Assembly (NCBI RefSeq): GCF_006385175.1
Contig: NZ_VFIY01000015.1
Location: forward strand, 126,501-190,500
Reading direction: 5' to 3'
From: Emcibacter nanhaiensis
GTDB taxonomy: Bacteria > Pseudomonadota > Alphaproteobacteria > Sphingomonadales > Emcibacteraceae
DNA length: 64,000 nucleotides
Each line of letters starts with the position of its first letter. The stretch's first letter is position 1. The position numbers were made by a program, and so were the translations under genes. The notes under the pieces are model-generated. The model saw only the letters and a program-made list of their open reading frames with translations, did not search any database and was not told where the DNA came from. Of this stretch, positions 1-64,000 are shown in pieces.

Positions 1-1
1 C

Positions 2-913
<912 letters not shown>

Positions 914-956
914 GTAGGGCCTATGAGTAAGGCTTACTCCCTTAAGCCAGCCTCCC

Positions 957-2237
957 TTAAGTAGACTGCGGTTCCCGGGACCCTCCCCCCGGGGGCCGCG
1001 TTTCTTTTTGCGGTTCTTCCAGGGCCAGGCGGCGGATGATGTCCACCAGTTTTTGCTGGGCAAAGGTGGGATGCCAGTCCTCGCGGGTAAACAGCATGAT
1101 CGGACGCTCGGTTTCCTCCCGGTTGGCCAGGTGCCGCGACAACAGAAGCCCGGTCTGCAACTCGTACCTTGCCTGGGCATCGGACAGCAGCATCAGCCGG
1201 TCATCATCCATCAGCATCACCCGGGAGGCACTCAAGCTGTTGCATTCCACAATGTCGTCGGGCGGATTGAGGCCCTCCTCCTCGAACATGGCGTCGAAAT
1301 GCTGGCGGAGCGGGGAATCAATGCGCGGGGCGACCCAGGGATATTTCCTCAGCTGGTCGACGGTCAGGTCCGGGACCTGGGCCAGGGGGTGTTCCGGGCG
1401 CATCAGTAGCGACAGCGGGTCGTCGAACAGGTGAGTCTGGACCACGCCCTGTGCGGTCAGATCCCGGCGGGCGGCCCCGATCAGGAAATCGATAGCACCG
1501 CGTTTCAGGTCATGCAGCAGGGTTTCGAACGGTCCCTCCACAATGGAGACCCGATAGCCCCGGTTCTCCCGGCAAAACAGGCTGATGGCTTGGGGGGCAA
1601 GATGGCTGCGGGCCAGCGGCATGGCACCGACGGTGATATTTCCGGTGCCGGTGCCCTGCAGGGTGGCAATTTCCGAGCGGGCCTGGTCCAGTTCCGAGAA
1701 GGCAAGTTGTACCTTCCCGGCAAAGCGGGCGGCGATCTTGGTCGGGCGCACCCCGAAGCTGGTCTGTTCAAAAAATGTCTGGCCAACCACACGTTCCAGG
1801 TCCCGGGCCGCCCGGTGGATGGTGGGCACGGCAATGCCGGTGGCGCGGGCGCCGGCGGAGAAGCTGCTGTATTCGGTAATGGCGATCAGCGCCTGAAGCT
1901 GGGAGGAGGTTATGGTGCGCTCTACCCGGACCCGCTCCTTGCGGTCAAGCCCCGGCAGTTCACTGATCGCTTCGGACAGTAGTTCGAAGACTCGTCGCAC
2001 GCGTTTTTTCAGAATTTCGCCACTGTCGGTGAGAAAGGTTCCGTTCCTTTGGCGAAGGCAGAGGTCGGCATCGAAATATTTCTCCAGATTACTTAAACCT
2101 TGGGTTACGGCAGGTTGCGACAAACCGATCTCGTCTGCCGTTGCCGTCAGGGTTTTTCCTTCCGCCAGGAATCCGAAGGCCCTTATATGGCGCAGGTTTG
2201 GAATCGATTTCGCCGGCTTTTTCGGTAACTCTTTCAT
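957..2237 (-). CDS. LysR-family regulator with two tandem HTH domains
   Basis: Transcription factor of about 426 residues, roughly 120 longer than a normal LysR protein. Counting from an upstream GTG at 2276, a first LysR-type winged HTH covers residues ~27-85 (ADEIGLSQPAVTQGLSNLEK) and a second, diverged one ~125-182 (GARATGIAVPTIHRAARDLE). A periplasmic-binding-like effector domain follows (~210-425). I chose the ATG at 2237 because a purine-rich AAGACGG lies just upstream; the GTG at 2276 would add 13 residues. It is divergent from ligK, so control of the protocatechuate operon by a protocatechuate-pathway inducer is the natural inference. The effector cannot be read from the sequence. Confidence 0.85.
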   Translation of the reverse strand: MKELPKKPAKSIPNLRHIRAFGFLAEGKTLTATADEIGLSQPAVTQGLSNLEKYFDADLCLRQRNGTFLTDSGEILKKRVRRVFELLSEAISELPGLDRKERVRVERTITSSQLQALIAITEYSSFSAGARATGIAVPTIHRAARDLERVVGQTFFEQTSFGVRPTKIAARFAGKVQLAFSELDQARSEIATLQGTGTGNITVGAMPLARSHLAPQAISLFCRENRGYRVSIVEGPFETLLHDLKRGAIDFLIGAARRDLTAQGVVQTHLFDDPLSLLMRPEHPLAQVPDLTVDQLRKYPWVAPRIDSPLRQHFDAMFEEEGLNPPDDIVECNSLSASRVMLMDDDRLMLLSDAQARYELQTGLLLSRHLANREETERPIMLFTREDWHPTFAQQKLVDIIRRLALEEPQKETRPPGGGSREPQST

Positions 2238-2298
2238 TCCGTCTTTATTTTGCTCATCAAAACTCGTCAGATACACATACCTTTAGCATTTTTTTATG

Positions 2299-2314
2299 GA
2301 TAAATACAATTATC
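2299..2314. promoter_or_regulatory. Candidate LysR operator (GATAA-N6-TTATC)
   Basis: A perfect 5-bp inverted repeat, GATAA and TTATC separated by six bases, lies in the AT-rich DNA between the divergent LysR and ligK genes. Spacing and composition resemble the interrupted dyads bound by LysR proteins. Assignment to the neighbouring regulator is inference from position. Confidence 0.4.
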
Positions 2315-2330
2315 TATTGGCTATCCGTGA

Positions 2331-2350
2331 CCGGAGGTGAGAGACTCCGG
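2331..2350 (+). promoter_or_regulatory. GC-rich hairpin in the ligK leader (CCGGAG-N8-CTCCGG)
   Basis: A perfect 6-bp inverted repeat with an 8-base loop sits 35 bases before the ligK start. There is no T-run after it, so it is not an intrinsic terminator. It could be a regulator half-site pair or an mRNA leader structure stabilising the long lig transcript. Confidence 0.35.
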
Positions 2351-2384
2351 CCATTCCAATCATATTTTATAGATAGAGGGTTCT

Positions 2385-3092
2385 ATGGGAGTCGTTGTCA
2401 CAAACATCAAACGCACCGAGAAATCGGTTGTTGAGGCCTTCCAGAAAGGAAAATACGGTGTCGCCACCGTGCATGAGGCACAGGGCCGCAAGGGGCTGCT
2501 GGCGCCGAATATCAATCCCATTTACCGGGGCGCCTATATCGCCGGTACGGCGGTAACCATCAGTGCGCCGCCGTGCGACAACTGGATGATCCATGTGGCG
2601 GTGGAACAGTGCCAGCCGGGCGACATCCTGGTGTTGGCGCCGACGTCCTTTTCCGACGCCGGCTATTTCGGCGACCTGCTGGCCACCAGCCTCAAGGCGC
2701 GCGGCGTGCTGGGTCTGGTGATCGATGCCGGGGTGCGCGATACCAAGGACCTTGAAGAGATGGGCTTCCCGGTGTGGTCCAAATGCATTTTCTCCCAGGG
2801 TACGGTCAAGGAAACACTCGGCAGCGTCAATGTGCCGGTGGTCTGTGCCGGCGCCCATATCAATCCGGGCGACCTGATCATTGCCGACGATGACGGCGTT
2901 GTTGTGGTCGAGCGCGCTGAAGCGGCTGATGTGCTGGAGAAATCCCGCAAGCGTGAAGCCAATGAAGAGGAAAAGCGCGAGAAACTGGCGGCCGGCGTGC
3001 TGGGGCTCGACATTTACAACATGCGCCCGCGCCTGGAAGAAAAGGGTCTGAAATATATCGACCAGGAAGACTATCTCAAAGAGCGAGGATAA
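2385..3092 (+). CDS. ligK: 4-carboxy-4-hydroxy-2-oxoadipate aldolase / oxaloacetate decarboxylase
   Basis: LigK/ProA/GalC-type class II aldolase of the RraA fold. It cleaves 4-carboxy-4-hydroxy-2-oxoadipate to pyruvate and oxaloacetate, the last step of the protocatechuate 4,5-cleavage pathway. At 235 residues it has normal length. The divalent-metal signature [10 protein letters not shown] (Arg118-Asp119) and the preceding [13 protein letters not shown] loop are present. It is the first gene of the operon after the divergent LysR, with only 5 bases to ligU. Being promoter-proximal although last in the pathway suggests a fixed operon rather than order by reaction. Confidence 0.93.
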
Positions 3093-3097
3093 GTCCG

Positions 3098-4192
3098 ATG
3101 CTGACCGCTATTCCGGCCACTTTGATGCGCGGCGGGACATCGAAGGGCCTTTATTTCGACAGGAAAGACCTGCCCGCTGACGAGGAAACCCGCAACCGGG
3201 TATTGCTCGCCGCGATGGGATCTCCCGACGTGCGCCAGATTGACGGGGTGGGCGGCGCCCATCCGCTGACCAGCAAGGTGGCGGTGATCTCCGCTTCGGC
3301 GCGCGAGGATGCCGATGTGGACTATCTGTTCCTGCAGGTGGTGGTCGACAAGGCGGAAGTGAGCGACAGCCAGAACTGCGGCAATATCCTCGCCGGGGTC
3401 GGTCCCTGGGCCATTGAAAACGGATTTGTAGACGCGCAGGACGGTACCACACCGGTGCGCATTCACATGGTCAATACCGGCAGTATCGCGGTGGCTCATG
3501 TGCCAACGCCCGGTGGCCAGGTGGAATATGAAGGGACTGCCCGTATTGACGGTGTGCCGGGGACGGCGGCGGCGATCCCGATGGATTTCCTCGATGTGGC
3601 CGGCTCCTCCTGTGGCGCGCTGTTGCCGACCGGCAATATCGTCGACGAGGTGCAGGGAGTCGAACTGACCTGCATTGACAACGGCATGCCGGTGGTGTTG
3701 CTCAAAGCGTCTGATTTCGGCCTCAGCGGTTTGGAACGGCCGGAAGAGCTGGAAGCCAATGCGGAACTGAAGGAGCGGATCGAAAGCATCCGGCTCGAGA
3801 TCGGCCCGAAAATGAACCTGGGTGATGTGAAATCCAAGACGGTGCCGAAGATGACCCTGATTTCCCCGCCGCAAAATGGCGGCGTGGTCTCTACCCGCAG
3901 CTTCATTCCGCACCGGGTCCACGAAGCCATCGGCGTGTTGGGCGCGGTCAGCGTCGCCACCGGCTGTGTTTTGCCGGGCTCCGTGGCGGACGGGATTGCC
4001 GAACTGCCGGCGTCGTCTGACGGGGCGCAGCGGCTCGAGGTGGAGCATCCGACCGGATTTTTCACTGTCGATATGGATGTGGAGGTCAATGACGGCCAAG
4101 TGGACGTCAAACGCTCCGCCCTGTTGCGCACCGCCCGCAAGCTGATGCGCGGCGAGGTCTATATTCCGGGTAAGGTGTGGAGCGGACAATGA
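3098..4192 (+). CDS. ligU: 4-oxalomesaconate tautomerase/isomerase, PrpF family
   Basis: A PrpF-family protein of 364 residues with the conserved N-terminal MRGGTSKGLYF motif and the GGAHPLTSKVAVIS and DSQNCGNILAGVGPWAIE segments. In lig/gal clusters this family interconverts 4-oxalomesaconate tautomers or double-bond isomers so that the hydratase LigJ (or GalB) can act. Context (ligK upstream, ligJ downstream) supports that role over aconitate isomerase. The stop codon overlaps the next start as ATGA. LigU and GalD belong to the same family; which reaction this enzyme catalyses is inferred from the LigJ-type neighbour. Confidence 0.85.
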   Translation: MLTAIPATLMRGGTSKGLYFDRKDLPADEETRNRVLLAAMGSPDVRQIDGVGGAHPLTSKVAVISASAREDADVDYLFLQVVVDKAEVSDSQNCGNILAGVGPWAIENGFVDAQDGTTPVRIHMVNTGSIAVAHVPTPGGQVEYEGTARIDGVPGTAAAIPMDFLDVAGSSCGALLPTGNIVDEVQGVELTCIDNGMPVVLLKASDFGLSGLERPEELEANAELKERIESIRLEIGPKMNLGDVKSKTVPKMTLISPPQNGGVVSTRSFIPHRVHEAIGVLGAVSVATGCVLPGSVADGIAELPASSDGAQRLEVEHPTGFFTVDMDVEVNDGQVDVKRSALLRTARKLMRGEVYIPGKVWSGQ

Positions 4193-5067
4193 GCGAGATT
4201 GATAAAATCTGCCTGCTCGGCTTCGGCGAAGTGGGCCAGACCCTGGCCGAGGACCTGCTGGAGGCGGGCGGTGTCACCCTCAGCGCCTGGGACATTAAGT
4301 TTGATGACGCTGACAGCATTCCGAGCTGCGGCCTGAAACAGTTCGCTGTCACCGGCGGCATGAGTGCCGTGGATGCCGTGCTGGGTGCGGACCTGGTGAT
4401 CTCTGCGGTCACGGCGGCGGAAACCGTCAATGCCGCCCGGTCGGTGGCGGCGGGAATTGAACCCGGCACCTGGTATGTGGATATGAACAGCGCGTCACCC
4501 GGCATGAAGCGGGAAGCGGCGAAACTGATCAATGACGCCGGGGGAAAGTATGTGGAGGCGGCGGTGATGTCGCCGATCGGTCCCAAGCGGATTGCCACCA
4601 GTATCCTGCTCGGCGGTCCCCATGCGGCCCTGTTCGAGCCGCTGGCCCGGGACCTGGGCTTTGCCGGCATGCGGCTGTTTTCCGACGAATACGGCAAGGC
4701 GTCGGCGGCAAAAATGTGCCGCAGCGTCGTGGTCAAGGGGGTCGAGGCGATCCTCACCGAATCCCTGTTGTCGGCCCGGCATTACGGGGTCGAGGACACG
4801 GTGGTGACGTCGCTCAATGACCTGTTCCCGGGCCCGGACTGGCAGAAACTGTCCCGCTATATGATTTCCCGGTCGCTGGAGCACGGCAAGCGCCGGGCAG
4901 AGGAAATGCGCGAAGTGGCGCGCACAGTTGAGGAGGCGGGCATTGTTCCGCTGATGAGTACGGCAAGCGCCGAAAGACATGACTGGGCGGCCCTCAGGAA
5001 GGACGCCCTCAAGGAAGAAGACCTGGCGGACATGCTTGACGCCATAATGAAAATAGATTTGCAGTGA
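4189..5067 (+). CDS. NAD(P)-binding 6-phosphogluconate-dehydrogenase-like protein (DUF1932 type)
   Basis: A 292-residue beta-hydroxyacid-dehydrogenase-like protein. An N-terminal Rossmann motif GFGEVGQTLAEDL is followed by an all-helical C-terminal half containing KMCRSVVVKGVEAILTE, where the family carries its catalytic lysine. I chose the ATG at 4189, which overlaps the ligU stop, over a GTG four codons earlier. No step of the known 4,5-cleavage pathway needs this enzyme, yet it is embedded in the operon with a 4-base overlap. Possible roles are reduction of a by-product keto acid or a side activity on pathway intermediates. Function is not established. Confidence 0.8.
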   Translation: MSEIDKICLLGFGEVGQTLAEDLLEAGGVTLSAWDIKFDDADSIPSCGLKQFAVTGGMSAVDAVLGADLVISAVTAAETVNAARSVAAGIEPGTWYVDMNSASPGMKREAAKLINDAGGKYVEAAVMSPIGPKRIATSILLGGPHAALFEPLARDLGFAGMRLFSDEYGKASAAKMCRSVVVKGVEAILTESLLSARHYGVEDTVVTSLNDLFPGPDWQKLSRYMISRSLEHGKRRAEEMREVARTVEEAGIVPLMSTASAERHDWAALRKDALKEEDLADMLDAIMKIDLQ

Positions 5068-5079
5068 GGAGAAACTGCC

Positions 5080-6105
5080 ATGCTGATTATTGATTGCCAC
5101 GGTCACCAGACCATTGTGCCCCAGGCCCATCTCGACTATCGCGAGGCCCAGTTGGCCGCCTTTAAGGATTCCCGCCTGCCCAAGCCGCTGCAGCCGGAGA
5201 TGAGCGATGATGAAATCCGTGAGGGTATTGAAGCCAACCAGCTGAAACTGGTCAAGGAGCGCGGCGCCGACCTCACCCTGTTCAGCCCGCGGGCCAGCCG
5301 GATGGAGCCCCATGTGGGCGATCCGGAGATTTCCAGGGACTGGTCCATCGCCTGTAACAATCTGATCCACCGGGTGACCCAGCTGTTCCCCGATACCTTC
5401 ATCGGCGTGTGCCAGCTGCCGCAGTTCCCGGGCGCACCGCTGGACAACTGTATTGCCGAGTTGGAGCGTTGTGTCACCGAGCTGGATTTCGTCGGCTGCA
5501 ACCTGAATCCGGACCCGTCCGGCGGCCACTGGACGGCGCCGCCGCTGACCGACCGTTACTGGTACCCCATGTATGAGAAAATGGTGGAACTGGGCGTGCC
5601 GGCCATGGTCCATGTGTCCGGGTCCTGCAACCCCACCTTCCACGCCACCGGGTCCTATTATATTGCCGCCGACACCAACGCCTTCATGCAGTTCCTGCAG
5701 GGTAACCTGTTCAAGGACTTCCCGGACCTGAAATTCGTCATTCCGCATGGCGGCGGCGCCGTGCCCTATCACTGGGGTCGCTACCGGGGCCTGGCCGACA
5801 TGCTGAAACAGCCGCCGCTGGACGAACATGTGATGAAAAACATCTATTTCGATACCTGCGTCTATCACCAGCCGGGCATCGACCTGCTGTTCGACGTGAT
5901 CGATATCGACAACATCATGTTCGGCTCTGAAATGGTCGGCGCCGTGCGCGGCATCGATCCGCAGACCGGTAACTATTTCGACGATACCAAACGGTATCTG
6001 GACAACCTGAATCTCAGCGATGAAGACCGCTACAAGGTATTCGAGGGCAATGCCCGCCGGGTTTACCCGCGTCTCGATGCGCTGCTGAAAAAGAGAGGCA
6101 AATGA
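5080..6105 (+). CDS. ligJ: 4-oxalomesaconate hydratase
   Basis: Amidohydrolase-superfamily hydratase of 341 residues, the same length as I recall for the sphingomonad LigJ. It adds water to 4-oxalomesaconate to give 4-carboxy-4-hydroxy-2-oxoadipate, the LigK substrate. The metal-binding DCHGH motif is at residues 5-9. MVHVSG, FVIPHGGGAVPYHWGR and the C-terminal FGSEM provide further ligands. RBS GAGGAG lies before the ATG. The stop overlaps the ligI start as ATGA. It is unrelated to the GalB-type hydratase of pseudomonads, so this is the lig-type version of the pathway. Confidence 0.93.
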   Translation: MLIIDCHGHQTIVPQAHLDYREAQLAAFKDSRLPKPLQPEMSDDEIREGIEANQLKLVKERGADLTLFSPRASRMEPHVGDPEISRDWSIACNNLIHRVTQLFPDTFIGVCQLPQFPGAPLDNCIAELERCVTELDFVGCNLNPDPSGGHWTAPPLTDRYWYPMYEKMVELGVPAMVHVSGSCNPTFHATGSYYIAADTNAFMQFLQGNLFKDFPDLKFVIPHGGGAVPYHWGRYRGLADMLKQPPLDEHVMKNIYFDTCVYHQPGIDLLFDVIDIDNIMFGSEMVGAVRGIDPQTGNYFDDTKRYLDNLNLSDEDRYKVFEGNARRVYPRLDALLKKRGK

Positions 6106-6998
6106 GTAAATTTGAGAAGACGCCGGGCTGGCTGGACTGGTTCCAGAATCCGACCAAGCCGAAGTTTACCCCGCCGCCGGGGGCGGTCGACGCCCATTGC
6201 CATGTGTTCGGGCCGGGTGACGAATTCCCCTTCGCGCCGGAGCGGAAATATACCCCTTGCGATGCCTCCAAGGACCAGCTGTTTGCCCTGCGCGACCATC
6301 TCGGCTTCTCCCGCAATGTGATCGTGCAGGCGACCTGCCACGGCGCCGACAACCGGGCCCTGGTGGATGCCATCGCCCATTCCGGCGGCAAGGCTAAAGG
6401 CGTGGCCTCAGTCAAGCCTTCCGTTACCGACGAGGAACTGCTGGCGCTGAAGGAAGCCGGAGTGATGGGGGTACGCTTCAATTTCGTAAAGCGCCTGGTC
6501 GATGCCCTGCCGCGGGAACCGCTGATGGAAATTGCCGAGCGCATCAAGCCGCTGGGCTGGCACATTGTCATTTATTTCGAGGCCCAGGAGCTGCTGGAAC
6601 TCTATGACTTTTTCGCCTCCCTGCCGACCACGGTGGTGGTGGACCATATGGGACGCCCCGATGTCACCAAGCCGGTGGACGGGCCCGAATTCGAGCTGTT
6701 TTTGAAGCTGATGCGCGAGAACGAGAATTTCTGGTCCAAGGTGTCCTGCCCGGAACGGCTGTCTGTGGAAGGCCCGCCGCATTACAGCGATGTGGTGCCC
6801 TTTGCCCGCCGCGTGGTGGAGGAATTCCCGGACCGCGTCCTGTGGGGCACCGACTGGCCCCATCCGAACCTGAAAACACATATGCCCGATGATGCATGGC
6901 TTGTGGATGTGATTCCGCATATTGCCCCGACTGAAGAGCTGCAGCAGAAGCTGCTGGTCGACAACCCCATGCGACTTTACTGGCCTGAGGAGATGTAA
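6102..6998 (+). CDS. ligI: 2-pyrone-4,6-dicarboxylate lactonase
   Basis: Amidohydrolase of 298 residues that hydrolyses 2-pyrone-4,6-dicarboxylate to oxalomesaconate. The family hallmarks are present: DAHCHVFGP near the N-terminus, VDHMGRPD in the middle, and LWGTDWPHPN, which holds the catalytic Asp, near the C-terminus. It overlaps ligJ by 4 bases and is followed 2 bases later by ligA. LigI normally works without a metal despite its superfamily, a property known for the family and not visible here. Confidence 0.94.
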   Translation: MSKFEKTPGWLDWFQNPTKPKFTPPPGAVDAHCHVFGPGDEFPFAPERKYTPCDASKDQLFALRDHLGFSRNVIVQATCHGADNRALVDAIAHSGGKAKGVASVKPSVTDEELLALKEAGVMGVRFNFVKRLVDALPREPLMEIAERIKPLGWHIVIYFEAQELLELYDFFASLPTTVVVDHMGRPDVTKPVDGPEFELFLKLMRENENFWSKVSCPERLSVEGPPHYSDVVPFARRVVEEFPDRVLWGTDWPHPNLKTHMPDDAWLVDVIPHIAPTEELQQKLLVDNPMRLYWPEEM

Positions 6999-7000
6999 CC

Positions 7001-8235
<1,235 letters not shown>

Positions 8236-8286
8236 TCAGAATTACTCAAGACAACCAAATTCAACTGAACAGGAAAGAGGTTTGAA

Positions 8287-9237
8287 ATGAAAATCGTACT
8301 CGCAGGCGCCGGCGCTTTCGGCCTGAAGCATCTGGACGGCCTGAAGAATATCGACGGCGCGGAAGTTGTTTCCATTGTCGGCCGCCGGCTGGAGCCGACC
8401 CAGAAAGTGGCCGACGACTACGGCATTCCCCATGCCACCACCGACCTGGCGGAAGCTCTTGAGCAGCCGGGCGTGGATGCAGTCATTCTCTGTACTCCGA
8501 CCCAGATGCATGCCGACCAGGCGATCCAGTGCATGAAGGCCGGCAAGCATGTCCAGGTGGAAATTCCGCTGGCGGACAATTGGGAAGACGCCCAGGCCGT
8601 CATGAAGGTGCAGCAGGAAACCGGACTGGTGTGTATGGTTGGTCATACCCGCCGTTTCAATCCGTCGCATCAATATGTGCATAACAAGATTGTGGCCGGT
8701 GAACTGGCCATCCAGCAGATGGATGTGCAGACCTATTTCTTCCGCCGCAAGAACATGAACGCCAAGGGCGAACCCCGGTCCTGGACCGACCATCTGCTGT
8801 GGCACCATGCCGCCCATACCGTCGACCTGTTCCAGTATCAGACCGGTGAAAAAGTGGTGGTGGCCAACGCCGTCGAGGGGCCGATCCATCCGGAACTGGG
8901 CATCGCCATGGATATGTCCATCCAGCTGAAAACGGAAAATGGCAAGATCTGCACCCTGTCCCTGTCCTTTAACAACGACGGGCCGCTGGGCACCTTCTTC
9001 CGTTATATCTGTGACAATGGCACCTATATCGCCCGTTACGATGATCTGGTCACCGGCAAGGAAGAGCCCATCGATGTGTCCAACGTGGACGTGTCCATGA
9101 ACGGTATCGAGCTCCAGGACCGCGAGTTTATTGCCGCGATCCGTGAGGGCCGGGAGCCGAACTCCAGTGTGGGTAAAGTGCTTCCCTGTTACGAGACCCT
9201 GTATGAGCTCGAGCAGAAGCTGAACGCACAACAGTAA
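8287..9237 (+). CDS. ligC: 4-carboxy-2-hydroxymuconate-6-semialdehyde dehydrogenase
   Basis: Gfo/Idh/MocA-family dehydrogenase of 316 residues. It oxidises the hemiacetal form of the ring-cleavage product to 2-pyrone-4,6-dicarboxylate, the LigI substrate. The NAD(P)-binding motif GAGAFGLKHLDG is at the N-terminus, followed by VILCTPTQMHAD and KHVQVEIPLADN, where family members have the EKP-like catalytic lysine region. GGAAAGAGG provides a good RBS in the 51-base gap after ligB. Its place between ligB and the last operon gene supports the assignment. Confidence 0.93.
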   Translation: MKIVLAGAGAFGLKHLDGLKNIDGAEVVSIVGRRLEPTQKVADDYGIPHATTDLAEALEQPGVDAVILCTPTQMHADQAIQCMKAGKHVQVEIPLADNWEDAQAVMKVQQETGLVCMVGHTRRFNPSHQYVHNKIVAGELAIQQMDVQTYFFRRKNMNAKGEPRSWTDHLLWHHAAHTVDLFQYQTGEKVVVANAVEGPIHPELGIAMDMSIQLKTENGKICTLSLSFNNDGPLGTFFRYICDNGTYIARYDDLVTGKEEPIDVSNVDVSMNGIELQDREFIAAIREGREPNSSVGKVLPCYETLYELEQKLNAQQ

Positions 9238-9246
9238 GAGGGTATC

Positions 9247-10239
9247 ATGAAAACGCGCAGAATCGGTGATTTCAATGTCGGGGAAGTCGGTCTCGGATGC
9301 ATGAATCTCAGTCATGCCTACGGGGTGCCGCCAAGCCCGGAACTGGGAAAAAAACTTCTTCTGGAAGCATTTGACCTTGGCATCACGCATTTTGATTCTG
9401 CCGCGCTTTACGGGTTCGGTCGCAATGAGGAGCTGGTCGGCCCGACCCTGAAACCGATCCGCGACCAGATCATGCTGGCCAGCAAATGCGGCATGCAGGG
9501 CGTCGACGGCATGCGCGTCATCGACGGCCGTCCCGAAACCATGCGTAAGACCCTGGAAGACTCCCTGCGTCGGTTGCAGACCGAGGTCATTGACCTTTAT
9601 TACCTGCACCGCTGGGACAAGAAGGTCCCCATTGAGGACAGTATCGGCGAATTGTCCCGCATGGTCGAGGAAGGCAAGGTCTGCGCCATCGGCCTGTCGG
9701 AAGTCTCTGCGAACACCCTGCGCAAGGCCCATGCGGTGCATCCGATCGCTGCGGTGCAGACCGAATATTCGCTCTGGACCCGCAATGCGGAGATCGAGGT
9801 GCTGGACGCCTGTGAGGAACTGGGAGCGGCTTTTGTCGCCTTCTCTCCGCTGGCGCGCGGCTTCCTGACCGATACCGATCTGGATCCGGCCAATTTTGCC
9901 GAAAAAGATATCCGGCGCAACATGCCCCGGTTCCAGGAACCGCACTTCTCGAACAATGCGGAACTTCTGACCGAATATCGGGCCCTGGCCAAAGAGGCGG
10001 GCTGCACCGGCGCCCAGCTGGCCCTGGGCTGGCTGCTGGCCAAGCGGCCCTACATCCATGTAATTCCGGGCACGACCTCGCTTGCTCACCTCCGGGATGA
10101 TGTGGCGGCCAGCGAGGTCGAACTGTCCCAGGATATCATCGAGCGGCTGGAAAAACTGATCAACCGGGAGACCATCAGCGGCCCCCGTTATCCCGCCCCG
10201 ACGCAGGCGGAAATCGATACCGAGGAGTTTGCCGCCTGA
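9247..10239 (+). CDS. Aldo/keto reductase at the end of the protocatechuate operon
   Basis: AKR-superfamily protein of 330 residues with the tetrad region visible: FDSAALYGFG (Asp, Tyr), MLASKCG (Lys) and LYYLHRWD (His). FSPLARGFLT and GTTSLAHLRDD mark the C-terminal NADPH-binding part. It starts 9 bases after ligC and ends just before a strong terminator, so it belongs to the lig operon. The known pathway has no step for it. It might reduce an aldehyde upstream (vanillin or hydroxybenzaldehyde type) or detoxify the semialdehyde. The substrate is unknown. Confidence 0.85.
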   Translation: MKTRRIGDFNVGEVGLGCMNLSHAYGVPPSPELGKKLLLEAFDLGITHFDSAALYGFGRNEELVGPTLKPIRDQIMLASKCGMQGVDGMRVIDGRPETMRKTLEDSLRRLQTEVIDLYYLHRWDKKVPIEDSIGELSRMVEEGKVCAIGLSEVSANTLRKAHAVHPIAAVQTEYSLWTRNAEIEVLDACEELGAAFVAFSPLARGFLTDTDLDPANFAEKDIRRNMPRFQEPHFSNNAELLTEYRALAKEAGCTGAQLALGWLLAKRPYIHVIPGTTSLAHLRDDVAASEVELSQDIIERLEKLINRETISGPRYPAPTQAEIDTEEFAA

Positions 10240-10273
10240 TCCGGCTTTGTATCTTAATCCGTGGGCCTTTGTC

Positions 10274-10305
10274 ATCCGGGACCTCGGGTCCCGGATTTTT
10301 TTCTT
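10274..10305 (+). terminator. Intrinsic terminator of the lig operon
   Basis: A perfect 10-bp stem (ATCCGGGACC and GGTCCCGGAT) with a 3-base loop is followed by a long T-rich run. It lies 35 bases after the aldo/keto reductase stop. Confidence 0.92.
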
Positions 10306-10391
10306 TTTACTCCCCTCCGGCAGCTTCCTTTAACCCTGAAGTAATTTCCCCATAGCTGTGAATTTGTCGTTTCGGTGACTTTGCGCCGTTA

Positions 10392-10424
10392 CACAGAAAG
10401 CAAGGCTGTGCCTCACTTTCTGTG
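10392..10424. promoter_or_regulatory. 9-bp inverted repeat upstream of a TonB receptor
   Basis: CACAGAAAG and CTTTCTGTG form a perfect inverted repeat with a 15-base spacer in the 230-base AT-rich gap before the receptor gene. No T-run follows. It lies just upstream of a plausible promoter, so an operator or activator site is likely. The rest of 10307-10539 is AT-rich leader with no gene that I can see. Confidence 0.4.
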
Positions 10425-10440
10425 GATATAAAGAATTTCA

Positions 10441-10468
10441 TTGACAATTTTTAAAATCATTTTAAAGT
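10441..10468 (+). promoter_or_regulatory. Predicted sigma70-like promoter for the TonB receptor
   Basis: TTGACA at 10441 is a consensus -35 element. TAAAGT at 10463-10468, after a 16-base spacer, is a 4/6 match to the -10. About 70 bases of leader follow before the receptor's start. Confidence 0.45.
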
Positions 10469-10539
10469 TTAATTTAACGATAAAAATACATATAAAACTC
10501 AATGCATACGACATTTATCTAACAGGGAAGGAATCCAAA

Positions 10540-12912
10540 ATGTATGATGCCAGGAAATACATTCGGTCAGCCTCTGGCGGGGTGGCCCTTTGCGCATTGG
10601 CGCTGACTGCGTTGCCGCAGACGGGGATGGCTCAGGAGCAGCAGAGCGCCGGTGATATGATGCTCGAGGAAATTACGGTCACCGCCCGTAAGCGCGAAGA
10701 AAACCTGCAGGATACACCGATTTCCATTACCGCCTTTTCCGAGGGCGGTCTTGAAGCCCGCGGCATCTCCGACATTTCCCAGGTCGGCGAATTTACGCCC
10801 AACCTGGTGTTTGACAATACGGCCGCCATTGCCGCGACCAGTTCCGCCGCCGCCATTTATATCCGCGGCGTGGGCCAGATCGATTGGGCCCTGCCGACCG
10901 ACCCGGGCGTGGGCCTGTATGTGGACGGCGTCTATATTGCCCGCTCTGTGGGTGGCGTGATGGACCTGCTCGATGTGGAGCGGGTCGAAGTGCTGAAAGG
11001 CCCGCAGGGCACCCTGTTCGGCCGCAATACGATCGGCGGCGCCATTTCCATCACTACCAAGAAACCGCACGAAGAGCTGGAAGGCTATGCGGAAGCCACG
11101 ATCGGCAGCTATGACCGCACCGACCTTCGGTTCGGCATCAATGTGCCGCTGTCCGAGACCTTCTTTGCCAACTTCGCCGGCTCCCGCAAAAAGCGTAACG
11201 GTTATGTGAAAAACCTGCTGCCGGGCGGACCGGACCTTGGCGATGAGGATGCCTGGGCCGGCCGTGCCGCGTTCCGCTGGCTCGCGTCCGACAAGCTGGA
11301 AATCAATATCGCCGTGGACGGTACCCGCGAACGGGAGGCCCCGGCCGCCAACGTCTTGATCGGGGTGGACGAAACACAGTTCTTCCCGATGGTGACCAAC
11401 AATGTGATCCCGCTGCGGACCGACTATCACGGCCTGCCGGTGCCGAGCGCCGTTTGTGCCGACATGAATGACCCGGCGCGGCTGAGCGATCCCACCTGCT
11501 GGAACGCCCAGTGGATTGCCGGCCCGTTCGAGACCTACAGCCAGCACACCACCCAGAACGAACTGATGAATACCATTCTCGGCCGGCCCATGGAGCCGAA
11601 GTCCGATCTGGACCTGTGGGGCGTGTCGCTGGATGTGGATTATGACATCAATGAAAGCCTGACCCTCAAATCCATTACCTCCTATCGTGAAGTGGAAGGC
11701 TTCTGGGCCCGTGATGTGGACCATTCCCCGCTGCTGATCCTGCAGACGGTCAATGAATTCACCCAGGACCAGTTCACCCAGGAATTCCAGCTCCTCGGCA
11801 ACAACATGGAAGGACGCCTGAACTGGATCGTCGGCCTTTACTACTTTGAAGAATCCGGCAACCATATTGATATCGTGGAACTGCCGGGAGCGGTGTTTGA
11901 CAGCGGCGGTTCCATCGACAATACCTCCAAGGCCATCTTCGGCCAGGCCACCTATGACTTCACCGACCAGCTCAGCCTGACCCTTGGCGCCCGCTATACC
12001 GATGAAGACAAGTCCTTCTCCCCCGATTCCACCGTGGCCCAGGACAACGGCCTCGGCATTCCGGCCGGCGTACCGGTCCTGCCCATTGGCGTGACCGAGG
12101 AACAGAATGCAGAAGTGTTTGATGTCCACGCCAACCTGGCTTACCGCTGGACCGAGGACTTCATGACCTATGCCTCCTATTCTGAAGGCTATAAGGGCGG
12201 CACCTTTACCCAGCGTGTGTTCCCGCCACGGGACTACGTGCCCACGGCCCGTCCGGAAAAGGTCAAGGCCTATGAGCTCGGCTTCAAGTCTACCTTCGCC
12301 GACAACCGTGTTCGCCTGAACGGCGCCTTCTTCTATACCGACTACACCGACATGCAGGTCAATATCGTAGCCCAGATCCCGGGCGGTACTGTCGATGATA
12401 TCGGTATCATCACCGACAATGCGGCGGCCGCAGAGATCAAGGGCGCCGAACTGGAGCTGATCGCGGTGCCGGACGAGCACTGGATCATTGAAGCCGGCCT
12501 CGGTTACCTGGATGCCCAGTACCAGGAACTGACCCCCGGGGCGATTGCCGCCGGCCTGACCCTGGACAGCCTGTTTGTCAACACGCCGGAATGGTCCATC
12601 AACGTGGGTGTCGGCTATACCATCAACCTGACCGATGACTGGTCCGTGACACCGCGGGTTGACTATGCCTTTACCTCCGAAGTGGCCAATGACGCCAAGA
12701 ATACACCGGAGCTGATCCAGGGTGATCTGTCCCTGTTCAATGCGGTCATCATGTTCAAGGACGCCGAAGACAAATGGAACGTCAATATCGGGGTCAAGAA
12801 CCTGACCGATGAGACTTATCTCTATGCCGGTGACAACTCCACCGACGGCGTGATCGAGGGCGTCTATGCCCGGCCGCGCGAATGGTATCTCTCCGTCAAA
12901 CGGAAATTCTGA
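10540..12912 (+). CDS. TonB-dependent outer-membrane receptor
   Basis: A 790-residue receptor. Residues 1-31 form a signal peptide ending GMAQ. Next comes a TonB-box-like region with EEITVTARKREENLQDTPIS, then the plug domain (VYIARSVGGVMDLLDVERVEVLKGPQGTLFGRNTIGG region, ~130-200) and a 22-strand-type barrel ending in an aromatic (VKRKF). The ATG at 10540 is preceded by GGAAGGAA; an upstream in-frame ATG would add a non-signal-like leader. It is monocistronic, between two terminators. Receptors of this subtype import large or scarce ligands. Its place next to the lig operon suggests a lignin-derived aromatic, but the ligand cannot be read here. Confidence 0.92.
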   Translation: MYDARKYIRSASGGVALCALALTALPQTGMAQEQQSAGDMMLEEITVTARKREENLQDTPISITAFSEGGLEARGISDISQVGEFTPNLVFDNTAAIAATSSAAAIYIRGVGQIDWALPTDPGVGLYVDGVYIARSVGGVMDLLDVERVEVLKGPQGTLFGRNTIGGAISITTKKPHEELEGYAEATIGSYDRTDLRFGINVPLSETFFANFAGSRKKRNGYVKNLLPGGPDLGDEDAWAGRAAFRWLASDKLEINIAVDGTREREAPAANVLIGVDETQFFPMVTNNVIPLRTDYHGLPVPSAVCADMNDPARLSDPTCWNAQWIAGPFETYSQHTTQNELMNTILGRPMEPKSDLDLWGVSLDVDYDINESLTLKSITSYREVEGFWARDVDHSPLLILQTVNEFTQDQFTQEFQLLGNNMEGRLNWIVGLYYFEESGNHIDIVELPGAVFDSGGSIDNTSKAIFGQATYDFTDQLSLTLGARYTDEDKSFSPDSTVAQDNGLGIPAGVPVLPIGVTEEQNAEVFDVHANLAYRWTEDFMTYASYSEGYKGGTFTQRVFPPRDYVPTARPEKVKAYELGFKSTFADNRVRLNGAFFYTDYTDMQVNIVAQIPGGTVDDIGIITDNAAAAEIKGAELELIAVPDEHWIIEAGLGYLDAQYQELTPGAIAAGLTLDSLFVNTPEWSINVGVGYTINLTDDWSVTPRVDYAFTSEVANDAKNTPELIQGDLSLFNAVIMFKDAEDKWNVNIGVKNLTDETYLYAGDNSTDGVIEGVYARPREWYLSVKRKF

Positions 12913-12954
12913 TCCGTTTGATCAAACGATCTCACTGTCTATACTGTAATGGAT

Positions 12955-12984
12955 GGCCCGGGTTTTCAGCCCGGGCCTTTTTTT
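12955..12984. terminator. Terminator between convergent TonB receptor and GMC genes
   Basis: GGCCCGGG and CCCGGGCC form a perfect 8-bp stem with a 7-base loop, followed by seven T on the plus strand. It ends just before the stop of the convergent GMC gene. It clearly serves the receptor; use by the minus strand is less sure because that side lacks a T-run. Confidence 0.88.
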
Positions 12985-12986
12985 GG

Positions 12987-14570
12987 TCAGGTCAGGCTCG
13001 ACCAGTTGCGGATGATATGGTCGGCAGAGCGCAGGGTCACCGCATGAACCGTGAAGGTCGGGTTGACCCCGCCGCTGGTCGGGAACAGGCCCGGTCCGGC
13101 GATGACCAGGTTGGGAACCTCATGGGTCTGGCCGAAACTGTTGGTGACCGAGGTGGCGCTGTCCTCGCCCATGATGGTGCCGCCCATGATATGCATGGCA
13201 CCCGGCGGGTTATTGGTCCAGATCTCCCCCGCGCCGGCCGCTTCAAACACCCTGGTGCCATCGACCTGGCTGTCTTTCCACAGGGCGATGGAGTCCGGGT
13301 GCATGTCGTGATGGGCATGGGCCCGCGGCAGGCCGTGCCCGTCCTTTGAGGAAGACAGGGTGACCCGGTTTTCCGCCACCGGAAGATCCTCGACACAGGC
13401 GGTCATGGTGGCAAAGCCGCGGGTGGCCTTTTTCATAAAGTCGGTCAGTTTGTTGCCGAACAGGGCCGGGTTGCTGCCGCCATAGCCCAAGAGGTCGTTG
13501 GGCTTGGTGGCCTGGGCGATCATCCACTGGTAACTGCCGAAGCCCTGGCCGCGTTTGTCCTTATGGTCGTAATTGTCCTGGTTGACCAATTGGCCGCCGG
13601 TGGCGCCGAGGTAACATTGGGTTTCCTCGTCGAACAGGCCGAACACCAGCCCGGCGGCATGGCTCATCAGGTAGCGTCCGACCATGTCGTTTTTGTTGGC
13701 GATGCCGTGGGGGTGTTTGTCGGATGTGGACATCAGCATCAGGCGCGGGGTCTGCACCGCGAAGGCGGCCAGCACCACCAGCTCGGCGGGCTGGAAATTT
13801 TCCTGACCCTGTTCGTCGTAATAGGAAACGCCGGTGGCCTTGCCGCCTTTTGTATCGGTGTCGATATGGAAGACCGTGGCCCGGTGGCGGATTTCCGCCC
13901 CCTTGGCAAAGGCCCGGGGCAGGTAGACGGTCTGGGGATTGGCCAGCGCCCGGATCGGGCAGCCGGCGTCGCACCAGCCATCCCAGATACAGGCTTCGCG
14001 GCCATGGTAATTTTCCGTATTGATGGCGAGTGGCAGGGGGGCGGTTTTGCGTCCCAGCTTGTCAAAACCGCGGGCGATCACTTCACCCTGACCGAAGGTC
14101 GGCACCGGCCCCATGGGGTAGGGGTCCCCGGCGGGACGCCAGACTTCCTGTTCCGCATCACCGGAGATCCCGACTTCCGTCTGGATCCGGTCGTACCAGG
14201 GTCGGAGCTCGTCATAGGAAACGGGCCAGTCGAGACCCTTGCCGTAGCGGCTCTGCATGTCGAAGTCTTCAGCGTGGAAGCGCGGCCAGACGGCATAGTG
14301 ATGCAGGGCCGCCCCGCCGGTGCCGAAGCCGCTGTTGAAGCCGTTGCCGACCGTATGGCTGCCGCTTTGTTCCACCGGGGAGCCGGCCCATTTCAGGCGG
14401 CGGGCGTTAAGGCCGGAACTGACCAGGTCGGTGAGTTTGCGTTCCGGACCGGCTTCCAGGATCACCACCTTCTTGCCGGCTTCGGCCAGCTTGGCGGCCA
14501 TCAGGCTGCCGGCGGCGCCTGATCCGACAATCACCACATCGACTTTTTCCTGGTTGTGGGGCTTGCTCAT
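12987..14570 (-). CDS. GMC-family FAD oxidoreductase (gluconate 2-dehydrogenase-like large subunit)
   Basis: Flavoprotein of 527 residues. The N-terminal FAD motif is VVIVGSGAAGSLMAAKLAEAG (~11-31). GREACIWDGWCDAGCPIRA contains the Cys-rich loop typical of membrane-linked sugar or alcohol dehydrogenases. The C-terminus has GAMHIMGGTIMG and GVNPTFTVHAVTLRSAD with the active-site His. It overlaps the small-subunit gene by 4 bases, matching the gluconate/sorbitol dehydrogenase layout. No cytochrome c subunit gene is present. The substrate is unknown; an aryl alcohol or sugar acid are both possible. Confidence 0.87.
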   Translation of the reverse strand: MSKPHNQEKVDVVIVGSGAAGSLMAAKLAEAGKKVVILEAGPERKLTDLVSSGLNARRLKWAGSPVEQSGSHTVGNGFNSGFGTGGAALHHYAVWPRFHAEDFDMQSRYGKGLDWPVSYDELRPWYDRIQTEVGISGDAEQEVWRPAGDPYPMGPVPTFGQGEVIARGFDKLGRKTAPLPLAINTENYHGREACIWDGWCDAGCPIRALANPQTVYLPRAFAKGAEIRHRATVFHIDTDTKGGKATGVSYYDEQGQENFQPAELVVLAAFAVQTPRLMLMSTSDKHPHGIANKNDMVGRYLMSHAAGLVFGLFDEETQCYLGATGGQLVNQDNYDHKDKRGQGFGSYQWMIAQATKPNDLLGYGGSNPALFGNKLTDFMKKATRGFATMTACVEDLPVAENRVTLSSSKDGHGLPRAHAHHDMHPDSIALWKDSQVDGTRVFEAAGAGEIWTNNPPGAMHIMGGTIMGEDSATSVTNSFGQTHEVPNLVIAGPGLFPTSGGVNPTFTVHAVTLRSADHIIRNWSSLT

Positions 14571-15133
14571 GTCCAGCTCCTTTCCCCGGGTTCGATATGG
14601 GCCAGATAGGGAATATCCAGGCGGTCAAAACCCTCGCGGGTGCCGTAGGTGACATCAATGGCGTCGGAACGCAGGACGAAATAAAAGAACGGGGCCGGCG
14701 GGGCATTGGTCCAGCCTTCCGGATTCTGTCCGGAGAAAACGGAGACGAACTGTTCCAGTTCCTCTGCCGAGAGGTCGGACAGTGCCTTGCCAAACATTGC
14801 GGTTGCACTTTTTCTCAATGCGGCGAGGGAGGAGCGATAAAAGCCATCGAACGGCGGGAGCACGCCGAGGTAGCGGATGATCAGCAGGCTTTGTTCCAGG
14901 TCGCCGGACAGTTGATGATCAATATAGTGACTGAGGCCGGCTTCTGCGGCGCCGGGCACGATGGCTTCGCCGATGATGGAAAGTGTTTCTGCCTCTTGTG
15001 CGCTCAGCAGGTTCAGGGCAATCCTTTTGGCCCGGGCTTCGGCCGGGGAAAGCAGGACGGTCTGGCCGCCGATCATGAATGCGAGGAGCCCTGATGCTGC
15101 CCCTTTATGGAATGTTCTTCTGTTTATAGACAT
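14567..15133 (-). CDS. Tat-exported gluconate 2-dehydrogenase subunit 3 family protein
   Basis: A 188-residue protein with a twin-arginine signal (INRRTFHKGAASGLLAFMI), so it is exported folded to the periplasm. The remainder is helical and has the family segment ETLSIIGEAIVPGA. Small subunits of this family carry the partner flavoprotein across the membrane. It is the first gene of a two-gene operon with the GMC protein (ATGA overlap). Confidence 0.85.
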   Translation of the reverse strand: MSINRRTFHKGAASGLLAFMIGGQTVLLSPAEARAKRIALNLLSAQEAETLSIIGEAIVPGAAEAGLSHYIDHQLSGDLEQSLLIIRYLGVLPPFDGFYRSSLAALRKSATAMFGKALSDLSAEELEQFVSVFSGQNPEGWTNAPPAPFFYFVLRSDAIDVTYGTREGFDRLDIPYLAHIEPGERSWT

Positions 15134-15198
15134 ACTGTCCCTCTTTATGGTTTACCCTTCGGGACAGGATGTTTCTTTTCAGTTCTCCCGTCCCCTTT

Positions 15199-15792
15199 TT
15201 ATTCCTCATCCTCGACCGGATTGCGGTGCGTTGCCGCCACCCGCGCGGCCTGTTCGTAGATGCCGGTCATCAGATCAAGGATATGACTGCCGTTTTCCAG
15301 ATGGGCGTTCATGCCCTGAATGGGTTCAGTCAGCTTGATCAGCAGGCTCTTGCGCAGCGCCACATAGCGCTGGATCACTTCCAGGCCCTTCGGGGTTGTG
15401 GTGTAATTCACCCCTTTGCGGCGATTGTCTTTCGTTGTCTTCTCAATCAGCCCTTCCTGGATCAGTTTGCGGATGGTGTACTGCACGTTGGTCACATCAT
15501 CCCTGTTCAGCAGCCGGCCAATCTCGGTAATCCCCTTCGGGCGATCCCGCATGGCAATCACATTCAGGATCGCGCCGTCACTGGCACTCAGATTTCTGCC
15601 GGAAGCCACGGCCATGCCTTCAACCTGCCATTTGGAAAAAGCTTCAAAGGACCGAAACAGGGAATATTCCAGTTCCGTCAGGGCAATTTCCCTGGGCGTT
15701 GTCGCCAGGTGCCAGCGCCGGTCCAGGCCGGCATCTGCAAATTCCGCATCACTGGTTTTGCCGCTTTTTTCCGGATTCTTTTTGTCTGACAT
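15199..15792 (-). CDS. MarR-like winged-helix transcriptional regulator
   Basis: A 197-residue regulator. The winged HTH (~70-150) includes ITEIGRLLNRDDVTNVQYTIRKLIQEGLIEK and a basic wing KDNRRKGVNYTTT. It is longer than a typical MarR, with a ~55-residue N-terminal extension. I chose the ATG at 15792; an in-frame ATG at 15834 would add 14 residues without homology support. It is divergent from the flavin monooxygenase across a 256-base AT-rich gap with a strong dyad, suggesting repression of that gene and itself. It lies close to the GMC operon on the same strand (65-base gap). Confidence 0.82.
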   Translation of the reverse strand: MSDKKNPEKSGKTSDAEFADAGLDRRWHLATTPREIALTELEYSLFRSFEAFSKWQVEGMAVASGRNLSASDGAILNVIAMRDRPKGITEIGRLLNRDDVTNVQYTIRKLIQEGLIEKTTKDNRRKGVNYTTTPKGLEVIQRYVALRKSLLIKLTEPIQGMNAHLENGSHILDLMTGIYEQAARVAATHRNPVEDEE

Positions 15793-15940
15793 ATGAGGCC
15801 TCTGAATAAAGTGTTGTCTTGCCCATCGCTGCATCTGCGTGGTTCGGCACAGTTTAGGGGGACAAAACTAATTTGAAAACACCGAAATCAGATAAAACAG
15901 TCTCCTTCCATTATTTGCGTTTTAAAAATTAATTTTATTT

Positions 15941-15973
15941 GTATTTTACAATTAAATTTAATATGTAAAATAC
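15941..15973. promoter_or_regulatory. Long dyad operator candidate (GTATTTTACA-N13-TGTAAAATAC)
   Basis: A perfect 10-bp inverted repeat flanks a second palindrome, ATTAAATTTAAT, at 15951-15962. It lies in the otherwise gene-free AT-rich gap between the divergent MarR and LLM genes (15793-16048), about 75 bases before the LLM start. It is the obvious binding site for the adjacent MarR protein. That assignment is inference. Confidence 0.55.
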
Positions 15974-16048
15974 ATTAATTAGGGAATCGGGACAAGTGAA
16001 AAACGTGCTTTTTATTGATTTCCGCAACAAAATCAGGAGGTTTGAACC

Positions 16049-17158
16049 ATGCCCAATCAAAATTCCCTCTTTACGAGGAACAAATTCAGACTAGGACTCT
16101 TTTCCGCCAACTGCTCCGGCGGGATGGCGGTGACGAAAATTCCCGAACGCTGGGTCAACAACTGGGAAAACAACATCCGGATGGCCCAGACCGCTGACCG
16201 GGTGGGACTTGATTTCCTGTTGCCGATCGCCCGCTGGGTCGGCTATGGCGGCGCCACCAATTTTCACGGCAGTGTGCTGGAAACCATGACCTGGGCGGCG
16301 GGCCTTCTGGCCAAGACGGAAAACATCAATATCTTCGCCACCATCCATACCGCTTTCAATCATCCGGGCGTTGTCGCCAAACAGATCGCCACCATTGACC
16401 AGATGTCCGGCGGCCGCGCCGGCCTCAATGTGGTGTGCGGCTGGAACAAGCCGGAATATGATGCCTTCGGCCTCGACCTGCCCGAGGATCATGAAACCCG
16501 TTATCGCTATGGCCAGGAATGGTTCGATATCGTCTCCAAGCTGTGGACCCATCCGGAGCCCTTTGACTGGGACGGGGAATATTTCAAGCTCAAGAACACC
16601 TATGGCGATCCGCAACCGGTGCGCGGCACGGTACCGATCTTTAACGCCGCTGGTTCCAGGGAAGGCCGGGAATTTGCCACCAGGAACGCCGATTTCCTGT
16701 TCACCTCCATGATCGAACTTGATACTTCCAAACAGGAAATCATCGACCTGAAAAAACAGGCGGCGGGCAATGGCCGCGACGTGGATATGCTGACCTTCTC
16801 CTATGTGGTGTGCCGCCCGACCCAGAAGGAAGCCGATGAATTTCACCAATATTACGCCCGTGATAATGCGGATTGGGAAGCGGTGGACAATATCATCAAC
16901 CTGATGTTCCAGCATGCCCAGTCCTTCCCGCCGGACGCGCTGCAGATGTTGCGCAACCGGTTTGCTGGTGGCCATGGCGGGGTGCCGCTGGTGGGCACGC
17001 CGGAAGTGGTGGCCCAGGGGCTGATCGACCTCTATGACGCCGGATTTGCCGGCACCACCCTGGCTTTTGTCAATTATGCGGACGAGCTGCCCTATTTTGC
17101 GGAAACGGTCCTGCCCATTCTTGAAGAACGGGGCATCCGGGTGCCGGTTGGAAACTAG
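16049..17158 (+). CDS. LLM-class (luciferase-like) flavin-dependent monooxygenase
   Basis: A 369-residue TIM-barrel enzyme that uses FMNH2 supplied by a separate reductase. Family segments include FLLPIARWVGYGGATNFHG, the ATIDQMSGGRAGLNVVCGWN loop and the C-terminal GTPEVVAQGLIDLYDAG. The sequence resembles RutA-type and related C-N or C-S cleaving monooxygenases, but the substrate cannot be assigned. An AGGAGG RBS lies 9 bases before the ATG. It is monocistronic, ends at a hairpin, and probably answers to the divergent MarR. Confidence 0.88.
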   Translation: MPNQNSLFTRNKFRLGLFSANCSGGMAVTKIPERWVNNWENNIRMAQTADRVGLDFLLPIARWVGYGGATNFHGSVLETMTWAAGLLAKTENINIFATIHTAFNHPGVVAKQIATIDQMSGGRAGLNVVCGWNKPEYDAFGLDLPEDHETRYRYGQEWFDIVSKLWTHPEPFDWDGEYFKLKNTYGDPQPVRGTVPIFNAAGSREGREFATRNADFLFTSMIELDTSKQEIIDLKKQAAGNGRDVDMLTFSYVVCRPTQKEADEFHQYYARDNADWEAVDNIINLMFQHAQSFPPDALQMLRNRFAGGHGGVPLVGTPEVVAQGLIDLYDAGFAGTTLAFVNYADELPYFAETVLPILEERGIRVPVGN

Positions 17159-17183
17159 GTTTTCCAGGTAAAACAAACAGGTA

Positions 17184-17217
17184 GGCCGGGATTGTCACTA
17201 ATCCCGGCCTTCTGTTT
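17184..17217 (+). terminator. Terminator after the LLM monooxygenase
   Basis: GGCCGGGATT and AATCCCGGCC form a perfect 10-bp stem with a 6-base loop, followed by the modest T-rich tail TTCTGTTT, 25 bases after the stop. Confidence 0.82.
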
Positions 17218-17281
17218 ATGTTTGGATCTTATTGCGGTATAGTGCCTCTATTCGGTTCTGGTTTCATGGTTGGCGGGGCAT

Positions 17282-18010
17282 ATGACGGACAATAACGGAC
17301 TTGGGGATCATCTGACGTTTCGGACTATTGACCTCACCAAACATTATATTTCCGGTGAGACGGTGATCAAGGCGCTCCGGGGGGTGACCCTGGAAATTCC
17401 CAAAGGCGACATGGTCGTGCTGCTCGGCCCGTCCGGCAGCGGCAAATCCACCTTTCTGAATATCATCGGCGGTCTCGATACGCCCACCTCCGGCGAAGTC
17501 TATTTCCGCAATGATCGACTGTCCCAGTATACGGAAAAGGAACTGACCCTGTTCCGGCGCCATAATGTGGGGTTTGTGTTCCAGGCCTACAATCTGGTGC
17601 CGAGCTTGACGGCGCTGGAGAATGTGGCCCTGGTTACCGATATTTCAACAAATCCCCTGCCGCCCATGGAGGCGCTGGAGGCGGTCAACCTGGGGGACCG
17701 GGCCAGTCATTTCCCCTCGCAACTGTCCGGCGGCGAGCAGCAGCGGGTGGCCATTGCCCGGGCCTTGGCCAAACGGCCCGAAGTGTTGCTGTGTGACGAG
17801 CCGACCGGAGCGCTGGACAGCGCCACCGGCATCGTGGTGCTCAGGGCGCTGCAGGATGTGAACAAGAAATATGGCACCACCACCGTCATCATCACCCATA
17901 ATGCCTCCATCGCCAACATGGCGGACCGGGTGATCTATTTCGGCGATGGGCAGGTGGTGGATGTGAAAAGAAACGACAACCCCATCAGTCCCGAGGAGAT
18001 CAGCTGGTAA
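17282..18010 (+). CDS. ABC transporter ATP-binding protein (MacB/LolD type)
   Basis: A 242-residue ATPase of the MacB/LolD/FtsE group. Walker A is GPSGSGKST, the Q-loop lies in [13 protein letters not shown], the signature is [15 protein letters not shown], Walker B is [12 protein letters not shown] and the switch His is in [11 protein letters not shown] chose the ATG at 17282; an in-frame TTG at 17270 is an alternative. The final base of its stop is the first base of the permease start (18010). With that permease and the HlyD-type adaptor it forms an export or mechanotransmission complex. Confidence 0.92.
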
Positions 18011-20376
18011 TGTTCGGGGCACTGAACAGGAAATTTGTCCGCGACCTTTGGAACATCAAGGGCCAGGTGCTGGCCATTATCCTGGTCATGGCCTGCGGCA
18101 TTTCCATGTATGTCCTGTCTTTCGGTGTCATGGATTCACTGGCATTGAGCCGGAATATCTATTACGACCATTACCGCTTCGCCGATGTTTTCGCCCAGCT
18201 GAAACGGGCGCCGGAAGCGGTCAAGAAACAGATTTCCGACATTCCCGGTGTATCGGCGGTGGAAACCCGGGTCATCTTCGGGGTGACGGTGCAGGTGGCG
18301 GGGATGGAGGAGCCGGCCACCGGCAAGCTGCTGTCCCTGCCGGACGGGCGCACGCCGCTGCTGAACAATCTCTATCTGCGCAGCGGGCGGTTGCTGCTGC
18401 CGGACGAGGACGATGCCATCCTGTGCAGCGAAGCCTTTGCCAACGCCCACGGCTTCACGCTCGGCGATCGCGTTGACATGGTGGTCAACGGCCATAAGCG
18501 GTCTCTGAAAATCGTCGGCGTGGTGCTGTCGCCGGAATATGTCTATTCGCTGGGACCGGGCCAGCTGTTCCCCGATGACAAGCGGTTCGGGGTGTTCTGG
18601 ATGAACCGCCGGGCGCTGGAAGCGGCGGTGGACATGGACGGCGCCTTCAATGATGTGTCCCTGCGTGTCGAGCGCGGGGCAAATGTGGAAGATATCAAGC
18701 AGGCCCTGGATGTAATCCTAGAACGCTACGGTGGCCTGATTTCCTATGGTCGCGAGGATCAGCTGTCCAACTGGTTCGTGTCCAACGAGCTGGAGCAGCT
18801 GAAGATCATGGGCTATTTCGTGCCGATGGTGTTCCTGTCGGTGGCGGCCTTTCTGGTCAATGTGGTGATGACCCGGCAGGTGGCGACCCAGCGGGAGCAG
18901 ATCGGCATGCTCAAGGCGGTGGGCTACAGCAATCTGGAAATCGCCCTGCACTACCTGAAAATGGTGTTGCTGATTGTGTTCTTCGGGGCGCTGGTCGGGA
19001 TCGGCGTCGGCATCTGGTTCGGCACCGGGGTAACCCAGATGTATACCCGCTTTTTCCATTTCCCCATCCTGCGCTTTGCCTTCTCGCCGGATGTGATGAT
19101 TTTCGCCACGGCCCTGAGTGCCGCGGCGGCGGTGACAGGGACGTTGTGGGCAATCCGGCAGGCGGCAGTGCTGCCGCCGGCGGAAGCCATGCGCCCGGCT
19201 TCGCCGGTGCAGTTCCGGGAAACCATTTTGAAACGGCTGGGGCTGGAGCGACTATTTTCTCATCTGTCCCGCATCGTTCTGCGCCAGCTGGAGCGCCGGC
19301 CGGTCAGGACGTTGATGTCGACTTTCGGCATCGGTCTGTCCATCGCCATCCTGATCTATGCGTTTTTCGCCGAGGATTCCATCAACTATCTGATGGAGGT
19401 GCATTTCGATATGGCCCAGCGGGAAGATGTCAGTCTCGGCTTTGTCGAGCCGCGCAGCATTACCGCTCTTGAGGAAATCCGCCTGATGCCCGGCGTGCTG
19501 AAGGTGGAGCCCATGCGGGATGTGGCCGTGTTCCTCAAATCCGGCCATTACAGCAAAAGAACCGCCATCACCGGGCTCAGGCCCGATCCGGACCTGCACC
19601 GTATTCTCGGCCAGAACCTGAAAGCGGTGCCGATTCCCGACCGGGGAATTGCCCTGTCCTCCAAGCTGGCCGAGATGCTGGGGGTCGGGGCCGGGGATAT
19701 GCTCACGGTCGAGGTTCTGGAAGGGCGTCGGCCGGTGCTGGAAATTCCTGTGACCGCGATTGTCGAGGAATTTATCGGTCTCAATGCCTTTATGGACATG
19801 GATCAGCTGAACCGGGCCTTGCAGGAGGGGACAGTGATTACCGGAGCGGCCCTGCTGGTGGACCCGCTGTGGAATGGTCCGCTCTATCAGCAGATCAAGG
19901 ATATTCCATCGATCGCCGGCATGACCATATTGCGCAAGGCGCGGGATATTTTCCGCGAAACCATGGGGGAAAATATCCTGATCATGGCGACCATCAACAT
20001 CCTGTTTGCCGGCCTGATTGCCTTTGGCATCATCTATAACACGGCCCGGATTGCTCTGTCCGAACGGGGCCGGGAACTGGCGTCGCTCCGGGTGCTTGGC
20101 CTGACCAAGGGGGAAGTGGCCTACATCCTGTTCGGGGAGATGGCGGCCATTGTGCTGATGGCGATTCCGGCCGGGCTGGTGATGGGGTATCTGCTGGTCC
20201 AGGCCATGGCAGTATTGATGGATACGGAGCTTTACCGGATTCCGGCGGTGATCGACCGGGATACCTATGGTCTTGCAGTGGTGGTGGTGATCGTCAGCTC
20301 CCTGTTGTCCTTTTACCTTGTCTGGCGACAGGTGGAGAGTATAGATTTGGTCAGTGCCCAGAAGGGGGTTGAATAA
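18010..20376 (+). CDS. ABC transporter permease with two FtsX domains
   Basis: A 788-residue inner-membrane protein. An N-terminal membrane helix (VLAIILVMACGISMYVLSFG) is followed by a ~200-residue periplasmic domain, a first FtsX domain (~270-400, FLVNVVMTRQVATQREQIGMLKAVGYS), a second periplasmic domain and a second FtsX domain (~655-775, ALSERGRELASLRVLGLTKGEV). The duplicated arrangement is that of the long FtsX/MacB-like permeases that pair with a separate ATPase. It overlaps both neighbours by one base. Cargo is unknown. Confidence 0.88.
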   Translation: MFGALNRKFVRDLWNIKGQVLAIILVMACGISMYVLSFGVMDSLALSRNIYYDHYRFADVFAQLKRAPEAVKKQISDIPGVSAVETRVIFGVTVQVAGMEEPATGKLLSLPDGRTPLLNNLYLRSGRLLLPDEDDAILCSEAFANAHGFTLGDRVDMVVNGHKRSLKIVGVVLSPEYVYSLGPGQLFPDDKRFGVFWMNRRALEAAVDMDGAFNDVSLRVERGANVEDIKQALDVILERYGGLISYGREDQLSNWFVSNELEQLKIMGYFVPMVFLSVAAFLVNVVMTRQVATQREQIGMLKAVGYSNLEIALHYLKMVLLIVFFGALVGIGVGIWFGTGVTQMYTRFFHFPILRFAFSPDVMIFATALSAAAAVTGTLWAIRQAAVLPPAEAMRPASPVQFRETILKRLGLERLFSHLSRIVLRQLERRPVRTLMSTFGIGLSIAILIYAFFAEDSINYLMEVHFDMAQREDVSLGFVEPRSITALEEIRLMPGVLKVEPMRDVAVFLKSGHYSKRTAITGLRPDPDLHRILGQNLKAVPIPDRGIALSSKLAEMLGVGAGDMLTVEVLEGRRPVLEIPVTAIVEEFIGLNAFMDMDQLNRALQEGTVITGAALLVDPLWNGPLYQQIKDIPSIAGMTILRKARDIFRETMGENILIMATINILFAGLIAFGIIYNTARIALSERGRELASLRVLGLTKGEVAYILFGEMAAIVLMAIPAGLVMGYLLVQAMAVLMDTELYRIPAVIDRDTYGLAVVVVIVSSLLSFYLVWRQVESIDLVSAQKGVE

Positions 20377-21602
20377 TGTCGCTGAAAAATATCAAAACTA
20401 TCGCGAAATACGCTCTTGGGCTGCTGTTCCTGGCGCTGCTGGTCTATGCCTTCATTCCGGAGGCGGAAGAGGTTGACCTGGAAACGGTCCGGCGCGGGGA
20501 TGTCGAGATCGTTCTCGAGGCAGAGGGCAAGACCCGGATCCGCGATATTTATACGGTATCCGCGCCGATTGACGGCCGCATGATGCGGATCGAGAGCGAA
20601 CCGGGCGATATGGTTCGCGCCGGGGAAACGGTGATTGCCAATATGACGCCGGCCGATCCCACTTTTCTCGACAAACGCAGTGAAACCCAGGCCAGGGCCG
20701 ATGTACAGGGGGCCGAGGCGGTAAAATGGCAGGCGTCCACCCAGGTGGACCGGGCCCGTGCCGAACTCAACTTTGCCGAGGCGGAATACCGCCGCAACGA
20801 AGAATTATTCAAAAACGGCAACGTTTCGATCGCCCGGCTGGAAGAGGCGGAGCTGCAGCTGAAAATGCGCCAGGCGGAGCTCAGGGCATCGGAAGCCGAC
20901 CTGCAGGTGGCGGAAAGCCAGCTGGCGGCCGCCCGGGCCCGGCTTGTGCAGCCGGGGCAGGTGGAAGACGCTGCTGAAAAGGATTCCCACGATCATCTTT
21001 GCCAGGTCTGTGTGCATGCGCCGGTGGACGGCAAGGTGTTGCGCATCATGCACAAAAGTGAGGGAGTCATCGCCATGGGAACCGCGCTTGCGGAAATCGG
21101 CGATCCCACCAACCTTGAGATTGTAGTCGATATGTTGTCCCGGGATGCGGTCAAGGTCCGGCCCGGCGACAGGGCGCTGATCCGGCGCTGGGGCGGTGTG
21201 GAGGAAATCAACGCCCGGGTCCGGCTGGTGGAACCCAGCGGCTTTACCAAGATCTCTGCTCTCGGCGTGGAGGAGCAGCGGGTCAATGTGATTCTTGATT
21301 TTGTTGACCCGCCGGAAAAATGGCAAAGCCTCGGGGATGCTTTCCGGGTGGAAGTCGGGGTGATCGTGGACCGGGCGGAAAATGTCCTGACCGTCCCGGT
21401 GAGCGCTCTGTTCCGGGACAATGAAAAGTGGTCGGTGTTTGTCTTTGCCGACGGCCGGGCGGAATTGCGCCCGGTTAAGGTAGGCCGCAAGAACGATCTC
21501 CAGGCCGAAATTCTGGATGGCGTTAAAGAGGGCGAGCGCGTCATTGTCCACCCTGGCAACGCTATCGCCGACGATGTGCGGGTTAAGGAACGGAAGCTCT
21601 AA
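20376..21602 (+). CDS. HlyD/MFP-type periplasmic adaptor
   Basis: A 408-residue membrane-fusion protein. Its single N-terminal helix is YALGLLFLALLVYAFIP (~12-28). A split lipoyl domain surrounds a coiled-coil hairpin (~100-190, rich in RAELNFAEAEYRRNEELFKNG-type heptads), and a beta-barrel and membrane-proximal part follow. It completes the ABC-permease-adaptor tripartite set. There is no outer-membrane TolC-like gene here, so a genomic TolC elsewhere must be used if the pump exports to the medium. Confidence 0.88.
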   Translation: MSLKNIKTIAKYALGLLFLALLVYAFIPEAEEVDLETVRRGDVEIVLEAEGKTRIRDIYTVSAPIDGRMMRIESEPGDMVRAGETVIANMTPADPTFLDKRSETQARADVQGAEAVKWQASTQVDRARAELNFAEAEYRRNEELFKNGNVSIARLEEAELQLKMRQAELRASEADLQVAESQLAAARARLVQPGQVEDAAEKDSHDHLCQVCVHAPVDGKVLRIMHKSEGVIAMGTALAEIGDPTNLEIVVDMLSRDAVKVRPGDRALIRRWGGVEEINARVRLVEPSGFTKISALGVEEQRVNVILDFVDPPEKWQSLGDAFRVEVGVIVDRAENVLTVPVSALFRDNEKWSVFVFADGRAELRPVKVGRKNDLQAEILDGVKEGERVIVHPGNAIADDVRVKERKL

Positions 21603-21609
21603 GATTACC

Positions 21610-22452
21610 TCAGTCGATGGACCTTACCGTGCCGGTGAGCGAGATGCCGGAACCCGGTTCTTCTGGAATGTCGGCAATCAGGCGGCAGGGGATGCCCATG
21701 TCGTCTCCCTGGTGAAAGACGAGCCGGGCCGGACCATGGCCAAAGTCCATAAGACCCGCTTTCCGGAAATAACCGGCAACCGCCGCCGCGGCAGACCCCG
21801 TGGCCGGATCTTCCACCAACCCGCCGTAGGCAAAGGCGTTGCGCATATGCAGGGTTTGTTCATTTTCCCGCCACAGCAGGATAATGGTGGGGATTCCTTC
21901 CTTCTGCTGAAGGGAGCGCATTTCCTCGAACGGATAGGACATTTGAGCCACACACTCCCGGCTGTTGACCGGCAGCAGCACATGGTTGTTGCCCGCATTG
22001 ACCAGGGCCGGCGGGATGGCCGGGTCCAGGTCGCTGTCTGTCAGGGAGAAGGCCGTCATGATCTGCGTTTTCAAATTTTCTTCCAGTGCCTGCGAAGATG
22101 TGCCCGGTGAAACCAGTGTGGCGGACCCGTCTTCGTTGGCGGCAACGGTGATTTCCCGGTCATTGAGAATCAGGGGATAGGTCGCCGGGCCGAACAGCTC
22201 GCCAAAGACGGCGCCCAAGGCGATGGTCGCGTGGCCGCAGAAGTTGATTTCCATTTCCGGAGTAAAATAGCGTACCCGCCAGCTGCCGTCGTCTCTCTTC
22301 TCGGCGAAAGCGGTTTCTGAATAGCCAACGTCGGCGGCAATCTGCTGCATTTCCTCTTCGGGTGGCAATGCTGAACAGATGGCGACCCCGGCATTATTGC
22401 CGCCGTTTTGGCCATCGGTAAAAGCTGCTTTTCGGAAAAGTTCAAGTGTCAT
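21610..22452 (-). CDS. PhzF-family isomerase-like protein
   Basis: A 280-residue protein of the PhzF/diaminopimelate-epimerase fold. The conserved acidic residue lies in DVGYSETAF (~Glu46), the INFCGHATIALGA motif is present, and the C-terminal half has the paired GLVEDPATGSAAAAVAGYF. I chose the ATG at 22452; the frame extends upstream but across poor sequence. Family members isomerise or act on small acids; most genomic copies have no known substrate. It is convergent with the HlyD gene, 7 bases apart. Confidence 0.88.
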   Translation of the reverse strand: MTLELFRKAAFTDGQNGGNNAGVAICSALPPEEEMQQIAADVGYSETAFAEKRDDGSWRVRYFTPEMEINFCGHATIALGAVFGELFGPATYPLILNDREITVAANEDGSATLVSPGTSSQALEENLKTQIMTAFSLTDSDLDPAIPPALVNAGNNHVLLPVNSRECVAQMSYPFEEMRSLQQKEGIPTIILLWRENEQTLHMRNAFAYGGLVEDPATGSAAAAVAGYFRKAGLMDFGHGPARLVFHQGDDMGIPCRLIADIPEEPGSGISLTGTVRSID

Positions 22453-22520
22453 GATTATCCCCCTGTTTTGCGCACTATAGCACTGGCATCTTTTCTGGCA
22501 AGCAGCCTGTGAAAAAGTCA

Positions 22521-22548
22521 AAAAAAACCGCCTCTTGCGAGGCGGTTT
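22521..22548 (-). terminator. Terminator of the second TonB receptor gene
   Basis: AAACCGCCTC and GAGGCGGTTT pair perfectly around a 4-base loop. Read on the minus strand, the hairpin is followed by a run of T, so it terminates the receptor gene whose stop is at 22598. Confidence 0.9.
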
Positions 22549-22597
22549 CAGGAGAAGCAGGGCTGTCCGTCACGACAGCCCCGAGGTCCAAAAGAGT

Positions 22598-24907
22598 TTA
22601 GAAGTTATATTCGAAGTTGGCGAACCATTCCCGTTTGCGGGCGTAGGCAATCTCCGCATAACCGGAGCTGGTGCCGAGGGAGGAGTTCCCGGCGATCGGA
22701 TACAGCTTGTCGGTCAGGTTGTTGACGCCAAAGACGAACTTCCAGGTTTCATCTGACGGCTCCAGAATGATGGAGGCGTTAACAATGGTGCGACCGTCCT
22801 GGGCGATTTCCTCGGTGTTGATGGCATCAAAGTAGGTCTTGCTTTGATAATTGAGGTCTACCCGCGGAGTCCAGGTCAGGTCTGACCCGTCGGGATCGAA
22901 GGTATAGCCAATGCCGAAGTTGGCCTGCCATTTTGGCGCGAAGGGCAGACGATTACCCGCCGCAATACTGCCGCTGATTTCCGGCTGCGGGAAGGTAACC
23001 ACTTCGTCAATGGTGGCGTCCAGATAACCCACACCGGCATCGATCACCAGATTGTCGGCCGGCAGCCAGGTCAGCTCCAGCTCGGCACCGTCGTTGGAGG
23101 CTTTACCGGCATTGGTGATGAAGGGCGCCACGATCACACGATAGACCAGCTGCAGGTCTGTGTAGTCGGTGGAGAAGACCGCACCGTTGACACGCAGGGT
23201 GTTGTCCAGCAGGTCAGCCTTGAAACCGATTTCATAGTTTTTGGCGGTTTCTTCATCAAACGGATGCACCTGTTCCAGCAGCGCCAGATGTTCCGGTGTG
23301 TCATCGAAGTTGGTGTTGAAGTGGCTGTTCCAGCCACCGGACTTGAAGCCTTCGGAATAGCTCAGGTAAGTCATCACATTTTCGTTTACGCGATAACTGA
23401 GGTTGGCATTGACCGTGAAGGCGTCAAAGTCCTGAGAGTATTTCATGACAGGAAGATATTTGTCAGCCGGATTGGGTTCGCCGTACTGGTCCGGTGTGGA
23501 GGCTTTGGTCTCTGAGGTGTAACGGGCCCCCAGTGTCACGGTCAGCTGATCCGTGATGTCATAGCTCCACTGGGTAAAGGCCGCCCAGTTGCTGTTGTCG
23601 GTGATATTGTCGTCGCTGTCCCCAACACCGGTCGGGAACGGCGGCGGTGACAGCGTCACCCACACGTCGTCGTCGATCTTTTCTTCATAGTAATAGAGGC
23701 CGGCGACACCGGTCAGCTTGTCGGCGGTATAAAGCGCCTGCAGTTCCTGGCTGAACTGTTCGCCATCGCTGACGTAGCTGGTATGCAGGATCGGCAGCGG
23801 GGTATTGTCCGCATCACGAACGCCTTCCCAGTTCAGTTCCCGGTAGGAGGTGATGGATTTCAGGGTCAGGCTTTCGCTCACATCATAGGTCAGATGCAGG
23901 GATGAACCCCAGTTTTCCAGGATGCTTTTCAGCGGGTTGGTACCATTGTTGGCAAACGGCCCCTTGTTCTGGAAGTCGTTGGCGCAACGGTCATCGTCGA
24001 TCATCGGAACCGGACCGGACGTCCAGTCGACATAGCCGGGGCAGCCGGCAGCGGCACTGGCGGCGCGCATAAAGACGGCATTCTCATTGGCTTCGGCAAA
24101 GACCAGTGGCGAACCGTTTTCGTCAGCCTTGGTGTAATCGAACTGCAGTTTGATCTCGAAATCGTCGCTCGGCGTGAAAACAATCTTGCCGGTGGCGGTA
24201 TAGGAGTTCTTGTCGCCAAGGTCGGTACCGTCGGAAACCCGGATTACATAACCGTCCTGGATCCGCGTGCCATAGGTAAAGCGGGATTTCACCTTGTCGC
24301 CAAGGGGAATGTCGAGGGCAAGATTCAGTTCACGGAGATTATCGGAACCGACACCGCCTTTGAAGGTGCCGCCGAATTCTTCACCCGGCTCCTTGGTGGT
24401 AAGCAGGATGGCGCCACCGATGGTGTTGCGGCCGAACAGGGTGCCCTGCGGGCCGCGCAGGACCTGCACGCCGGCGATGTCACGGAAATCCATGGTGCCG
24501 CCGACAGACTGGCCCATGTAGACATCGTCAATATAGATGCCGACACCCGGGTCAACCGTGGAGGTCGGATCGGTCTGGCCGATGCCGCGGATAAAGACCT
24601 GGGATGAGTTGTTGTTCCCGGCCAGCGGTGCGTTGTTGCTGAACTGCAGGTTCGGCGTCACATTGTCCAGGTCGTCGGTGCTGAAAATCTGACGCCGTTC
24701 GAGGCCTTCACCGGTGAAGGCGGAGATGGCCACCGGGGTGTCCTGCAGGTTTTCTTCAACCTTGCGGGCCGTCACGGTGATTTCTTCAAGGACAAATGCG
24801 GCTTCTTCGTCCTGCGCAGTAGCCTGCGAGGCGGTAAGAGCGGTCAATGTCAGTGAAGCGGCGGTGGTGTAATAGAGTGATTTTAATAATTGTCGCCCAA
24901 TTATCAT
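22598..24907 (-). CDS. TonB-dependent outer-membrane receptor
   Basis: A 769-residue receptor with a signal peptide ending ATAQ (~1-32), then LEEITVTARKVEENLQDTP and a plug domain containing VQVLRGPQGTLFGRNTIGGA (~130-170). The barrel ends REWFANFEYNF with the terminal Phe needed for assembly. It shows the same subfamily features as the receptor at 10540. It is upstream of and collinear with nothing else; the ferulate-cluster aldehyde dehydrogenase lies 450 bases away on the same strand. Uptake of an aromatic ligand is a contextual guess only. Confidence 0.92.
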   Translation of the reverse strand: MIIGRQLLKSLYYTTAASLTLTALTASQATAQDEEAAFVLEEITVTARKVEENLQDTPVAISAFTGEGLERRQIFSTDDLDNVTPNLQFSNNAPLAGNNNSSQVFIRGIGQTDPTSTVDPGVGIYIDDVYMGQSVGGTMDFRDIAGVQVLRGPQGTLFGRNTIGGAILLTTKEPGEEFGGTFKGGVGSDNLRELNLALDIPLGDKVKSRFTYGTRIQDGYVIRVSDGTDLGDKNSYTATGKIVFTPSDDFEIKLQFDYTKADENGSPLVFAEANENAVFMRAASAAAGCPGYVDWTSGPVPMIDDDRCANDFQNKGPFANNGTNPLKSILENWGSSLHLTYDVSESLTLKSITSYRELNWEGVRDADNTPLPILHTSYVSDGEQFSQELQALYTADKLTGVAGLYYYEEKIDDDVWVTLSPPPFPTGVGDSDDNITDNSNWAAFTQWSYDITDQLTVTLGARYTSETKASTPDQYGEPNPADKYLPVMKYSQDFDAFTVNANLSYRVNENVMTYLSYSEGFKSGGWNSHFNTNFDDTPEHLALLEQVHPFDEETAKNYEIGFKADLLDNTLRVNGAVFSTDYTDLQLVYRVIVAPFITNAGKASNDGAELELTWLPADNLVIDAGVGYLDATIDEVVTFPQPEISGSIAAGNRLPFAPKWQANFGIGYTFDPDGSDLTWTPRVDLNYQSKTYFDAINTEEIAQDGRTIVNASIILEPSDETWKFVFGVNNLTDKLYPIAGNSSLGTSSGYAEIAYARKREWFANFEYNF

Positions 24908-25296
24908 TTGTTTCTCCCATGTATTTTAGTCTCAGAAAGATTAATGCTGATTGATTATTAACCTTATATGCATTAATCAATGCTCATATTAAAGCAACCG
25001 ATTGCATAAGGCAATTCATATTTTTAGAATGTTTCTAACAAACTATGTTATTAGCTAAATATGAATTAATTTCTTGCGCGGAGATTGCCTGGGGAATGAC
25101 GGGATATTATAGGCTTTTTCTGCGGGCAATGCCTGCTTTGTATTTCCAATGTATCCAGTATCCAGTCCCTCCCGAGGGTTTTACCGCAGATTATTTGTAG
25201 GCTCAAGAATTAATTCATTTTTGATGACCTTCGTTTTGTCTGACCAAACCTGCTGGCGGCGGCGCCCATTCCCGGGGACGATTGGAACTGCCGATA
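24908..25296. promoter_or_regulatory. AT-rich intergenic region containing the TonB-receptor promoter
   Basis: The gap of about 390 bases holds no gene I can support; short open frames lack RBS and homology. The part next to the receptor (24908-25090) is strongly AT-rich and contains a small dyad, ATTGC-N5-GCAAT, at 25001-25015. It presumably carries the minus-strand receptor promoter. Confidence 0.4.
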
Positions 25297-25329
25297 TAAA
25301 AAAGGCACGCTCCGGGGCCGGAACATGCC
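25297..25329 (-). terminator. Terminator of the vanillin dehydrogenase gene
   Basis: On the minus strand the paired arms AGGCA and TGCCT enclose an inner TCCGG/CCGGA stem. A T-run (six A on the plus strand, 25297-25302) follows. It begins 26 bases after the aldehyde dehydrogenase stop. Confidence 0.75.
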
Positions 25330-25354
25330 TTTCCTGATAAAATGAATACCAGGG

Positions 25355-26803
25355 CTAGATCGGGAAATGGCCCGGTTCTGTTTCCAGGGTAATCCAGCGC
25401 AGGTCGGTAAACTCGTTGATGCCGGCCTGGCCGCCAAAGCGGCCGTAGCCACTGGACTTAGTGCCGCCGAACGGCATCTGCGCTTCGTCATGGACGGTGG
25501 CGCCGTTGATGTGGCAGATGCCGCTGTCGATCCGTTCGGCGATTTTCAGGGCCTTGACGATATCCTTGCTGAACACGGCGGCGGACAGGCCATATTCACT
25601 GTCATTGGCCACTGTGACGGCTTCCTCCGCATCCCTGACCCGGATGACGGCGACGACCGGACCGAAAGATTCCTCTGTGTAAATCCGCATGTCCTTGGTC
25701 ACCTTGTCGACCACGGTGGCGGACATTTGTACCCCGTCGGCGGTGCCGCCGACGGTAACATCGGCGCCTTTGCCGCCGGCGTCATTGACGAGTCCGAGCA
25801 CATGATCAACGGACTTGCGGTCGACCAGCGCGCCGAGCGGTGTATTTCCTTCCCGCGGATCACCGGCCACCAGGGTGGCGGCCTTGGCGGTCAGTTTTTC
25901 CACCAGCGCGTCGGCCACGCTGTCCTCGACCACCACGCGTTCCGTGGACATGCAGATCTGGCCCTGGTTCATATAGGCGCCGAAGGCAATGGCCTTGACG
26001 GCCTCATCCAGGTCGGCGTCCTCGAGGACGACAAGCGGGGCTTTGCCGCCCAGCTCCAGAAGCACCGGCGTGAAGGTGCGGGCGGCGCGTTCGGCGATGA
26101 TCCGGCCCACATGGGAGGAACCGGTAAAGTTGACCCGGCGCACATATTTATGGTCGATCAGCTCGCCGACCACCTCGCCGGCGTCTTCCGGCGCGTTGGT
26201 AATCACGTTCACTGCACCAGCCGGCAGGCCGGCGGAATTCAGCGCTTTGCCGATCAGCATATGGGTGACCGGACAGACTTCCGAGGCCTTGAGGATGGCC
26301 GTATTGCCGCAGGCCAGCGGTGTGGCGACAGCGCGTACACCGAGGATCACCGGGGCATTCCACGGGGCGATGCCGAGGATCACGCCGGCCGGCTTGCGTA
26401 CTGCCATGGCCATGCAGCCTGGTTTGTCGGAGGGGATGATCTGGCCCTGAACCTGGGTGGTCAGGGCGGCGGCTTCCATGAACATCTGCGAAGCCAGCAT
26501 CACGTTGAAGCGGGCCCAGCCTTCGGTAGCGCCGATTTCGCCTTTCATGGCCTCGACGAATTCATCGCCCAGGTCCAGAATCGCCTGGGAGGCTTTCATC
26601 AGGGCGGCCCGGCGGGCGTTGGGGCCGAGGCCCGACCATTCGGGCAGGGCGGCCTGGGCGGCCTCCACGGCGGCCTTGATGTCGGCGCTGCCGGCGGCCG
26701 GTGCCCGGGAGGCGACCTCGCCGGTGACGGGGTTGCAGCGTTCATAAGTACGGCCGTCGGCCGCAGGAACAAATTGTGCGTTGATAAGAAGTTGTGCGTC
26801 CAT
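25355..26803 (-). CDS. vdh: Vanillin / aromatic aldehyde dehydrogenase (NAD+)
   Basis: ALDH-superfamily enzyme of 482 residues. The catalytic Cys284 is in MNQGQICMSTERVVV and Glu250 in LLELGGKAP. NAD-binding elements are APWNAPVILG and NFTGSSHVGR. The C-terminus HINGATVHDEAQMPFGGTKSSGYGRFGG is typical of the vanillin/salicylaldehyde dehydrogenase group. I chose the ATG at 26803 (MDAQLLINAQF), not the upstream one at 26851. It would oxidise the vanillin released by the hydratase-lyase at 27758 to vanillate. It has its own promoter region (26804-27052) rather than being in that operon. Confidence 0.88.
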   Translation of the reverse strand: MDAQLLINAQFVPAADGRTYERCNPVTGEVASRAPAAGSADIKAAVEAAQAALPEWSGLGPNARRAALMKASQAILDLGDEFVEAMKGEIGATEGWARFNVMLASQMFMEAAALTTQVQGQIIPSDKPGCMAMAVRKPAGVILGIAPWNAPVILGVRAVATPLACGNTAILKASEVCPVTHMLIGKALNSAGLPAGAVNVITNAPEDAGEVVGELIDHKYVRRVNFTGSSHVGRIIAERAARTFTPVLLELGGKAPLVVLEDADLDEAVKAIAFGAYMNQGQICMSTERVVVEDSVADALVEKLTAKAATLVAGDPREGNTPLGALVDRKSVDHVLGLVNDAGGKGADVTVGGTADGVQMSATVVDKVTKDMRIYTEESFGPVVAVIRVRDAEEAVTVANDSEYGLSAAVFSKDIVKALKIAERIDSGICHINGATVHDEAQMPFGGTKSSGYGRFGGQAGINEFTDLRWITLETEPGHFPI

Positions 26804-27052
26804 TGTCTTAAAGCCTCTGATTTGCGGGTTGATCGCTATATCATATAACAATTATCGTCATAACAACATAATATCGCAGCGTCAATTCCCCGTGAGGGAA
26901 CCTCCACTGACGACTGTTGCAGACTATTATTTTAGACACCTCTATATTTCTTATTATATTATATAGGCTTAAAAAACAAATCAGAATAATAATAAATAGA
27001 GCGGATGGTGCCTGGGGGCGTAAGTACCAGAGAGTTTCGGACGCTTTGACCG
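26804..27052. promoter_or_regulatory. AT-rich promoter region of vdh
   Basis: About 250 bases between the vdh start and the MarR stop, both on the minus strand. The first 150 bases are very AT-rich and contain a TTGAC-like -35 in the minus direction and repeated CATAA/TTATG words at 26850-26870. No gene is visible. The MarR protein next door may bind here; I could not define one clear palindrome. Confidence 0.35.
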
Positions 27053-27469
27053 TTACTGCCAGATTTTTTCCAGGGTTTTTCTGAGCGACTCCGAGCTGCT
27101 GTCATCCAGGTTTCGCATCAGCCATTTCTCGTTGACGTCAATATGTTCCCAGATCTTGCGCACGACCTTTTTACCTTCTTCAGACAGGTGAAGGCCCTGG
27201 GACCTGCCGTCCAGCGGCTTTTTGTTGATGAAGCCCCGGTCATTGAGGACGGCGACGAGCGGCGCCATATTCGCGCTTTTGATGCCCAGCGCCCGGCCGA
27301 TATCGCTCTGTTTCATGCCGGGATTGGCCTCGACCATGACAAGAACCGATGTTTCAGTAACCTTAAGGTCAAGTTCGCTGAATCCCTCGCCCAGCTGTGA
27401 TAACATGGCAGCGGAGGCCCGGCGCAAATGATAGCCCAGAAGTTTTTCAAGTGGATTGGAAACAGTCAT
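27053..27469 (-). CDS. MarR-family repressor of the ferulate genes (FerC-like by context)
   Basis: A 138-residue MarR protein with a winged HTH at ~40-110 (KQSDIGRALGIKSANMAPLVAVLNDRGFINKKPLDGRSQGLHL). The start is uncertain: ATG 27469 (MTVSNPLEK) fits family lengths, while ATG 27508 would add 13 basic residues, and neither has a strong RBS. It is divergent from the hydratase-lyase/CoA-ligase genes. In sphingomonads a MarR protein next to ferBA represses them and is released by hydroxycinnamoyl-CoA; the same logic is inferred here. Confidence 0.82.
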   Translation of the reverse strand: MTVSNPLEKLLGYHLRRASAAMLSQLGEGFSELDLKVTETSVLVMVEANPGMKQSDIGRALGIKSANMAPLVAVLNDRGFINKKPLDGRSQGLHLSEEGKKVVRKIWEHIDVNEKWLMRNLDDSSSESLRKTLEKIWQ

Positions 27470-27733
27470 GGTTATACGCTTGGTTTTTTCTTTATGTTTA
27501 TTACTCATGTCGAGAATATGCAAATTTTTGTTGTAAATGACAATCCTAATGTTATTATGTATAGCTATGTAATATAGCATTCTTGAAGTGCAACACATGT
27601 CCGGGCCGCCGGGGATTCCCCGAGGCAGGCATGGTTTGCGTGGATGGTGACAATAAAAATGGCTCGGGGCGGCACATCGGGGGAGGTCATGATTGAGACC
27701 GAAAGAATCGTTGTGCGCGCTCAAAGCCGGTTG

Positions 27734-27745
27734 TGATTATAATCA
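27734..27745. promoter_or_regulatory. 12-bp perfect palindrome before ech (TGATTATAATCA)
   Basis: A perfect 12-bp palindrome ends 12 bases before the ech start, inside the gap between the divergent MarR and ech genes. Its TATAAT core could itself be a -10 element. A repressor bound there would block transcription or initiation. It is the best candidate MarR operator. Confidence 0.5.
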
Positions 27746-27757
27746 ACAAGGACATGA

Positions 27758-28582
27758 ATGATGAGCGAAGCCACTGATGTAGTAGCCTTTAAGGTCGAAG
27801 ACGGGATTGCCTGGGTAAAATTCAACCGCCCGGAAAAGCGTAACTGTATGAGCCCCACCCTGAACCGTCGCATGATGGAAGTGCTCGATGAGCTGGAATT
27901 CCGCGATGATGTGGGCGTGCTGGTGCTGAGCGGTGAAGGAACCGCCTGGTCCGCCGGTATGGACCTCAAGGAATATTTCCGTGAAACCGAAGCCCTGGGG
28001 CTGAAGGGTGTCCGCAAATCCCAGAGCGAAAGCTACGGCTGGTTCCGTCGTCTGCGCCGCTACCAGAAACCGACCATCGCCATGGTCAACGGCTGGTGTT
28101 TTGGCGGCGGGTTCGGTCCGCTGTTTGCCTGTGACCTGGCCATCTCTGCCGATGAAGCAAAATACGGCCTGTCTGAAATCAACTGGGGTATCCTGCCCGG
28201 CGGCGGCGTGACCAAGGTTGTGGTCGACCTGCTGCCGATGCGTGACGCCATGTGGCTGACCCTGACCGGCGAACTGATCGACGGCAAGCAGGCCGCGGCA
28301 ATGCGCCTGGTGAACGAGAGCGTGCCGCTGGAAAAACTGGAAGAGAGGACCCGCGAAGTGGCCAATATCCTGCTGGAGAAAAATCCGGTCGCCCTGAAAT
28401 ATGCCAAAGATGCGGTACGCCGTGTCGGTGACATGTCCTATGACGATGCCGAGGAATATCTCGTGCGGATGCAGGAAGCGGCCAACTCTTTCGATAATGA
28501 AGGTCGCAAGGAAGGCATTCGTCAGTTTATCGATGAGAAAAGCTACAAACCCGGACTCGGCGCCTACAAGAAAGACAAGTAA
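27758..28582 (+). CDS. ech: Feruloyl/p-coumaroyl-CoA hydratase-lyase
   Basis: Crotonase-fold enzyme of 274 residues that hydrates feruloyl-CoA and cleaves it to vanillin and acetyl-CoA. Motifs match the hydroxycinnamoyl-CoA hydratase-lyase group rather than a generic enoyl-CoA hydratase: RPEKRNCMSPTLNR, SAGMDLKEYFRE, TIAMVNGWCFGGGFGPL (oxyanion hole) and YGLSEINWGILPGG with the catalytic Glu140. The C-terminal DEKSYKPGLGAYK is also typical. Two ATG codons in a row at 27758 and 27761 are possible starts. The CoA ligase follows 11 bases later. Confidence 0.94.
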   Translation: MMSEATDVVAFKVEDGIAWVKFNRPEKRNCMSPTLNRRMMEVLDELEFRDDVGVLVLSGEGTAWSAGMDLKEYFRETEALGLKGVRKSQSESYGWFRRLRRYQKPTIAMVNGWCFGGGFGPLFACDLAISADEAKYGLSEINWGILPGGGVTKVVVDLLPMRDAMWLTLTGELIDGKQAAAMRLVNESVPLEKLEERTREVANILLEKNPVALKYAKDAVRRVGDMSYDDAEEYLVRMQEAANSFDNEGRKEGIRQFIDEKSYKPGLGAYKKDK

Positions 28583-28593
28583 CGGGATCAAAC

Positions 28594-30081
28594 ATGATCG
28601 ACCATGTTGCCCTGCAGTCGGGGCTGCAGCCTGACAGGATAGCGATACGCGACCTGAATACGGCGCGGGAATGGGACTATGCCGCACTGGACCAGGCCAT
28701 CGGCCAGTGCGCAGCTGTCCTGCGCGCCAACCCGGCGCTGGCGCATGGCGAGCGTGTGGTGACTCTGGCCCACAATTGTGCGGAGTTGGTTATCCTGCAT
28801 CTGGCCTGCGCGCGCACGGGCCTGATCTATGTGCCGCTCAACTGGCGGCTGAGTGCGGCGGAGGTGGAGTCCCTGATCGAGGATTCGGACCCGAAGCTGC
28901 TGGTCGGGGACAGCTGCCTTGATGCGATCGATTCCGATGTGCCGCGCCTGTCGGTGTCTGAACTGACGGCGGCAATAGACAAGGCCGAACCTCTGCCCCA
29001 TGCACCGTTCGATCGGGATAATATATCGCTCATTCTCTATACCTCCGGCACCTCCGGCAAGCCCAAGGGCGCGATGTTGAGCGAAAAGAACCTGGACCAG
29101 ACGGCCTATAATTTTTCCATCCTGGGGCGGGTGACCCATGAAAGCGTATTCCTGTGTGACTCGCCCATGTTCCATATCATCGGCCTGATCACCAATGTGC
29201 GCCCCACTTTCATGCGCGGGGCCATGCTGATCATTTCCGAAGGATTTGATGCGGCCCGCACCCTGGCTCGTCTTGGTGATCCGGACCTGAAGGTGACCCA
29301 TTATTTCGGTGTGCCGCAGATGGCGGCGCGCCTGCGCCAGGAGCCGGGCTATGATCCGGAAAAACTGCGCAATATGACCGCTATTTTTACCGGCGGGGCG
29401 CCTCATCCCGAGGCGGATATCCGGGCCTGGGTCGATGACGGGATCTCGGTGGTGGACGGATTTGGCATGAGCGAGTCCGGCACCACCTTCGGCATGCCGA
29501 TCGAACGCGACCGGATCCTGGCCAAGGCCGGTTCGGTTGGTCTCGGCACACCGTCTGTAGAAGCCCGTATTGTAGATGCCCAGGGCAATGACTGTCCGGT
29601 CGATGTGGCCGGGGAACTTCTGCTGCGTGGCGACAATGTCACCCGCGGCTACTGGCGGCGTGAGGAAGCCACCATTGACGCCTTTACTGAAGATGGCTGG
29701 TTCAAGACCGGCGATGTGGCGTGCCGGGATGCGGACGGGTTCTACTATCTGGTCGACCGCAAAAAGGACATGTTTATTTCCGGCGGGGAGAATGTCTATC
29801 CGGCGGAAGTGGAAGCCGCCTTCGCCGGCATGGAAGGTGTGATCGAGGCGGCGGTGGTCGGCGTGCCCGATGAACGCTGGGGTGAAGTCGGGCATCTCGC
29901 CGTAGTGTGCAAGGAAGGCTATGCCGTCGATATGGACACAGTCCTGGCCTGGCTGGAGCCAAAGCTGGCCCGCTACAAGCTGCCGAAACACCTGACTCTC
30001 CTTCCGGCCCTGCCACGTACCGGATCCGGTAAAGTGCAGAAGCAGGAATTGCGGGCACTTCTGATGCAAAAAGAAAAGTAG
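28594..30081 (+). CDS. fcs: Feruloyl-CoA synthetase (AMP-forming acyl-CoA ligase)
   Basis: ANL-superfamily ligase of 495 residues. It would activate ferulate and related hydroxycinnamates with ATP and CoA for the lyase upstream. Motifs: the P-loop LYTSGTSGKPKGAML (~149-162), GFGMSESGTTFG (A5), DGWFKTGDVA, and the C-terminal RTGSGKVQKQEL with the adenylating Lys. It is in an operon with ech. Substrate assignment rests on that neighbour; the sequence alone shows an aromatic/medium-chain acyl-CoA ligase. Confidence 0.88.
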   Translation: MIDHVALQSGLQPDRIAIRDLNTAREWDYAALDQAIGQCAAVLRANPALAHGERVVTLAHNCAELVILHLACARTGLIYVPLNWRLSAAEVESLIEDSDPKLLVGDSCLDAIDSDVPRLSVSELTAAIDKAEPLPHAPFDRDNISLILYTSGTSGKPKGAMLSEKNLDQTAYNFSILGRVTHESVFLCDSPMFHIIGLITNVRPTFMRGAMLIISEGFDAARTLARLGDPDLKVTHYFGVPQMAARLRQEPGYDPEKLRNMTAIFTGGAPHPEADIRAWVDDGISVVDGFGMSESGTTFGMPIERDRILAKAGSVGLGTPSVEARIVDAQGNDCPVDVAGELLLRGDNVTRGYWRREEATIDAFTEDGWFKTGDVACRDADGFYYLVDRKKDMFISGGENVYPAEVEAAFAGMEGVIEAAVVGVPDERWGEVGHLAVVCKEGYAVDMDTVLAWLEPKLARYKLPKHLTLLPALPRTGSGKVQKQELRALLMQKEK

Positions 30082-30199
30082 AGACCCACAAACGTTTGCA
30101 AAATCAAAAACGATAGGGCAAGGTTCTGCAATCTGAATTGAGCAGCGCAACGAATAACGACAAAACGAGTGATGTAACTGGGAATGGGAGACAAGCAGC

Positions 30200-31516
30200 A
30201 TGAACACTGATCCGCGCGATATTATTGATCGCGAACCGATGAGCGGCTTGCAGATTTTTGCGGTCGGCATTTGTATCTTTTTGAATGCTTTGGACGGGTT
30301 TGATGTTCTTGCCATCACCTTTGCAGCGCCGGGTATCGCTGAAGACTGGGGTCTCGGCGCAGATGCAATTGGCATTGTACTGCTAACCGGCCTCGCCGGC
30401 ATGGCGGCCGGATCGCTGTTCCTGGCGCCGCTCGCGGATCGGTTCGGCCGGCGTGCTGCCATTCTTGGCAGCCTGGTCACCATGGGGGTCGGCATGCTGT
30501 TGTCGGCAACGGCGATGGATATCATCACCATGTCCGTCTACCGGGTAATTACCGGCCTGGGTATCGGCGCCATGTTGGCCTCGATCAACGCCATGGCGGC
30601 GGAATATTCCAATGCCAAGCGGCGTGATTTTGCCGTCAGTCTGATGACCATTGGCTACCCGGTCGGCGGGGTGCTCGGCGGGTCCGTGGCTGTTGTTTTG
30701 TTGCAGCATTACAGTTGGCATTCAGTGTTTGTCTTTGGTGGTCTGGTGACCCTGGCCATCATTCCCCTGGTATTGCTGTTCCTTCCGGAATCCATTGAAT
30801 TCCTCAGCCACAGCAAGGGTGCAGCCGCCCTTGACAAGATCAACAAAATCCTGCGCCGGATGAAGCACCAGCCGGCGGATCATATTGCAGAACCCCATGC
30901 TGAAGAGGCCCGGGCCGGTTTTAAAGAACTGTTTGCCACGGGGCAGCGCAACAAGACTCTTGCCTTGGCATTCAGTTACTTCCTGCATATCACGACCTTC
31001 TATTACGTATTGGGGTGGGTGCCATATATTGTCACTGAGCTTGGTTTTGACAAAGCTGTGGGGACTTCGGTTTCCGTTTGGGTCAATATCGGCGGGATTA
31101 TTGGCGGCAGCATCCTTGGCTGGGTGGCTACCTTCTTTGGTATGAGAAAATTGGTGATTGGAATTATGCTGGCGACCGCTGCAGCGGTGATTGCCTTTGG
31201 TCAGGTCACACCGCAGATCGAACTGTTGAAACTTGTCGGATTTATCCTGGGTTGCTTTGTGTTTGGTGGTGTGGTCGGTCTTTATGCCCTCATCGCCAAG
31301 AATTTTCCGACCAAGCTTCGGGCCAGCGGTACCGGATTTGTTATTGGTATGGGCCGCGGCGGTTCCTTGATTTCACCCGCCTTGACTGGATACCTGTTCG
31401 CTTTGGGCATGGATCGGGGCGGCGTCGCCATTATTATGGCCATGGGCTCTATCATCGCCGCAGTTGCCTTGATTTTTGCCAAACAACTGCAGGATGATGT
31501 TCAGGCGGAAAAATAA
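30200..31516 (+). CDS. MFS aromatic-acid:H+ symporter (AAHS family)
   Basis: Inner-membrane transporter of 438 residues with 12 predicted helices in two six-helix halves. The AAHS/PcaK signature region DGFDVLAITFAAPGI in helix 1, LADRFGRRAAILG in loop 2-3 and a cytoplasmic loop at ~205-235 are visible. It lies 118 bases after fcs on the same strand, so it may be co-transcribed or have its own promoter. Ferulate, vanillate or 4-hydroxybenzoate are the likely cargo, from context. A terminator follows. Confidence 0.87.
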   Translation: MNTDPRDIIDREPMSGLQIFAVGICIFLNALDGFDVLAITFAAPGIAEDWGLGADAIGIVLLTGLAGMAAGSLFLAPLADRFGRRAAILGSLVTMGVGMLLSATAMDIITMSVYRVITGLGIGAMLASINAMAAEYSNAKRRDFAVSLMTIGYPVGGVLGGSVAVVLLQHYSWHSVFVFGGLVTLAIIPLVLLFLPESIEFLSHSKGAAALDKINKILRRMKHQPADHIAEPHAEEARAGFKELFATGQRNKTLALAFSYFLHITTFYYVLGWVPYIVTELGFDKAVGTSVSVWVNIGGIIGGSILGWVATFFGMRKLVIGIMLATAAAVIAFGQVTPQIELLKLVGFILGCFVFGGVVGLYALIAKNFPTKLRASGTGFVIGMGRGGSLISPALTGYLFALGMDRGGVAIIMAMGSIIAAVALIFAKQLQDDVQAEK

Positions 31517-31543
31517 CCCAAATTTCGAGGATGAATCCATCAA

Positions 31544-31571
31544 GCCGGGCTGCCAGGGCCCGGCTTTTTCT
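31544..31571. terminator. Terminator between the MFS gene and phaC
   Basis: AGCCGGG and CCCGGCT pair over 7 bp with a 10-base loop, followed by five T on the plus strand, just before the convergent phaC stop at 31577. Confidence 0.8.
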
Positions 31572-31576
31572 ATTGC

Positions 31577-33421
31577 TTAGTCCTGCAGGACATATTGGCC
31601 GGGGGCCTTGTCAATCAGCGGCAGGACCACGCCGGTCGCGCCCATGCTCGGCGGCGGAACGGGTTCGCCGGAGCGTTCGTCCAGCCATGCCACCCAGGCC
31701 GGCCACCAAGAGCCTTCCCGGAGCGGGGTATTCTGGATCCAGCTGTCCGGATCTTCATACTGGTCATCCGCACTTCTGGTGGAGATCTGGTAAAAACGGC
31801 CCGGATGGCCGATTTCCGACACAATGCCGGCATTATGGCCGCCACTGGTCAGCAGGAAGGTAACCTCCGTATCGGACAGCTGATGCACCTTGTAGACCGA
31901 GTGCCAGGGCGCCACATGGTCCCACTGGGTGCCGACGGCAAAGATCGGGACCCGGATATCGCTCAGGACCACCGGTTTTTCGCCGACCCGGTAGCGCCCG
32001 GCAGCGAAATCATTGTTGAGGAACAGCTCGCGCAGATATTCGCTGTGCATGCGGTAGGGCATGCGGGTGGCATCCATATTCCAGGACATCAGGTCGTTGA
32101 GTTCCTGTCGTTCGCCTATCAGGTAATCGTGCACCATGCGCGACCAGACCAGGTCGTTGGAGCGCAGGATCTGGAACGCGCCGGCCATCTGGTTGGTATC
32201 CAGATAACCCTTTTCCCACATCATGTCTTCGAGGAAGGTCAGTTCGCTCTCATTGATGAACAGGGTCAGTTCACCGGCCTCGGTAAAATCGGTCTGGGCC
32301 GCGAGCAGGGTCATGGAGCCAATCCGGTCATCGCCATCCCGGGCCATGGCGGCGGCGGCGATGGACAGCAGGGTGCCGCCCAGGCAGTAGCCGACCGCAT
32401 GAACCTTGCGTTCAGGCAGGATGGCGGAAATGGCGTCCAGTGCCGCCATTATCCCCAACTGGCGATAATCATCCATCCCGAGGTTGCGGTCGTTTTCGTC
32501 CGGGTTCTTCCAGGAAACCATGAAGACGGTGTAGCCCTGTTCGGTCAGGTATTTGACCAGCGAGTTATGGGGGCTGAGGTCGAGAATGTAATATTTCATG
32601 ATCCAGGCCGGTGCGATCAGGATCGGCTCCGGCCGCACCTTGTCCGTGGCCGGCTTATACTGAATCAGCTCAATCAGCCGGTTGCGGAACACCACGTTGC
32701 CCGGGGTAACGGCGACATCCTGGCCGACTTTGTATTTGCTGGGCTTGTTCATTTTGCCGTCGGTCATGTCGATCAGGTCTTCCAGATAATTCTGGAACCC
32801 GTGAACCAGGTTCATGCCTTTTTCCTGCCAGGTTTTTTCAATGACTTCGGGATTGGTCCAGAGGAAATTGGATGGCGAAAAGATATCCAGCAACTGGCGG
32901 CTGGCAAATTCAAGGACATTTTCATGCTGCCGGGTGACGCCGCGTACACCGGTGGTCGCATTGTGCCACCACTGCTGGTTCAGCAGGAAGGATTGATACA
33001 TCAGGTTATAGGGCCATTTGTGCCAGGCCTCATCCGAAAAACGCTTGTCCTGCGGCAGGGGTTCAATGCAGGGCTTGTGATCTCCCTCGCTCAAGGCGCA
33101 TTTTGCGGCATGAGTGGCGAGGCGGGCCGTCTTGCGGGCGGCCTTGTTGACCAGCTCCGCCTGTTTGCCGGGGGAAAAGGCGAGGTGAACGGCCCAGTCC
33201 ATCCAGGCGTTTGTCAATGCCATCGGCGACAGGCCGGCAGTGGATCGGGCGACCGCAGCATGGACGGTGCGATCGAAGGCATCGGCCAGCGGGTGCTCCG
33301 GTTCCCGTTCCTGGCCAGAGGGGCGGGTCAGAAGCTGTGCTGACTCCTGCGACTGGATGACAGCAGGCAGTTCGGTGTCTTCTTTTGTAACAAGGGATTT
33401 CCCTGTCATGGCGTAGCTCAT
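31577..33421 (-). CDS. phaC: Class I poly(3-hydroxyalkanoate) synthase
   Basis: PHA polymerase of 614 residues that joins 3-hydroxyacyl-CoA units into storage granules. The lipase-like box GYCLGG holds the nucleophile Cys346. The triad is completed by Asp in GTQWDHVAPW and His in SGGHNAGIV. The N-terminal domain with WPYNLMYQSFLLNQQWW and the C-terminal PLREGSWWPAWVAWL are class I features. I chose ATG 33421 (MSYAMTGK); ATG 33409 is also possible. No phaA, phaB or phasin genes are nearby. It would draw on acetyl-CoA released by ferulate breakdown. Confidence 0.93.
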   Translation of the reverse strand: MSYAMTGKSLVTKEDTELPAVIQSQESAQLLTRPSGQEREPEHPLADAFDRTVHAAVARSTAGLSPMALTNAWMDWAVHLAFSPGKQAELVNKAARKTARLATHAAKCALSEGDHKPCIEPLPQDKRFSDEAWHKWPYNLMYQSFLLNQQWWHNATTGVRGVTRQHENVLEFASRQLLDIFSPSNFLWTNPEVIEKTWQEKGMNLVHGFQNYLEDLIDMTDGKMNKPSKYKVGQDVAVTPGNVVFRNRLIELIQYKPATDKVRPEPILIAPAWIMKYYILDLSPHNSLVKYLTEQGYTVFMVSWKNPDENDRNLGMDDYRQLGIMAALDAISAILPERKVHAVGYCLGGTLLSIAAAAMARDGDDRIGSMTLLAAQTDFTEAGELTLFINESELTFLEDMMWEKGYLDTNQMAGAFQILRSNDLVWSRMVHDYLIGERQELNDLMSWNMDATRMPYRMHSEYLRELFLNNDFAAGRYRVGEKPVVLSDIRVPIFAVGTQWDHVAPWHSVYKVHQLSDTEVTFLLTSGGHNAGIVSEIGHPGRFYQISTRSADDQYEDPDSWIQNTPLREGSWWPAWVAWLDERSGEPVPPPSMGATGVVLPLIDKAPGQYVLQD

Positions 33422-33457
33422 TTCCAATAGCGGACCAAAATTAAAAATTCGAGACGG

Positions 33458-33484
33458 ATTATAGCATATTTTGCTGCAGTGCAA
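33458..33484 (-). promoter_or_regulatory. phaC promoter with PhaR-like dyad
   Basis: On the minus strand TATAAT occurs at 33463-33458. The dyad TTGC-N6-GCAA (33471-33484) overlaps where the -35 should be. TGC/GCA dyads are what PhaR repressors bind at phasin and phaR promoters in other alphaproteobacteria. The match here is short and the assignment tentative. Confidence 0.4.
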
Positions 33485-33642
33485 CAGAAATAGTTTATGC
33501 CGATCAGGCCAGTCCCGCCAAGCAGTTTCAAGCCTGCGATTCTCACCGCACAGTGCTGAAATATCAAGGTTATACGGCGATAATGAACCTGTTCTGCCTG
33601 CGGGGAAATGATATTGGTCAATTGTGAAGTTTTTATAGCAGC

Positions 33643-33648
33643 TATAAT
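33643..33648 (+). promoter_or_regulatory. Predicted -10 element for the PatZ-like gene
   Basis: A consensus TATAAT lies 69 bases before the start of the PatZ-like gene. The best -35 nearby (TTGTGA at 33622) gives a short 15-base spacer, so recognition may need an activator. The rest of the 295-base phaC/PatZ divergent gap shows no gene. Confidence 0.35.
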
Positions 33649-33716
33649 ATGGGCGTATTTTCGTGTAGACTCGTAAACTATTGTGCAAGGCAAAATGGCA
33701 AGGCGGCAACCGACCA

Positions 33717-36422
33717 ATGACCATACGAAATATTGAAAAACTCTTTTCGCCCTCGTCCGTGGCCCTTTACGGCGCCAGCGACCGGAAGGGCTCCATCGGC
33801 CGGACAGTAATGAATAACCTCTATGCCGATTTCAAGGGCACGGTCTGGCTGGTCAATCCCAGCCATTCGGAGATTGCCGGTGTTCCCTGTTACAGGGATA
33901 CCGCGAGCCTGCCCGGCATTCCGGACCTGGCGGTCATTGCCGTGCCGCCGCGATATGTGCCGGACATTATTCGTGATCTCGGGGAAAAGGGGACCCGGGC
34001 GGCGGTGGTGATTACCGCCGGGTTCCGCCAGGAGGGGTTGACCGATGAGCTGGTGGAGGCGGCGAAACGCCATGACCTGAGAATCATCGGCCCCAACTGT
34101 TTCGGGCTCTTGGTGCCCGGTACCGGTCTCAATGCCAGCTTTGCCCATGGCATGCCGCTGAATGGTGAACTCGCCCTGTTGTCCCAGTCCGGTGCCATCA
34201 TCAGTGCCATTCTCGACTGGTCGCGGGATGCCGGCAAGGGCTTCTCCGCCATGGTATCGATGGGCGACATGGTCGATGTGGACCTGGGCGACATGCTGGA
34301 TTATCTGGCGGCGGATACCCATACCCGGGCCATCCTGATGTATCTGGAGCAGGTGACCGATGCCCGCAAGTTCATGTCCGCGGCCCGGTCGGCCGCACGG
34401 GTCAAGCCGGTGATTGTGATCAAGTCCGGTCGCCACGCGGAGGCCGCCAAGGCGGCCCATTCCCATACCGGCGCGCTGGCCGGATCCGATGCGGTCTATA
34501 ATGCCGCCTTTCGACGGGCGGGAATCCTGCGGGTGACCGACCTGGAGGATCTGTTCGATGCCGCAGAAATCCTCAGCCACCTGAAAGCGGTACACGGTGA
34601 CCGGCTGGCCATCATCACCAACGGCGGCGGCGCCGGGGTGCTGGCGGTGGACCGTCTGATTGATTTTGGCGGCACCCTGGCCGACCTGTCGGAAGAAACC
34701 CTTGCCCGGCTCGACCAGGCCCTGCCGGACAACTGGTCCAAGGGCAACCCGGTTGACATTATCGGCGACGCCGGCCCCGAACGCTATGAGCAGGCCATGG
34801 AAATTGTGCTCGAGGATCCCTGTGTCGATGCGGTGATGGTGATCAACTGTCCGACGGCGCTGGCGTCCAGTACCGAAGCCGCGAAAGCCACCCTCAGGAG
34901 TATCGACCGCAACAATCGCAAATTCATCCATCCCAAAGCGGTGCTGACCGCCTGGCTGGGCGACGGCGCTGCCCAGGAGTCCCGGGCCCTTTTTGCGGCG
35001 GAAGGTTATCCCACCTTCCATACCCCGGAGGATGCAGTGCGCGGGTTCAGCTACCTGACCCGCCATGCCAGGGACCAGCGGGCGCTGATGCAGACGCCGC
35101 CGAGCCTGCCGGAAGGATTTCACACGGATGCTGCCGAGGCGCGCAAAGTCATTGCCGCGGCAACCGGTTCCGGCCGGACCCTGCTGACGGAACCGGAGGC
35201 CAAGGCGGTGCTCAAGGCGTATGGCATTCCCACGGTGGAAACTGTCATTGCCGCACATCCGCAAGAGGTTGAAAAAGCGGCACAGCAGTTCCTGGCCCGG
35301 GGCTGCAAAGACGTGGCGGTCAAGATATTGTCGGTTGATATATCCCACAAATCGGACATGGGCGGCGTCAAACTCGGGCTGTCTGACGCGGCGACGGCAC
35401 GGCAGGCGGCGGAAGAGATGCTGGCGGCCATTGGCGCGGCGCTGCCGGAGGCCAACATCGAGGGCTTTACGGTGCAACCCATGATCCGGCGGCCTGGCGC
35501 CCATGAGCTGATCATCGGGGTCAGTGAAGATGCCACGTTCGGGCCGATCATCATGTTCGGGGCCGGGGGTACGGCGGTGGAGGTGATCCGGGATACGGCT
35601 ATGGCGTTGCCGCCGCTGGACCTGAAGCTCGCCCGCGACCTGATGGAAGAGACCCGTGTATTCAAGCTGCTCAAGGGTTATCGGGACCGGCCGGCGGCGC
35701 ATCTGTCCGCCATTGAACTGGCCCTGGTGCGGATATCGCAGATGGTAGCGGAGCTGCCGGAGATCACCGAACTGGATATCAATCCCCTGCTGGCGGATGA
35801 GGCCGGGGTGATCGCCCTCGATGCGCGTATTGTTGCCGGCGGTGGTGAGGCGGCGCCGGAAGGAAAACTCAATCCCCGGCTTGCTATCCGCCCCTATCCC
35901 TCTGAGTGGGAACAAAGGGAAACCTTGCCGGAAGGGCGGAGCATCCTGATTCGGCCGATTCGGCCCGAGGATGAAAAATATTATGATGTCTTCATGGAGA
36001 AAACCGATCCCGAGGATATCCGGCTGCGCCTGTTTGTGCCGTTGCGCAAGCTGCAGCATGAATTTATCGCCCGCCTGACCCAGATCGACTATGCCCGCGC
36101 CATGGCCTTCATTGCCATTGACCCGGATTCCGACGAAATGCTGGGCATATCCCGCCTGGCCGCCGACCCGGACAATGTAAGGGCTGAATATGCCGTTATC
36201 ACCCGCACTGACATGAAAGGGCACGGCCTGGGCTGGGCGCTGATGCAGCGGCTGATTCACTATGCGGAGGCGGAAAAAATCGAGGAGCTTTGGGGACAGG
36301 TGGCCATTGAAAACCACACCATGCTGCAAATGTGCCGGGAACTCGGTTTCGAGATCCATCAGGAGCCGACCGATGCCAGCCTGAAGCTTGTCACCCTGTC
36401 TCTGCCGGTCAAGAAGCCCTAG
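33717..36422 (+). CDS. PatZ-like ADP-forming acyl-CoA synthetase / GNAT acetyltransferase fusion
   Basis: A 901-residue fusion. A CoA-binding domain starts at FSPSSVALYGASDRKGSIG (~9-27). Succinyl-CoA-ligase-like domains follow (~140-460), with the SHTGALAGSD loop. An ATP-grasp domain occupies ~480-710 (VKILSVDISHKSDMGGVKLG), and a C-terminal GNAT domain ~745-890 (RPIRPEDEKYYDVFM, then TDMKGHGLGWALMQRL for acetyl-CoA). This order is that of E. coli PatZ/Pka protein lysine acetyltransferase. It could regulate acyl-CoA synthetases such as Fcs. The start at ATG 33717 follows AAGGCGG. Confidence 0.88.
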   Translation: MTIRNIEKLFSPSSVALYGASDRKGSIGRTVMNNLYADFKGTVWLVNPSHSEIAGVPCYRDTASLPGIPDLAVIAVPPRYVPDIIRDLGEKGTRAAVVITAGFRQEGLTDELVEAAKRHDLRIIGPNCFGLLVPGTGLNASFAHGMPLNGELALLSQSGAIISAILDWSRDAGKGFSAMVSMGDMVDVDLGDMLDYLAADTHTRAILMYLEQVTDARKFMSAARSAARVKPVIVIKSGRHAEAAKAAHSHTGALAGSDAVYNAAFRRAGILRVTDLEDLFDAAEILSHLKAVHGDRLAIITNGGGAGVLAVDRLIDFGGTLADLSEETLARLDQALPDNWSKGNPVDIIGDAGPERYEQAMEIVLEDPCVDAVMVINCPTALASSTEAAKATLRSIDRNNRKFIHPKAVLTAWLGDGAAQESRALFAAEGYPTFHTPEDAVRGFSYLTRHARDQRALMQTPPSLPEGFHTDAAEARKVIAAATGSGRTLLTEPEAKAVLKAYGIPTVETVIAAHPQEVEKAAQQFLARGCKDVAVKILSVDISHKSDMGGVKLGLSDAATARQAAEEMLAAIGAALPEANIEGFTVQPMIRRPGAHELIIGVSEDATFGPIIMFGAGGTAVEVIRDTAMALPPLDLKLARDLMEETRVFKLLKGYRDRPAAHLSAIELALVRISQMVAELPEITELDINPLLADEAGVIALDARIVAGGGEAAPEGKLNPRLAIRPYPSEWEQRETLPEGRSILIRPIRPEDEKYYDVFMEKTDPEDIRLRLFVPLRKLQHEFIARLTQIDYARAMAFIAIDPDSDEMLGISRLAADPDNVRAEYAVITRTDMKGHGLGWALMQRLIHYAEAEKIEELWGQVAIENHTMLQMCRELGFEIHQEPTDASLKLVTLSLPVKKP

Positions 36423-36895
36423 TCTTCTTCCCGCAGTTCTCCGACTTCGAGGATGGGGGAGGCGTCAAGTTCTTCGGCGTCCATCATGGCGGCGACCCGC
36501 TGCAGGGAGCTGACCAGCATCTGGCGTTCCCAGTTTTCCAGCTTGCGGTACTGGCGCAAAAAACCGGACTGCAGAAGCTCCGGCGCTTCTTCCAGTCGCC
36601 TGAGTCCTTCCTCGGTCAGGCAGGCATGGACAATGCGCCGGTCTTCGTCGCTGCGGGTGCGCCGGGCCAGGCCCGCTTTTTCCAGCCGGTCCAGGATCGA
36701 GGTAATGGTAGCCTGGCTCAGGGCGACCTGGCGGGCGATGGCGCTGGGCGGCATTTTGCCCTCCTTGCGCAGGGCCTGCATCACGACAAGCTGCGGTGCA
36801 GTCAGACCCGAGGTTTTGACCAGCTGTTTGGATTGCAGGTCAATGGCCCGGATGATGCGCCGGATGGATATCAGGATGTCGTCGTAATCGGTCAT
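36419..36895 (-). CDS. MarR-family transcriptional regulator
   Basis: A 158-residue winged-helix protein: PSAIARQVALSQATITSILDRLEKAGLARR is the HTH and SDEDRRIVHACLTEEG the wing. I chose the ATG at 36895 (MTDYDDILIS). Its stop overlaps the convergent PatZ-like gene by 4 bases. Targets are unknown; the M20 hydrolase gene 65 bases upstream on the same strand might be co-transcribed with it. Confidence 0.87.
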   Translation of the reverse strand: MTDYDDILISIRRIIRAIDLQSKQLVKTSGLTAPQLVVMQALRKEGKMPPSAIARQVALSQATITSILDRLEKAGLARRTRSDEDRRIVHACLTEEGLRRLEEAPELLQSGFLRQYRKLENWERQMLVSSLQRVAAMMDAEELDASPILEVGELREED

Positions 36896-36960
36896 TGGTC
36901 GCTTGTTGTCTACAAATTGAGGCGACAAATCTAGCGATAAAAGCAGTGACAGGCAATCTT

Positions 36961-38193
36961 CTAGTCTGTAGCCAAGACCACAATACTATCGAGAAGAAGG
37001 TTGGCGCCGCGTTCCACATCATCCCAGTGGGTCCATTCATCAGGGGCATGGCTGACGCCATTGACGCTGGGCACGAAAATCATGCCGGTGTCGGTAATTT
37101 CGGCCAAAAACTGGGCATCGTGACCGGCCCCGGACGGCATCAGCATGTGACTGTAGCCACGACCTTCCGCCCGCTGCTTGATGATGTCGACGACCTTGCT
37201 GTTGCAGTAGCTGGGCTCGAGCCAGCTCATTTGTTCGTATTCAAACATCAGGCCGTGCTTGCGGGCGATTGAAGACAGGACCCGGCGACAGGCCTGGGCC
37301 AGTGCTTTCATGACGCCAGGATCAAGGTCGCGCCCGACGATGGTGAAATCCACCTCCCCCGGGACAGTATGGGGAAAGCCCGGCTTCAGTTCGACAAACC
37401 CGATGGTGATTCTTGACTTTTCTGTGCCTTCCTCGTCAATGATGCGCTGGATCTCGTGGGTGAAATCGGCCAGCCCGAGGAAGGCGTCGCTGCGCATGTC
37501 CATGGGGGCGGTGCCGGCATGGTCCGCCTTGCCGATCAGCCGCACCATCCATTTGAAGACGCCGGAAATCCCCTCGACAATGCCGATCGAGGTGCGTTTG
37601 CTTTCCAGCACCGGGCCCTGCTCCACATGCAGTTCGAGAAAGGCCCGGAGCTCGTCCGGCGAACGACGGGCATGCATGACCTCATGATAGTCAAAGCCGT
37701 GACGGGCCATGGCGTCCTTGAGCAGTTCGCCACTGGAGTCCTGTGCGCGTTCCAGCCAGTCAAGAGTAACCTTGCCCGAGATGGCCTGGGCACCCAACAT
37801 GCCGCCGAACCGGCCCTCTTCCTCGCTGGTGGCGACGATCTCGATGGGATAGTCGAGATGGATGTCGTTTTCCCTGATGGTGCGAATACATTCCAGGCCC
37901 GCCACCACGCCGAGGGCGCCGTCAAAAATGCCGCCGGCGGGCACGGAATCCAGGTGGGAGCCGATCATGACACAGGGCTTGTTGTCCGGTCCCATCCGCC
38001 CGAACACATTGCCGGCACCGTCCATATGGGTTTTCATGTCCATGGATGTGAAGGTTTCCATCAGCCAGCGCCGCGCTTCCATGTCAGCGTCGCTGAAGCC
38101 CTGGCGGTAGACGCCGCGGTCCTGTTCGTTGAATCCGAATCTGGACAGGGCAAGCAGGTCCTTTTCGATACGTTCAACGGAGACATTCGGCAT
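36961..38193 (-). CDS. M20-family amidase (N-carbamoyl-L-amino-acid hydrolase / allantoate amidohydrolase type)
   Basis: Dinuclear-metal hydrolase of 410 residues. Metal ligands are visible: His80 in MIGSHLDSVPAGG, Asp91 in FDGALG, the Glu pair in TSEEEGRFGG, His in LELHVEQGPVLE and the C-terminal His in MPSGAGHDAQF. A dimerisation lid domain lies between ~210 and 325. The HVEQGPVLE and GIFDGALGVVAGLE motifs place it with carbamoylases/ureidohydrolases rather than peptidases. It is divergent from a symporter-carbamoyltransferase operon, hinting at N-carbamoyl or ureido substrates. The exact substrate is not known. Confidence 0.87.
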   Translation of the reverse strand: MPNVSVERIEKDLLALSRFGFNEQDRGVYRQGFSDADMEARRWLMETFTSMDMKTHMDGAGNVFGRMGPDNKPCVMIGSHLDSVPAGGIFDGALGVVAGLECIRTIRENDIHLDYPIEIVATSEEEGRFGGMLGAQAISGKVTLDWLERAQDSSGELLKDAMARHGFDYHEVMHARRSPDELRAFLELHVEQGPVLESKRTSIGIVEGISGVFKWMVRLIGKADHAGTAPMDMRSDAFLGLADFTHEIQRIIDEEGTEKSRITIGFVELKPGFPHTVPGEVDFTIVGRDLDPGVMKALAQACRRVLSSIARKHGLMFEYEQMSWLEPSYCNSKVVDIIKQRAEGRGYSHMLMPSGAGHDAQFLAEITDTGMIFVPSVNGVSHAPDEWTHWDDVERGANLLLDSIVVLATD

Positions 38194-38246
38194 TTTTATA
38201 ACGTCCTGTGGTATTTTGCGGAAAATTACACATTGAATTATGGCAC

Positions 38247-38290
38247 AGGATATTTCAGAACAAAATATTTGAATTCAAATAATATATCCT
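38247..38290. promoter_or_regulatory. Nested palindromes between the M20 hydrolase and the symporter operon
   Basis: An outer repeat, AGGATAT (38247) and ATATCCT (38284), encloses a perfect 16-bp palindrome, TATTTGAATTCAAATA, at 38266-38281. It lies in the 199-base gap between divergent genes, positioned to control both. The binding protein is unknown. Confidence 0.45.
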
Positions 38291-38392
38291 TATGATGTGG
38301 TCATGAAATCGGGCCTCCGGTCCGCCGAGATGCAGAGATTGCCGCAAAAATCAGGAGAAATTGGTCGTTAGCGACGGCGCATCTAATCTTTT

Positions 38393-38833
38393 ATGATTCT
38401 TCGTGTTATAACTATAGCAGTTGTTTATCTGGCATCGGTTTCCACACTTTCTGCCGGATCCCTCCACATTGCAGATGATGGACTTACCGCAGGCTATGTC
38501 ACTCTGGCCTGGCCGGAGGCAAAGGGTTCTTCCTTTCAACTCGAATTAAAATCTGAACACGGCTGGCGCACTCTCTATCAGGGGGGTGACCGGGCGACGA
38601 CATTGACCGGGCTTTCCGATGGCAGCTACCAGGTGCGTCTGCTGTCTGCAAATTCCCCGGCCGTAGCGGAAGATGTGCTGACTTTTGAGGTTCGTCACCA
38701 CCCGCTCGGTCAGGCAATGGCTTTCTTCGGGGCCGGGGCCGTCATTTTTATCATCCTGCTGGTGCTGCTGCTGCGCGGCAGCCGTAATACGGATCATATT
38801 TCTTCAGTTACAAGCGGGCGGAGCCATATCTGA
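38393..38833 (+). CDS. Small exported FN3-like domain protein with C-terminal membrane anchor
   Basis: A 146-residue protein. The signal peptide covers ~1-21 (VVYLASVSTLSAG). A ~75-residue beta-sandwich region resembles fibronectin type III (GYVTLAWPEAKGSSFQLEL, then TLTGLSDGSYQVRLLS). One C-terminal helix follows (AMAFFGAGAVIFIILLVLLL, ~107-128) with a short cytoplasmic tail. The fold assignment is from the pattern of strands, not from a close relative. It is the first gene of the operon and its stop overlaps the symporter start by one base, so it may be an extracytoplasmic accessory of that transporter. Confidence 0.75.
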   Translation: MILRVITIAVVYLASVSTLSAGSLHIADDGLTAGYVTLAWPEAKGSSFQLELKSEHGWRTLYQGGDRATTLTGLSDGSYQVRLLSANSPAVAEDVLTFEVRHHPLGQAMAFFGAGAVIFIILLVLLLRGSRNTDHISSVTSGRSHI

Positions 38834-40278
38834 TGATGAATGCCGATGCTGTCATGCCGGCGTCCATCGCCTGGCTTATAATTGGTGGTTTCTCCCTGTT
38901 GTGGGTGTGGCTCGGTTGGTGGCTGGGACGGAAAAATGACAGCCTGGAAGATTATATGCTGGCCGGGCGCAAGGTCGGCATGGGCTTTGCGGTGGCGACA
39001 GCCATGGCGACTTGGGTGACCAGCAACACCACCATGACCGCCCCGCAGCTGGCCTATCAGCTGGGGATCTGGGGCATGGCCGGCTATTCGCTGGGGGCGG
39101 TGGGCCTGTTGTTGTTTGCGCCGCTGGCCCGGCGCATTCGGGAAATGATGCCCCAGGGCTATACCAGCGGTGATTTTATCCGTCTGCGCTATGGCAATAT
39201 GGCCTGGCGGGTGTTTCTGCTCATTTCCCTGTTCTACAGTCTCGGTTGGCTGATCAGCCTCGGTATGGCCGGCGGGTTACTGATTAATGCCCTGAGCGGC
39301 ATTCCCTATTTTTACGGTATGACGGTGATTGTGGCGATCTGCACTCTCTATACCGTGTTTGGCGGTCTCAGGGCGGTGATCGGTACCGACTTCGTGCAGA
39401 CGTTGCTGATCCTCGTGGGCATTGTCCTGCTGGGTATCCTGGTGATTCATGAAGTGGGTTTTGAAGTCATTCACAGCCGTTTGCAGGAGGAACGGCCGGA
39501 GCTCCTCAACCTGCTGCTGCCGGCGTCGATCATGTTCCTGTTCAACAATCTGTTCTTCGGGGTCGGGGAGATTTTCCATTCCAATGTCTGGTGGTCGCGG
39601 GCCTTTGCGTTTGCCCCCGGCGTCGGCTTTCGGGCCTACCTGCTGGCCGGGTTTTTCTGGTTGCCGATACCGATTGTCGCAGGCTTCATCGCTCTGGCGG
39701 CACCGGCACTCGGCATCAATGTGCCGTCGCCTGATATGGTGGCGCCGCTGGTGGCCGGAAAAATGTTCGGCCTGATGGGGGCGATCCTGGTGTTTGTGGT
39801 GGTTTTTGCCGCCCTGGCCTCCAGCCTGGACAGCGTGCTGGCCGCCACCAGTGACCTGATTGTCAAAGATATTTACAAGGGCCATTTCCGCCGGGCGGCC
39901 ACGGATGCCGAACTGCGCAAGGCGGCGGTCTGGATTATCCTCGGGCTTGGCCTGTTTACCTGGGCGCTGAGCCTGCCGCGACTGGCGACGCTGGGCTCCC
40001 TGCTGCATTTTACCGGCGCCTTTGTCGCCAGCACCATCTGGCCGATCACTATCGGTCTGCTGTATCGCAAGGGCAGCGGACTTCTGGCTACCCTGGCCAT
40101 GGTACTTGGTACTGCCAGCGGGCTCTACGCGTATTTTGCCATTGGTTTCTATGTGGCGGCGCTTGTTTCCGCTGCCGTATCCATGATCGTCATGCTGTTT
40201 GCCTTTACCGGCCGGCGGGCCTTTGACTGGGCCCTCCTGAGGGAGAACGGCGATATTAAAAATGGAGAGATAAAATGA
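38833..40278 (+). CDS. Sodium:solute symporter (SSS family)
   Basis: Inner-membrane transporter of 481 residues with about 13 helices. Family segments include LAGRKVGMGFAVATAMATWVTSN, YTSGDFIRLRYG, VFGGLRAVIGTDFVQ and ALASSLDSVLAATSDLIVKDIY, which contains the Na+-site Ser/Thr residues. An ATGA overlap joins it to the 39-residue gene that follows. Substrate is not obvious; relatives carry urea, proline, pantothenate or other small solutes. The neighbouring carbamoylase, carbamoyltransferase and amidotransferase suggest a ureido or amide compound. Confidence 0.87.
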   Translation: MMNADAVMPASIAWLIIGGFSLLWVWLGWWLGRKNDSLEDYMLAGRKVGMGFAVATAMATWVTSNTTMTAPQLAYQLGIWGMAGYSLGAVGLLLFAPLARRIREMMPQGYTSGDFIRLRYGNMAWRVFLLISLFYSLGWLISLGMAGGLLINALSGIPYFYGMTVIVAICTLYTVFGGLRAVIGTDFVQTLLILVGIVLLGILVIHEVGFEVIHSRLQEERPELLNLLLPASIMFLFNNLFFGVGEIFHSNVWWSRAFAFAPGVGFRAYLLAGFFWLPIPIVAGFIALAAPALGINVPSPDMVAPLVAGKMFGLMGAILVFVVVFAALASSLDSVLAATSDLIVKDIYKGHFRRAATDAELRKAAVWIILGLGLFTWALSLPRLATLGSLLHFTGAFVASTIWPITIGLLYRKGSGLLATLAMVLGTASGLYAYFAIGFYVAALVSAAVSMIVMLFAFTGRRAFDWALLRENGDIKNGEIK

Positions 40279-40394
40279 TTTCCGTCATTGGGCTGGAGGC
40301 GCTGGTATTGCCTGCATTGGCACTGACCTGTGTGGCTCCGGTCGTTCTTGTCTATCTGGTTCTACGTGATATACGGGAGAAGTCCTTATGGTAA
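40275..40394 (+). CDS. 39-residue single-helix membrane peptide
   Basis: A tiny gene squeezed between the symporter and the carbamoyltransferase. It overlaps the former by 4 bases (ATGA) and the latter by 7. The predicted peptide has one strongly hydrophobic stretch (GLEALVLPALALTCVAPVVL, then VYLVL) and a charged cytoplasmic end, RDIREKS. GGAGAGA before the ATG is a good RBS. Overlaps on both sides and an RBS at the right distance argue that it is translated. Some symporters have small one- or two-helix partners, so an accessory subunit is plausible. Confidence 0.65.
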   Translation: MISVIGLEALVLPALALTCVAPVVLVYLVLRDIREKSLW

Positions 40395-41479
40395 ATGCAG
40401 AAAAGGCCATCACCGAAGGGGCGGCCGCTTTCGATCGGGAACGCCCGGATATTTATGGCGACGCTCATCCGAGGGATTTGCTCCGGGCCATTACCGAAGA
40501 ACATGAGCATCTTCAGGCCCTGGCCAACCGTCATGTGGCGTCCGCCGCCCAGTTTGACCGCGACCAGTTATTGCAGCTGTTCCGGCTGGCGGCAAAATAT
40601 GAAGCCAACCCGGACCGGTTCCTGACCCCGATCAAGCCGCTGTCCGGCAAGCTGCTGATCAGCGCTTTTTACGAACCGTCGACGCGGACAAGGCTCAGTT
40701 TCGAGAGTGCCTGGCATCGCCTTGGCGGCGATATCATGTCCATCACCGACCGTACCACGACCGGGATCGCCAAGGGGGAAAGCCTGTCCGACGTGGCCGA
40801 GATGTTCAACAACTACGGCGACTGCGTGGTGCTCAGGGACAGCAACGAGGATTCCGTGATGCAGATGATGCGCAGCCTGCGCATCCCGATCATCAATGCC
40901 GGTAACGGCACCGACGAGCATCCGACCCAGGCCATGTCCGATCTGTACACCATCCTGAAATGGCGCCCCGCCCTGCTGGAGGAGAAGCCGGAAGACCGGA
41001 TCAAAATCGGCATCATCGGCGTGCCCCGGCGCATGCGCACGGTGCGCAGCCTGCTGAAACTGCTGTCCCGCTTCCCCGGCATGATCGACGAGGTGGTGGT
41101 GATCCATGACGGGCAGGACAAGGAACTTTACAGCCCGCAGCAGCGGGAAAGGTTGATGAAGGATGGTCTCAAGCTGCGCGAAAGCACCGACCTGGCGGCG
41201 GAACTGCCCGAGCTGGATGTGGTCTATATCAACGCCATTGCCTGGGTGAAGGATGACTTCGAGGTCATGGGCAATAACCTGAAGCTGAACAGCAAGTCCC
41301 CGCTCAAACCGTCCGCGATCATCCTGCATCCGCTGGCGCGGGGCGACGAGCTCTGCACTTCGCTCGATGATACGCCCCATAACTGGTACTTCGCCCAGGC
41401 CCGGGGCGCCGTTTTCATGCGCATGGCGTTGCTGACCTGCATGGTGCAGCGGACCGAAATGGTGATGGATGTGCTCTGA
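40388..41479 (+). CDS. Aspartate/ornithine carbamoyltransferase-family enzyme
   Basis: A 363-residue transcarbamylase. The carbamoyl-phosphate loop STRTRLSFE starts at residue 98. HPTQAMSDLYTI and the C-terminal HPLARGDELC correspond to conserved ATCase motifs. It has a ~55-residue N-terminal extension beyond pyrimidine ATCase and is not next to any pyr gene. SPLKPSAIILHP takes the place of the usual substrate loop, so the amino-group acceptor is not predictable. It is followed 62 bases later by an asparagine synthetase, an unusual pairing. Confidence 0.85.
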   Translation: MVNAEKAITEGAAAFDRERPDIYGDAHPRDLLRAITEEHEHLQALANRHVASAAQFDRDQLLQLFRLAAKYEANPDRFLTPIKPLSGKLLISAFYEPSTRTRLSFESAWHRLGGDIMSITDRTTTGIAKGESLSDVAEMFNNYGDCVVLRDSNEDSVMQMMRSLRIPIINAGNGTDEHPTQAMSDLYTILKWRPALLEEKPEDRIKIGIIGVPRRMRTVRSLLKLLSRFPGMIDEVVVIHDGQDKELYSPQQRERLMKDGLKLRESTDLAAELPELDVVYINAIAWVKDDFEVMGNNLKLNSKSPLKPSAIILHPLARGDELCTSLDDTPHNWYFAQARGAVFMRMALLTCMVQRTEMVMDVL

Positions 41480-41541
41480 TCACGTTCCAGCACCCAAACA
41501 GATATCTGATTTAACCTGAAACCGAGAGAGCAGAATTTATC

Positions 41542-43554
41542 ATGTGCGGCATCGCCGGAGTATTTTATCTCGACAAGCAACGTCCCGTTGACCCCCAGAT
41601 TCTGGCCAATATGGCGGCTATCCAGTACCATCGCGGCCCGGACGGCTTCGGGGTGGAAGTTATGGACGGCCGGGGCGCGGGCTTTTCCCATGCCCGTCTC
41701 AGCATCATCGACCTGAATGAAAACCGGGCGCGCCAGCCCTTTCGCAACGCGGACGACACATTGCTGCTGGCCCATAACGGTGAATTTTACGACTACCAGC
41801 GCATCCGTACCGATCTGACCAGCCGCGGAGCGCGGTTCGCCACCAAGAGCGACAGCGAAATCATCCTGCATCTTTATCCGCGTTTCGGGCTGGAGGAAAC
41901 CTTGCGGCGGCTGCGCGGCGAATTCGCCTTCGCCCTGTATGATGTCCGGGAAGACGCCCTGCATCTGGTGCGGGACCGGTTCGGCATCAAGCCGCTTTAC
42001 TACCATGCCAGCGATGACGGGGTTGTGTTCGGCTCGGAGGTCAAGGTGGTGATGGCCCATCCCGAGGTGTCGCGCAGTTTCAATAACGAAGGCGTTCTGC
42101 ACCAATTGATGCAGGTGATGGTGCCGGGGACGACGGCCTATGACGGCATTCACCAGGTCAAGCCCGGCCATGTGGTTACCTTCCGGCGGCAGGGCAGCAG
42201 CTGTGTCGTGGAGGATCGCCCCTATTGGGACTTCGAATTTCCGGAAGCCGGTTATCATGCCGGTGACAAGAGTGAGGAACAAAGCATCGAGACCGTCCGC
42301 GAGGGCCTGACCGAAGCAGTGCGCCTGCGTCTCGAGGCGGACGTGCCGGTGGGCTGTTACCTGTCCGGCGGGGTGGACAGCTGTTCCATTATTGGCCTGT
42401 CTGCCGCCATGCGCCAGGATCCGGTCAAGGCCTTCACCATCGGCTTTACCGATACGGATTATGACGAGACGCCGATCGCCCGGGAAATGGCCCGGGCCAC
42501 CGGCGCCGACCAGGACATCCTGCGGCTCGACGGCAGCCATCTTTACGGTCATTTTGAAAAGACCATCTGGCATACGGAACGGACCATTTACAACACGCTG
42601 GCGGTGGCCAAGTATCTGATGAGCCGGCATGTGCGCGATGTGGGCTACAAGGTGGTGGTGACCGGCGAGGGCTCCGACGAACTGTTTGCCGGTTATCCCT
42701 CCTTCCGCCAGGACCTGTTTATGCACGGCCTTGATGACCTTAATGAGTCAGAACGGAAAAAATGGGAAGCCATGCTCGGCGAGAGCAACGCCCTGTTCAA
42801 GGGCGCCATGCTGGCCGCCGAGGAGCACAATGATCTTTACCTGACTGATCGGGTCGGGTTTACACCGGCCTGCCTGCAGCCGTGGCTCAGTTGTGAGGAG
42901 ACCGCCCGGACCGTGCTCAACGCCGACCGGCGCGAGAACCTGGCCGGCTATAAACCGGGCCAGGCCATTGCCGAACGGCTGGACCGCAACATGCTGGACG
43001 GCCGCCATCCGCTGGACCGGGCGCAATATGTCTGGTCCAAAACCATGCTGGAAGGCCAGATCCTGACCTGGGGCGGCGACCGCGTCGACATGGCCAACAG
43101 CATGGAAGCGCGTCCGGCCTTCCTGGATCATCACCTGGCCGAATCGGCTACCCGGATTCCACCGCTGCACCGGATCAAAGGCCGGCGCGAGAAATACGTC
43201 CTTAAAGAAGCCATGAAGGGCCTGCTGCCCAAGACTCTCTATGAGCGGGAAAAGTTCGCTTTCATGGCGCCGCCCGCCACCGTCAACAAGGATAAATGGT
43301 CGGCCATGATGGAGCTCGCCGCCGACTTCCTGAGCGAGAAGGCGGTGCTGGAGGCCGGTGTGCTGGACCCGTCCGGGGTGCAGCGCCTGATCACCGAAGC
43401 CCAGGAAGACACGACGCCGCGGGCCCGCCTGGTGCAGCTGGACGCCATGATCAACCATATGCTGGGGGTGCAGATCCTGCACCGGAATATGATTGCCGCC
43501 GATATCCCCGCCCTGGCCGCTAAACGGGCGCAGGACCTGGGCTGGGTGGTGTGA
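41542..43554 (+). CDS. Glutamine-hydrolysing asparagine synthetase-like amidotransferase
   Basis: A 670-residue AsnB-type enzyme. The N-terminal class II glutaminase has the nucleophile Cys2 (MCGIAGVFYL), the QYHRGPDG segment and NGEFYDY. The synthetase domain has the PP-loop SGGVDS at 275-280 and the GEGSDELFAGYPSF segment. It is longer than housekeeping AsnB (~550), with an extended C-terminal region. Position after a carbamoyltransferase suggests amidation of a specialised carboxylate rather than, or as well as, aspartate. Confidence 0.87.
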   Translation: MCGIAGVFYLDKQRPVDPQILANMAAIQYHRGPDGFGVEVMDGRGAGFSHARLSIIDLNENRARQPFRNADDTLLLAHNGEFYDYQRIRTDLTSRGARFATKSDSEIILHLYPRFGLEETLRRLRGEFAFALYDVREDALHLVRDRFGIKPLYYHASDDGVVFGSEVKVVMAHPEVSRSFNNEGVLHQLMQVMVPGTTAYDGIHQVKPGHVVTFRRQGSSCVVEDRPYWDFEFPEAGYHAGDKSEEQSIETVREGLTEAVRLRLEADVPVGCYLSGGVDSCSIIGLSAAMRQDPVKAFTIGFTDTDYDETPIAREMARATGADQDILRLDGSHLYGHFEKTIWHTERTIYNTLAVAKYLMSRHVRDVGYKVVVTGEGSDELFAGYPSFRQDLFMHGLDDLNESERKKWEAMLGESNALFKGAMLAAEEHNDLYLTDRVGFTPACLQPWLSCEETARTVLNADRRENLAGYKPGQAIAERLDRNMLDGRHPLDRAQYVWSKTMLEGQILTWGGDRVDMANSMEARPAFLDHHLAESATRIPPLHRIKGRREKYVLKEAMKGLLPKTLYEREKFAFMAPPATVNKDKWSAMMELAADFLSEKAVLEAGVLDPSGVQRLITEAQEDTTPRARLVQLDAMINHMLGVQILHRNMIAADIPALAAKRAQDLGWVV

Positions 43555-43687
43555 CCTGCTGAGGACGCCGGGTTGTTGCGCCGGTGAGGACCAGCTTCCG
43601 AACTATGCGCATGGACAACCACAGGGATGATCTGTTAAATTAATCCTGTTTTGTTTGTCATGTACATTGGCTCAGGGGGTGCGGCAT

Positions 43688-44071
43688 ATGGCGACTACCA
43701 GATTCAATCAAGAAATGATGCAGGAACTCGAGCAGCTCCTGGCGGAGCTCTATGGCATTTTGTCGGAGAACAGGCCCCAGCTTGAACAGGCGTCTGTCAG
43801 GTCGGAACTTGTCAGGCTGCTGTCCTGGGCGGAAAGCGCCTATGCCGGCAGTGCCAGCGCCGAACGGCTGCTGGAGGGCAAGGGGCCGGAACTGGTGGAG
43901 CATATGAAGAACTGGGTCGAACTGGCCGGCAGGGAATATATGGATCTGGAAGACGAAAGCCCGACAACCGCGCCTGCCGGTGAACCGGAACCGCAAAAAC
44001 TGTATGAGACCGCAGGCAAGCTTGAAGACGTCATGAAGACACTCTCCCACCTCAAACAAAAAGCTGAATAG
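43688..44071 (+). CDS. Hypothetical acidic helical protein
   Basis: A 127-residue protein that I do not recognise. It is predicted mostly helical, with heptad-like segments at both ends (MMQELEQLLAELYGILSE; AGKLEDVMKTLSHLKQK) and a Pro/Glu-rich linker in the middle. There is no signal peptide or membrane helix. I chose ATG 43688 because AGGGGG lies 8 bases upstream. The next gene follows 28 bases later, so the two probably form an operon with the ZIP transporter. Confidence 0.65.
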   Translation: MATTRFNQEMMQELEQLLAELYGILSENRPQLEQASVRSELVRLLSWAESAYAGSASAERLLEGKGPELVEHMKNWVELAGREYMDLEDESPTTAPAGEPEPQKLYETAGKLEDVMKTLSHLKQKAE

Positions 44072-44099
44072 TAATCTCTTCACCGGAAAGGATCGCAAA

Positions 44100-44669
44100 A
44101 TGACCGGGTCTGAACAACAAGGTAAAACCATCCTCGAAGCCGTCGGCGTTTTTAATGATGTCAGGAGCCTGCAGGCCGCCATAGACGATCTGCAGGAGCA
44201 TGGGTTCATGCAGCAGGAGCTGAGTGTTCTGGCGGGGGACAAGGCCATCGAGGAAAAGCTGGGGCATATTTACCAGCGGGTGGAGGAAGCCGAAGATGAC
44301 CCGGAAGCGCCGCGGAAGGTATTTGTGCCTCTGGAAAATATTGGCGATGCCGAGGGCGCGCTGCTGGGCACGCCGCTCTATATTGCGGCAACCTCGGCAA
44401 CGGCGATCACCGTGGCGTCCGGTGGAACCATCCTGGCGGCGATCTTTGCCGCGGCGGCAGCGGGCGCAGTCGGGGCGGCCATCGGCTCGATACTGGCCGG
44501 GCTGGTGGCAAAAAATTATGCCGACGAGATCCAGGAGCATCTCGATCATGGCGGTTTTTTGTTGTGGGTGAACCTGAGGACGCCGGAACTGGCGGAAAAA
44601 GCCCGGGAAATTATGGGGCGGCATTCCGCCCATGACGTACATATGCACAAGATCCCCCTCGCCGGATAA
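44100..44669 (+). CDS. Glycine-zipper membrane protein of unknown function
   Basis: A 189-residue protein. The N-terminal ~65 residues resemble stress-protein alpha/beta domains that sense or bind small ligands (GVFNDVRSLQAAIDDLQEHGF, followed by LSVLAG). A long Gly/Ala-rich hydrophobic hairpin follows (~95-140, AAIFAAAAAGAVGAAIGSI) and a soluble C-terminal end. This resembles DUF1269/general-stress-like membrane proteins. GGAAAGGA precedes the ATG. The stop shares a base with the ZIP transporter start, indicating coupling. Confidence 0.7.
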   Translation: MTGSEQQGKTILEAVGVFNDVRSLQAAIDDLQEHGFMQQELSVLAGDKAIEEKLGHIYQRVEEAEDDPEAPRKVFVPLENIGDAEGALLGTPLYIAATSATAITVASGGTILAAIFAAAAAGAVGAAIGSILAGLVAKNYADEIQEHLDHGGFLLWVNLRTPELAEKAREIMGRHSAHDVHMHKIPLAG

Positions 44670-45400
44670 TGAACGTTTCTTTCTGGCACCCTTTTATCGC
44701 TGCCATGCTGGCGGCCGGTGTGACGACGACCGGTTTGCTGGTTATCCGGCGTTTTGAGGACTGGGCCAACCGCAACAGCATCTATTTCTCCTCCTTTGCT
44801 GCCGGCGTACTGATTTCGGTGTCCTTTCTGCATCTGATTCCGCGGGCAGTCAGCATGACCGAAATGGCGCCAGTCTATCTGCTGGCGGGTTTCCTGTTCC
44901 TGCATCTCTGCAACCGCTTTATTACCGCCTATGTCTGCGACCGGCCGGAGCGGGCCCGCTACGGCATTGGCCTGATCCCGATGCTGGGGATCGGCCTGCA
45001 TTCCTTTATTGACGGGATGGTCTACAGCGTGACCTTCACAGTCAGTGTCTTCACCGGAACACTGGCCGCCATCGGCATGATCCTGCATGAATTTCCGGAG
45101 GGGATTGTCACTTATGTATTGCTGCGCAAGAGTGAGTTTGAGCCCCGGCGTGCGTTCGCCTGGGCTTTTGTTGCCGCGGCCATTACGACACCGTTGGGGA
45201 TGCTGGCGTCCTATCCCTTTATCAGCCGCATTGATGATGTCCTGCTGGGGAATTGCCTGGCATTATCCGCCGGGGCGCTGATTTATGTGGGCGCAAGCCA
45301 TTTGTTGCCGCGGGTGGAGGCCCAGCCCGGTCGGTACAGCTTTATCACAATGGCGGCCGGCATACTGGTGGCGATTGTCATAGTATTGAGCGCAGGATAA
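44669..45400 (+). CDS. ZIP-family divalent metal transporter
   Basis: A 243-residue inner-membrane protein with about 8 helices. The metal-site signatures are GIGLHSFIDGMVYSV (helix 4) and MILHEFPEGIVTYVLL (helix 5), with a His after helix 2 (SFLHLIPRA). It imports Zn2+, Fe2+ or Mn2+ in known relatives. It is coupled to the glycine-zipper gene by a one-base overlap. Confidence 0.88.
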   Translation: MNVSFWHPFIAAMLAAGVTTTGLLVIRRFEDWANRNSIYFSSFAAGVLISVSFLHLIPRAVSMTEMAPVYLLAGFLFLHLCNRFITAYVCDRPERARYGIGLIPMLGIGLHSFIDGMVYSVTFTVSVFTGTLAAIGMILHEFPEGIVTYVLLRKSEFEPRRAFAWAFVAAAITTPLGMLASYPFISRIDDVLLGNCLALSAGALIYVGASHLLPRVEAQPGRYSFITMAAGILVAIVIVLSAG

Positions 45401-45561
45401 CAACAATCTTGTTTTTCATTATATGCCACCGTGCATAGGCTACATGAATATTCTTATATATCAATTAATTAATAATAATTTTACCCTTTTGCTCGACAAT
45501 CCGCTGCAAATAATAATCAAGACGCAATGAATAGTAATTTGTAAAAAAGCGGGAGTCGGTT

Positions 45562-47436
45562 GTGCTTAGTAAAATCGTGAAGAGCGCACGCAACGCCGTG
45601 CGTGACGAGCAGGCAGGGGATACGCTGAAAGCGTTATCAAAATCACAGGCCATCATCGAATTTGAACCGGACGGGACTATCCTGGACGCCAACGAACTGT
45701 TCCTGAACTCGGCGGGGTACAGTCTTTCCGAAATCACCGGGCAGCACCACAGCATGTTTGTACAACCAGCTTACCGGGACAGCGTAGACTACAAGCAGTT
45801 CTGGCAGGAACTGCGTCAGGGAGAACATCAGTCCGCTATCTTCAGGCGTGTCGGCAAGCATGGAAAAGAGCTTTGGCTGCGGGCAACCTATGTGCCGGTA
45901 GAGAATTCCGCCGGACGGGTGACCAAAGTGGTAAAATATGCCACGGATATTACCGAACTGCAGAACGGCAATATCGATGCGGCCGGCAAGCTCAAGGCGC
46001 TTGACCGGGCCCAGGCCATTATCGAGTTTGAACTGGACGGTACGATTATTACTGCCAACGAGAATTTCCTGAATACTATTGGCTACAGCCTGGAGGAAAT
46101 CCGCGGTAAAAAGCACAGCATGTTTGTTGACGAAAAGGAACAAAACAGCACTGACTATCAGCAGCTTTGGAATGACCTCAGGGCCGGCCAATATAAGAAT
46201 GCTGAATACAAGCGGGTCGGCAACGGGGGCCGGGAAATCTGGCTGCAGGCCACCTATAATCCCATAATGGATGACGACGGCGTTCCTGTCCGGGTGGTGA
46301 AATTTGCCAATGACATTACAGAACAAAAAATGCGCAATGCCGATTACGCGGGCAAGATCGACGCCCTCAACAAGGCGCAGGCTGTCATTGAATTTGAGCT
46401 GGATGGCACTATTCTGACGGCCAACGAGAATTTCCTGAAGGCCGCTGGGTATCGCTTGGACGAAATCCAGGGCAAGCATCACAGCATGTTTGTAGACGAA
46501 GAATTCAAAACCAGTGCGGATTACAGGAAATTCTGGGAAAACCTTGGCAACGGGATATTTCAGGCCGATGAATATAAACGTATCGGCAAAGGTAATCGGG
46601 ACATCTGGCTGCAGGCGACCTATAATCCAGTTCTTGATCCCGAGGGTCGTCCTTTCAAGGTTGTCAAATTTGCCTCGGATGTGACCGAGATGGTCAAAGC
46701 CCGGCAGGAGCGGGAGCGGGTCGGCGCTATCGTTGATGAAAATCTGGACAAGATCCTGAAAACGGTCAGCGAGGCCAATGCCAAGGCCGGGTCGGCGGCC
46801 AGTGCCTCCACCCAGACGGACCAAATGCTCCAGGTGGTTGCCGCGGCGGCCGAGGAGTTGAATGCCTCAATTCACGAAATTACCGACAGCGTGGCCCATG
46901 CCCGCAAGGCGGCGGACCAGACTTTTACCGAAACAGAGTCCATCAACAGTTCCACCATGGAACTGAGCGATGCGGCCGAAGCCATGAATCGGATCGTGGT
47001 GCTGATCGAGGATATTGCCTCCCAGATCAACCTGCTGGCACTCAATGCGACCATTGAGTCCGCCCGGGCGGGCGAGGCCGGCAAGGGCTTCGCCGTGGTG
47101 GCCGGTGAAGTGAAAAACCTGGCCAATCAGGTGACGGATGCCATCGGGCAGATTTCCGGAGAAATCAACCGAATGCAGAATGTGTCCGGTGAAGTGGTCA
47201 ACCGGCTGGGTTCCATCAGTTCGGCAATCGGCGAACTGCAGGGCAATGTGAACGGCATTGCCGACGCTATTGAGGAACAGGGTGCGGCAACCCGGGATAT
47301 TTCCTCCAACATGCAGACGGCGGCGACGGCGGTTGCCGATGTGAACAAGAACCTGACGGACCTGTCCGGCGATATCGATGTGTCCAACCGTTATGCCCAG
47401 GAAGGCATCGATCTCTATCGCAGCCTGCAGGCCTGA
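45562..47436 (+). CDS. Soluble methyl-accepting chemotaxis protein with three tandem PAS domains
   Basis: A 624-residue chemoreceptor. Three near-repeat PAS domains of ~122 residues (about 23-140, 145-262, 267-384) each carry an HSMFV segment and a WLxATY segment. The MCP signalling domain follows (~400-624), with the hairpin tip [28 protein letters not shown] split across its centre. No transmembrane helix is visible, so it is likely cytoplasmic, perhaps an Aer-like redox or ligand sensor. The start is a GTG with GGGAG upstream. It is monocistronic, followed by a terminator. No other chemotaxis genes are in the window. Confidence 0.9.
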
Positions 47437-47458
47437 CGACAGACCGGACTGGAAAAGC

Positions 47459-47489
47459 AAAACGCCCCGACGGATCGGGGCGTTTTTTT
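47459..47489. terminator. Bidirectional terminator after the chemoreceptor
   Basis: AAAACGCCCCGA and TCGGGGCGTTTT form a 12-bp perfect stem with a 4-base loop and T-runs in both directions. It lies between the chemoreceptor stop and the convergent cyclase gene. Confidence 0.92.
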
Positions 47490-47510
47490 GTGGATCGGGC
47501 GTGTGTTTCT

Positions 47511-48299
47511 TTATTTCTTCGGCACCAGGGCGATGACGCGCAGCGGGCTGCCGGAACCGTCCTCCACTTTCAGCGGGGCGGCGATGATGAGGGCGCCCTT
47601 GGCCGGCAGCAGGTCCAGGTTGGTCATGCACTGCAGGCCGTATTTGCCGGCGCCGTGCATATAATGGTGACAGGGATACTGGGGCTCGAAGGCAAAGGCC
47701 TGGCCGGCGTCGGTGCCGACGCATTCGGTGCCGAAACCAAGCACGTCGCGGTCATTGACCATGAACAGGGTGGCTTCGGTGTCCGGTCCCGGCGAATGGG
47801 CGCCGTCTTCCTGCATGTTGGTATAGTTGCCGGCCGGGGCCACTTTGCGCCAGTCGGAGCGCAGGAACACCCAGCTGCCGGCTTCGATCTTGCCATTCTC
47901 TTCCTCCCACTTGAGCAGGAACTCCTTGGTCAGGATAAAGCCCGGATCGGCGGCCACTTCCTTTGAACAGTCAATCACACATACCGGGGCGATGAAATCC
48001 TTGAGCGGCATGGTGTCGACACTATTGTTGGGCAGGTCCTTGCCGGTGACCCAGTGAATCGGCGCGTCGAAATGGGTGCCGGTATGTTCGCTGAAGGACA
48101 GGTTGTGCCAGTACCAGGCCGGGCCGTTCTCATCATAGCGGGAGATCACTTCCTTTTTGAACCCCCAGGCCTGGCCGAATTCTTCCGGCAGCTGGATTGT
48201 CGGATATTCAGGGCGCAGGGTTTCGGTGAGGTCAACCACTTCAACTGAGCCGGAGGCCAGGGCGTCCATCAGAAGAGCATTTACATTGCTGTCAGTCAT
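47511..48299 (-). CDS. Cyclase-family metal hydrolase resembling isatin hydrolase
   Basis: A 262-residue protein of the kynurenine-formamidase/cyclase fold. The metal motif is EHTGTHFDAPIHWVTGKD with His72, His76, Asp78 and His82. IDCSKEVAADPGF, HSPGP, GTDAGQAFAFEPQ and NLDLLPAKGALIIAAPLK follow. From memory these stretches match the Mn-dependent isatin hydrolase of marine alphaproteobacteria much better than KynB. That enzyme opens isatin to isatinate. It is divergent from a MarR gene across a promoter-rich gap. Context with IorA/B and a Rieske dioxygenase fits indole catabolism. The substrate is inferred. Confidence 0.82.
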   Translation of the reverse strand: MTDSNVNALLMDALASGSVEVVDLTETLRPEYPTIQLPEEFGQAWGFKKEVISRYDENGPAWYWHNLSFSEHTGTHFDAPIHWVTGKDLPNNSVDTMPLKDFIAPVCVIDCSKEVAADPGFILTKEFLLKWEEENGKIEAGSWVFLRSDWRKVAPAGNYTNMQEDGAHSPGPDTEATLFMVNDRDVLGFGTECVGTDAGQAFAFEPQYPCHHYMHGAGKYGLQCMTNLDLLPAKGALIIAAPLKVEDGSGSPLRVIALVPKK

Positions 48300-48425
48300 G
48301 TTTCATTCCCATCCTAGGTTTGTATGCGCCGCCCGGGGCGGCAGGAAATTTAATTTGCCATTTATTTTATTTATAAAGTAATCAGCGTCAAAATCATATA
48401 GCTTCGTTATATAGCAATAATATCG

Positions 48426-48466
48426 CCAATAATTGGATTTGACAATTTTTATTTTAACACTAAAAT
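48426..48466 (+). promoter_or_regulatory. Predicted promoter and palindrome for the MarR-acyl-CoA operon
   Basis: TTGACA at 48439 and TAAAAT at 48461 are separated by 16 bases, a strong sigma70-type match. The 11-base palindrome CCAATAATTGG at 48426-48436 abuts the -35. The element lies in the 253-base AT-rich gap between the divergent cyclase and MarR genes, where no other gene is visible. MarR autoregulation is the likely reading. Confidence 0.55.
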
Positions 48467-48552
48467 ATATGTCATGATTGTACGGGTTGGCTGGATAATT
48501 ATCAAGTGGCCTTTTATCTGTAACACACCTGCTAACTTTGGGATACCCCGGT

Positions 48553-49020
48553 ATGACTGAACTGGATAGGGATATGAAAACCCTGCGCACCTGGCTCGCA
48601 CTGCTCAGGGCGTCCAACACCATCAAGAAGGATATTGATTCGAAACTGCGCACGCAGTTTGGCATCTCCATTTCGCGTTTTGATATCCTGTCCGCCCTTC
48701 AGCGCGGCAACCGCAACGGGCTGCGCGCCGGGGAGCTGTCCCGTCAGCTGTTTGTCAGTGAAGGCAACACCACGCAGGTGATCGGCAAGCTGATCCAGGA
48801 AGGCCTGGTACTCAAGCGCAATGATGCCAATGACGCCCGGGTGGTGATCTATTCCCTGTCCGATGAAGGCGAGGCCCTGTTCCGGAAAATGGCGGCCGAG
48901 CACCGGAAATGGATCGGGGAGACGTTCAAGGAATTATCGGAAGCAGACCTCACGGCCCTGCAGGATCTGCTGAGCCAGCTGCCGCCGTTTGCATCAAACA
49001 AGGAAAAGGATGTGGCATGA
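48553..49020 (+). CDS. MarR-family transcriptional regulator, first gene of the operon
   Basis: A 155-residue winged-helix regulator: [31 protein letters not shown] (HTH) and [17 protein letters not shown] (wing). I chose the ATG at 48553; a TTG at 48538 is the alternative. It overlaps the enoyl-CoA hydratase by 4 bases and is divergent from the isatin-hydrolase-like gene, so it probably controls both directions. MarR repressors that sense an aromatic acid are common at such positions. Confidence 0.87.
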
Positions 49021-49832
49021 GCCTGGACCCCAAAACCTATAAACCCGAACATTTCCTCTGGCAGTTTGAGGAGGGAGTCGGCCGCGTCGCCCTCAATGTG
49101 CCGTCGCAGAAAAACCCGCTGACCTTCGAGTCCTATGCGGAGCTCCGGGATTTCTTCCGCGAGCTGGTCTATATCGACGAAGTGAAGGCGATCGTGTTCG
49201 GCAGTACCGAAGGCAATTTCTGTTCCGGCGGCAATGTGCATGACATCATCGGTCCGCTGATCAAAATGGATATGATCGGCCTGTTGAAATTTACTCGCAT
49301 GACCGGGGACCTGGTCAAAGCCATGCGCGGTTGCCCGCAGCCGATTATCGCTGCCGTCAACGGCATCAGTGCCGGCGCCGGAGCGATCATCGCCATGGCC
49401 TCCGACTTCCGCTATGCTACCCCGGACGCCCAGACCGCCTTCCTGTTCAACCGGGTCGGCCTCGCCGGCTGCGACATGGGCGCCTGCGCCATCCTGCCGC
49501 GCCTTATCGGTCAGGGCCGGGCCAGCGAACTGCTGTTCACCGGCCGGGCGCTTGGCGCCGAGGAAGGCGAACGCTGGGGCTACTTCAACAAAGTGGTGGC
49601 CGAGGAAGAGCTCGAGGCGGAAGCCATGAAAATGGCGAAGCGGCTGGCCAGCGGGCCCACCTTCGCCAACGGCATCACCAAGAACCAGCTCAACATGGAA
49701 TGGGACATGAGCCTGGATACGGCCATCGAAGCGGAAGCCCAGGCCCAGGCTATCTGTATGCAGACCGAGGATTTCGCCCGCGCCTATCATGCCTTTATCG
49801 CCAAGGAAAAGCCGGTGTTCGAAGGGAACTGA
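49017..49832 (+). CDS. Enoyl-CoA hydratase/isomerase family protein
   Basis: Crotonase-fold enzyme of 271 residues. The oxyanion-hole segments are [12 protein letters not shown] and [16 protein letters not shown]. The usual catalytic Glu position in [13 protein letters not shown] appears to be replaced: VGLAGCDMG lacks the common Glu, so hydratase chemistry may differ. The start is ATG 49017, coupled to MarR. The acyl-CoA dehydrogenase starts 2 bases after its stop. It belongs to a CoA-thioester pathway; the substrate is unknown. Confidence 0.85.
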
Positions 49833-49834
49833 CG

Positions 49835-51010
49835 ATGTCTGACACAAGCTATCTCGACTGGCCCTTTTTTGAAGACCATCACCGCGCCCTGGCGCGGGAT
49901 CTGGATGCCTGGTGCCATGCCAACCTGCCGGCCATTGTCGATGCGGAAGGGGCCCATGACAATGTGGACGACACCTGTCGTACTTTGGTTAAAGTGATGG
50001 GCGATGCCGGCTGGCTGCGCTATGCGGTGCCCAAAGCCTACGGCGGGGTGCATGAAAATCTTGACGTGCGCTCGCTGGCGTTGATCCGGGAAACCCTTGG
50101 CCGCCATTCGGGGCTGGCCGATTTTGCCTTTGCCATGCAGGGGCTGGGCTCCGGCGCCATCAGCACCTTCGGCTCCCATGAGCTGAAGCAGGCCTACCTG
50201 CCCGATGTAGCGTCCGGAAAAAAAATCGCCGCTTTCGCCCTGTCGGAAACCGATGCGGGTTCTGATGTGGCGGCGATGCAGACCTGGCTGGAACGCGCCG
50301 GCGACGGTTTTGTCGCCAACGGCAGCAAGACCTGGATTTCCAACGGCGGCATTGCCGATTTCTATACCCTGTTCGCCCGCAACGGCAAGGACGGCAAGAA
50401 GCTCAGCGCCGTGGTCGTGGATAAGGACTGTGACGGTTTCAGCATTGCCGACCGCATCGATGTCATTGCCCCCCATCCGCTCGGCACCCTCAGCTTTGAT
50501 GAGTGCAAGATCGCGGCCGATCGGCAGATCGGCAACGATGACGAAGGCATGAAAATCGCCCTTGGCACCCTGGATATTTTCCGTACCACGGTCGGCGCCG
50601 CGGCGCTGGGGTTTGCCCGCCGGGCGCTGGATGAGGCGACGGAAAGGGCGGTGAACCGCCAGATGTTCGGCGCCACCCTGTCCGACCTGCCGATCGCCCA
50701 GGAGCGGCTGGCGGAAATGGCGCTCGACGTGGATGCCTCGGCGCTGCTGGTCTACCGTTCCGCCTGGGTCAAGGATGTGAAGAAAACCCGCGTCACCCGT
50801 GAAGCGGCCATGGCTAAACTCTATGCCACCGATCAGGCCCAGCTTGTCATCGATAAGGCGGTGCAGCTGTTCGGCGGCCTTGGCGTGACAAAGGGCGTTA
50901 AGGTGGAAGAGCTTTATCGCGAAATCCGGGCGCTGCGTATTTATGAAGGCGCCTCTGAGGTGCAGAAAATTGTCATTGCCCGGCAGCATCTGCAGGACAA
51001 CATGAAGTAG
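49835..51010 (+). CDS. Acyl-CoA dehydrogenase
   Basis: FAD enzyme of 391 residues that introduces an alpha-beta double bond into an acyl-Co[18 protein letters not shown] and the KTWISNGG segment bind FAD. The region [36 protein letters not shown] holds the C-terminal signature and the likely base Glu. The start is ATG 49835, right after the hydratase stop. The frame extends upstream, but that part is antisense-like filler over the hydratase gene. Electrons would go to ETF, not encoded here. Confidence 0.9.
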
Positions 51011-51021
51011 GAAATGTTATT

Positions 51022-51417
51022 ATGAGAGAAATTTTACTGCCGGAAGGCTGGCCCCGTCCCAAGGGCTACTCAAACGGCATTATGGCGACAGGGCGCATGG
51101 TGTTTACCGCCGGTCTTGTCGGCTGGAACGAAGAGGAAAAATTCGAGCATGAGGACCTGGTTGGGCAGTTCCGCCAGATTCTGGAAAGCACCAAGGCGGT
51201 GCTGGCGGAAGCCGGCGCCGAGCCCGAGCATATCGTGCGCATGACCTGGTATATCACCGACAAGGCCGAGTATCTGGCCAATCTGTCTGAAATCGGGGCA
51301 GCCTGGCGCGATGTGATGGGCCGGGTATTTCCCTGCATGGCCTGTGTACAGGTTGCGGCCCTGATCGAGGACGCCGCCAAGATCGAAATTGAAACAACAG
51401 CAGTTATTCCTGACTAG
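51022..51417 (+). CDS. RidA/YjgF-family protein
   Basis: A 131-residue Rid-fold protein. The family hydrolyses reactive enamines and imines or acts on related ring-opened intermediates. Visible features are [31 protein letters not shown] and the C-terminal [20 protein letters not shown]. The place of the usual Arg105 (typically RPARSxV) reads FPCMACVQV, so the canonical deaminase Arg seems absent. It is embedded in the acyl-CoA operon, and relatives in aromatic clusters act on semialdehyde or aminomuconate intermediates. Confidence 0.85.
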
Positions 51418-51431
51418 AGCGAGAAATAGAA

Positions 51432-52610
51432 ATGTCATCACTACCTTCATTTAACTGGGAAGACCCCCTTGGACTCGAAGATGCACTCACCGAAGAAGAG
51501 CGCATGATCATGGACAGCGCCCGGTCCTATTGCCAGGACAAGCTGATGCCGCGGGTGTTGGAAGCCAACCGGCACGAGATTTTCCATCGGGAAATCATGA
51601 ATGAGCTTGGCGAGCTTGGCCTCCTGGGCTGTACCATTGACGGCTATGGCTGCGCCGGCACCAACTATGTGACTTACGGCCTGGTTGCCCGCGAAGTGGA
51701 GCGGGTGGACAGCGGCTACCGGTCCGCCATGTCCGTGCAAAGCTCCCTCGTCATGCATCCGATCAATGAATTCGGCTCCGAGGAACAGAAACAGAAATTC
51801 CTGCCCAAACTGGCGACCGGTGAATATGTCGGCTGTTTCGGCCTGACCGAGCCCAACGCCGGCTCCGACCCGGCCGGTATGAAAACCCGCGCCCGCAAGG
51901 TGGACGGCGGTTACAGCCTCAGCGGTGCCAAAATGTGGATCACCAACAGCCCGATCGCCGATGTGTTCGTGGTCTGGGCCAAGGATGATGAAGGCGATAT
52001 TCGCGGCTTCATCCTGGAAAAGGGCATGGAAGGCCTCAGCGCGCCGAAAATCGAGGGTAAATTCTCGCTGCGCGCTTCCATCACCGGCGAGATTGTGATG
52101 GACGAGGTATTCGTGCCGGAAGAGAATAAGTTCCCGGAAGTCAGAGGCCTGAAAGGGCCGTTCAGTTGCCTCAACAAGGCGCGCTTCGGCATTGCCTGGG
52201 GCGCCATGGGCGCGGCTGAATTCTGCTGGCATGCCGCGCGCCAGTATACCCTGGACCGGATCCAGTTCGAGCGCCCACTGGCCGCCACCCAGCTGGTGCA
52301 GAAGAAACTGGCCGACATGCAGACTGAAATCGCCCTCGGTCTTCATGCGGCATTGCAGGCGGGGCGCCTGATGGATGCAGGCAAGCTGGGTGTTCCGGCG
52401 ATTTCCCTGATCAAGCGCAACAACTGCGGCAAGGCACTGGAGATCGCCCGCACCGCCCGTGACATGCACGGCGGTAACGGAATCGCCGACGAATTCCATG
52501 TGATTCGTCATGTGATGAACCTGGAAGCGGTCAACACTTATGAAGGCACCCATGACGTGCATGCCCTGATCCTGGGCCGGGCCATCACGGGCCTGCAGGC
52601 TTTTTCATAA
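51432..52610 (+). CDS. gcdH: Glutaryl-CoA dehydrogenase-like acyl-CoA dehydrogenase
   Basis: A 392-residue flavoenzyme with the full GcdH pattern: [42 protein letters not shown], the [17 protein letters not shown] loop, [18 protein letters not shown], and the catalytic Glu in [17 protein letters not shown]. GcdH oxidises and decarboxylates glutaryl-CoA to crotonyl-CoA, the outlet of many aromatic-CoA and lysine or tryptophan pathways. In an aromatic locus a benzylsuccinyl- or aryl-type dicarboxyl-CoA could be the substrate instead. It starts 14 bases after ridA and is the last gene before a long inverted repeat. Confidence 0.88.
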
Positions 52611-52614
52611 GAGT

Positions 52615-52660
52615 GGATATATTAATCTAAAAATCATTTGATTTTTCAACTAATATATCC
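52615..52660. promoter_or_regulatory. 46-bp symmetric nested inverted repeat between gcdH and iorA
   Basis: Outer arms GGATATATTA and TAATATATCC (10 bp) and inner arms AAAAATCA and TGATTTTT (8 bp, 2-base loop) are separated on each side by exactly 4 bases. It begins 4 bases after the gcdH stop and lies 84 bases before iorA. It lacks a terminal T-run and is very AT-rich, so an operator for a dimeric or tetrameric regulator is more likely than a terminator, although a weak terminator role cannot be excluded. Confidence 0.55.
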
Positions 52661-52743
52661 TAGGCTTTGACAATGGCAGTCGTCCTCCGCCCTTCCTGAT
52701 TTTTTGGGGGGACGGCTCCCCACAATCAAAAGACGGGTGGATT

Positions 52744-54894
52744 ATGGCTGAAAGATCATTTGCAAAAGAAGTTCAGGACCTCAAGGTCGCTGCCGGGGAG
52801 GAATTCCGCGGTGAAGGCATCCTGGCGGTGACCAAGGCGCTGCTGCAGTCGGGGGTCTCCTATGTGGGCGGCTACCAGGGCGCGCCCATCTCCCATCTGA
52901 TGGACGTGCTGGCGGATGCCGAGGAAATCCTCGAAGAACTGGATATTCATTTTGAAGCCAGCGCCTCCGAAGCCTCGGCGGCCGCCATGCTGGCGGCGTC
53001 GGTCAACTATCCGCTGCGCGGGGCCGTGACCTGGAAATCCACCGTCGGCACCAATGTGGCCTCCGACGCCCTGGCCAGTGTCTCGTCCAGTGGCGTCATG
53101 GGCGGCACCCTGATCATCATCGGCGAGGACTATGGCGAAGGCTCCTCCATCATGCAGGAACGTTCCCACGCCTTTGCCATGAAGTCGCAGCTCTGGCTGC
53201 TGGACCCCCGTCCCAACCTGCAGTCCATTGTCGACATGGTGGAGAAGGGCTTCGAGCTGTCCGAAGCCTCCAACACGCCGGTGATGCTGGAGCTGCGCAT
53301 CCGCGCCTGTCATGTGCACGGCAGCTTTATCGCCAAGGAAAACCGGCGTCCGGATTTCACCCTGCGCGAAGCCATGGAAAATCCGACCCGGGATTATGGC
53401 CGTGTGGTGCTGCCGCCCAGCAACTTTGTGCACGAGCATGAAAAGGTAAATCATCGCTGGCCGTCGGCGGTCAAGTTCATCAAGGACAACAAGCTCAACG
53501 AATTTCTCGGCGGCCACAGTGGCGACTGCGGCATTATCGTCCAGGGCGGCATGTATAACACCCTGATGCGGGCGCTGGCGCTCTTGGGTCTCGCCGACCA
53601 TTACGGCAATACCGATATCCCCATTTACTGCCTCAACGTCACCTATCCGCTGATCGATGACGAGGTGGCCGGTTTCTGTGTCGACAAGAAAGCGGTCCTG
53701 GTGGTGGAAGAGGGCCAGCCCGAATATCTGGAGCAGAATATCAACACCATCCTGCGCCGCAAGGACCTGCAGACCAAGGTGCACGGTAAGGACGTGCTGC
53801 CGCTGGCCGGAGAATATACCGGCCAGGTGATCCTGGACGGCGTGCGTAAATTCTATGACAAGAACAGCCCGGACGTGGTCTCCAAAAGCCCGGCCCTGCC
53901 GGTGGCGCTGAGCCAGGAAGACCATGCCTCGCTGGCGGAAACAGTGCCGGCGCGGCCGGTCGGTTTCTGCACCGGCTGTCCGGAACGTCCGGTGTTTACG
54001 GCCATGAAACTGCTGCAGCGGGAACTGGGCAACATCCATGTCAGCTGCGATATCGGCTGTCACCTGTTTTCGATCCTGCCGCCGTTCAACATCGGTAACA
54101 CCACCATGGGCTATGGTCTTGGCTGGTCCGGGGCCTCGGCCTTCAACACCGCATCCGACAAGCGCACCATCTCGATCATGGGCGATGGCGGTTTCTGGCA
54201 CAACGGCCTGACCAGCGGCGTCGGTAATGCGGTGTTCAACAAGAATGACAACCTGCTGGTGATTGTCGACAACGGCTATAGCGCGGCGACCGGTGGCCAG
54301 GATATCCTGTCGTCGCGGGCGCTCAACAAGTCGAAAAGCACCAACAATCCCATCAGCAAGGCCATCGCCGGGCTCGGTATCAAGTGGCAGCGCACGGTGG
54401 AAACCTATCGCATCAGTGAAATGGTCAAGGTGCTCCGCGAAGCCATGACTACCCCGGAAAAGGGCCCGAAGGTTATTATTGCCGAGAGCGAATGTATGCT
54501 GAACCGGCAGCGCCGGGAGAAACCCCAGCGCAACAAAGCCATCAGGGACGGCAAACGGATTGTGCGGGCACGTTTTGGTGTAGACCCCGACACCTGTACC
54601 GGCGACCATGCCTGTATCCGCCTGTCCGGTTGTCCGTCCCTGACCATCCGCGACAATCCGGATCCGCTGCGCGAGGACCCGGTCGCTTGGGTCAACAATG
54701 ACTGCGTCGGTTGCGGCGTGTGCGGTGAAGTGACCCATGCGGCGGTGCTGTGTCCGTCCTTCTTCCGGGCCGAACTGCTCTATAATCCCAACGGCTGGGA
54801 CCGCTTCACCTCCGGGATCAGGAACAGCGTGATCGGCTTCCTGCAGCGCCGGATCGACAAGAAACGCGCCAAATACAGCTTCGGGGAGGGATAA
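52744..54894 (+). CDS. iorA: Indolepyruvate:ferredoxin oxidoreductase-type alpha subunit
   Basis: A 716-residue TPP enzyme subunit. The N-terminal pyrimidine-binding domain has GYQGAPISHLMDVLAD and the acidic FEASASEASAAAML. The TPP/Mg motif is GDGGFWHNGL...KNDNLLVIVDNGYSAATGG (~476-515). A C-terminal ferredoxin-like domain (~610-675) has Cys618, Asp621, Cys624, Cys630 and Cys654, Cys657, Cys660, Cys670. Enzymes of this family turn arylpyruvates into arylacetyl-CoA. It starts a second transcription unit of the locus (133 bases after gcdH) and is 3 bases from iorB. Electron acceptor and substrate are not known. Confidence 0.88.
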   Translation: MAERSFAKEVQDLKVAAGEEFRGEGILAVTKALLQSGVSYVGGYQGAPISHLMDVLADAEEILEELDIHFEASASEASAAAMLAASVNYPLRGAVTWKSTVGTNVASDALASVSSSGVMGGTLIIIGEDYGEGSSIMQERSHAFAMKSQLWLLDPRPNLQSIVDMVEKGFELSEASNTPVMLELRIRACHVHGSFIAKENRRPDFTLREAMENPTRDYGRVVLPPSNFVHEHEKVNHRWPSAVKFIKDNKLNEFLGGHSGDCGIIVQGGMYNTLMRALALLGLADHYGNTDIPIYCLNVTYPLIDDEVAGFCVDKKAVLVVEEGQPEYLEQNINTILRRKDLQTKVHGKDVLPLAGEYTGQVILDGVRKFYDKNSPDVVSKSPALPVALSQEDHASLAETVPARPVGFCTGCPERPVFTAMKLLQRELGNIHVSCDIGCHLFSILPPFNIGNTTMGYGLGWSGASAFNTASDKRTISIMGDGGFWHNGLTSGVGNAVFNKNDNLLVIVDNGYSAATGGQDILSSRALNKSKSTNNPISKAIAGLGIKWQRTVETYRISEMVKVLREAMTTPEKGPKVIIAESECMLNRQRREKPQRNKAIRDGKRIVRARFGVDPDTCTGDHACIRLSGCPSLTIRDNPDPLREDPVAWVNNDCVGCGVCGEVTHAAVLCPSFFRAELLYNPNGWDRFTSGIRNSVIGFLQRRIDKKRAKYSFGEG

Positions 54895-54897
54895 GAC

Positions 54898-56430
54898 ATG
54901 ACCCAGCTTTCACAAGACCGGCCCATCAACATCGCCATCATCGCCATGGGCGGCCAGGGCGGTGGCGTGCTGTCCAAATGGATCCTCGACCTGGCGGAAA
55001 GCCAGGGCTATATGGCGCAATATACCTCCGTGCCCGGCGTCGCCCAGCGCACCGGCGCCACCATCTATTATATCGAGCTGTTCCCGGCCCATCTGGCGGA
55101 ACAGGCCGGCAAGAAACCGGTGCTGGCCCTGACCCCGATCCCGGGCGATGTGGATATCGTCATCGCCTCCGAGATGATGGAAGCGGGCCGTTCGCTGGTA
55201 CGCGGCTTTGTCACCGACAAGACCACCCTGCTGGCGTCCGATCACCGCGACTATGCCATTGTCGAAAAACAGGAAATGGGCGACGGTCGCCGCGAGCTCG
55301 ACAATGTGCGCCGCCTGTCCGAACAGAGCGCCGGCAAGTTTATCTGTTTCAATATGGATGATGCCGCCCGCTCCGTCGGTGCGGTAATCAGCTCGGTGCT
55401 GTTCGGCGCGCTGGCCGGTTCCAATGCCCTGCCGTTTGAACGCAGCGCGTTCGAGCAGACCATCGAAGACACCAAGAAAGCGGTCGAGTCCAACCTGCGC
55501 GGCTTTGCCCTCGGCTTCGAGCGGGCCCAAGGCCAGTTGCCGGAAGCGGAAAAGGCGGAAATCGCCAATCCGTCCGGCCAGCCGTCGCCGGCGGTGGCGC
55601 CGCTGTTGCAACGTATGAAACAGGATTTCCCCGGCCATGCCCAGTTCCTGATCACCGAAGGGCTGAAGAAGCTGGTCGATTATCAGGATCCGGCCTATGC
55701 CGACCTCTATCTCGATCGCCTGCAGAAAATTGCCGATCTGGACCGGGAGCTGGGTGGCGAGAAACGGAGCTGGGGCCTGACCAAGGCGATGGCCCGCTAC
55801 CTGGCGCTGGCCATGGCCTATGACGATACCATCCGGGTTGCCGACCTCAAGGTCCGCGCCTCCCGCTTCGACCGGTTCCGCGATGACGTCAAGGCGGATG
55901 AGGGACAGATCGTCCATGTGTCCGAATATCTGCATCCGCGGCTCGAGGAAATGTGTGACATCCTGCCGGCCGGGCTCGGCGGCTACCTGTTGGGCAGCAA
56001 AGCCTGGCGCGCCGTGTTTGACAGGTTCCTCGGCAAGGGTCGGCGCATCACCACCACCCGTCTGCCGGGTTTCCTGCTGTTCTATATGCTGCGCAGCTTC
56101 AAGGGCATGCGCCGCGGCAGTCTGCGGTTCAAAAAGGAAACCACCCGCATCGAGGAGTGGTTGGAACAGGTCAAGGACGCCGCCCGGATCGACTATGAGC
56201 TGGGTTGCGAAGTGGCCGGCCTGCAACGGCTGATCAAGGGTTATAGCGGCACCCACGAGCGGGGCCTTGGCAATGTGGCGAAGATCATGGCGGCCTATGC
56301 GGACTTCAAAAATGACGCCGACGCCACGGAAAAACTGAAAAAGCTGAAAGCGGCCGCGCTCAAGGATGAGGAGGGAGTGGCCCTGGCGGCGGCCCTTGAC
56401 GAAGTGACGTCAACCCGGGCGGCGGCCTGA
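54898..56430 (+). CDS. iorB: Indolepyruvate oxidoreductase beta subunit with long C-terminal DUF6537-type extension
   Basis: A 510-residue partner of the alpha subunit. The N-terminal ~190 residues are the POR gamma-type domain (IIAMGGQGGGVLSKWILDLAE, VPGVAQRTGATIYYIE). The remaining ~300 residues are a helical domain found in long IorB proteins of aerobic proteobacteria, absent from the ~200-residue archaeal IorB. GGGGAGGG in the end of iorA gives a strong RBS. The extension may help protect the complex from oxygen or dock another electron acceptor; this is a hypothesis. Confidence 0.88.
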   Translation: MTQLSQDRPINIAIIAMGGQGGGVLSKWILDLAESQGYMAQYTSVPGVAQRTGATIYYIELFPAHLAEQAGKKPVLALTPIPGDVDIVIASEMMEAGRSLVRGFVTDKTTLLASDHRDYAIVEKQEMGDGRRELDNVRRLSEQSAGKFICFNMDDAARSVGAVISSVLFGALAGSNALPFERSAFEQTIEDTKKAVESNLRGFALGFERAQGQLPEAEKAEIANPSGQPSPAVAPLLQRMKQDFPGHAQFLITEGLKKLVDYQDPAYADLYLDRLQKIADLDRELGGEKRSWGLTKAMARYLALAMAYDDTIRVADLKVRASRFDRFRDDVKADEGQIVHVSEYLHPRLEEMCDILPAGLGGYLLGSKAWRAVFDRFLGKGRRITTTRLPGFLLFYMLRSFKGMRRGSLRFKKETTRIEEWLEQVKDAARIDYELGCEVAGLQRLIKGYSGTHERGLGNVAKIMAAYADFKNDADATEKLKKLKAAALKDEEGVALAAALDEVTSTRAAA

Positions 56431-56446
56431 AACAGCGGGAGAGAGC

Positions 56447-56917
56447 ATGACCATCAAGGCCCCCGGGGACAAGGATTTCAATCTCGATGACTCCCCGCTT
56501 TATAACCTGAACCGGACCTCGGCGACCTATACCGCCGAGATGGCCAAGGCGCTCAAAGCGGTAGGCATGGACCAGACCCAGTGGCGGGTGCTCGGTCTGC
56601 TCGGCGATCAGAACCCGAGCATGGTCAACGAACTGGCCCGCAAGGGGGTGATCAAGATGTCGACCCTGACCCGCATGCTGGAGCGGATGGAGCGGGACGG
56701 TCTGGTCACCCGCAAGGCCTGGGAACAGGACAAGCGCAATATCCAGGTCTTCATTACTGACAAGGGTCGTGAGGCGCTGGAGGTGGCGCTGTCGGTCAAT
56801 GCCAGTGTCTATAAATCTGCGGTTGAAGGACTGTCGGAAGCGGATCTCGACCAGTTCATGAAAGTCCTCAAGCATATGCGGGAGAATCTCAACCGCGGCC
56901 CGCATACGCCCAAGTAA
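56447..56917 (+). CDS. MarR-family transcriptional regulator
   Basis: A 156-residue winged-helix protein: MVNELARKGVIKMSTLTRMLERMERDGLVTRK is the HTH and EQDKRNIQVFITDKG the wing. It lies 16 bases after iorB and 13 before the old-yellow-enzyme gene in the same operon, so it likely autoregulates that unit. It is the second MarR of the locus. The 46-bp repeat upstream of iorA is a candidate site. Confidence 0.87.
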   Translation: MTIKAPGDKDFNLDDSPLYNLNRTSATYTAEMAKALKAVGMDQTQWRVLGLLGDQNPSMVNELARKGVIKMSTLTRMLERMERDGLVTRKAWEQDKRNIQVFITDKGREALEVALSVNASVYKSAVEGLSEADLDQFMKVLKHMRENLNRGPHTPK

Positions 56918-56930
56918 AAGAGTTCTCATC

Positions 56931-58382
56931 ATGTGGAAACCCCCTCAGAAGATCAAATGTCCGCCCCAACCCGGCGCCTGGCCCAGCAAAGAGGAAGCCG
57001 CCCACTCGCGGCTGTTTTCGCCGCTGAAGCACGGCAACCTGGAGCTCGCGCAGCGGACCTGGATTCCGGCCATGGTGCCCTGGCGCGCCACCGAGGACGG
57101 CGAAGTCACCGATGCGGTGGTGGAATGGTATGAACGCTTCGCCATGGGACGGCCCGGGGCTATCGTGGTGGAAGCTACCGGTATCCGCGACGTGCCGTCC
57201 GGCCCGCTGCTGCGGATCGGTCATGACCGCTATATCGATGGCCTCAAGCGTATCGTCGAGGCGGTGAAACGCGCCAGCGGCGGCGAGAGCAAACTCTATA
57301 TCCAGATCATCGATTTCCTGTCCATCCGCCGCCGTCCCGACCGGGACAAGTTCCTCGGCCGTTTCCTCAGGATCACCGCCGCGCATCGCAAGGCGCTGGG
57401 CGCCGAAGACTGGCCCGAGGAGGTGGTGCGCGAGGCGTTGAGGGTGCTGGATGATGAGGCGCTTCATAAGATCCTCAGTCCGCGGGAGCAAGAGGACTTG
57501 GAACGCGGTCACCGGGAGCGGGTCACCGATACCGAACCTCCCCATATCCGCGACCTGCCCGAGGTGCTGCCCGGCCTGTTTGCCGACGCCGCGCGCCGGG
57601 CGAAAGAAGCGGGCTTCGACGGGGTGGAGCTGCATTACGCCCATGCCTATACCATGGCGTCGTTCCTGTCCCGGCTCAACACCCGCGACGACGGTTACGG
57701 CGGCACGCCCGAGGCCCGGGTGCGTCTGCCGCTGGAAGTTTACGCCGCCTGCCGCGAGGCGGTGGGTGACGACTATGTGCTCGGCTGCCGCATGCTGTCG
57801 GAAGACTGTATCGACGGCGGCAGCACTCTGGAGGACACGGCTTTCTATGCGCAGAAATTTGCCGAAGCCGGGATGGATTTCCTGTCTTTTTCCCGCGGCG
57901 GCAAGTTCGAAGACGCACTGCCGCCGAAGGTGGGCGAAGCGATCTATCCCTATACCGGGCCCAGCGGCTATGAATGTATGCCGCAGTTTATCTCCGACGA
58001 GCAGGGCCCGTATGGCCGCAATGTGGAGCCGGTGGCCCATATCCGCAAGGTGCTGAAGGATGCCGGACTGGACACCCCGATGGTGGTGGCGGGCGGCATT
58101 CACGGTTTCCATCAGGCGGAGGATATCCTCCAGGCCGACAAGGCCGATGTGGTCGGGCTCGCCCGCCAGGCCATGGCCGACCCGGACTGGTTTTTGAAAG
58201 TTAAAACCGGCGCGGGTGCGGCGGTCAATGTCTGCAAATATACCAATTACTGCGAGGGCCTCGACCAGAAGCACAAGGTGGTGACCTGCCAGCTCTGGGA
58301 CCGGGAGGCGCTTGATGAGCCGGGGGTCCACTTGACCCAAGACGGCAAGCGGCGGCTGACCGCCCCGCTGTGGAAGCGTTAG
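56931..58382 (+). CDS. NADH:flavin oxidoreductase / old-yellow-enzyme family protein
   Basis: A 483-residue FMN TIM-barrel enzyme. PLKHGNLELAQRTWIPAMV starts the barrel. GVELHYAHAYTMASFLS then NTRDDGYGG is the OYE active-site region with a His-Tyr pair, and GLARQAMADPDWFLK is the phosphate-binding end. A C-terminal Cys cluster (CKYTNYC then CQLW) resembles the Fe-S region of 2,4-dienoyl-CoA-reductase-like enzymes, but the second FAD/NAD domain of those proteins is missing. It may reduce an activated C=C bond in the pathway. Exact reaction unknown. Confidence 0.85.
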   Translation: MWKPPQKIKCPPQPGAWPSKEEAAHSRLFSPLKHGNLELAQRTWIPAMVPWRATEDGEVTDAVVEWYERFAMGRPGAIVVEATGIRDVPSGPLLRIGHDRYIDGLKRIVEAVKRASGGESKLYIQIIDFLSIRRRPDRDKFLGRFLRITAAHRKALGAEDWPEEVVREALRVLDDEALHKILSPREQEDLERGHRERVTDTEPPHIRDLPEVLPGLFADAARRAKEAGFDGVELHYAHAYTMASFLSRLNTRDDGYGGTPEARVRLPLEVYAACREAVGDDYVLGCRMLSEDCIDGGSTLEDTAFYAQKFAEAGMDFLSFSRGGKFEDALPPKVGEAIYPYTGPSGYECMPQFISDEQGPYGRNVEPVAHIRKVLKDAGLDTPMVVAGGIHGFHQAEDILQADKADVVGLARQAMADPDWFLKVKTGAGAAVNVCKYTNYCEGLDQKHKVVTCQLWDREALDEPGVHLTQDGKRRLTAPLWKR

Positions 58383-58393
58383 GAGAGGTCATT

Positions 58394-58419
58394 AAAAAAG
58401 GCGGCTCAGTGGCCGCCTT
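58394..58419. terminator. Terminator between OYE and PEP-CTERM genes
   Basis: AAGGCGGC and GCCGCCTT form an 8-bp stem with a 6-base loop. The six A before it give a T-run on the minus strand, so it serves the PEP-CTERM gene best, with weaker plus-strand use. Confidence 0.78.
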
Positions 58420-58444
58420 CTTCATTTAGTCTGTTGTGTTCGGC

Positions 58445-59086
58445 TTAGCGCTTGCACCGGGCCAGGCCAAAGCCGACCAGCCCCAGGCCGAGCAGGGCCA
58501 GCGGCGCCGGTTCCGGCACCTCGGCGGCATTCCCGATGGTGACGCTGTAGAGGCCAAAACTTCCATCAATGGTCGGTTCACCACTTTCCTGGGTGAAGTG
58601 AACAGAAGAAATCAGGTCCAGCGAGGTCAGACCGAAGAAGCGGGCGCCACTGCCCAGGTCAAAGGTTTCGGTGCTGCCGTCGCCGTAAGTAACAAAGGCG
58701 TCATAGGGCAGGCTGCCGCCATTCCACCGGATATCAAAGCCAACCCCGAACACGCCGTTGGCGGCGGTGATGTTGGTATCATCGAGCAGGATCATGCCGG
58801 AACCGTTACAGCCCCAGCACATGTAACCAGAACCCACAATGTTCCAGTCCGGTGCGCTCCATCCTGTGCTCTCGTAGCCGATGGAGCCGCTGGACAGGGC
58901 TTTCATGTTGGCGGCGCTATTGACGAAATCATATTCCGCGTTGTCGTCGTTGAAGTCATCCATCACGATGTCGGTCAGGGTTGCTTCAAAGCTGGCCTGG
59001 TCGGTGTAGATCGCCGCCGCAAAAGCGGAGGAGGCGGCAAAGGCGAGGCCTGCGGACAGGATCAGGCTGGAAATCATTTTTTTCAT
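58445..59086 (-). CDS. PEP-CTERM sorting-domain protein
   Basis: A 213-residue exported protein. The signal peptide is ~1-24 (ISSLILSAGLAFAASSAFA). The middle is a beta-rich secreted domain with CWGCNGSG. At the C-terminus, VPEPAPLALLGLGLVGFGLA followed by a basic end is a textbook PEP-CTERM signal (VPEP, helix, Arg/Lys tail) recognised by an exosortase. GGAG precedes the chosen ATG 59086. No exosortase or EPS gene is in the window. The role of the passenger domain is unknown. It is monocistronic. Confidence 0.88.
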   Translation of the reverse strand: MKKMISSLILSAGLAFAASSAFAAAIYTDQASFEATLTDIVMDDFNDDNAEYDFVNSAANMKALSSGSIGYESTGWSAPDWNIVGSGYMCWGCNGSGMILLDDTNITAANGVFGVGFDIRWNGGSLPYDAFVTYGDGSTETFDLGSGARFFGLTSLDLISSVHFTQESGEPTIDGSFGLYSVTIGNAAEVPEPAPLALLGLGLVGFGLARCKR

Positions 59087-59235
59087 ACTATATTCTCCAA
59101 ACTGGGCGTCCCGGGTGGTCAGGGACAGCAAATATTAAAATATTAGACTAAAAGATAGCAAGGACCGTGCCAGACAGCTGAAGGGCGCAGAAAACAACAT
59201 TTATACGTAAAATCTTATATGGTGGAGTGTAAAGC

Positions 59236-59529
59236 ATGCCGACACAGAGTCCTGAAATGGCACAGAATCGCCGGTTGATCGACCTTGCCTCCGTCGGCCC
59301 GGCGACGGTCAGGGATTTGCAGCTGCTCGGCGTCACCACGGTGGCGCAGTTGGCGGCCTGTAACGGGCAGGAACTCTATGACCGATTATGCCTGGAGACC
59401 GGCGAGCCCCATGATATCTGCTGCCTCGATGTGTTTCAGTGCGCCATTGCCCAGGCCCGCGACCCGAACCTGCCGAAAGAACAGAAAAACTGGTGGACCT
59501 GGAGCAAACGGCGCAAAGCCGGAAAGTAA
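59236..59529 (+). CDS. Cdd1/PathLoc-type helix-hairpin-helix protein
   Basis: A 97-residue protein. LASVGPATVRDLQLLGVTTVAQLA is a helix-hairpin-helix-like module, followed by LYDRLCLETGEPHDICCLDVF, the signature of the small Cdd1 (pathogenicity-locus) family. The function of that family is unknown, although the fold suggests nucleic-acid binding. GGTGGAG is the RBS. The GDT1 gene starts 10 bases after its stop, so the two may be co-transcribed. Confidence 0.82.
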   Translation: MPTQSPEMAQNRRLIDLASVGPATVRDLQLLGVTTVAQLAACNGQELYDRLCLETGEPHDICCLDVFQCAIAQARDPNLPKEQKNWWTWSKRRKAGK

Positions 59530-59539
59530 CGTGTAACCC

Positions 59540-60094
59540 ATGGATGCCCTTCTTACCTCCACCCTGACCGTTGCGCTGGCCGAGATCGGTGACAAGACCC
59601 AGCTTTTGTCCCTGTTCCTCGCCACCCGCTACCGCAACAAGCCGGCCATTATCATGGGCATCCTGGCGGCGACGCTCGTCAATCACGGCATTTCCGCGTG
59701 GGCGGGCAACTGGGCGGTGCAGTATGTCCCTGAGGATATGAGCCGCTGGATTGTTGGCGGCAGTTTCATCCTGCTGGCCCTGTGGTTGCTGATCCCGGAC
59801 AAGGACGGTGACGGCGACGGTAAATTCGACAAATATGGCGCCTTCATTGCCTCCAGCGTGCTGTTCTTCCTCGCTGAGATCGGCGACAAGACCCAGATCG
59901 CGACGGTGGTGCTGGGGGCGCAATATGACTCGGTCCTGATCGTGACAATCGGCACCACGCTCGGCATGCTGATCGCCAATGTGCCGGTGGTTTATGCCGG
60001 CGAAGCGCTGATGCGCCGCCTGCCGATGAAAGCCGCCCATATTGCGGCGGCGCTCCTGTTTGCCGCAGTGGGCGTGGTAACGATTGTGTCCTAA
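59540..60094 (+). CDS. GDT1/TMEM165-family Mn2+/Ca2+ transporter
   Basis: A 184-residue inner-membrane protein of six helices in two repeats. Each repeat has the E-x-G-D-K-T signature (LAEIGDKTQLLSLFLATRY at ~12 and LAEIGDKTQIATVVLGAQY at ~113). A short acidic loop (PDKDGDGDGKFDKYG) separates them. Relatives export Mn2+ or Ca2+. A very strong terminator overlaps its stop codon. Confidence 0.9.
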   Translation: MDALLTSTLTVALAEIGDKTQLLSLFLATRYRNKPAIIMGILAATLVNHGISAWAGNWAVQYVPEDMSRWIVGGSFILLALWLLIPDKDGDGDGKFDKYGAFIASSVLFFLAEIGDKTQIATVVLGAQYDSVLIVTIGTTLGMLIANVPVVYAGEALMRRLPMKAAHIAAALLFAAVGVVTIVS

Positions 60095-60123
60095 GAAAAG
60101 CCCGGAACTTCCGGGCTTTTCTT
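60093..60123. terminator. Bidirectional terminator between GDT1 and the Rieske operon
   Basis: AAGAAAAGCCCGG and CCGGGCTTTTCTT form a perfect 13-bp stem with a 5-base loop. T-rich arms serve both strands. Its first bases are the last two of the GDT1 stop codon. Confidence 0.93.
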
Positions 60124-60126
60124 ATC

Positions 60127-60609
60127 TTAAATATAACTGATGATCGAGCTGTGCGAGGCGTCGCAGTTGATCAGGTCGACCCGTTTGCGCTTGATCTTGT
60201 AGCTGTCGCCATCCTTCACCAAAGTATGGGTGCAGGTGCCGGCAAACACGGTCTGGGTGCGGTAGAAGACCACGGCCTGGAAGTTTGACTTCACCGTGCA
60301 GTTGCCGCTCGCTTCGTCATGCTCCAGCACCCGGATGTTGCCGAGGATGTGGGAGCTTCTGACCGGATACTGCTTGGACGGCGCCTGGGCATGGTCCAGG
60401 TTATGATAGCGGATGGTCATCATCGCCCGGTCGTCATAGAAGATCGAGATATGGTTGAGCGGGTCCTCCTGGTCCGGGGTCACCGGCATCCAGTAGTCGC
60501 CGTCTTCGGTGAACAGCTCGATCCAGGCCTTGAGGTCGACGCTGTCCAGCAGGTCGGCCTCGTGATAGAGGAAGGCTTCGAGTTCCTGCATGTCGGGTTT
60601 GCTACTCAT
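60127..60609 (-). CDS. Aromatic-ring-hydroxylating dioxygenase beta subunit
   Basis: A 160-residue structural subunit of the NTF2-like fold: QELEAFLYHEADLLDS, WIELFTEDGDYWMPV and SHILGNIRVLE are typical. It contributes no cofactor. I chose ATG 60609, one base after the alpha-subunit stop (TGA at 60611), so the two are translationally coupled. It is the last gene of the minus-strand operon before the terminator. Confidence 0.9.
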   Translation of the reverse strand: MSSKPDMQELEAFLYHEADLLDSVDLKAWIELFTEDGDYWMPVTPDQEDPLNHISIFYDDRAMMTIRYHNLDHAQAPSKQYPVRSSHILGNIRVLEHDEASGNCTVKSNFQAVVFYRTQTVFAGTCTHTLVKDGDSYKIKRKRVDLINCDASHSSIISYI

Positions 60610-60610
60610 G

Positions 60611-61924
60611 TTACGCGGCCTCCTTCCTGGCTTCATGGGTCATATAGTCGAGCCAGGCGTGATACTGGTTGCGCAGCGCGATATCGCTGGTGCCGATGGC
60701 CCGGGTCATATGGCCGTCGGGATGTTCCTCGCGGCCGAGATAGCGCTGCATATCGACCCATTCGCTGCCGCCGGACTGCAGGCCTTCCTGCAGGCGCACG
60801 TAAGCTTCGAGGTCGTCGCTGCCGACCATGGAGGAGGGGGCATTGATCAGGCGCGAGTAGAGCAGGGTCCGCTGCAGCATTTCGTCCGGCGCGCCCTTGA
60901 GGCGGAAGGTCAGGGTCTCGATCTCGGTCTCGTTGACGGAGATGGGGCGGACGATGCGGATCGCCTGGATCGCGCCCTTGATGGTCAGCGACGGGTAGTA
61001 AATGGTGTTGTGGCGGTTGATGGACAGGATGTCGTGGGTTTTCTCCTCGCCGTAAGCCTTGTACATGGCTTCCATATAGCCGGGAATGTCGCGATATTCG
61101 CTGTGGATACTCATCTTGCCGCCGGTGAAGCCGTGGCCGTAGGGACCGACCGAGACGCCCATCTTGTCGAAGAATTCATAGGAGGAGCCGAATGGCGAAA
61201 TAATATCCGCCTCGCGGGAATATTCGTCCGGGTTCGGCAGCTCCCTGATATAGGCGTTGCAGGCGTCGCCGACCGACTTGTGGGTCACCATCGGATGCAT
61301 GGTGTCGTTCAGGTTATCGACAAAGAATTTCCAGTTGCAGTTATGGCGATAGCGCAGCACACCGCCGGCGATCTCCAGTTCGCCTTCCGGGGAGCGCTCG
61401 ATCATATTGTCGATCGAGGTCTTGGCGTCGCCGAGGAAAGTTTCCAGGTCGACCATGTTGCTGTCGAGGGTGGCGAAGATAAAGCCGCGGTAGCTTTCGG
61501 TGCGCACCTGCCTGAGGCTCATTTTCGGGTCGTGGATATCGAACTCGGTGCCGTCATAGCCCTTCTTGTCGGGCACGCCCATCAGGGTGCCGTCGGTCTT
61601 GAAGGTCCAGCCGTGGTAACAGCAGCGGAAAATGCGGGCCTTGCCGCAGGGTTTGCCTTCCAGCTTGGCGCCGCGGTGGGTGCACTGGTTGTGCATGACA
61701 TGGATCTGGCCCTTGCCGTCGCGGGCAACAATGACCGGCCGTTTGCCGATATTGACGGTCAGGAAGTCGCCGGACTCGGGGATCTGGGTCTCGTGGCCCA
61801 TATAGATCCAGGCGCGGCCGAAAATCCGCTCCATTTCCAGATCAAACAGTTCCGGATCGGTATAGACGCTGCGATGGACGCGGCTGGGCTCCACGAGCTG
61901 GCGGATAGAGTCTGTGGTATACAT
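60611..61924 (-). CDS. Rieske non-heme iron dioxygenase alpha subunit
   Basis: Catalytic subunit of 437 residues. The Rieske [2Fe-2S] motif is HNQCTHRGAKLE and then CCYHGWTF (CxH-x17-CxxH, with an extra Cys before the second pair). The mononuclear Fe site is DNLNDTMHPMVTH (two His; the carboxylate is further on). It would dihydroxylate or otherwise oxygenate an aromatic ring or CoA ester. No ferredoxin or reductase gene is in the window. GGGAG precedes the ATG. The substrate may be indolic or benzoate-like from context. Confidence 0.9.
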   Translation of the reverse strand: MYTTDSIRQLVEPSRVHRSVYTDPELFDLEMERIFGRAWIYMGHETQIPESGDFLTVNIGKRPVIVARDGKGQIHVMHNQCTHRGAKLEGKPCGKARIFRCCYHGWTFKTDGTLMGVPDKKGYDGTEFDIHDPKMSLRQVRTESYRGFIFATLDSNMVDLETFLGDAKTSIDNMIERSPEGELEIAGGVLRYRHNCNWKFFVDNLNDTMHPMVTHKSVGDACNAYIRELPNPDEYSREADIISPFGSSYEFFDKMGVSVGPYGHGFTGGKMSIHSEYRDIPGYMEAMYKAYGEEKTHDILSINRHNTIYYPSLTIKGAIQAIRIVRPISVNETEIETLTFRLKGAPDEMLQRTLLYSRLINAPSSMVGSDDLEAYVRLQEGLQSGGSEWVDMQRYLGREEHPDGHMTRAIGTSDIALRNQYHAWLDYMTHEARKEAA

Positions 61925-61938
61925 GGTCTTTTCTCCCT

Positions 61939-62667
61939 TTAAAGCGAAATCGAGCCGAGGCTGCTGCCGCCGCAGACAAACAGGGTCTGGCCGGTGATAA
62001 AGCCGCTCGAGGGTTTCAGGAAAAACAGGGTGGCGTCGGCGATGTCATCCACATTGCCGAGGCGCTGCACCGGAATGCTGGCGGCCAGGGCGCGCGCCTG
62101 GTCGCTGTCTTCCGCCATCACGTCGGTGAACATGTCGGTCACGATCGGGCCGGGGGCGATGGCGTTCACGGTGATGCCGTGCCTGCCGAGCTCCATGGCC
62201 CAGGTGCGGGTCATGCTGATGATGGCGGCTTTGGTGCCGGCATAGCTGGTGCGGGTCGGCAGGCCGACCACGGCCCGGGACGACATATTGACGATGCGGC
62301 CGAAGCCGGCGTCCTTCATGGCCGGCAGGAAGGCCTGGGTCAGGGTAATGGCGGCGCCGAGATGCAGGTTGGTGAGATAGTCCAGGTCCTCCAGCTTCAC
62401 CTCCTCGATCAGCGACGGGCGGATCACGCCGGCGTTATTGACCAGTGACGTGACCTGATAGTCTTTGGCCAGTTCTTCGGCCACTTCGCGGGTGGCGTCC
62501 GGGTCGGCCAGGTCCACTTCGCGGAAGCTGAGATTGTCGTGGCTATAGTCGGGCTTGCCACGGGCCAGGCTGACGACATCATAGCCGGCGTCGAGCAGGT
62601 GGCGGCAGATGGCGGCGCCGATGCCGGCGCTGCCGCCGGTGACAACGGCTGCGGGACGTTCACTCAT
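61939..62667 (-). CDS. Short-chain dehydrogenase/reductase (FabG-like)
   Basis: A 242-residue classical SDR. The cofactor motif is VTGGSAGIGAAI, the NNAG motif is present, the catalytic YxxxK is in RTSYAGTKAAII with a Ser upstream (NMSS), and VNAIAPGPIVTDMF follows. It would act on a diol or 3-hydroxyacyl intermediate. It overlaps the DUF35 gene by 8 bases and the Rieske alpha gene follows 14 bases later. Confidence 0.9.
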   Translation of the reverse strand: MSERPAAVVTGGSAGIGAAICRHLLDAGYDVVSLARGKPDYSHDNLSFREVDLADPDATREVAEELAKDYQVTSLVNNAGVIRPSLIEEVKLEDLDYLTNLHLGAAITLTQAFLPAMKDAGFGRIVNMSSRAVVGLPTRTSYAGTKAAIISMTRTWAMELGRHGITVNAIAPGPIVTDMFTDVMAEDSDQARALAASIPVQRLGNVDDIADATLFFLKPSSGFITGQTLFVCGGSSLGSISL

Positions 62668-63001
62668 TTGTTTCTTCCTTCCTGTGGGCCCAGTAAACAG
62701 TGCGGCCCTTGTAATCCTGTTCGGCCGAAAGGCTGACTTCCGTGCCGGGTTGCGTATGTTCCTCGCCGAGGTTGACCATCATGACGGTGCCGTCCTCGAG
62801 CCGGACCGAGCCGATCGGCCAGGGCAGGCGCTCCTGAAAGAATTCCTCGAGGCTGTGATAGAGCGGTACGCTGGCGAGCAGTTCGCCTTCGGCCCGGATC
62901 TCCAGCCATTCCAGCTGGTCGGACAGGCATTCGCCGCAGATTTCGCGGACCGGATACTGGGTCTTGCCGCAACTGGTGCAGACGGGAAGCTTGATGGTCA
63001 T
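62660..63001 (-). CDS. OB-fold/zinc-ribbon DUF35 protein
   Basis: A 113-residue protein. The zinc ribbon is CTSCGKTQYPVREICGEC (four Cys), followed by an OB-fold (VPLYHSLEEFFQERLPW, GSVRLEDGTVMMVNLG). In known cases such proteins bind a thiolase- or Ltp2-type partner and complete its active site. The start ATGA overlaps the thiolase stop, as expected for partners made together. Confidence 0.88.
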   Translation of the reverse strand: MTIKLPVCTSCGKTQYPVREICGECLSDQLEWLEIRAEGELLASVPLYHSLEEFFQERLPWPIGSVRLEDGTVMMVNLGEEHTQPGTEVSLSAEQDYKGRTVYWAHRKEETNE

Positions 63002-64000
63002 TGGACGCCTCCCGTTTCCAGCACGGCGGCGGTGGCGCACAGCCCGCGGTCGTAGTTGATCATGCCATAACCGCTGACAGTGGCGCGTCGCGCGTTCGCG
63101 ACCTGTTGGCCGAGGGCGCTGCCGGTCAGTTGGCGCAGCGCCTCGACCACGCCCATGTAGCCGGCGGCGGAGCCGGCCTGGCCGCAGGACAGCTGACCGC
63201 CGGAACTGTTATGCACCAGCCCGCCGCCGTCCCAGGTCAGCGGGTTGACCCGGGTGAATTCGGCGGCCTTGCCCTTGGCGCAGAATCCCAAGTCCTCCAT
63301 CTGCATCATGGAGATGACCGGATAGTCGTCATAGGTATACAAGAGGTCCATATCTTTTGGCCCCACTCCGGCGCGCTCATACATGGCGGGGGCGAACGTC
63401 TTCCAGCCGGCGCGGTATTGCACGGCATCCTCGTCGCTATAGGCGTTGTGCAGTTCGTCGGCGGCGCGGATTTCCACATACGGCAGCTTCAGGCTTTTCG
63501 CCCGATCCACCGACATGACCAGAAAGGCCTCGGCCCCGGCACAGGGCATGACGCAGTCGAACATATGCAGCGGCCCGGCAATTGGCCGGGCGTCAAGATA
63601 ATCGTCGAGGCTCAGCGGCTTTTTGATCAGGGCATGCTCATAGGCCTGCGCATTATGGCGCTGGGCCAGCGCGATACGGGCGAAATCCTCGCGCCTGGCG
63701 CCAAACTTGTCCATATAGTGTTGGGTGATCAGCGAGAAGGCGCCGTTGGGACCGGGCGCCCCGTAGGGATAGGCCGCGGCGGCAGAAAAAGTGCTGAAGT
63801 TTTCCACCAGTTCCCTGAAGCCTTCTTTTTTGTTGGTGTCGGCGCCGATGCAGGCGATCACCTCCGCGTCTCCGCTTTGCACCGCCCGGGCGGCCCGGCG
63901 CAGCGCCACCACACCGGAGGCGCCGCCGAGCGGGATCTGTTCGATCCAGCGCGGGGTCAGGCTGAAATACTGGGTCAGGGTAATGACGCTATCCGGGGCT
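62998..64000 (-). CDS. Thiolase-family protein (SCP2/Ltp-like), N-terminus beyond the window
   Basis: About 334 residues are visible; the frame remains open to base 64000, so the start and the region where the usual acylated Cys would lie are missing. The C-terminal part has MQMEDLGFCAKGKAAEF, then HNSSGGQLSCGQAGSAAGY in place of the usual GHP-containing loop. That matches the acetyl-CoA acetyltransferase-like/SCP2 group that pairs with DUF35. It is the first visible gene of the minus-strand operon and could perform a thiolytic or retro-aldol shortening of an acyl-CoA side chain. Confidence 0.85.
   Translation of the reverse strand, partial: APDSVITLTQYFSLTPRWIEQIPLGGASGVVALRRAARAVQSGDAEVIACIGADTNKKEGFRELVENFSTFSAAAAYPYGAPGPNGAFSLITQHYMDKFGARREDFARIALAQRHNAQAYEHALIKKPLSLDDYLDARPIAGPLHMFDCVMPCAGAEAFLVMSVDRAKSLKLPYVEIRAADELHNAYSDEDAVQYRAGWKTFAPAMYERAGVGPKDMDLLYTYDDYPVISMMQMEDLGFCAKGKAAEFTRVNPLTWDGGGLVHNSSGGQLSCGQAGSAAGYMGVVEALRQLTGSALGQQVANARRATVSGYGMINYDRGLCATAAVLETGGVQ

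Follow-up and report, generated by a model that had tools for sequence, protein, structure and literature searches.

A conserved carbamoyltransferase-amidotransferase gene pair as a candidate pathway for the osmolyte carbamoylglutamine amide

Carbamoylglutamine amide (CGA) is a salt-protecting solute that was described from the purple sulfur bacterium Ectothiorhodospira marismortui in 1991 (passages in PMC1224877, PMC3857566 and PMC7824335). In passages of PMC3857566, CGA is known from one organism and is a minor solute there, a Raman study having found glycine betaine and no CGA signal; the looser wording of a passage of PMC7824335 places it in purple sulfur bacteria. Our searches of an open-access library returned no report of CGA biosynthesis genes. 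Another osmolyte, N-acetylglutaminylglutamine amide (NAGGN), has a locus composed of asnO, ngg and a peptidase gene, with the MarR regulator PA3458 encoded divergently (part of PMC8070244). The same part of that source gives TTTGA-NN-TCTAA as the consensus of CosR, which together with EctR1 represents the MarR repressors of ectoine and betaine genes.

The window analyzed here is a 64,000-nucleotide stretch of Emcibacter nanhaiensis DNA. All six reading frames that an earlier note on this DNA had described are present where it placed them and form a compact locus (Table 1). Its genes on the + strand overlap by 1, 4 and 7 bases, and a 62-base gap lies ahead of the gene for the AsnB-like amidotransferase (ASN). 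The MarR gene was missing from the gene list of that note.

Table 1. Features of the candidate CGA locus (window coordinates).
Feature	Position	Strand	Family match or remark
MarR-family regulator	36419-36928	-	PF01047; TTG ORF, likely ATG start 11 codons in
M20 N-carbamoyl-L-amino-acid hydrolase (M20)	36961-38193	-	Peptidase_M20
TTTGAATTCAAA, predicted MarR operator	38268-38279	no strand	centre of 16-base perfect palindrome, 125 bases before FN3 start
FN3-like membrane protein	38393-38833	+	without Pfam match
SSS symporter	38833-40278	+	SSF, PF00474, 98 bits
39-aa hydrophobic peptide	40275-40394	+	without Pfam match; overlaps both neighbours
Carbamoyltransferase (CT)	40388-41479	+	OTCace_N + OTCace (PF02729/PF00185), gathering scores passed
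AsnB-like amidotransferase (ASN)	41542-43554	+	GATase + Asn_synthase (PF13537 + PF00733)

We infer, with a probability of about two in three, that this locus makes, takes up and degrades CGA as an osmolyte; the gene content, pairing, paralogy, residue changes and distribution are observations, and the substrates, product, transport, catabolism and regulation we assign are predictions. The outline drawn earlier, of a predicted carbamoylation, amidation, import and decarbamoylation of a possible osmolyte, survives the tests made here (the gene pairing is kept and CT is a PyrB paralogue), and its generic "ureido-amide" is most likely the known metabolite CGA. CT would transfer the carbamoyl group of carbamoyl phosphate to L-glutamine, releasing Pi and N-alpha-carbamoyl-glutamine, which ASN would convert to CGA by amidating the alpha-carboxyl with glutamine and ATP. 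N-carbamoylation and alpha-amidation would together mask both charges of glutamine. The SSS symporter, with the FN3 protein and the 39-aa peptide, would use Na+ to recover leaked or external CGA. In degradation, the 1-amide of CGA would be hydrolysed first, perhaps by an isochorismatase-like amidase encoded in the operons of some relatives and absent from the window operon, and M20 would then take off the carbamoyl group to leave glutamine, CO2 and NH3. The EctR-like MarR would repress the operon at low salt via TTTGAATTCAAA.

CT has the fold of aspartate carbamoyltransferase (ATCase; Foldseek, 1ml4, E 4.6e-23), and aspartate carbamoyltransferase is the best NCBIfam match of its family. In a profile search the window CT scored 193 bits against that model (TIGR00670), under the cut-off of 236.95. 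Canonical OTC and putrescine carbamoyltransferase were rejected as identities of CT, with at most 104 bits and far under their cut-offs. An alignment of 96 CT members retains most of the carbamoyl-phosphate site, as in the OTCace superfamily: S52, T53, R54, T55, K84, R105, H134 and Q137 of the E. coli enzyme, along with E50 and R167, are kept in all 96, and Ser80 of the carbamoyl-phosphate 80s loop is replaced by Gly in all 96, a change that weighs against our reading. Of the aspartate-site residues, Arg229 has become A, S or T in every member and Gln231 is A or S in 94/96, with V and T in the remaining two; Pro268 has become A in all 96. We take Arg229 and Gln231 to be the contacts of ATCase to the side-chain carboxylate, so that their loss disfavours aspartate as acceptor and not asparagine. 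With both residues gone from 96/96 members, CT is unlikely to be an ATCase, and its family would be one of neofunctionalised carbamoyltransferases. In ATCase, R167, positioned by Glu50, touches a bisubstrate analogue (in the part of PMC6056424 concerned). The retained R167 fits a free alpha-carboxylate in the first step, which suggests that carbamoylation precedes amidation.

We infer that CT is a glutamine N-alpha-carbamoyltransferase; other amino acids, among them glutamate and asparagine, could instead be the acceptor. The corresponding alternative, in which the same two-step chemistry and osmotic role apply to N-carbamoyl-glutamate amide or N-carbamoyl-asparagine amide and CGA is made elsewhere or in some lineages only, seems to us unlikely. 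In its favour, the side chain is not fixed by sequence, asparagine is not disfavoured by the loss of Arg229 and Gln231, and the second-best NCBIfam model of M20 is that of the ErtE N-carbamyl-L-glutamate amidohydrolase (370 bits, under its cut-off of 520). M20 itself, which had been called divergent, is not especially so: it exceeds the cut-offs of the hydantoinase/carbamoylase model TIGR01879 (352 vs 204 bits) and of NF006771 (520 vs 399 bits) and carries the motifs GSHLD, EEEGRF and HVEQGP. Among the 80 best of 238 loci, M20 lies on the stretch in 43 and was not found in 37; short stretches make up 11 of the 80. Weighing against another amino acid, CGA is the carbamoylated and amidated amino-acid osmolyte named in the review passages cited above, and genes for M20, the isochorismatase relative, CT and ASN occur together in 10/10 genomes of the CGA source genus as identified here (the genus of genome G743). 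This identification as Ectothiorhodospira rests on one protein (HiPIP) and a gene-absence fingerprint. One of the 10 genomes encodes a HiPIP 71/71 identical to PDB 1hpi, which we take to be that of E. vacuolata; E. marismortui is E. mobilis in the NCBI taxonomy. From the gammaproteobacterial prevalence of the pair (21/370), such a single-genus match would be expected by chance in about 1 of 17 cases. Against the CGA reading also weigh its rank as a minor solute in E. marismortui, the missing Raman signal and the importer genes not detected in the genus identified here.

The SSS symporter, which from its sequence family would be a Na+-coupled importer of the solute, is present in 79/80 of the best 80 of 238 loci. 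The dedicated importer proposed earlier is not universal. No SSS gene was detected within 16-17 kb around CT in the phototrophs L128 and L129, nor in the eight remaining genomes of their genus, whose loci are short; at the CT loci of this genus, the one identified as Ectothiorhodospira, FN3 and the 39-aa peptide were not detected either. The predicted model of the FN3 protein (AlphaFold, pLDDT 85) has a signal-like helix at its N terminus, then seven strands, and a single long TM-like helix at its C terminus. Its best Foldseek matches in the PDB are mostly FN3 domains (best E 8.9e-5), in agreement with the fold first guessed for it. In the best 80 of 238 loci, tblastn found this protein in 49/80 and a homologue of the 39-aa peptide occurs in 48/80. 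The FN3 protein is probably a symporter accessory or a stress sensor, and the peptide is possibly a small symporter subunit.

A role in nitrogen storage or scavenging, with ureido-amides serving, whether made or taken up, chiefly as sources of nitrogen and not for osmotic balance, is a still weaker alternative that we consider improbable. It draws on the hydrolase genes adjoining the synthetic genes, on the four nitrogens that the product would carry and on the isochorismatase relative, which matches the models of biuret hydrolase and ureidoacrylate hydrolase with scores under their cut-offs. The regulator and the genomic setting speak against it and for an osmolyte. MarR is 46% identical over 153 aa to a MarR encoded divergently from ectA-ectB-like genes in L184, a genome of the same family, and 79% and 74% identical to the MarR adjoining the cluster in L016 and L018; by its likeness to the ectoine-operon MarR of L184 it resembles EctR. 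The predicted operator TTTGAATTCAAA is the sole TTTG-N4-CAAA of the window, and its palindrome has 8/8 pairs, which 0/200 shuffles reach. Of 61 loci, 14, including the window, have TTTG-N4-CAAA in the 200 bases ahead of FN3 (expected 0.63), vs 8/565 control ORFs; the other 47/61 loci lack it, and nothing close to it lies in the ectoine promoter of L184. An MscS-type channel gene begins 9 bases past the ASN stop in one genome (G539), and an MscS-like protein adjoining ASN was found only in L128. No ectoine synthase was found in 24/26 CT genomes; in the other 2/26 ectC occurs together with CT, which counts against our reading. The named hosts of the CT-ASN pair are largely marine or saline genera.

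ASN has the Cys2 glutaminase start MCGI and the SGGVDS loop, and Cys2 is unchanged in 14/14 aligned sequences. We assign it a putative amidotransferase activity on the alpha-carboxyl of carbamoylglutamine. That CT and ASN are instead a second ATCase and the cell's own asparagine synthetase, adjacent by happenstance, is very doubtful. Both proteins fall within those superfamilies, ASN exceeds the generic asparagine synthase cut-off (TIGR01536, 428 vs 267 bits), and it is the sole AsnB-like match (E<=1e-30) in 7/25 genomes, a weak point for its not being a housekeeping enzyme; TIGR01536 is, in our judgement, a broad model that leaves the substrate unfixed. Beyond the lost aspartate-site residues, the distribution of CT argues against a housekeeping pair. 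In 21/21 genomes searched, CT is under the TIGR00670 cut-off and stands beside a separate canonical PyrB above the curated cut-off. ASN adjoins CT on the same strand in 80/80 loci (the 80 best among 238 from a CT scan of named genomes), CT and ASN occur in the identical 21 of 370 gammaproteobacterial genomes, and the pairing spans alpha- and gammaproteobacteria and Synechococcus, so that it is conserved well outside this strain, as the earlier note had asked to be checked.

Six gammaproteobacterial genomes have weaker CT matches only (37-42%), and G673 has one weaker match besides its strong one; we left all of these weaker matches out of the CT counts, and ASN is absent from the stretches around them. 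Two of them (L121, L122) resemble ordinary ATCases (RVQRER motif), and L117-L120 and L123 are a separate group. In a tree all CT rows fall with L117-L120 and L123 in one 100/100 group on long branches, a grouping that we give no weight because of the long-branch warning. L018 and G028/L009 are one and the same genome, present in both the named and the other set. A plasmid search with CT returned 16 records, all <60% identical and PyrB where annotated, and one with ASN at E<=1e-150 returned no record. Least credible is a tailoring role in a secondary-metabolite or peptide cluster, with a larger molecule as the substrate of both CT carbamoylation and ASN amidation: AsnB-like enzymes also occur in lasso-peptide and XrtA systems, whose models match ASN under cut-off, but the only neighbour families common to many loci outside the syntenic Idiomarina group are CT, ASN, SSS, FN3, M20 and MarR, and a dedicated Na+ symporter is present in 79 of the best 80 of 238 loci.

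Many marine bacteria carry this gene pair, and CGA may therefore be far commoner than thought. At slightly better than even odds, we propose that CT is a new enzyme, a glutamine N-alpha-carbamoyltransferase, that CT-ASN is the CGA pathway, and that CGA is widespread in the sea as an osmolyte and a nitrogen-rich exchange molecule, which Idiomarina, Pseudoalteromonas, Alteromonas, Kangiella, Kordiimonas and marine Synechococcus both make and import. This is a two-gene, testable answer for a metabolite described in 1991. If true, marine heterotrophs and picocyanobacteria would commonly contain an osmolyte that has been reported from a single purple bacterium, and this would bear on salt adaptation and on the organic nitrogen of the sea.

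To arrive at the structure of CGA, glutamine must be N-carbamoylated once and alpha-amidated once, and these are the activities predicted for CT and ASN. CT shares with PyrB its fold and most of the carbamoyl-phosphate site, and differs in the replacement of Arg229, Gln231, Pro268 and Ser80, in its INAIAW loop and in an N-terminal extension. The operator TTTGAATTCAAA resembles the CosR consensus TTTGA-NN-TCTAA (part of PMC8070244); unlike EctR1 and CosR, the window MarR adjoins CT-ASN and not ect or bet genes. NAGGN proper was rejected as the product: ASN scores 309 bits against the NAGGN AsnO model (TIGR03104), under the cut-off of 570.1, and a profile scan of the ten proteins of 36422-45397 gave no match to an Ngg model. 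The models matched by the GNAT/ATP-grasp protein (33681-36422) are those of acyl-CoA ligases, none of them an NAGGN model. As in the NAGGN locus (part of PMC8070244), one locus would combine amidation of an N-blocked glutamine by an AsnB-superfamily enzyme with N-capping by a partner enzyme, a hydrolase and a regulator of the MarR family. Here, however, an ATCase-fold enzyme would add a carbamoyl cap in place of the acetyl group and second glutamine added by Ngg, the M20 carbamoylase replaces the aminopeptidase, and a dedicated SSS importer is added.

A four-sequence alignment of the ATCase-like carbamoyltransferase (CT), used as query in a scan of named genomes, matched 427 stretches; 238 of these were relatives, of which the best 80 were analyzed. 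In 80/80 of these loci the AsnB-like amidotransferase (ASN) lies 3′ of CT on the same strand, separated by 12-391 bases (median 25). The same best 80 of 238 loci contain the Na+/solute symporter (SSS, 79), the FN3-domain membrane protein (FN3, 49), the 39-aa peptide (48), the N-carbamoylase-type hydrolase (M20, 43) and the MarR regulator gene (33); 11 of the 80 stretches are shorter than 20 kb, and tblastn counts of the small proteins are probably underestimates. MarR lies several kb from the CT locus in the Idiomarina group and may be unrelated to it. Hosts among the best 80 of 238, from largely marine or saline genera, include Kordiimonas, Kangiella, Pleionea, Idiomarina, Pseudidiomarina, Pseudoalteromonas, Alteromonas, Nitrosomonas halophila and Synechococcus.

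A search of 370 gammaproteobacterial genomes, made as an independent test, found CT matches at E<=1e-45 in 27 (six with weaker matches only), CT at >=61% identity in 21, and ASN at E<=1e-130 in the identical 21. The co-occurrence of CT with the asparagine synthetase, proposed as a check in the earlier note, holds in both samples. CT was present in 4/32 genomes of the window's own family and in 2/397 of a phylum sample (E<=1e-50), its own genome counted in each, and its distribution is therefore patchy. CT and ASN of Synechococcus loci L087, L088, L091, L093 and L094 are 62-64% identical to the window's, but SSS differs (44-48%) and M20 is distant (35-41%), which suggests transfer with replacement of accessory genes. 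At L092 (Shewanella sp. OPT22) no symporter, FN3 protein or M20 was detected on the 21-kb stretch that carries the pair, which suggests that CT and ASN can occur without the accessory genes.

The earlier note had raised the possibility that CT and ASN are simply housekeeping ATCase and AsnB. A predicted CT model (pLDDT 82) has ATCases as its PDB matches. Against CT as the housekeeping enzyme, another protein exceeds the PyrB cut-off in 21/21 CT genomes searched, with CT itself below it, and Arg229 and Gln231 (E. coli PyrB numbering, 96 aligned members) are replaced in 96/96, the latter by A or S in 94. We take these residues to hold the aspartate side-chain carboxylate in ATCase, and Ser80, presumably a carbamoyl phosphate contact, is Gly in 96/96, as Pro268 is Ala. 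S52-T53-R54-T55-R56, K84, R105, H134, Q137, Glu50 and Arg167 are invariant in 96/96. In our reading the site would still bind an alpha-carboxylate and no longer an acidic side chain, and CT is unlikely to be an ATCase. In 7/25 genomes nothing other than ASN matches as AsnB-like at E<=1e-30, so ASN might also serve asparagine synthesis there. A related carbamoyltransferase-like group (L131:8215-9363, L132, L133, L134, L137) has lost the HPLxR motif and has no ASN nearby; no common neighbor was found among the few scanned for L131, L133 and L134.

The six ORFs described in the earlier note were all recovered at its coordinates (contig C15; genome 3.96 Mb, 98.7% complete), and family model searches agreed with its family calls. 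The plus-strand genes overlap by 1, 4 and 7 bases, followed by a 62-base gap to ASN. After ASN, a three-gene run (43655-45400) of an unknown 138-aa protein, a protein matching the YflT stress domain below threshold and a ZIP metal transporter, the latter two genes overlapping by 1 base, is possibly another stress operon. The protein at 45562-47436, with three PAS domains and then a methyl-accepting chemotaxis signalling domain, may be a receptor for redox or energy taxis.

Positions of the MarR gene and of isochorismatase-family genes in locus stretches (L) around CT matches
Feature	Location	Strand	Remark
MarR gene	window 36419-36928	same as M20	32 bases after M20 gene
Isochorismatase-family protein	L129:9278-10009	-	PF00857
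Isochorismatase-family protein	L128:7310-8089	+	PF00857
Isochorismatase-family protein	L130, L138-L140, L019		PF00857

The window's MarR shares 46% identity over 153 aa with its counterpart in L184, which is divergent from ectA-ectB-like genes; the MarR proteins EctR1 and CosR repress genes for ectoine and betaine (excerpt of PMC7876524). A perfect 16-base palindrome in the 199-base M20-FN3 intergenic region includes TTTGAATTCAAA, the sole TTTG-N4-CAAA in the window. In 14/61 loci this motif occurs no more than 200 bases upstream of FN3 (0.63 expected; control ORFs, 8/565). The 14 come from the window, L016, L018, Kangiella, Pleionea, Aliikangiella and two gammaproteobacterial MAGs and are therefore not independent. 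In genome G539 an MscS-type channel gene begins 9 bases past the ASN stop. Ectoine synthase was not found in 24/26 CT genomes, the window's among the 24.

For the CT-ASN locus we infer which substrates are used and what is made, and likewise how the product is transported, broken down and regulated. The proposed product, the osmolyte carbamoylglutamine amide (CGA), is listed among solutes of purple sulfur bacteria in an excerpt of a 2020 review (PMC7824335) and is described as a minor solute in E. marismortui (excerpt of PMC3857566). Photosynthetic reaction centers occur in 2/27 CT genomes of the gammaproteobacterial sample, G539 and G743, which belong to one genus of ten genomes (reaction-center genes examined in these 2/10). 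CT is present in 10/10 at E<=2e-100, split in G820, and is accompanied by M20, ASN and the isochorismatase-family protein in 10/10. The HiPIP of G819 is identical over 71 residues to PDB 1hpi, which we take to be the E. vacuolata HiPIP. BetA above cut-off is absent from 4/10 genomes of the genus (G743, G815, G817, G539), and betABI is lacking in E. mobilis, E. marismortui, E. magna and Ectothiorhodosinus mongolicus, as the excerpted review states (PMC7824335). Because of the HiPIP identity and this echo in betA we identify the genus as Ectothiorhodospira; NCBI taxonomy places E. marismortui under E. mobilis. At the base rate of 21/370, chance alone would produce such a match for one genus in ~6% of cases, so the link between cluster and CGA through Ectothiorhodospira is good without being conclusive.

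The isochorismatase-family gene lies between M20 and CT or SSS in the phototroph genus and in several further hosts, and in L019 it adjoins M20. Its best NCBIfam matches, below cut-off, are biuret and ureidoacrylate hydrolase models; the protein is a candidate for hydrolyzing the 1-amide of CGA.

The locus was rejected as one for N-acetylglutaminylglutamine amide (NAGGN) proper, with ASN under the TIGR03104 cut-off. The NAGGN system is nevertheless the closest described one: Ngg makes an N-blocked glutamine dipeptide, AsnO amidates it, and the locus also has a peptidase and a divergent MarR (excerpt of PMC8070244). The two share their logic, whereas capping enzyme, hydrolase and importer are unlike.
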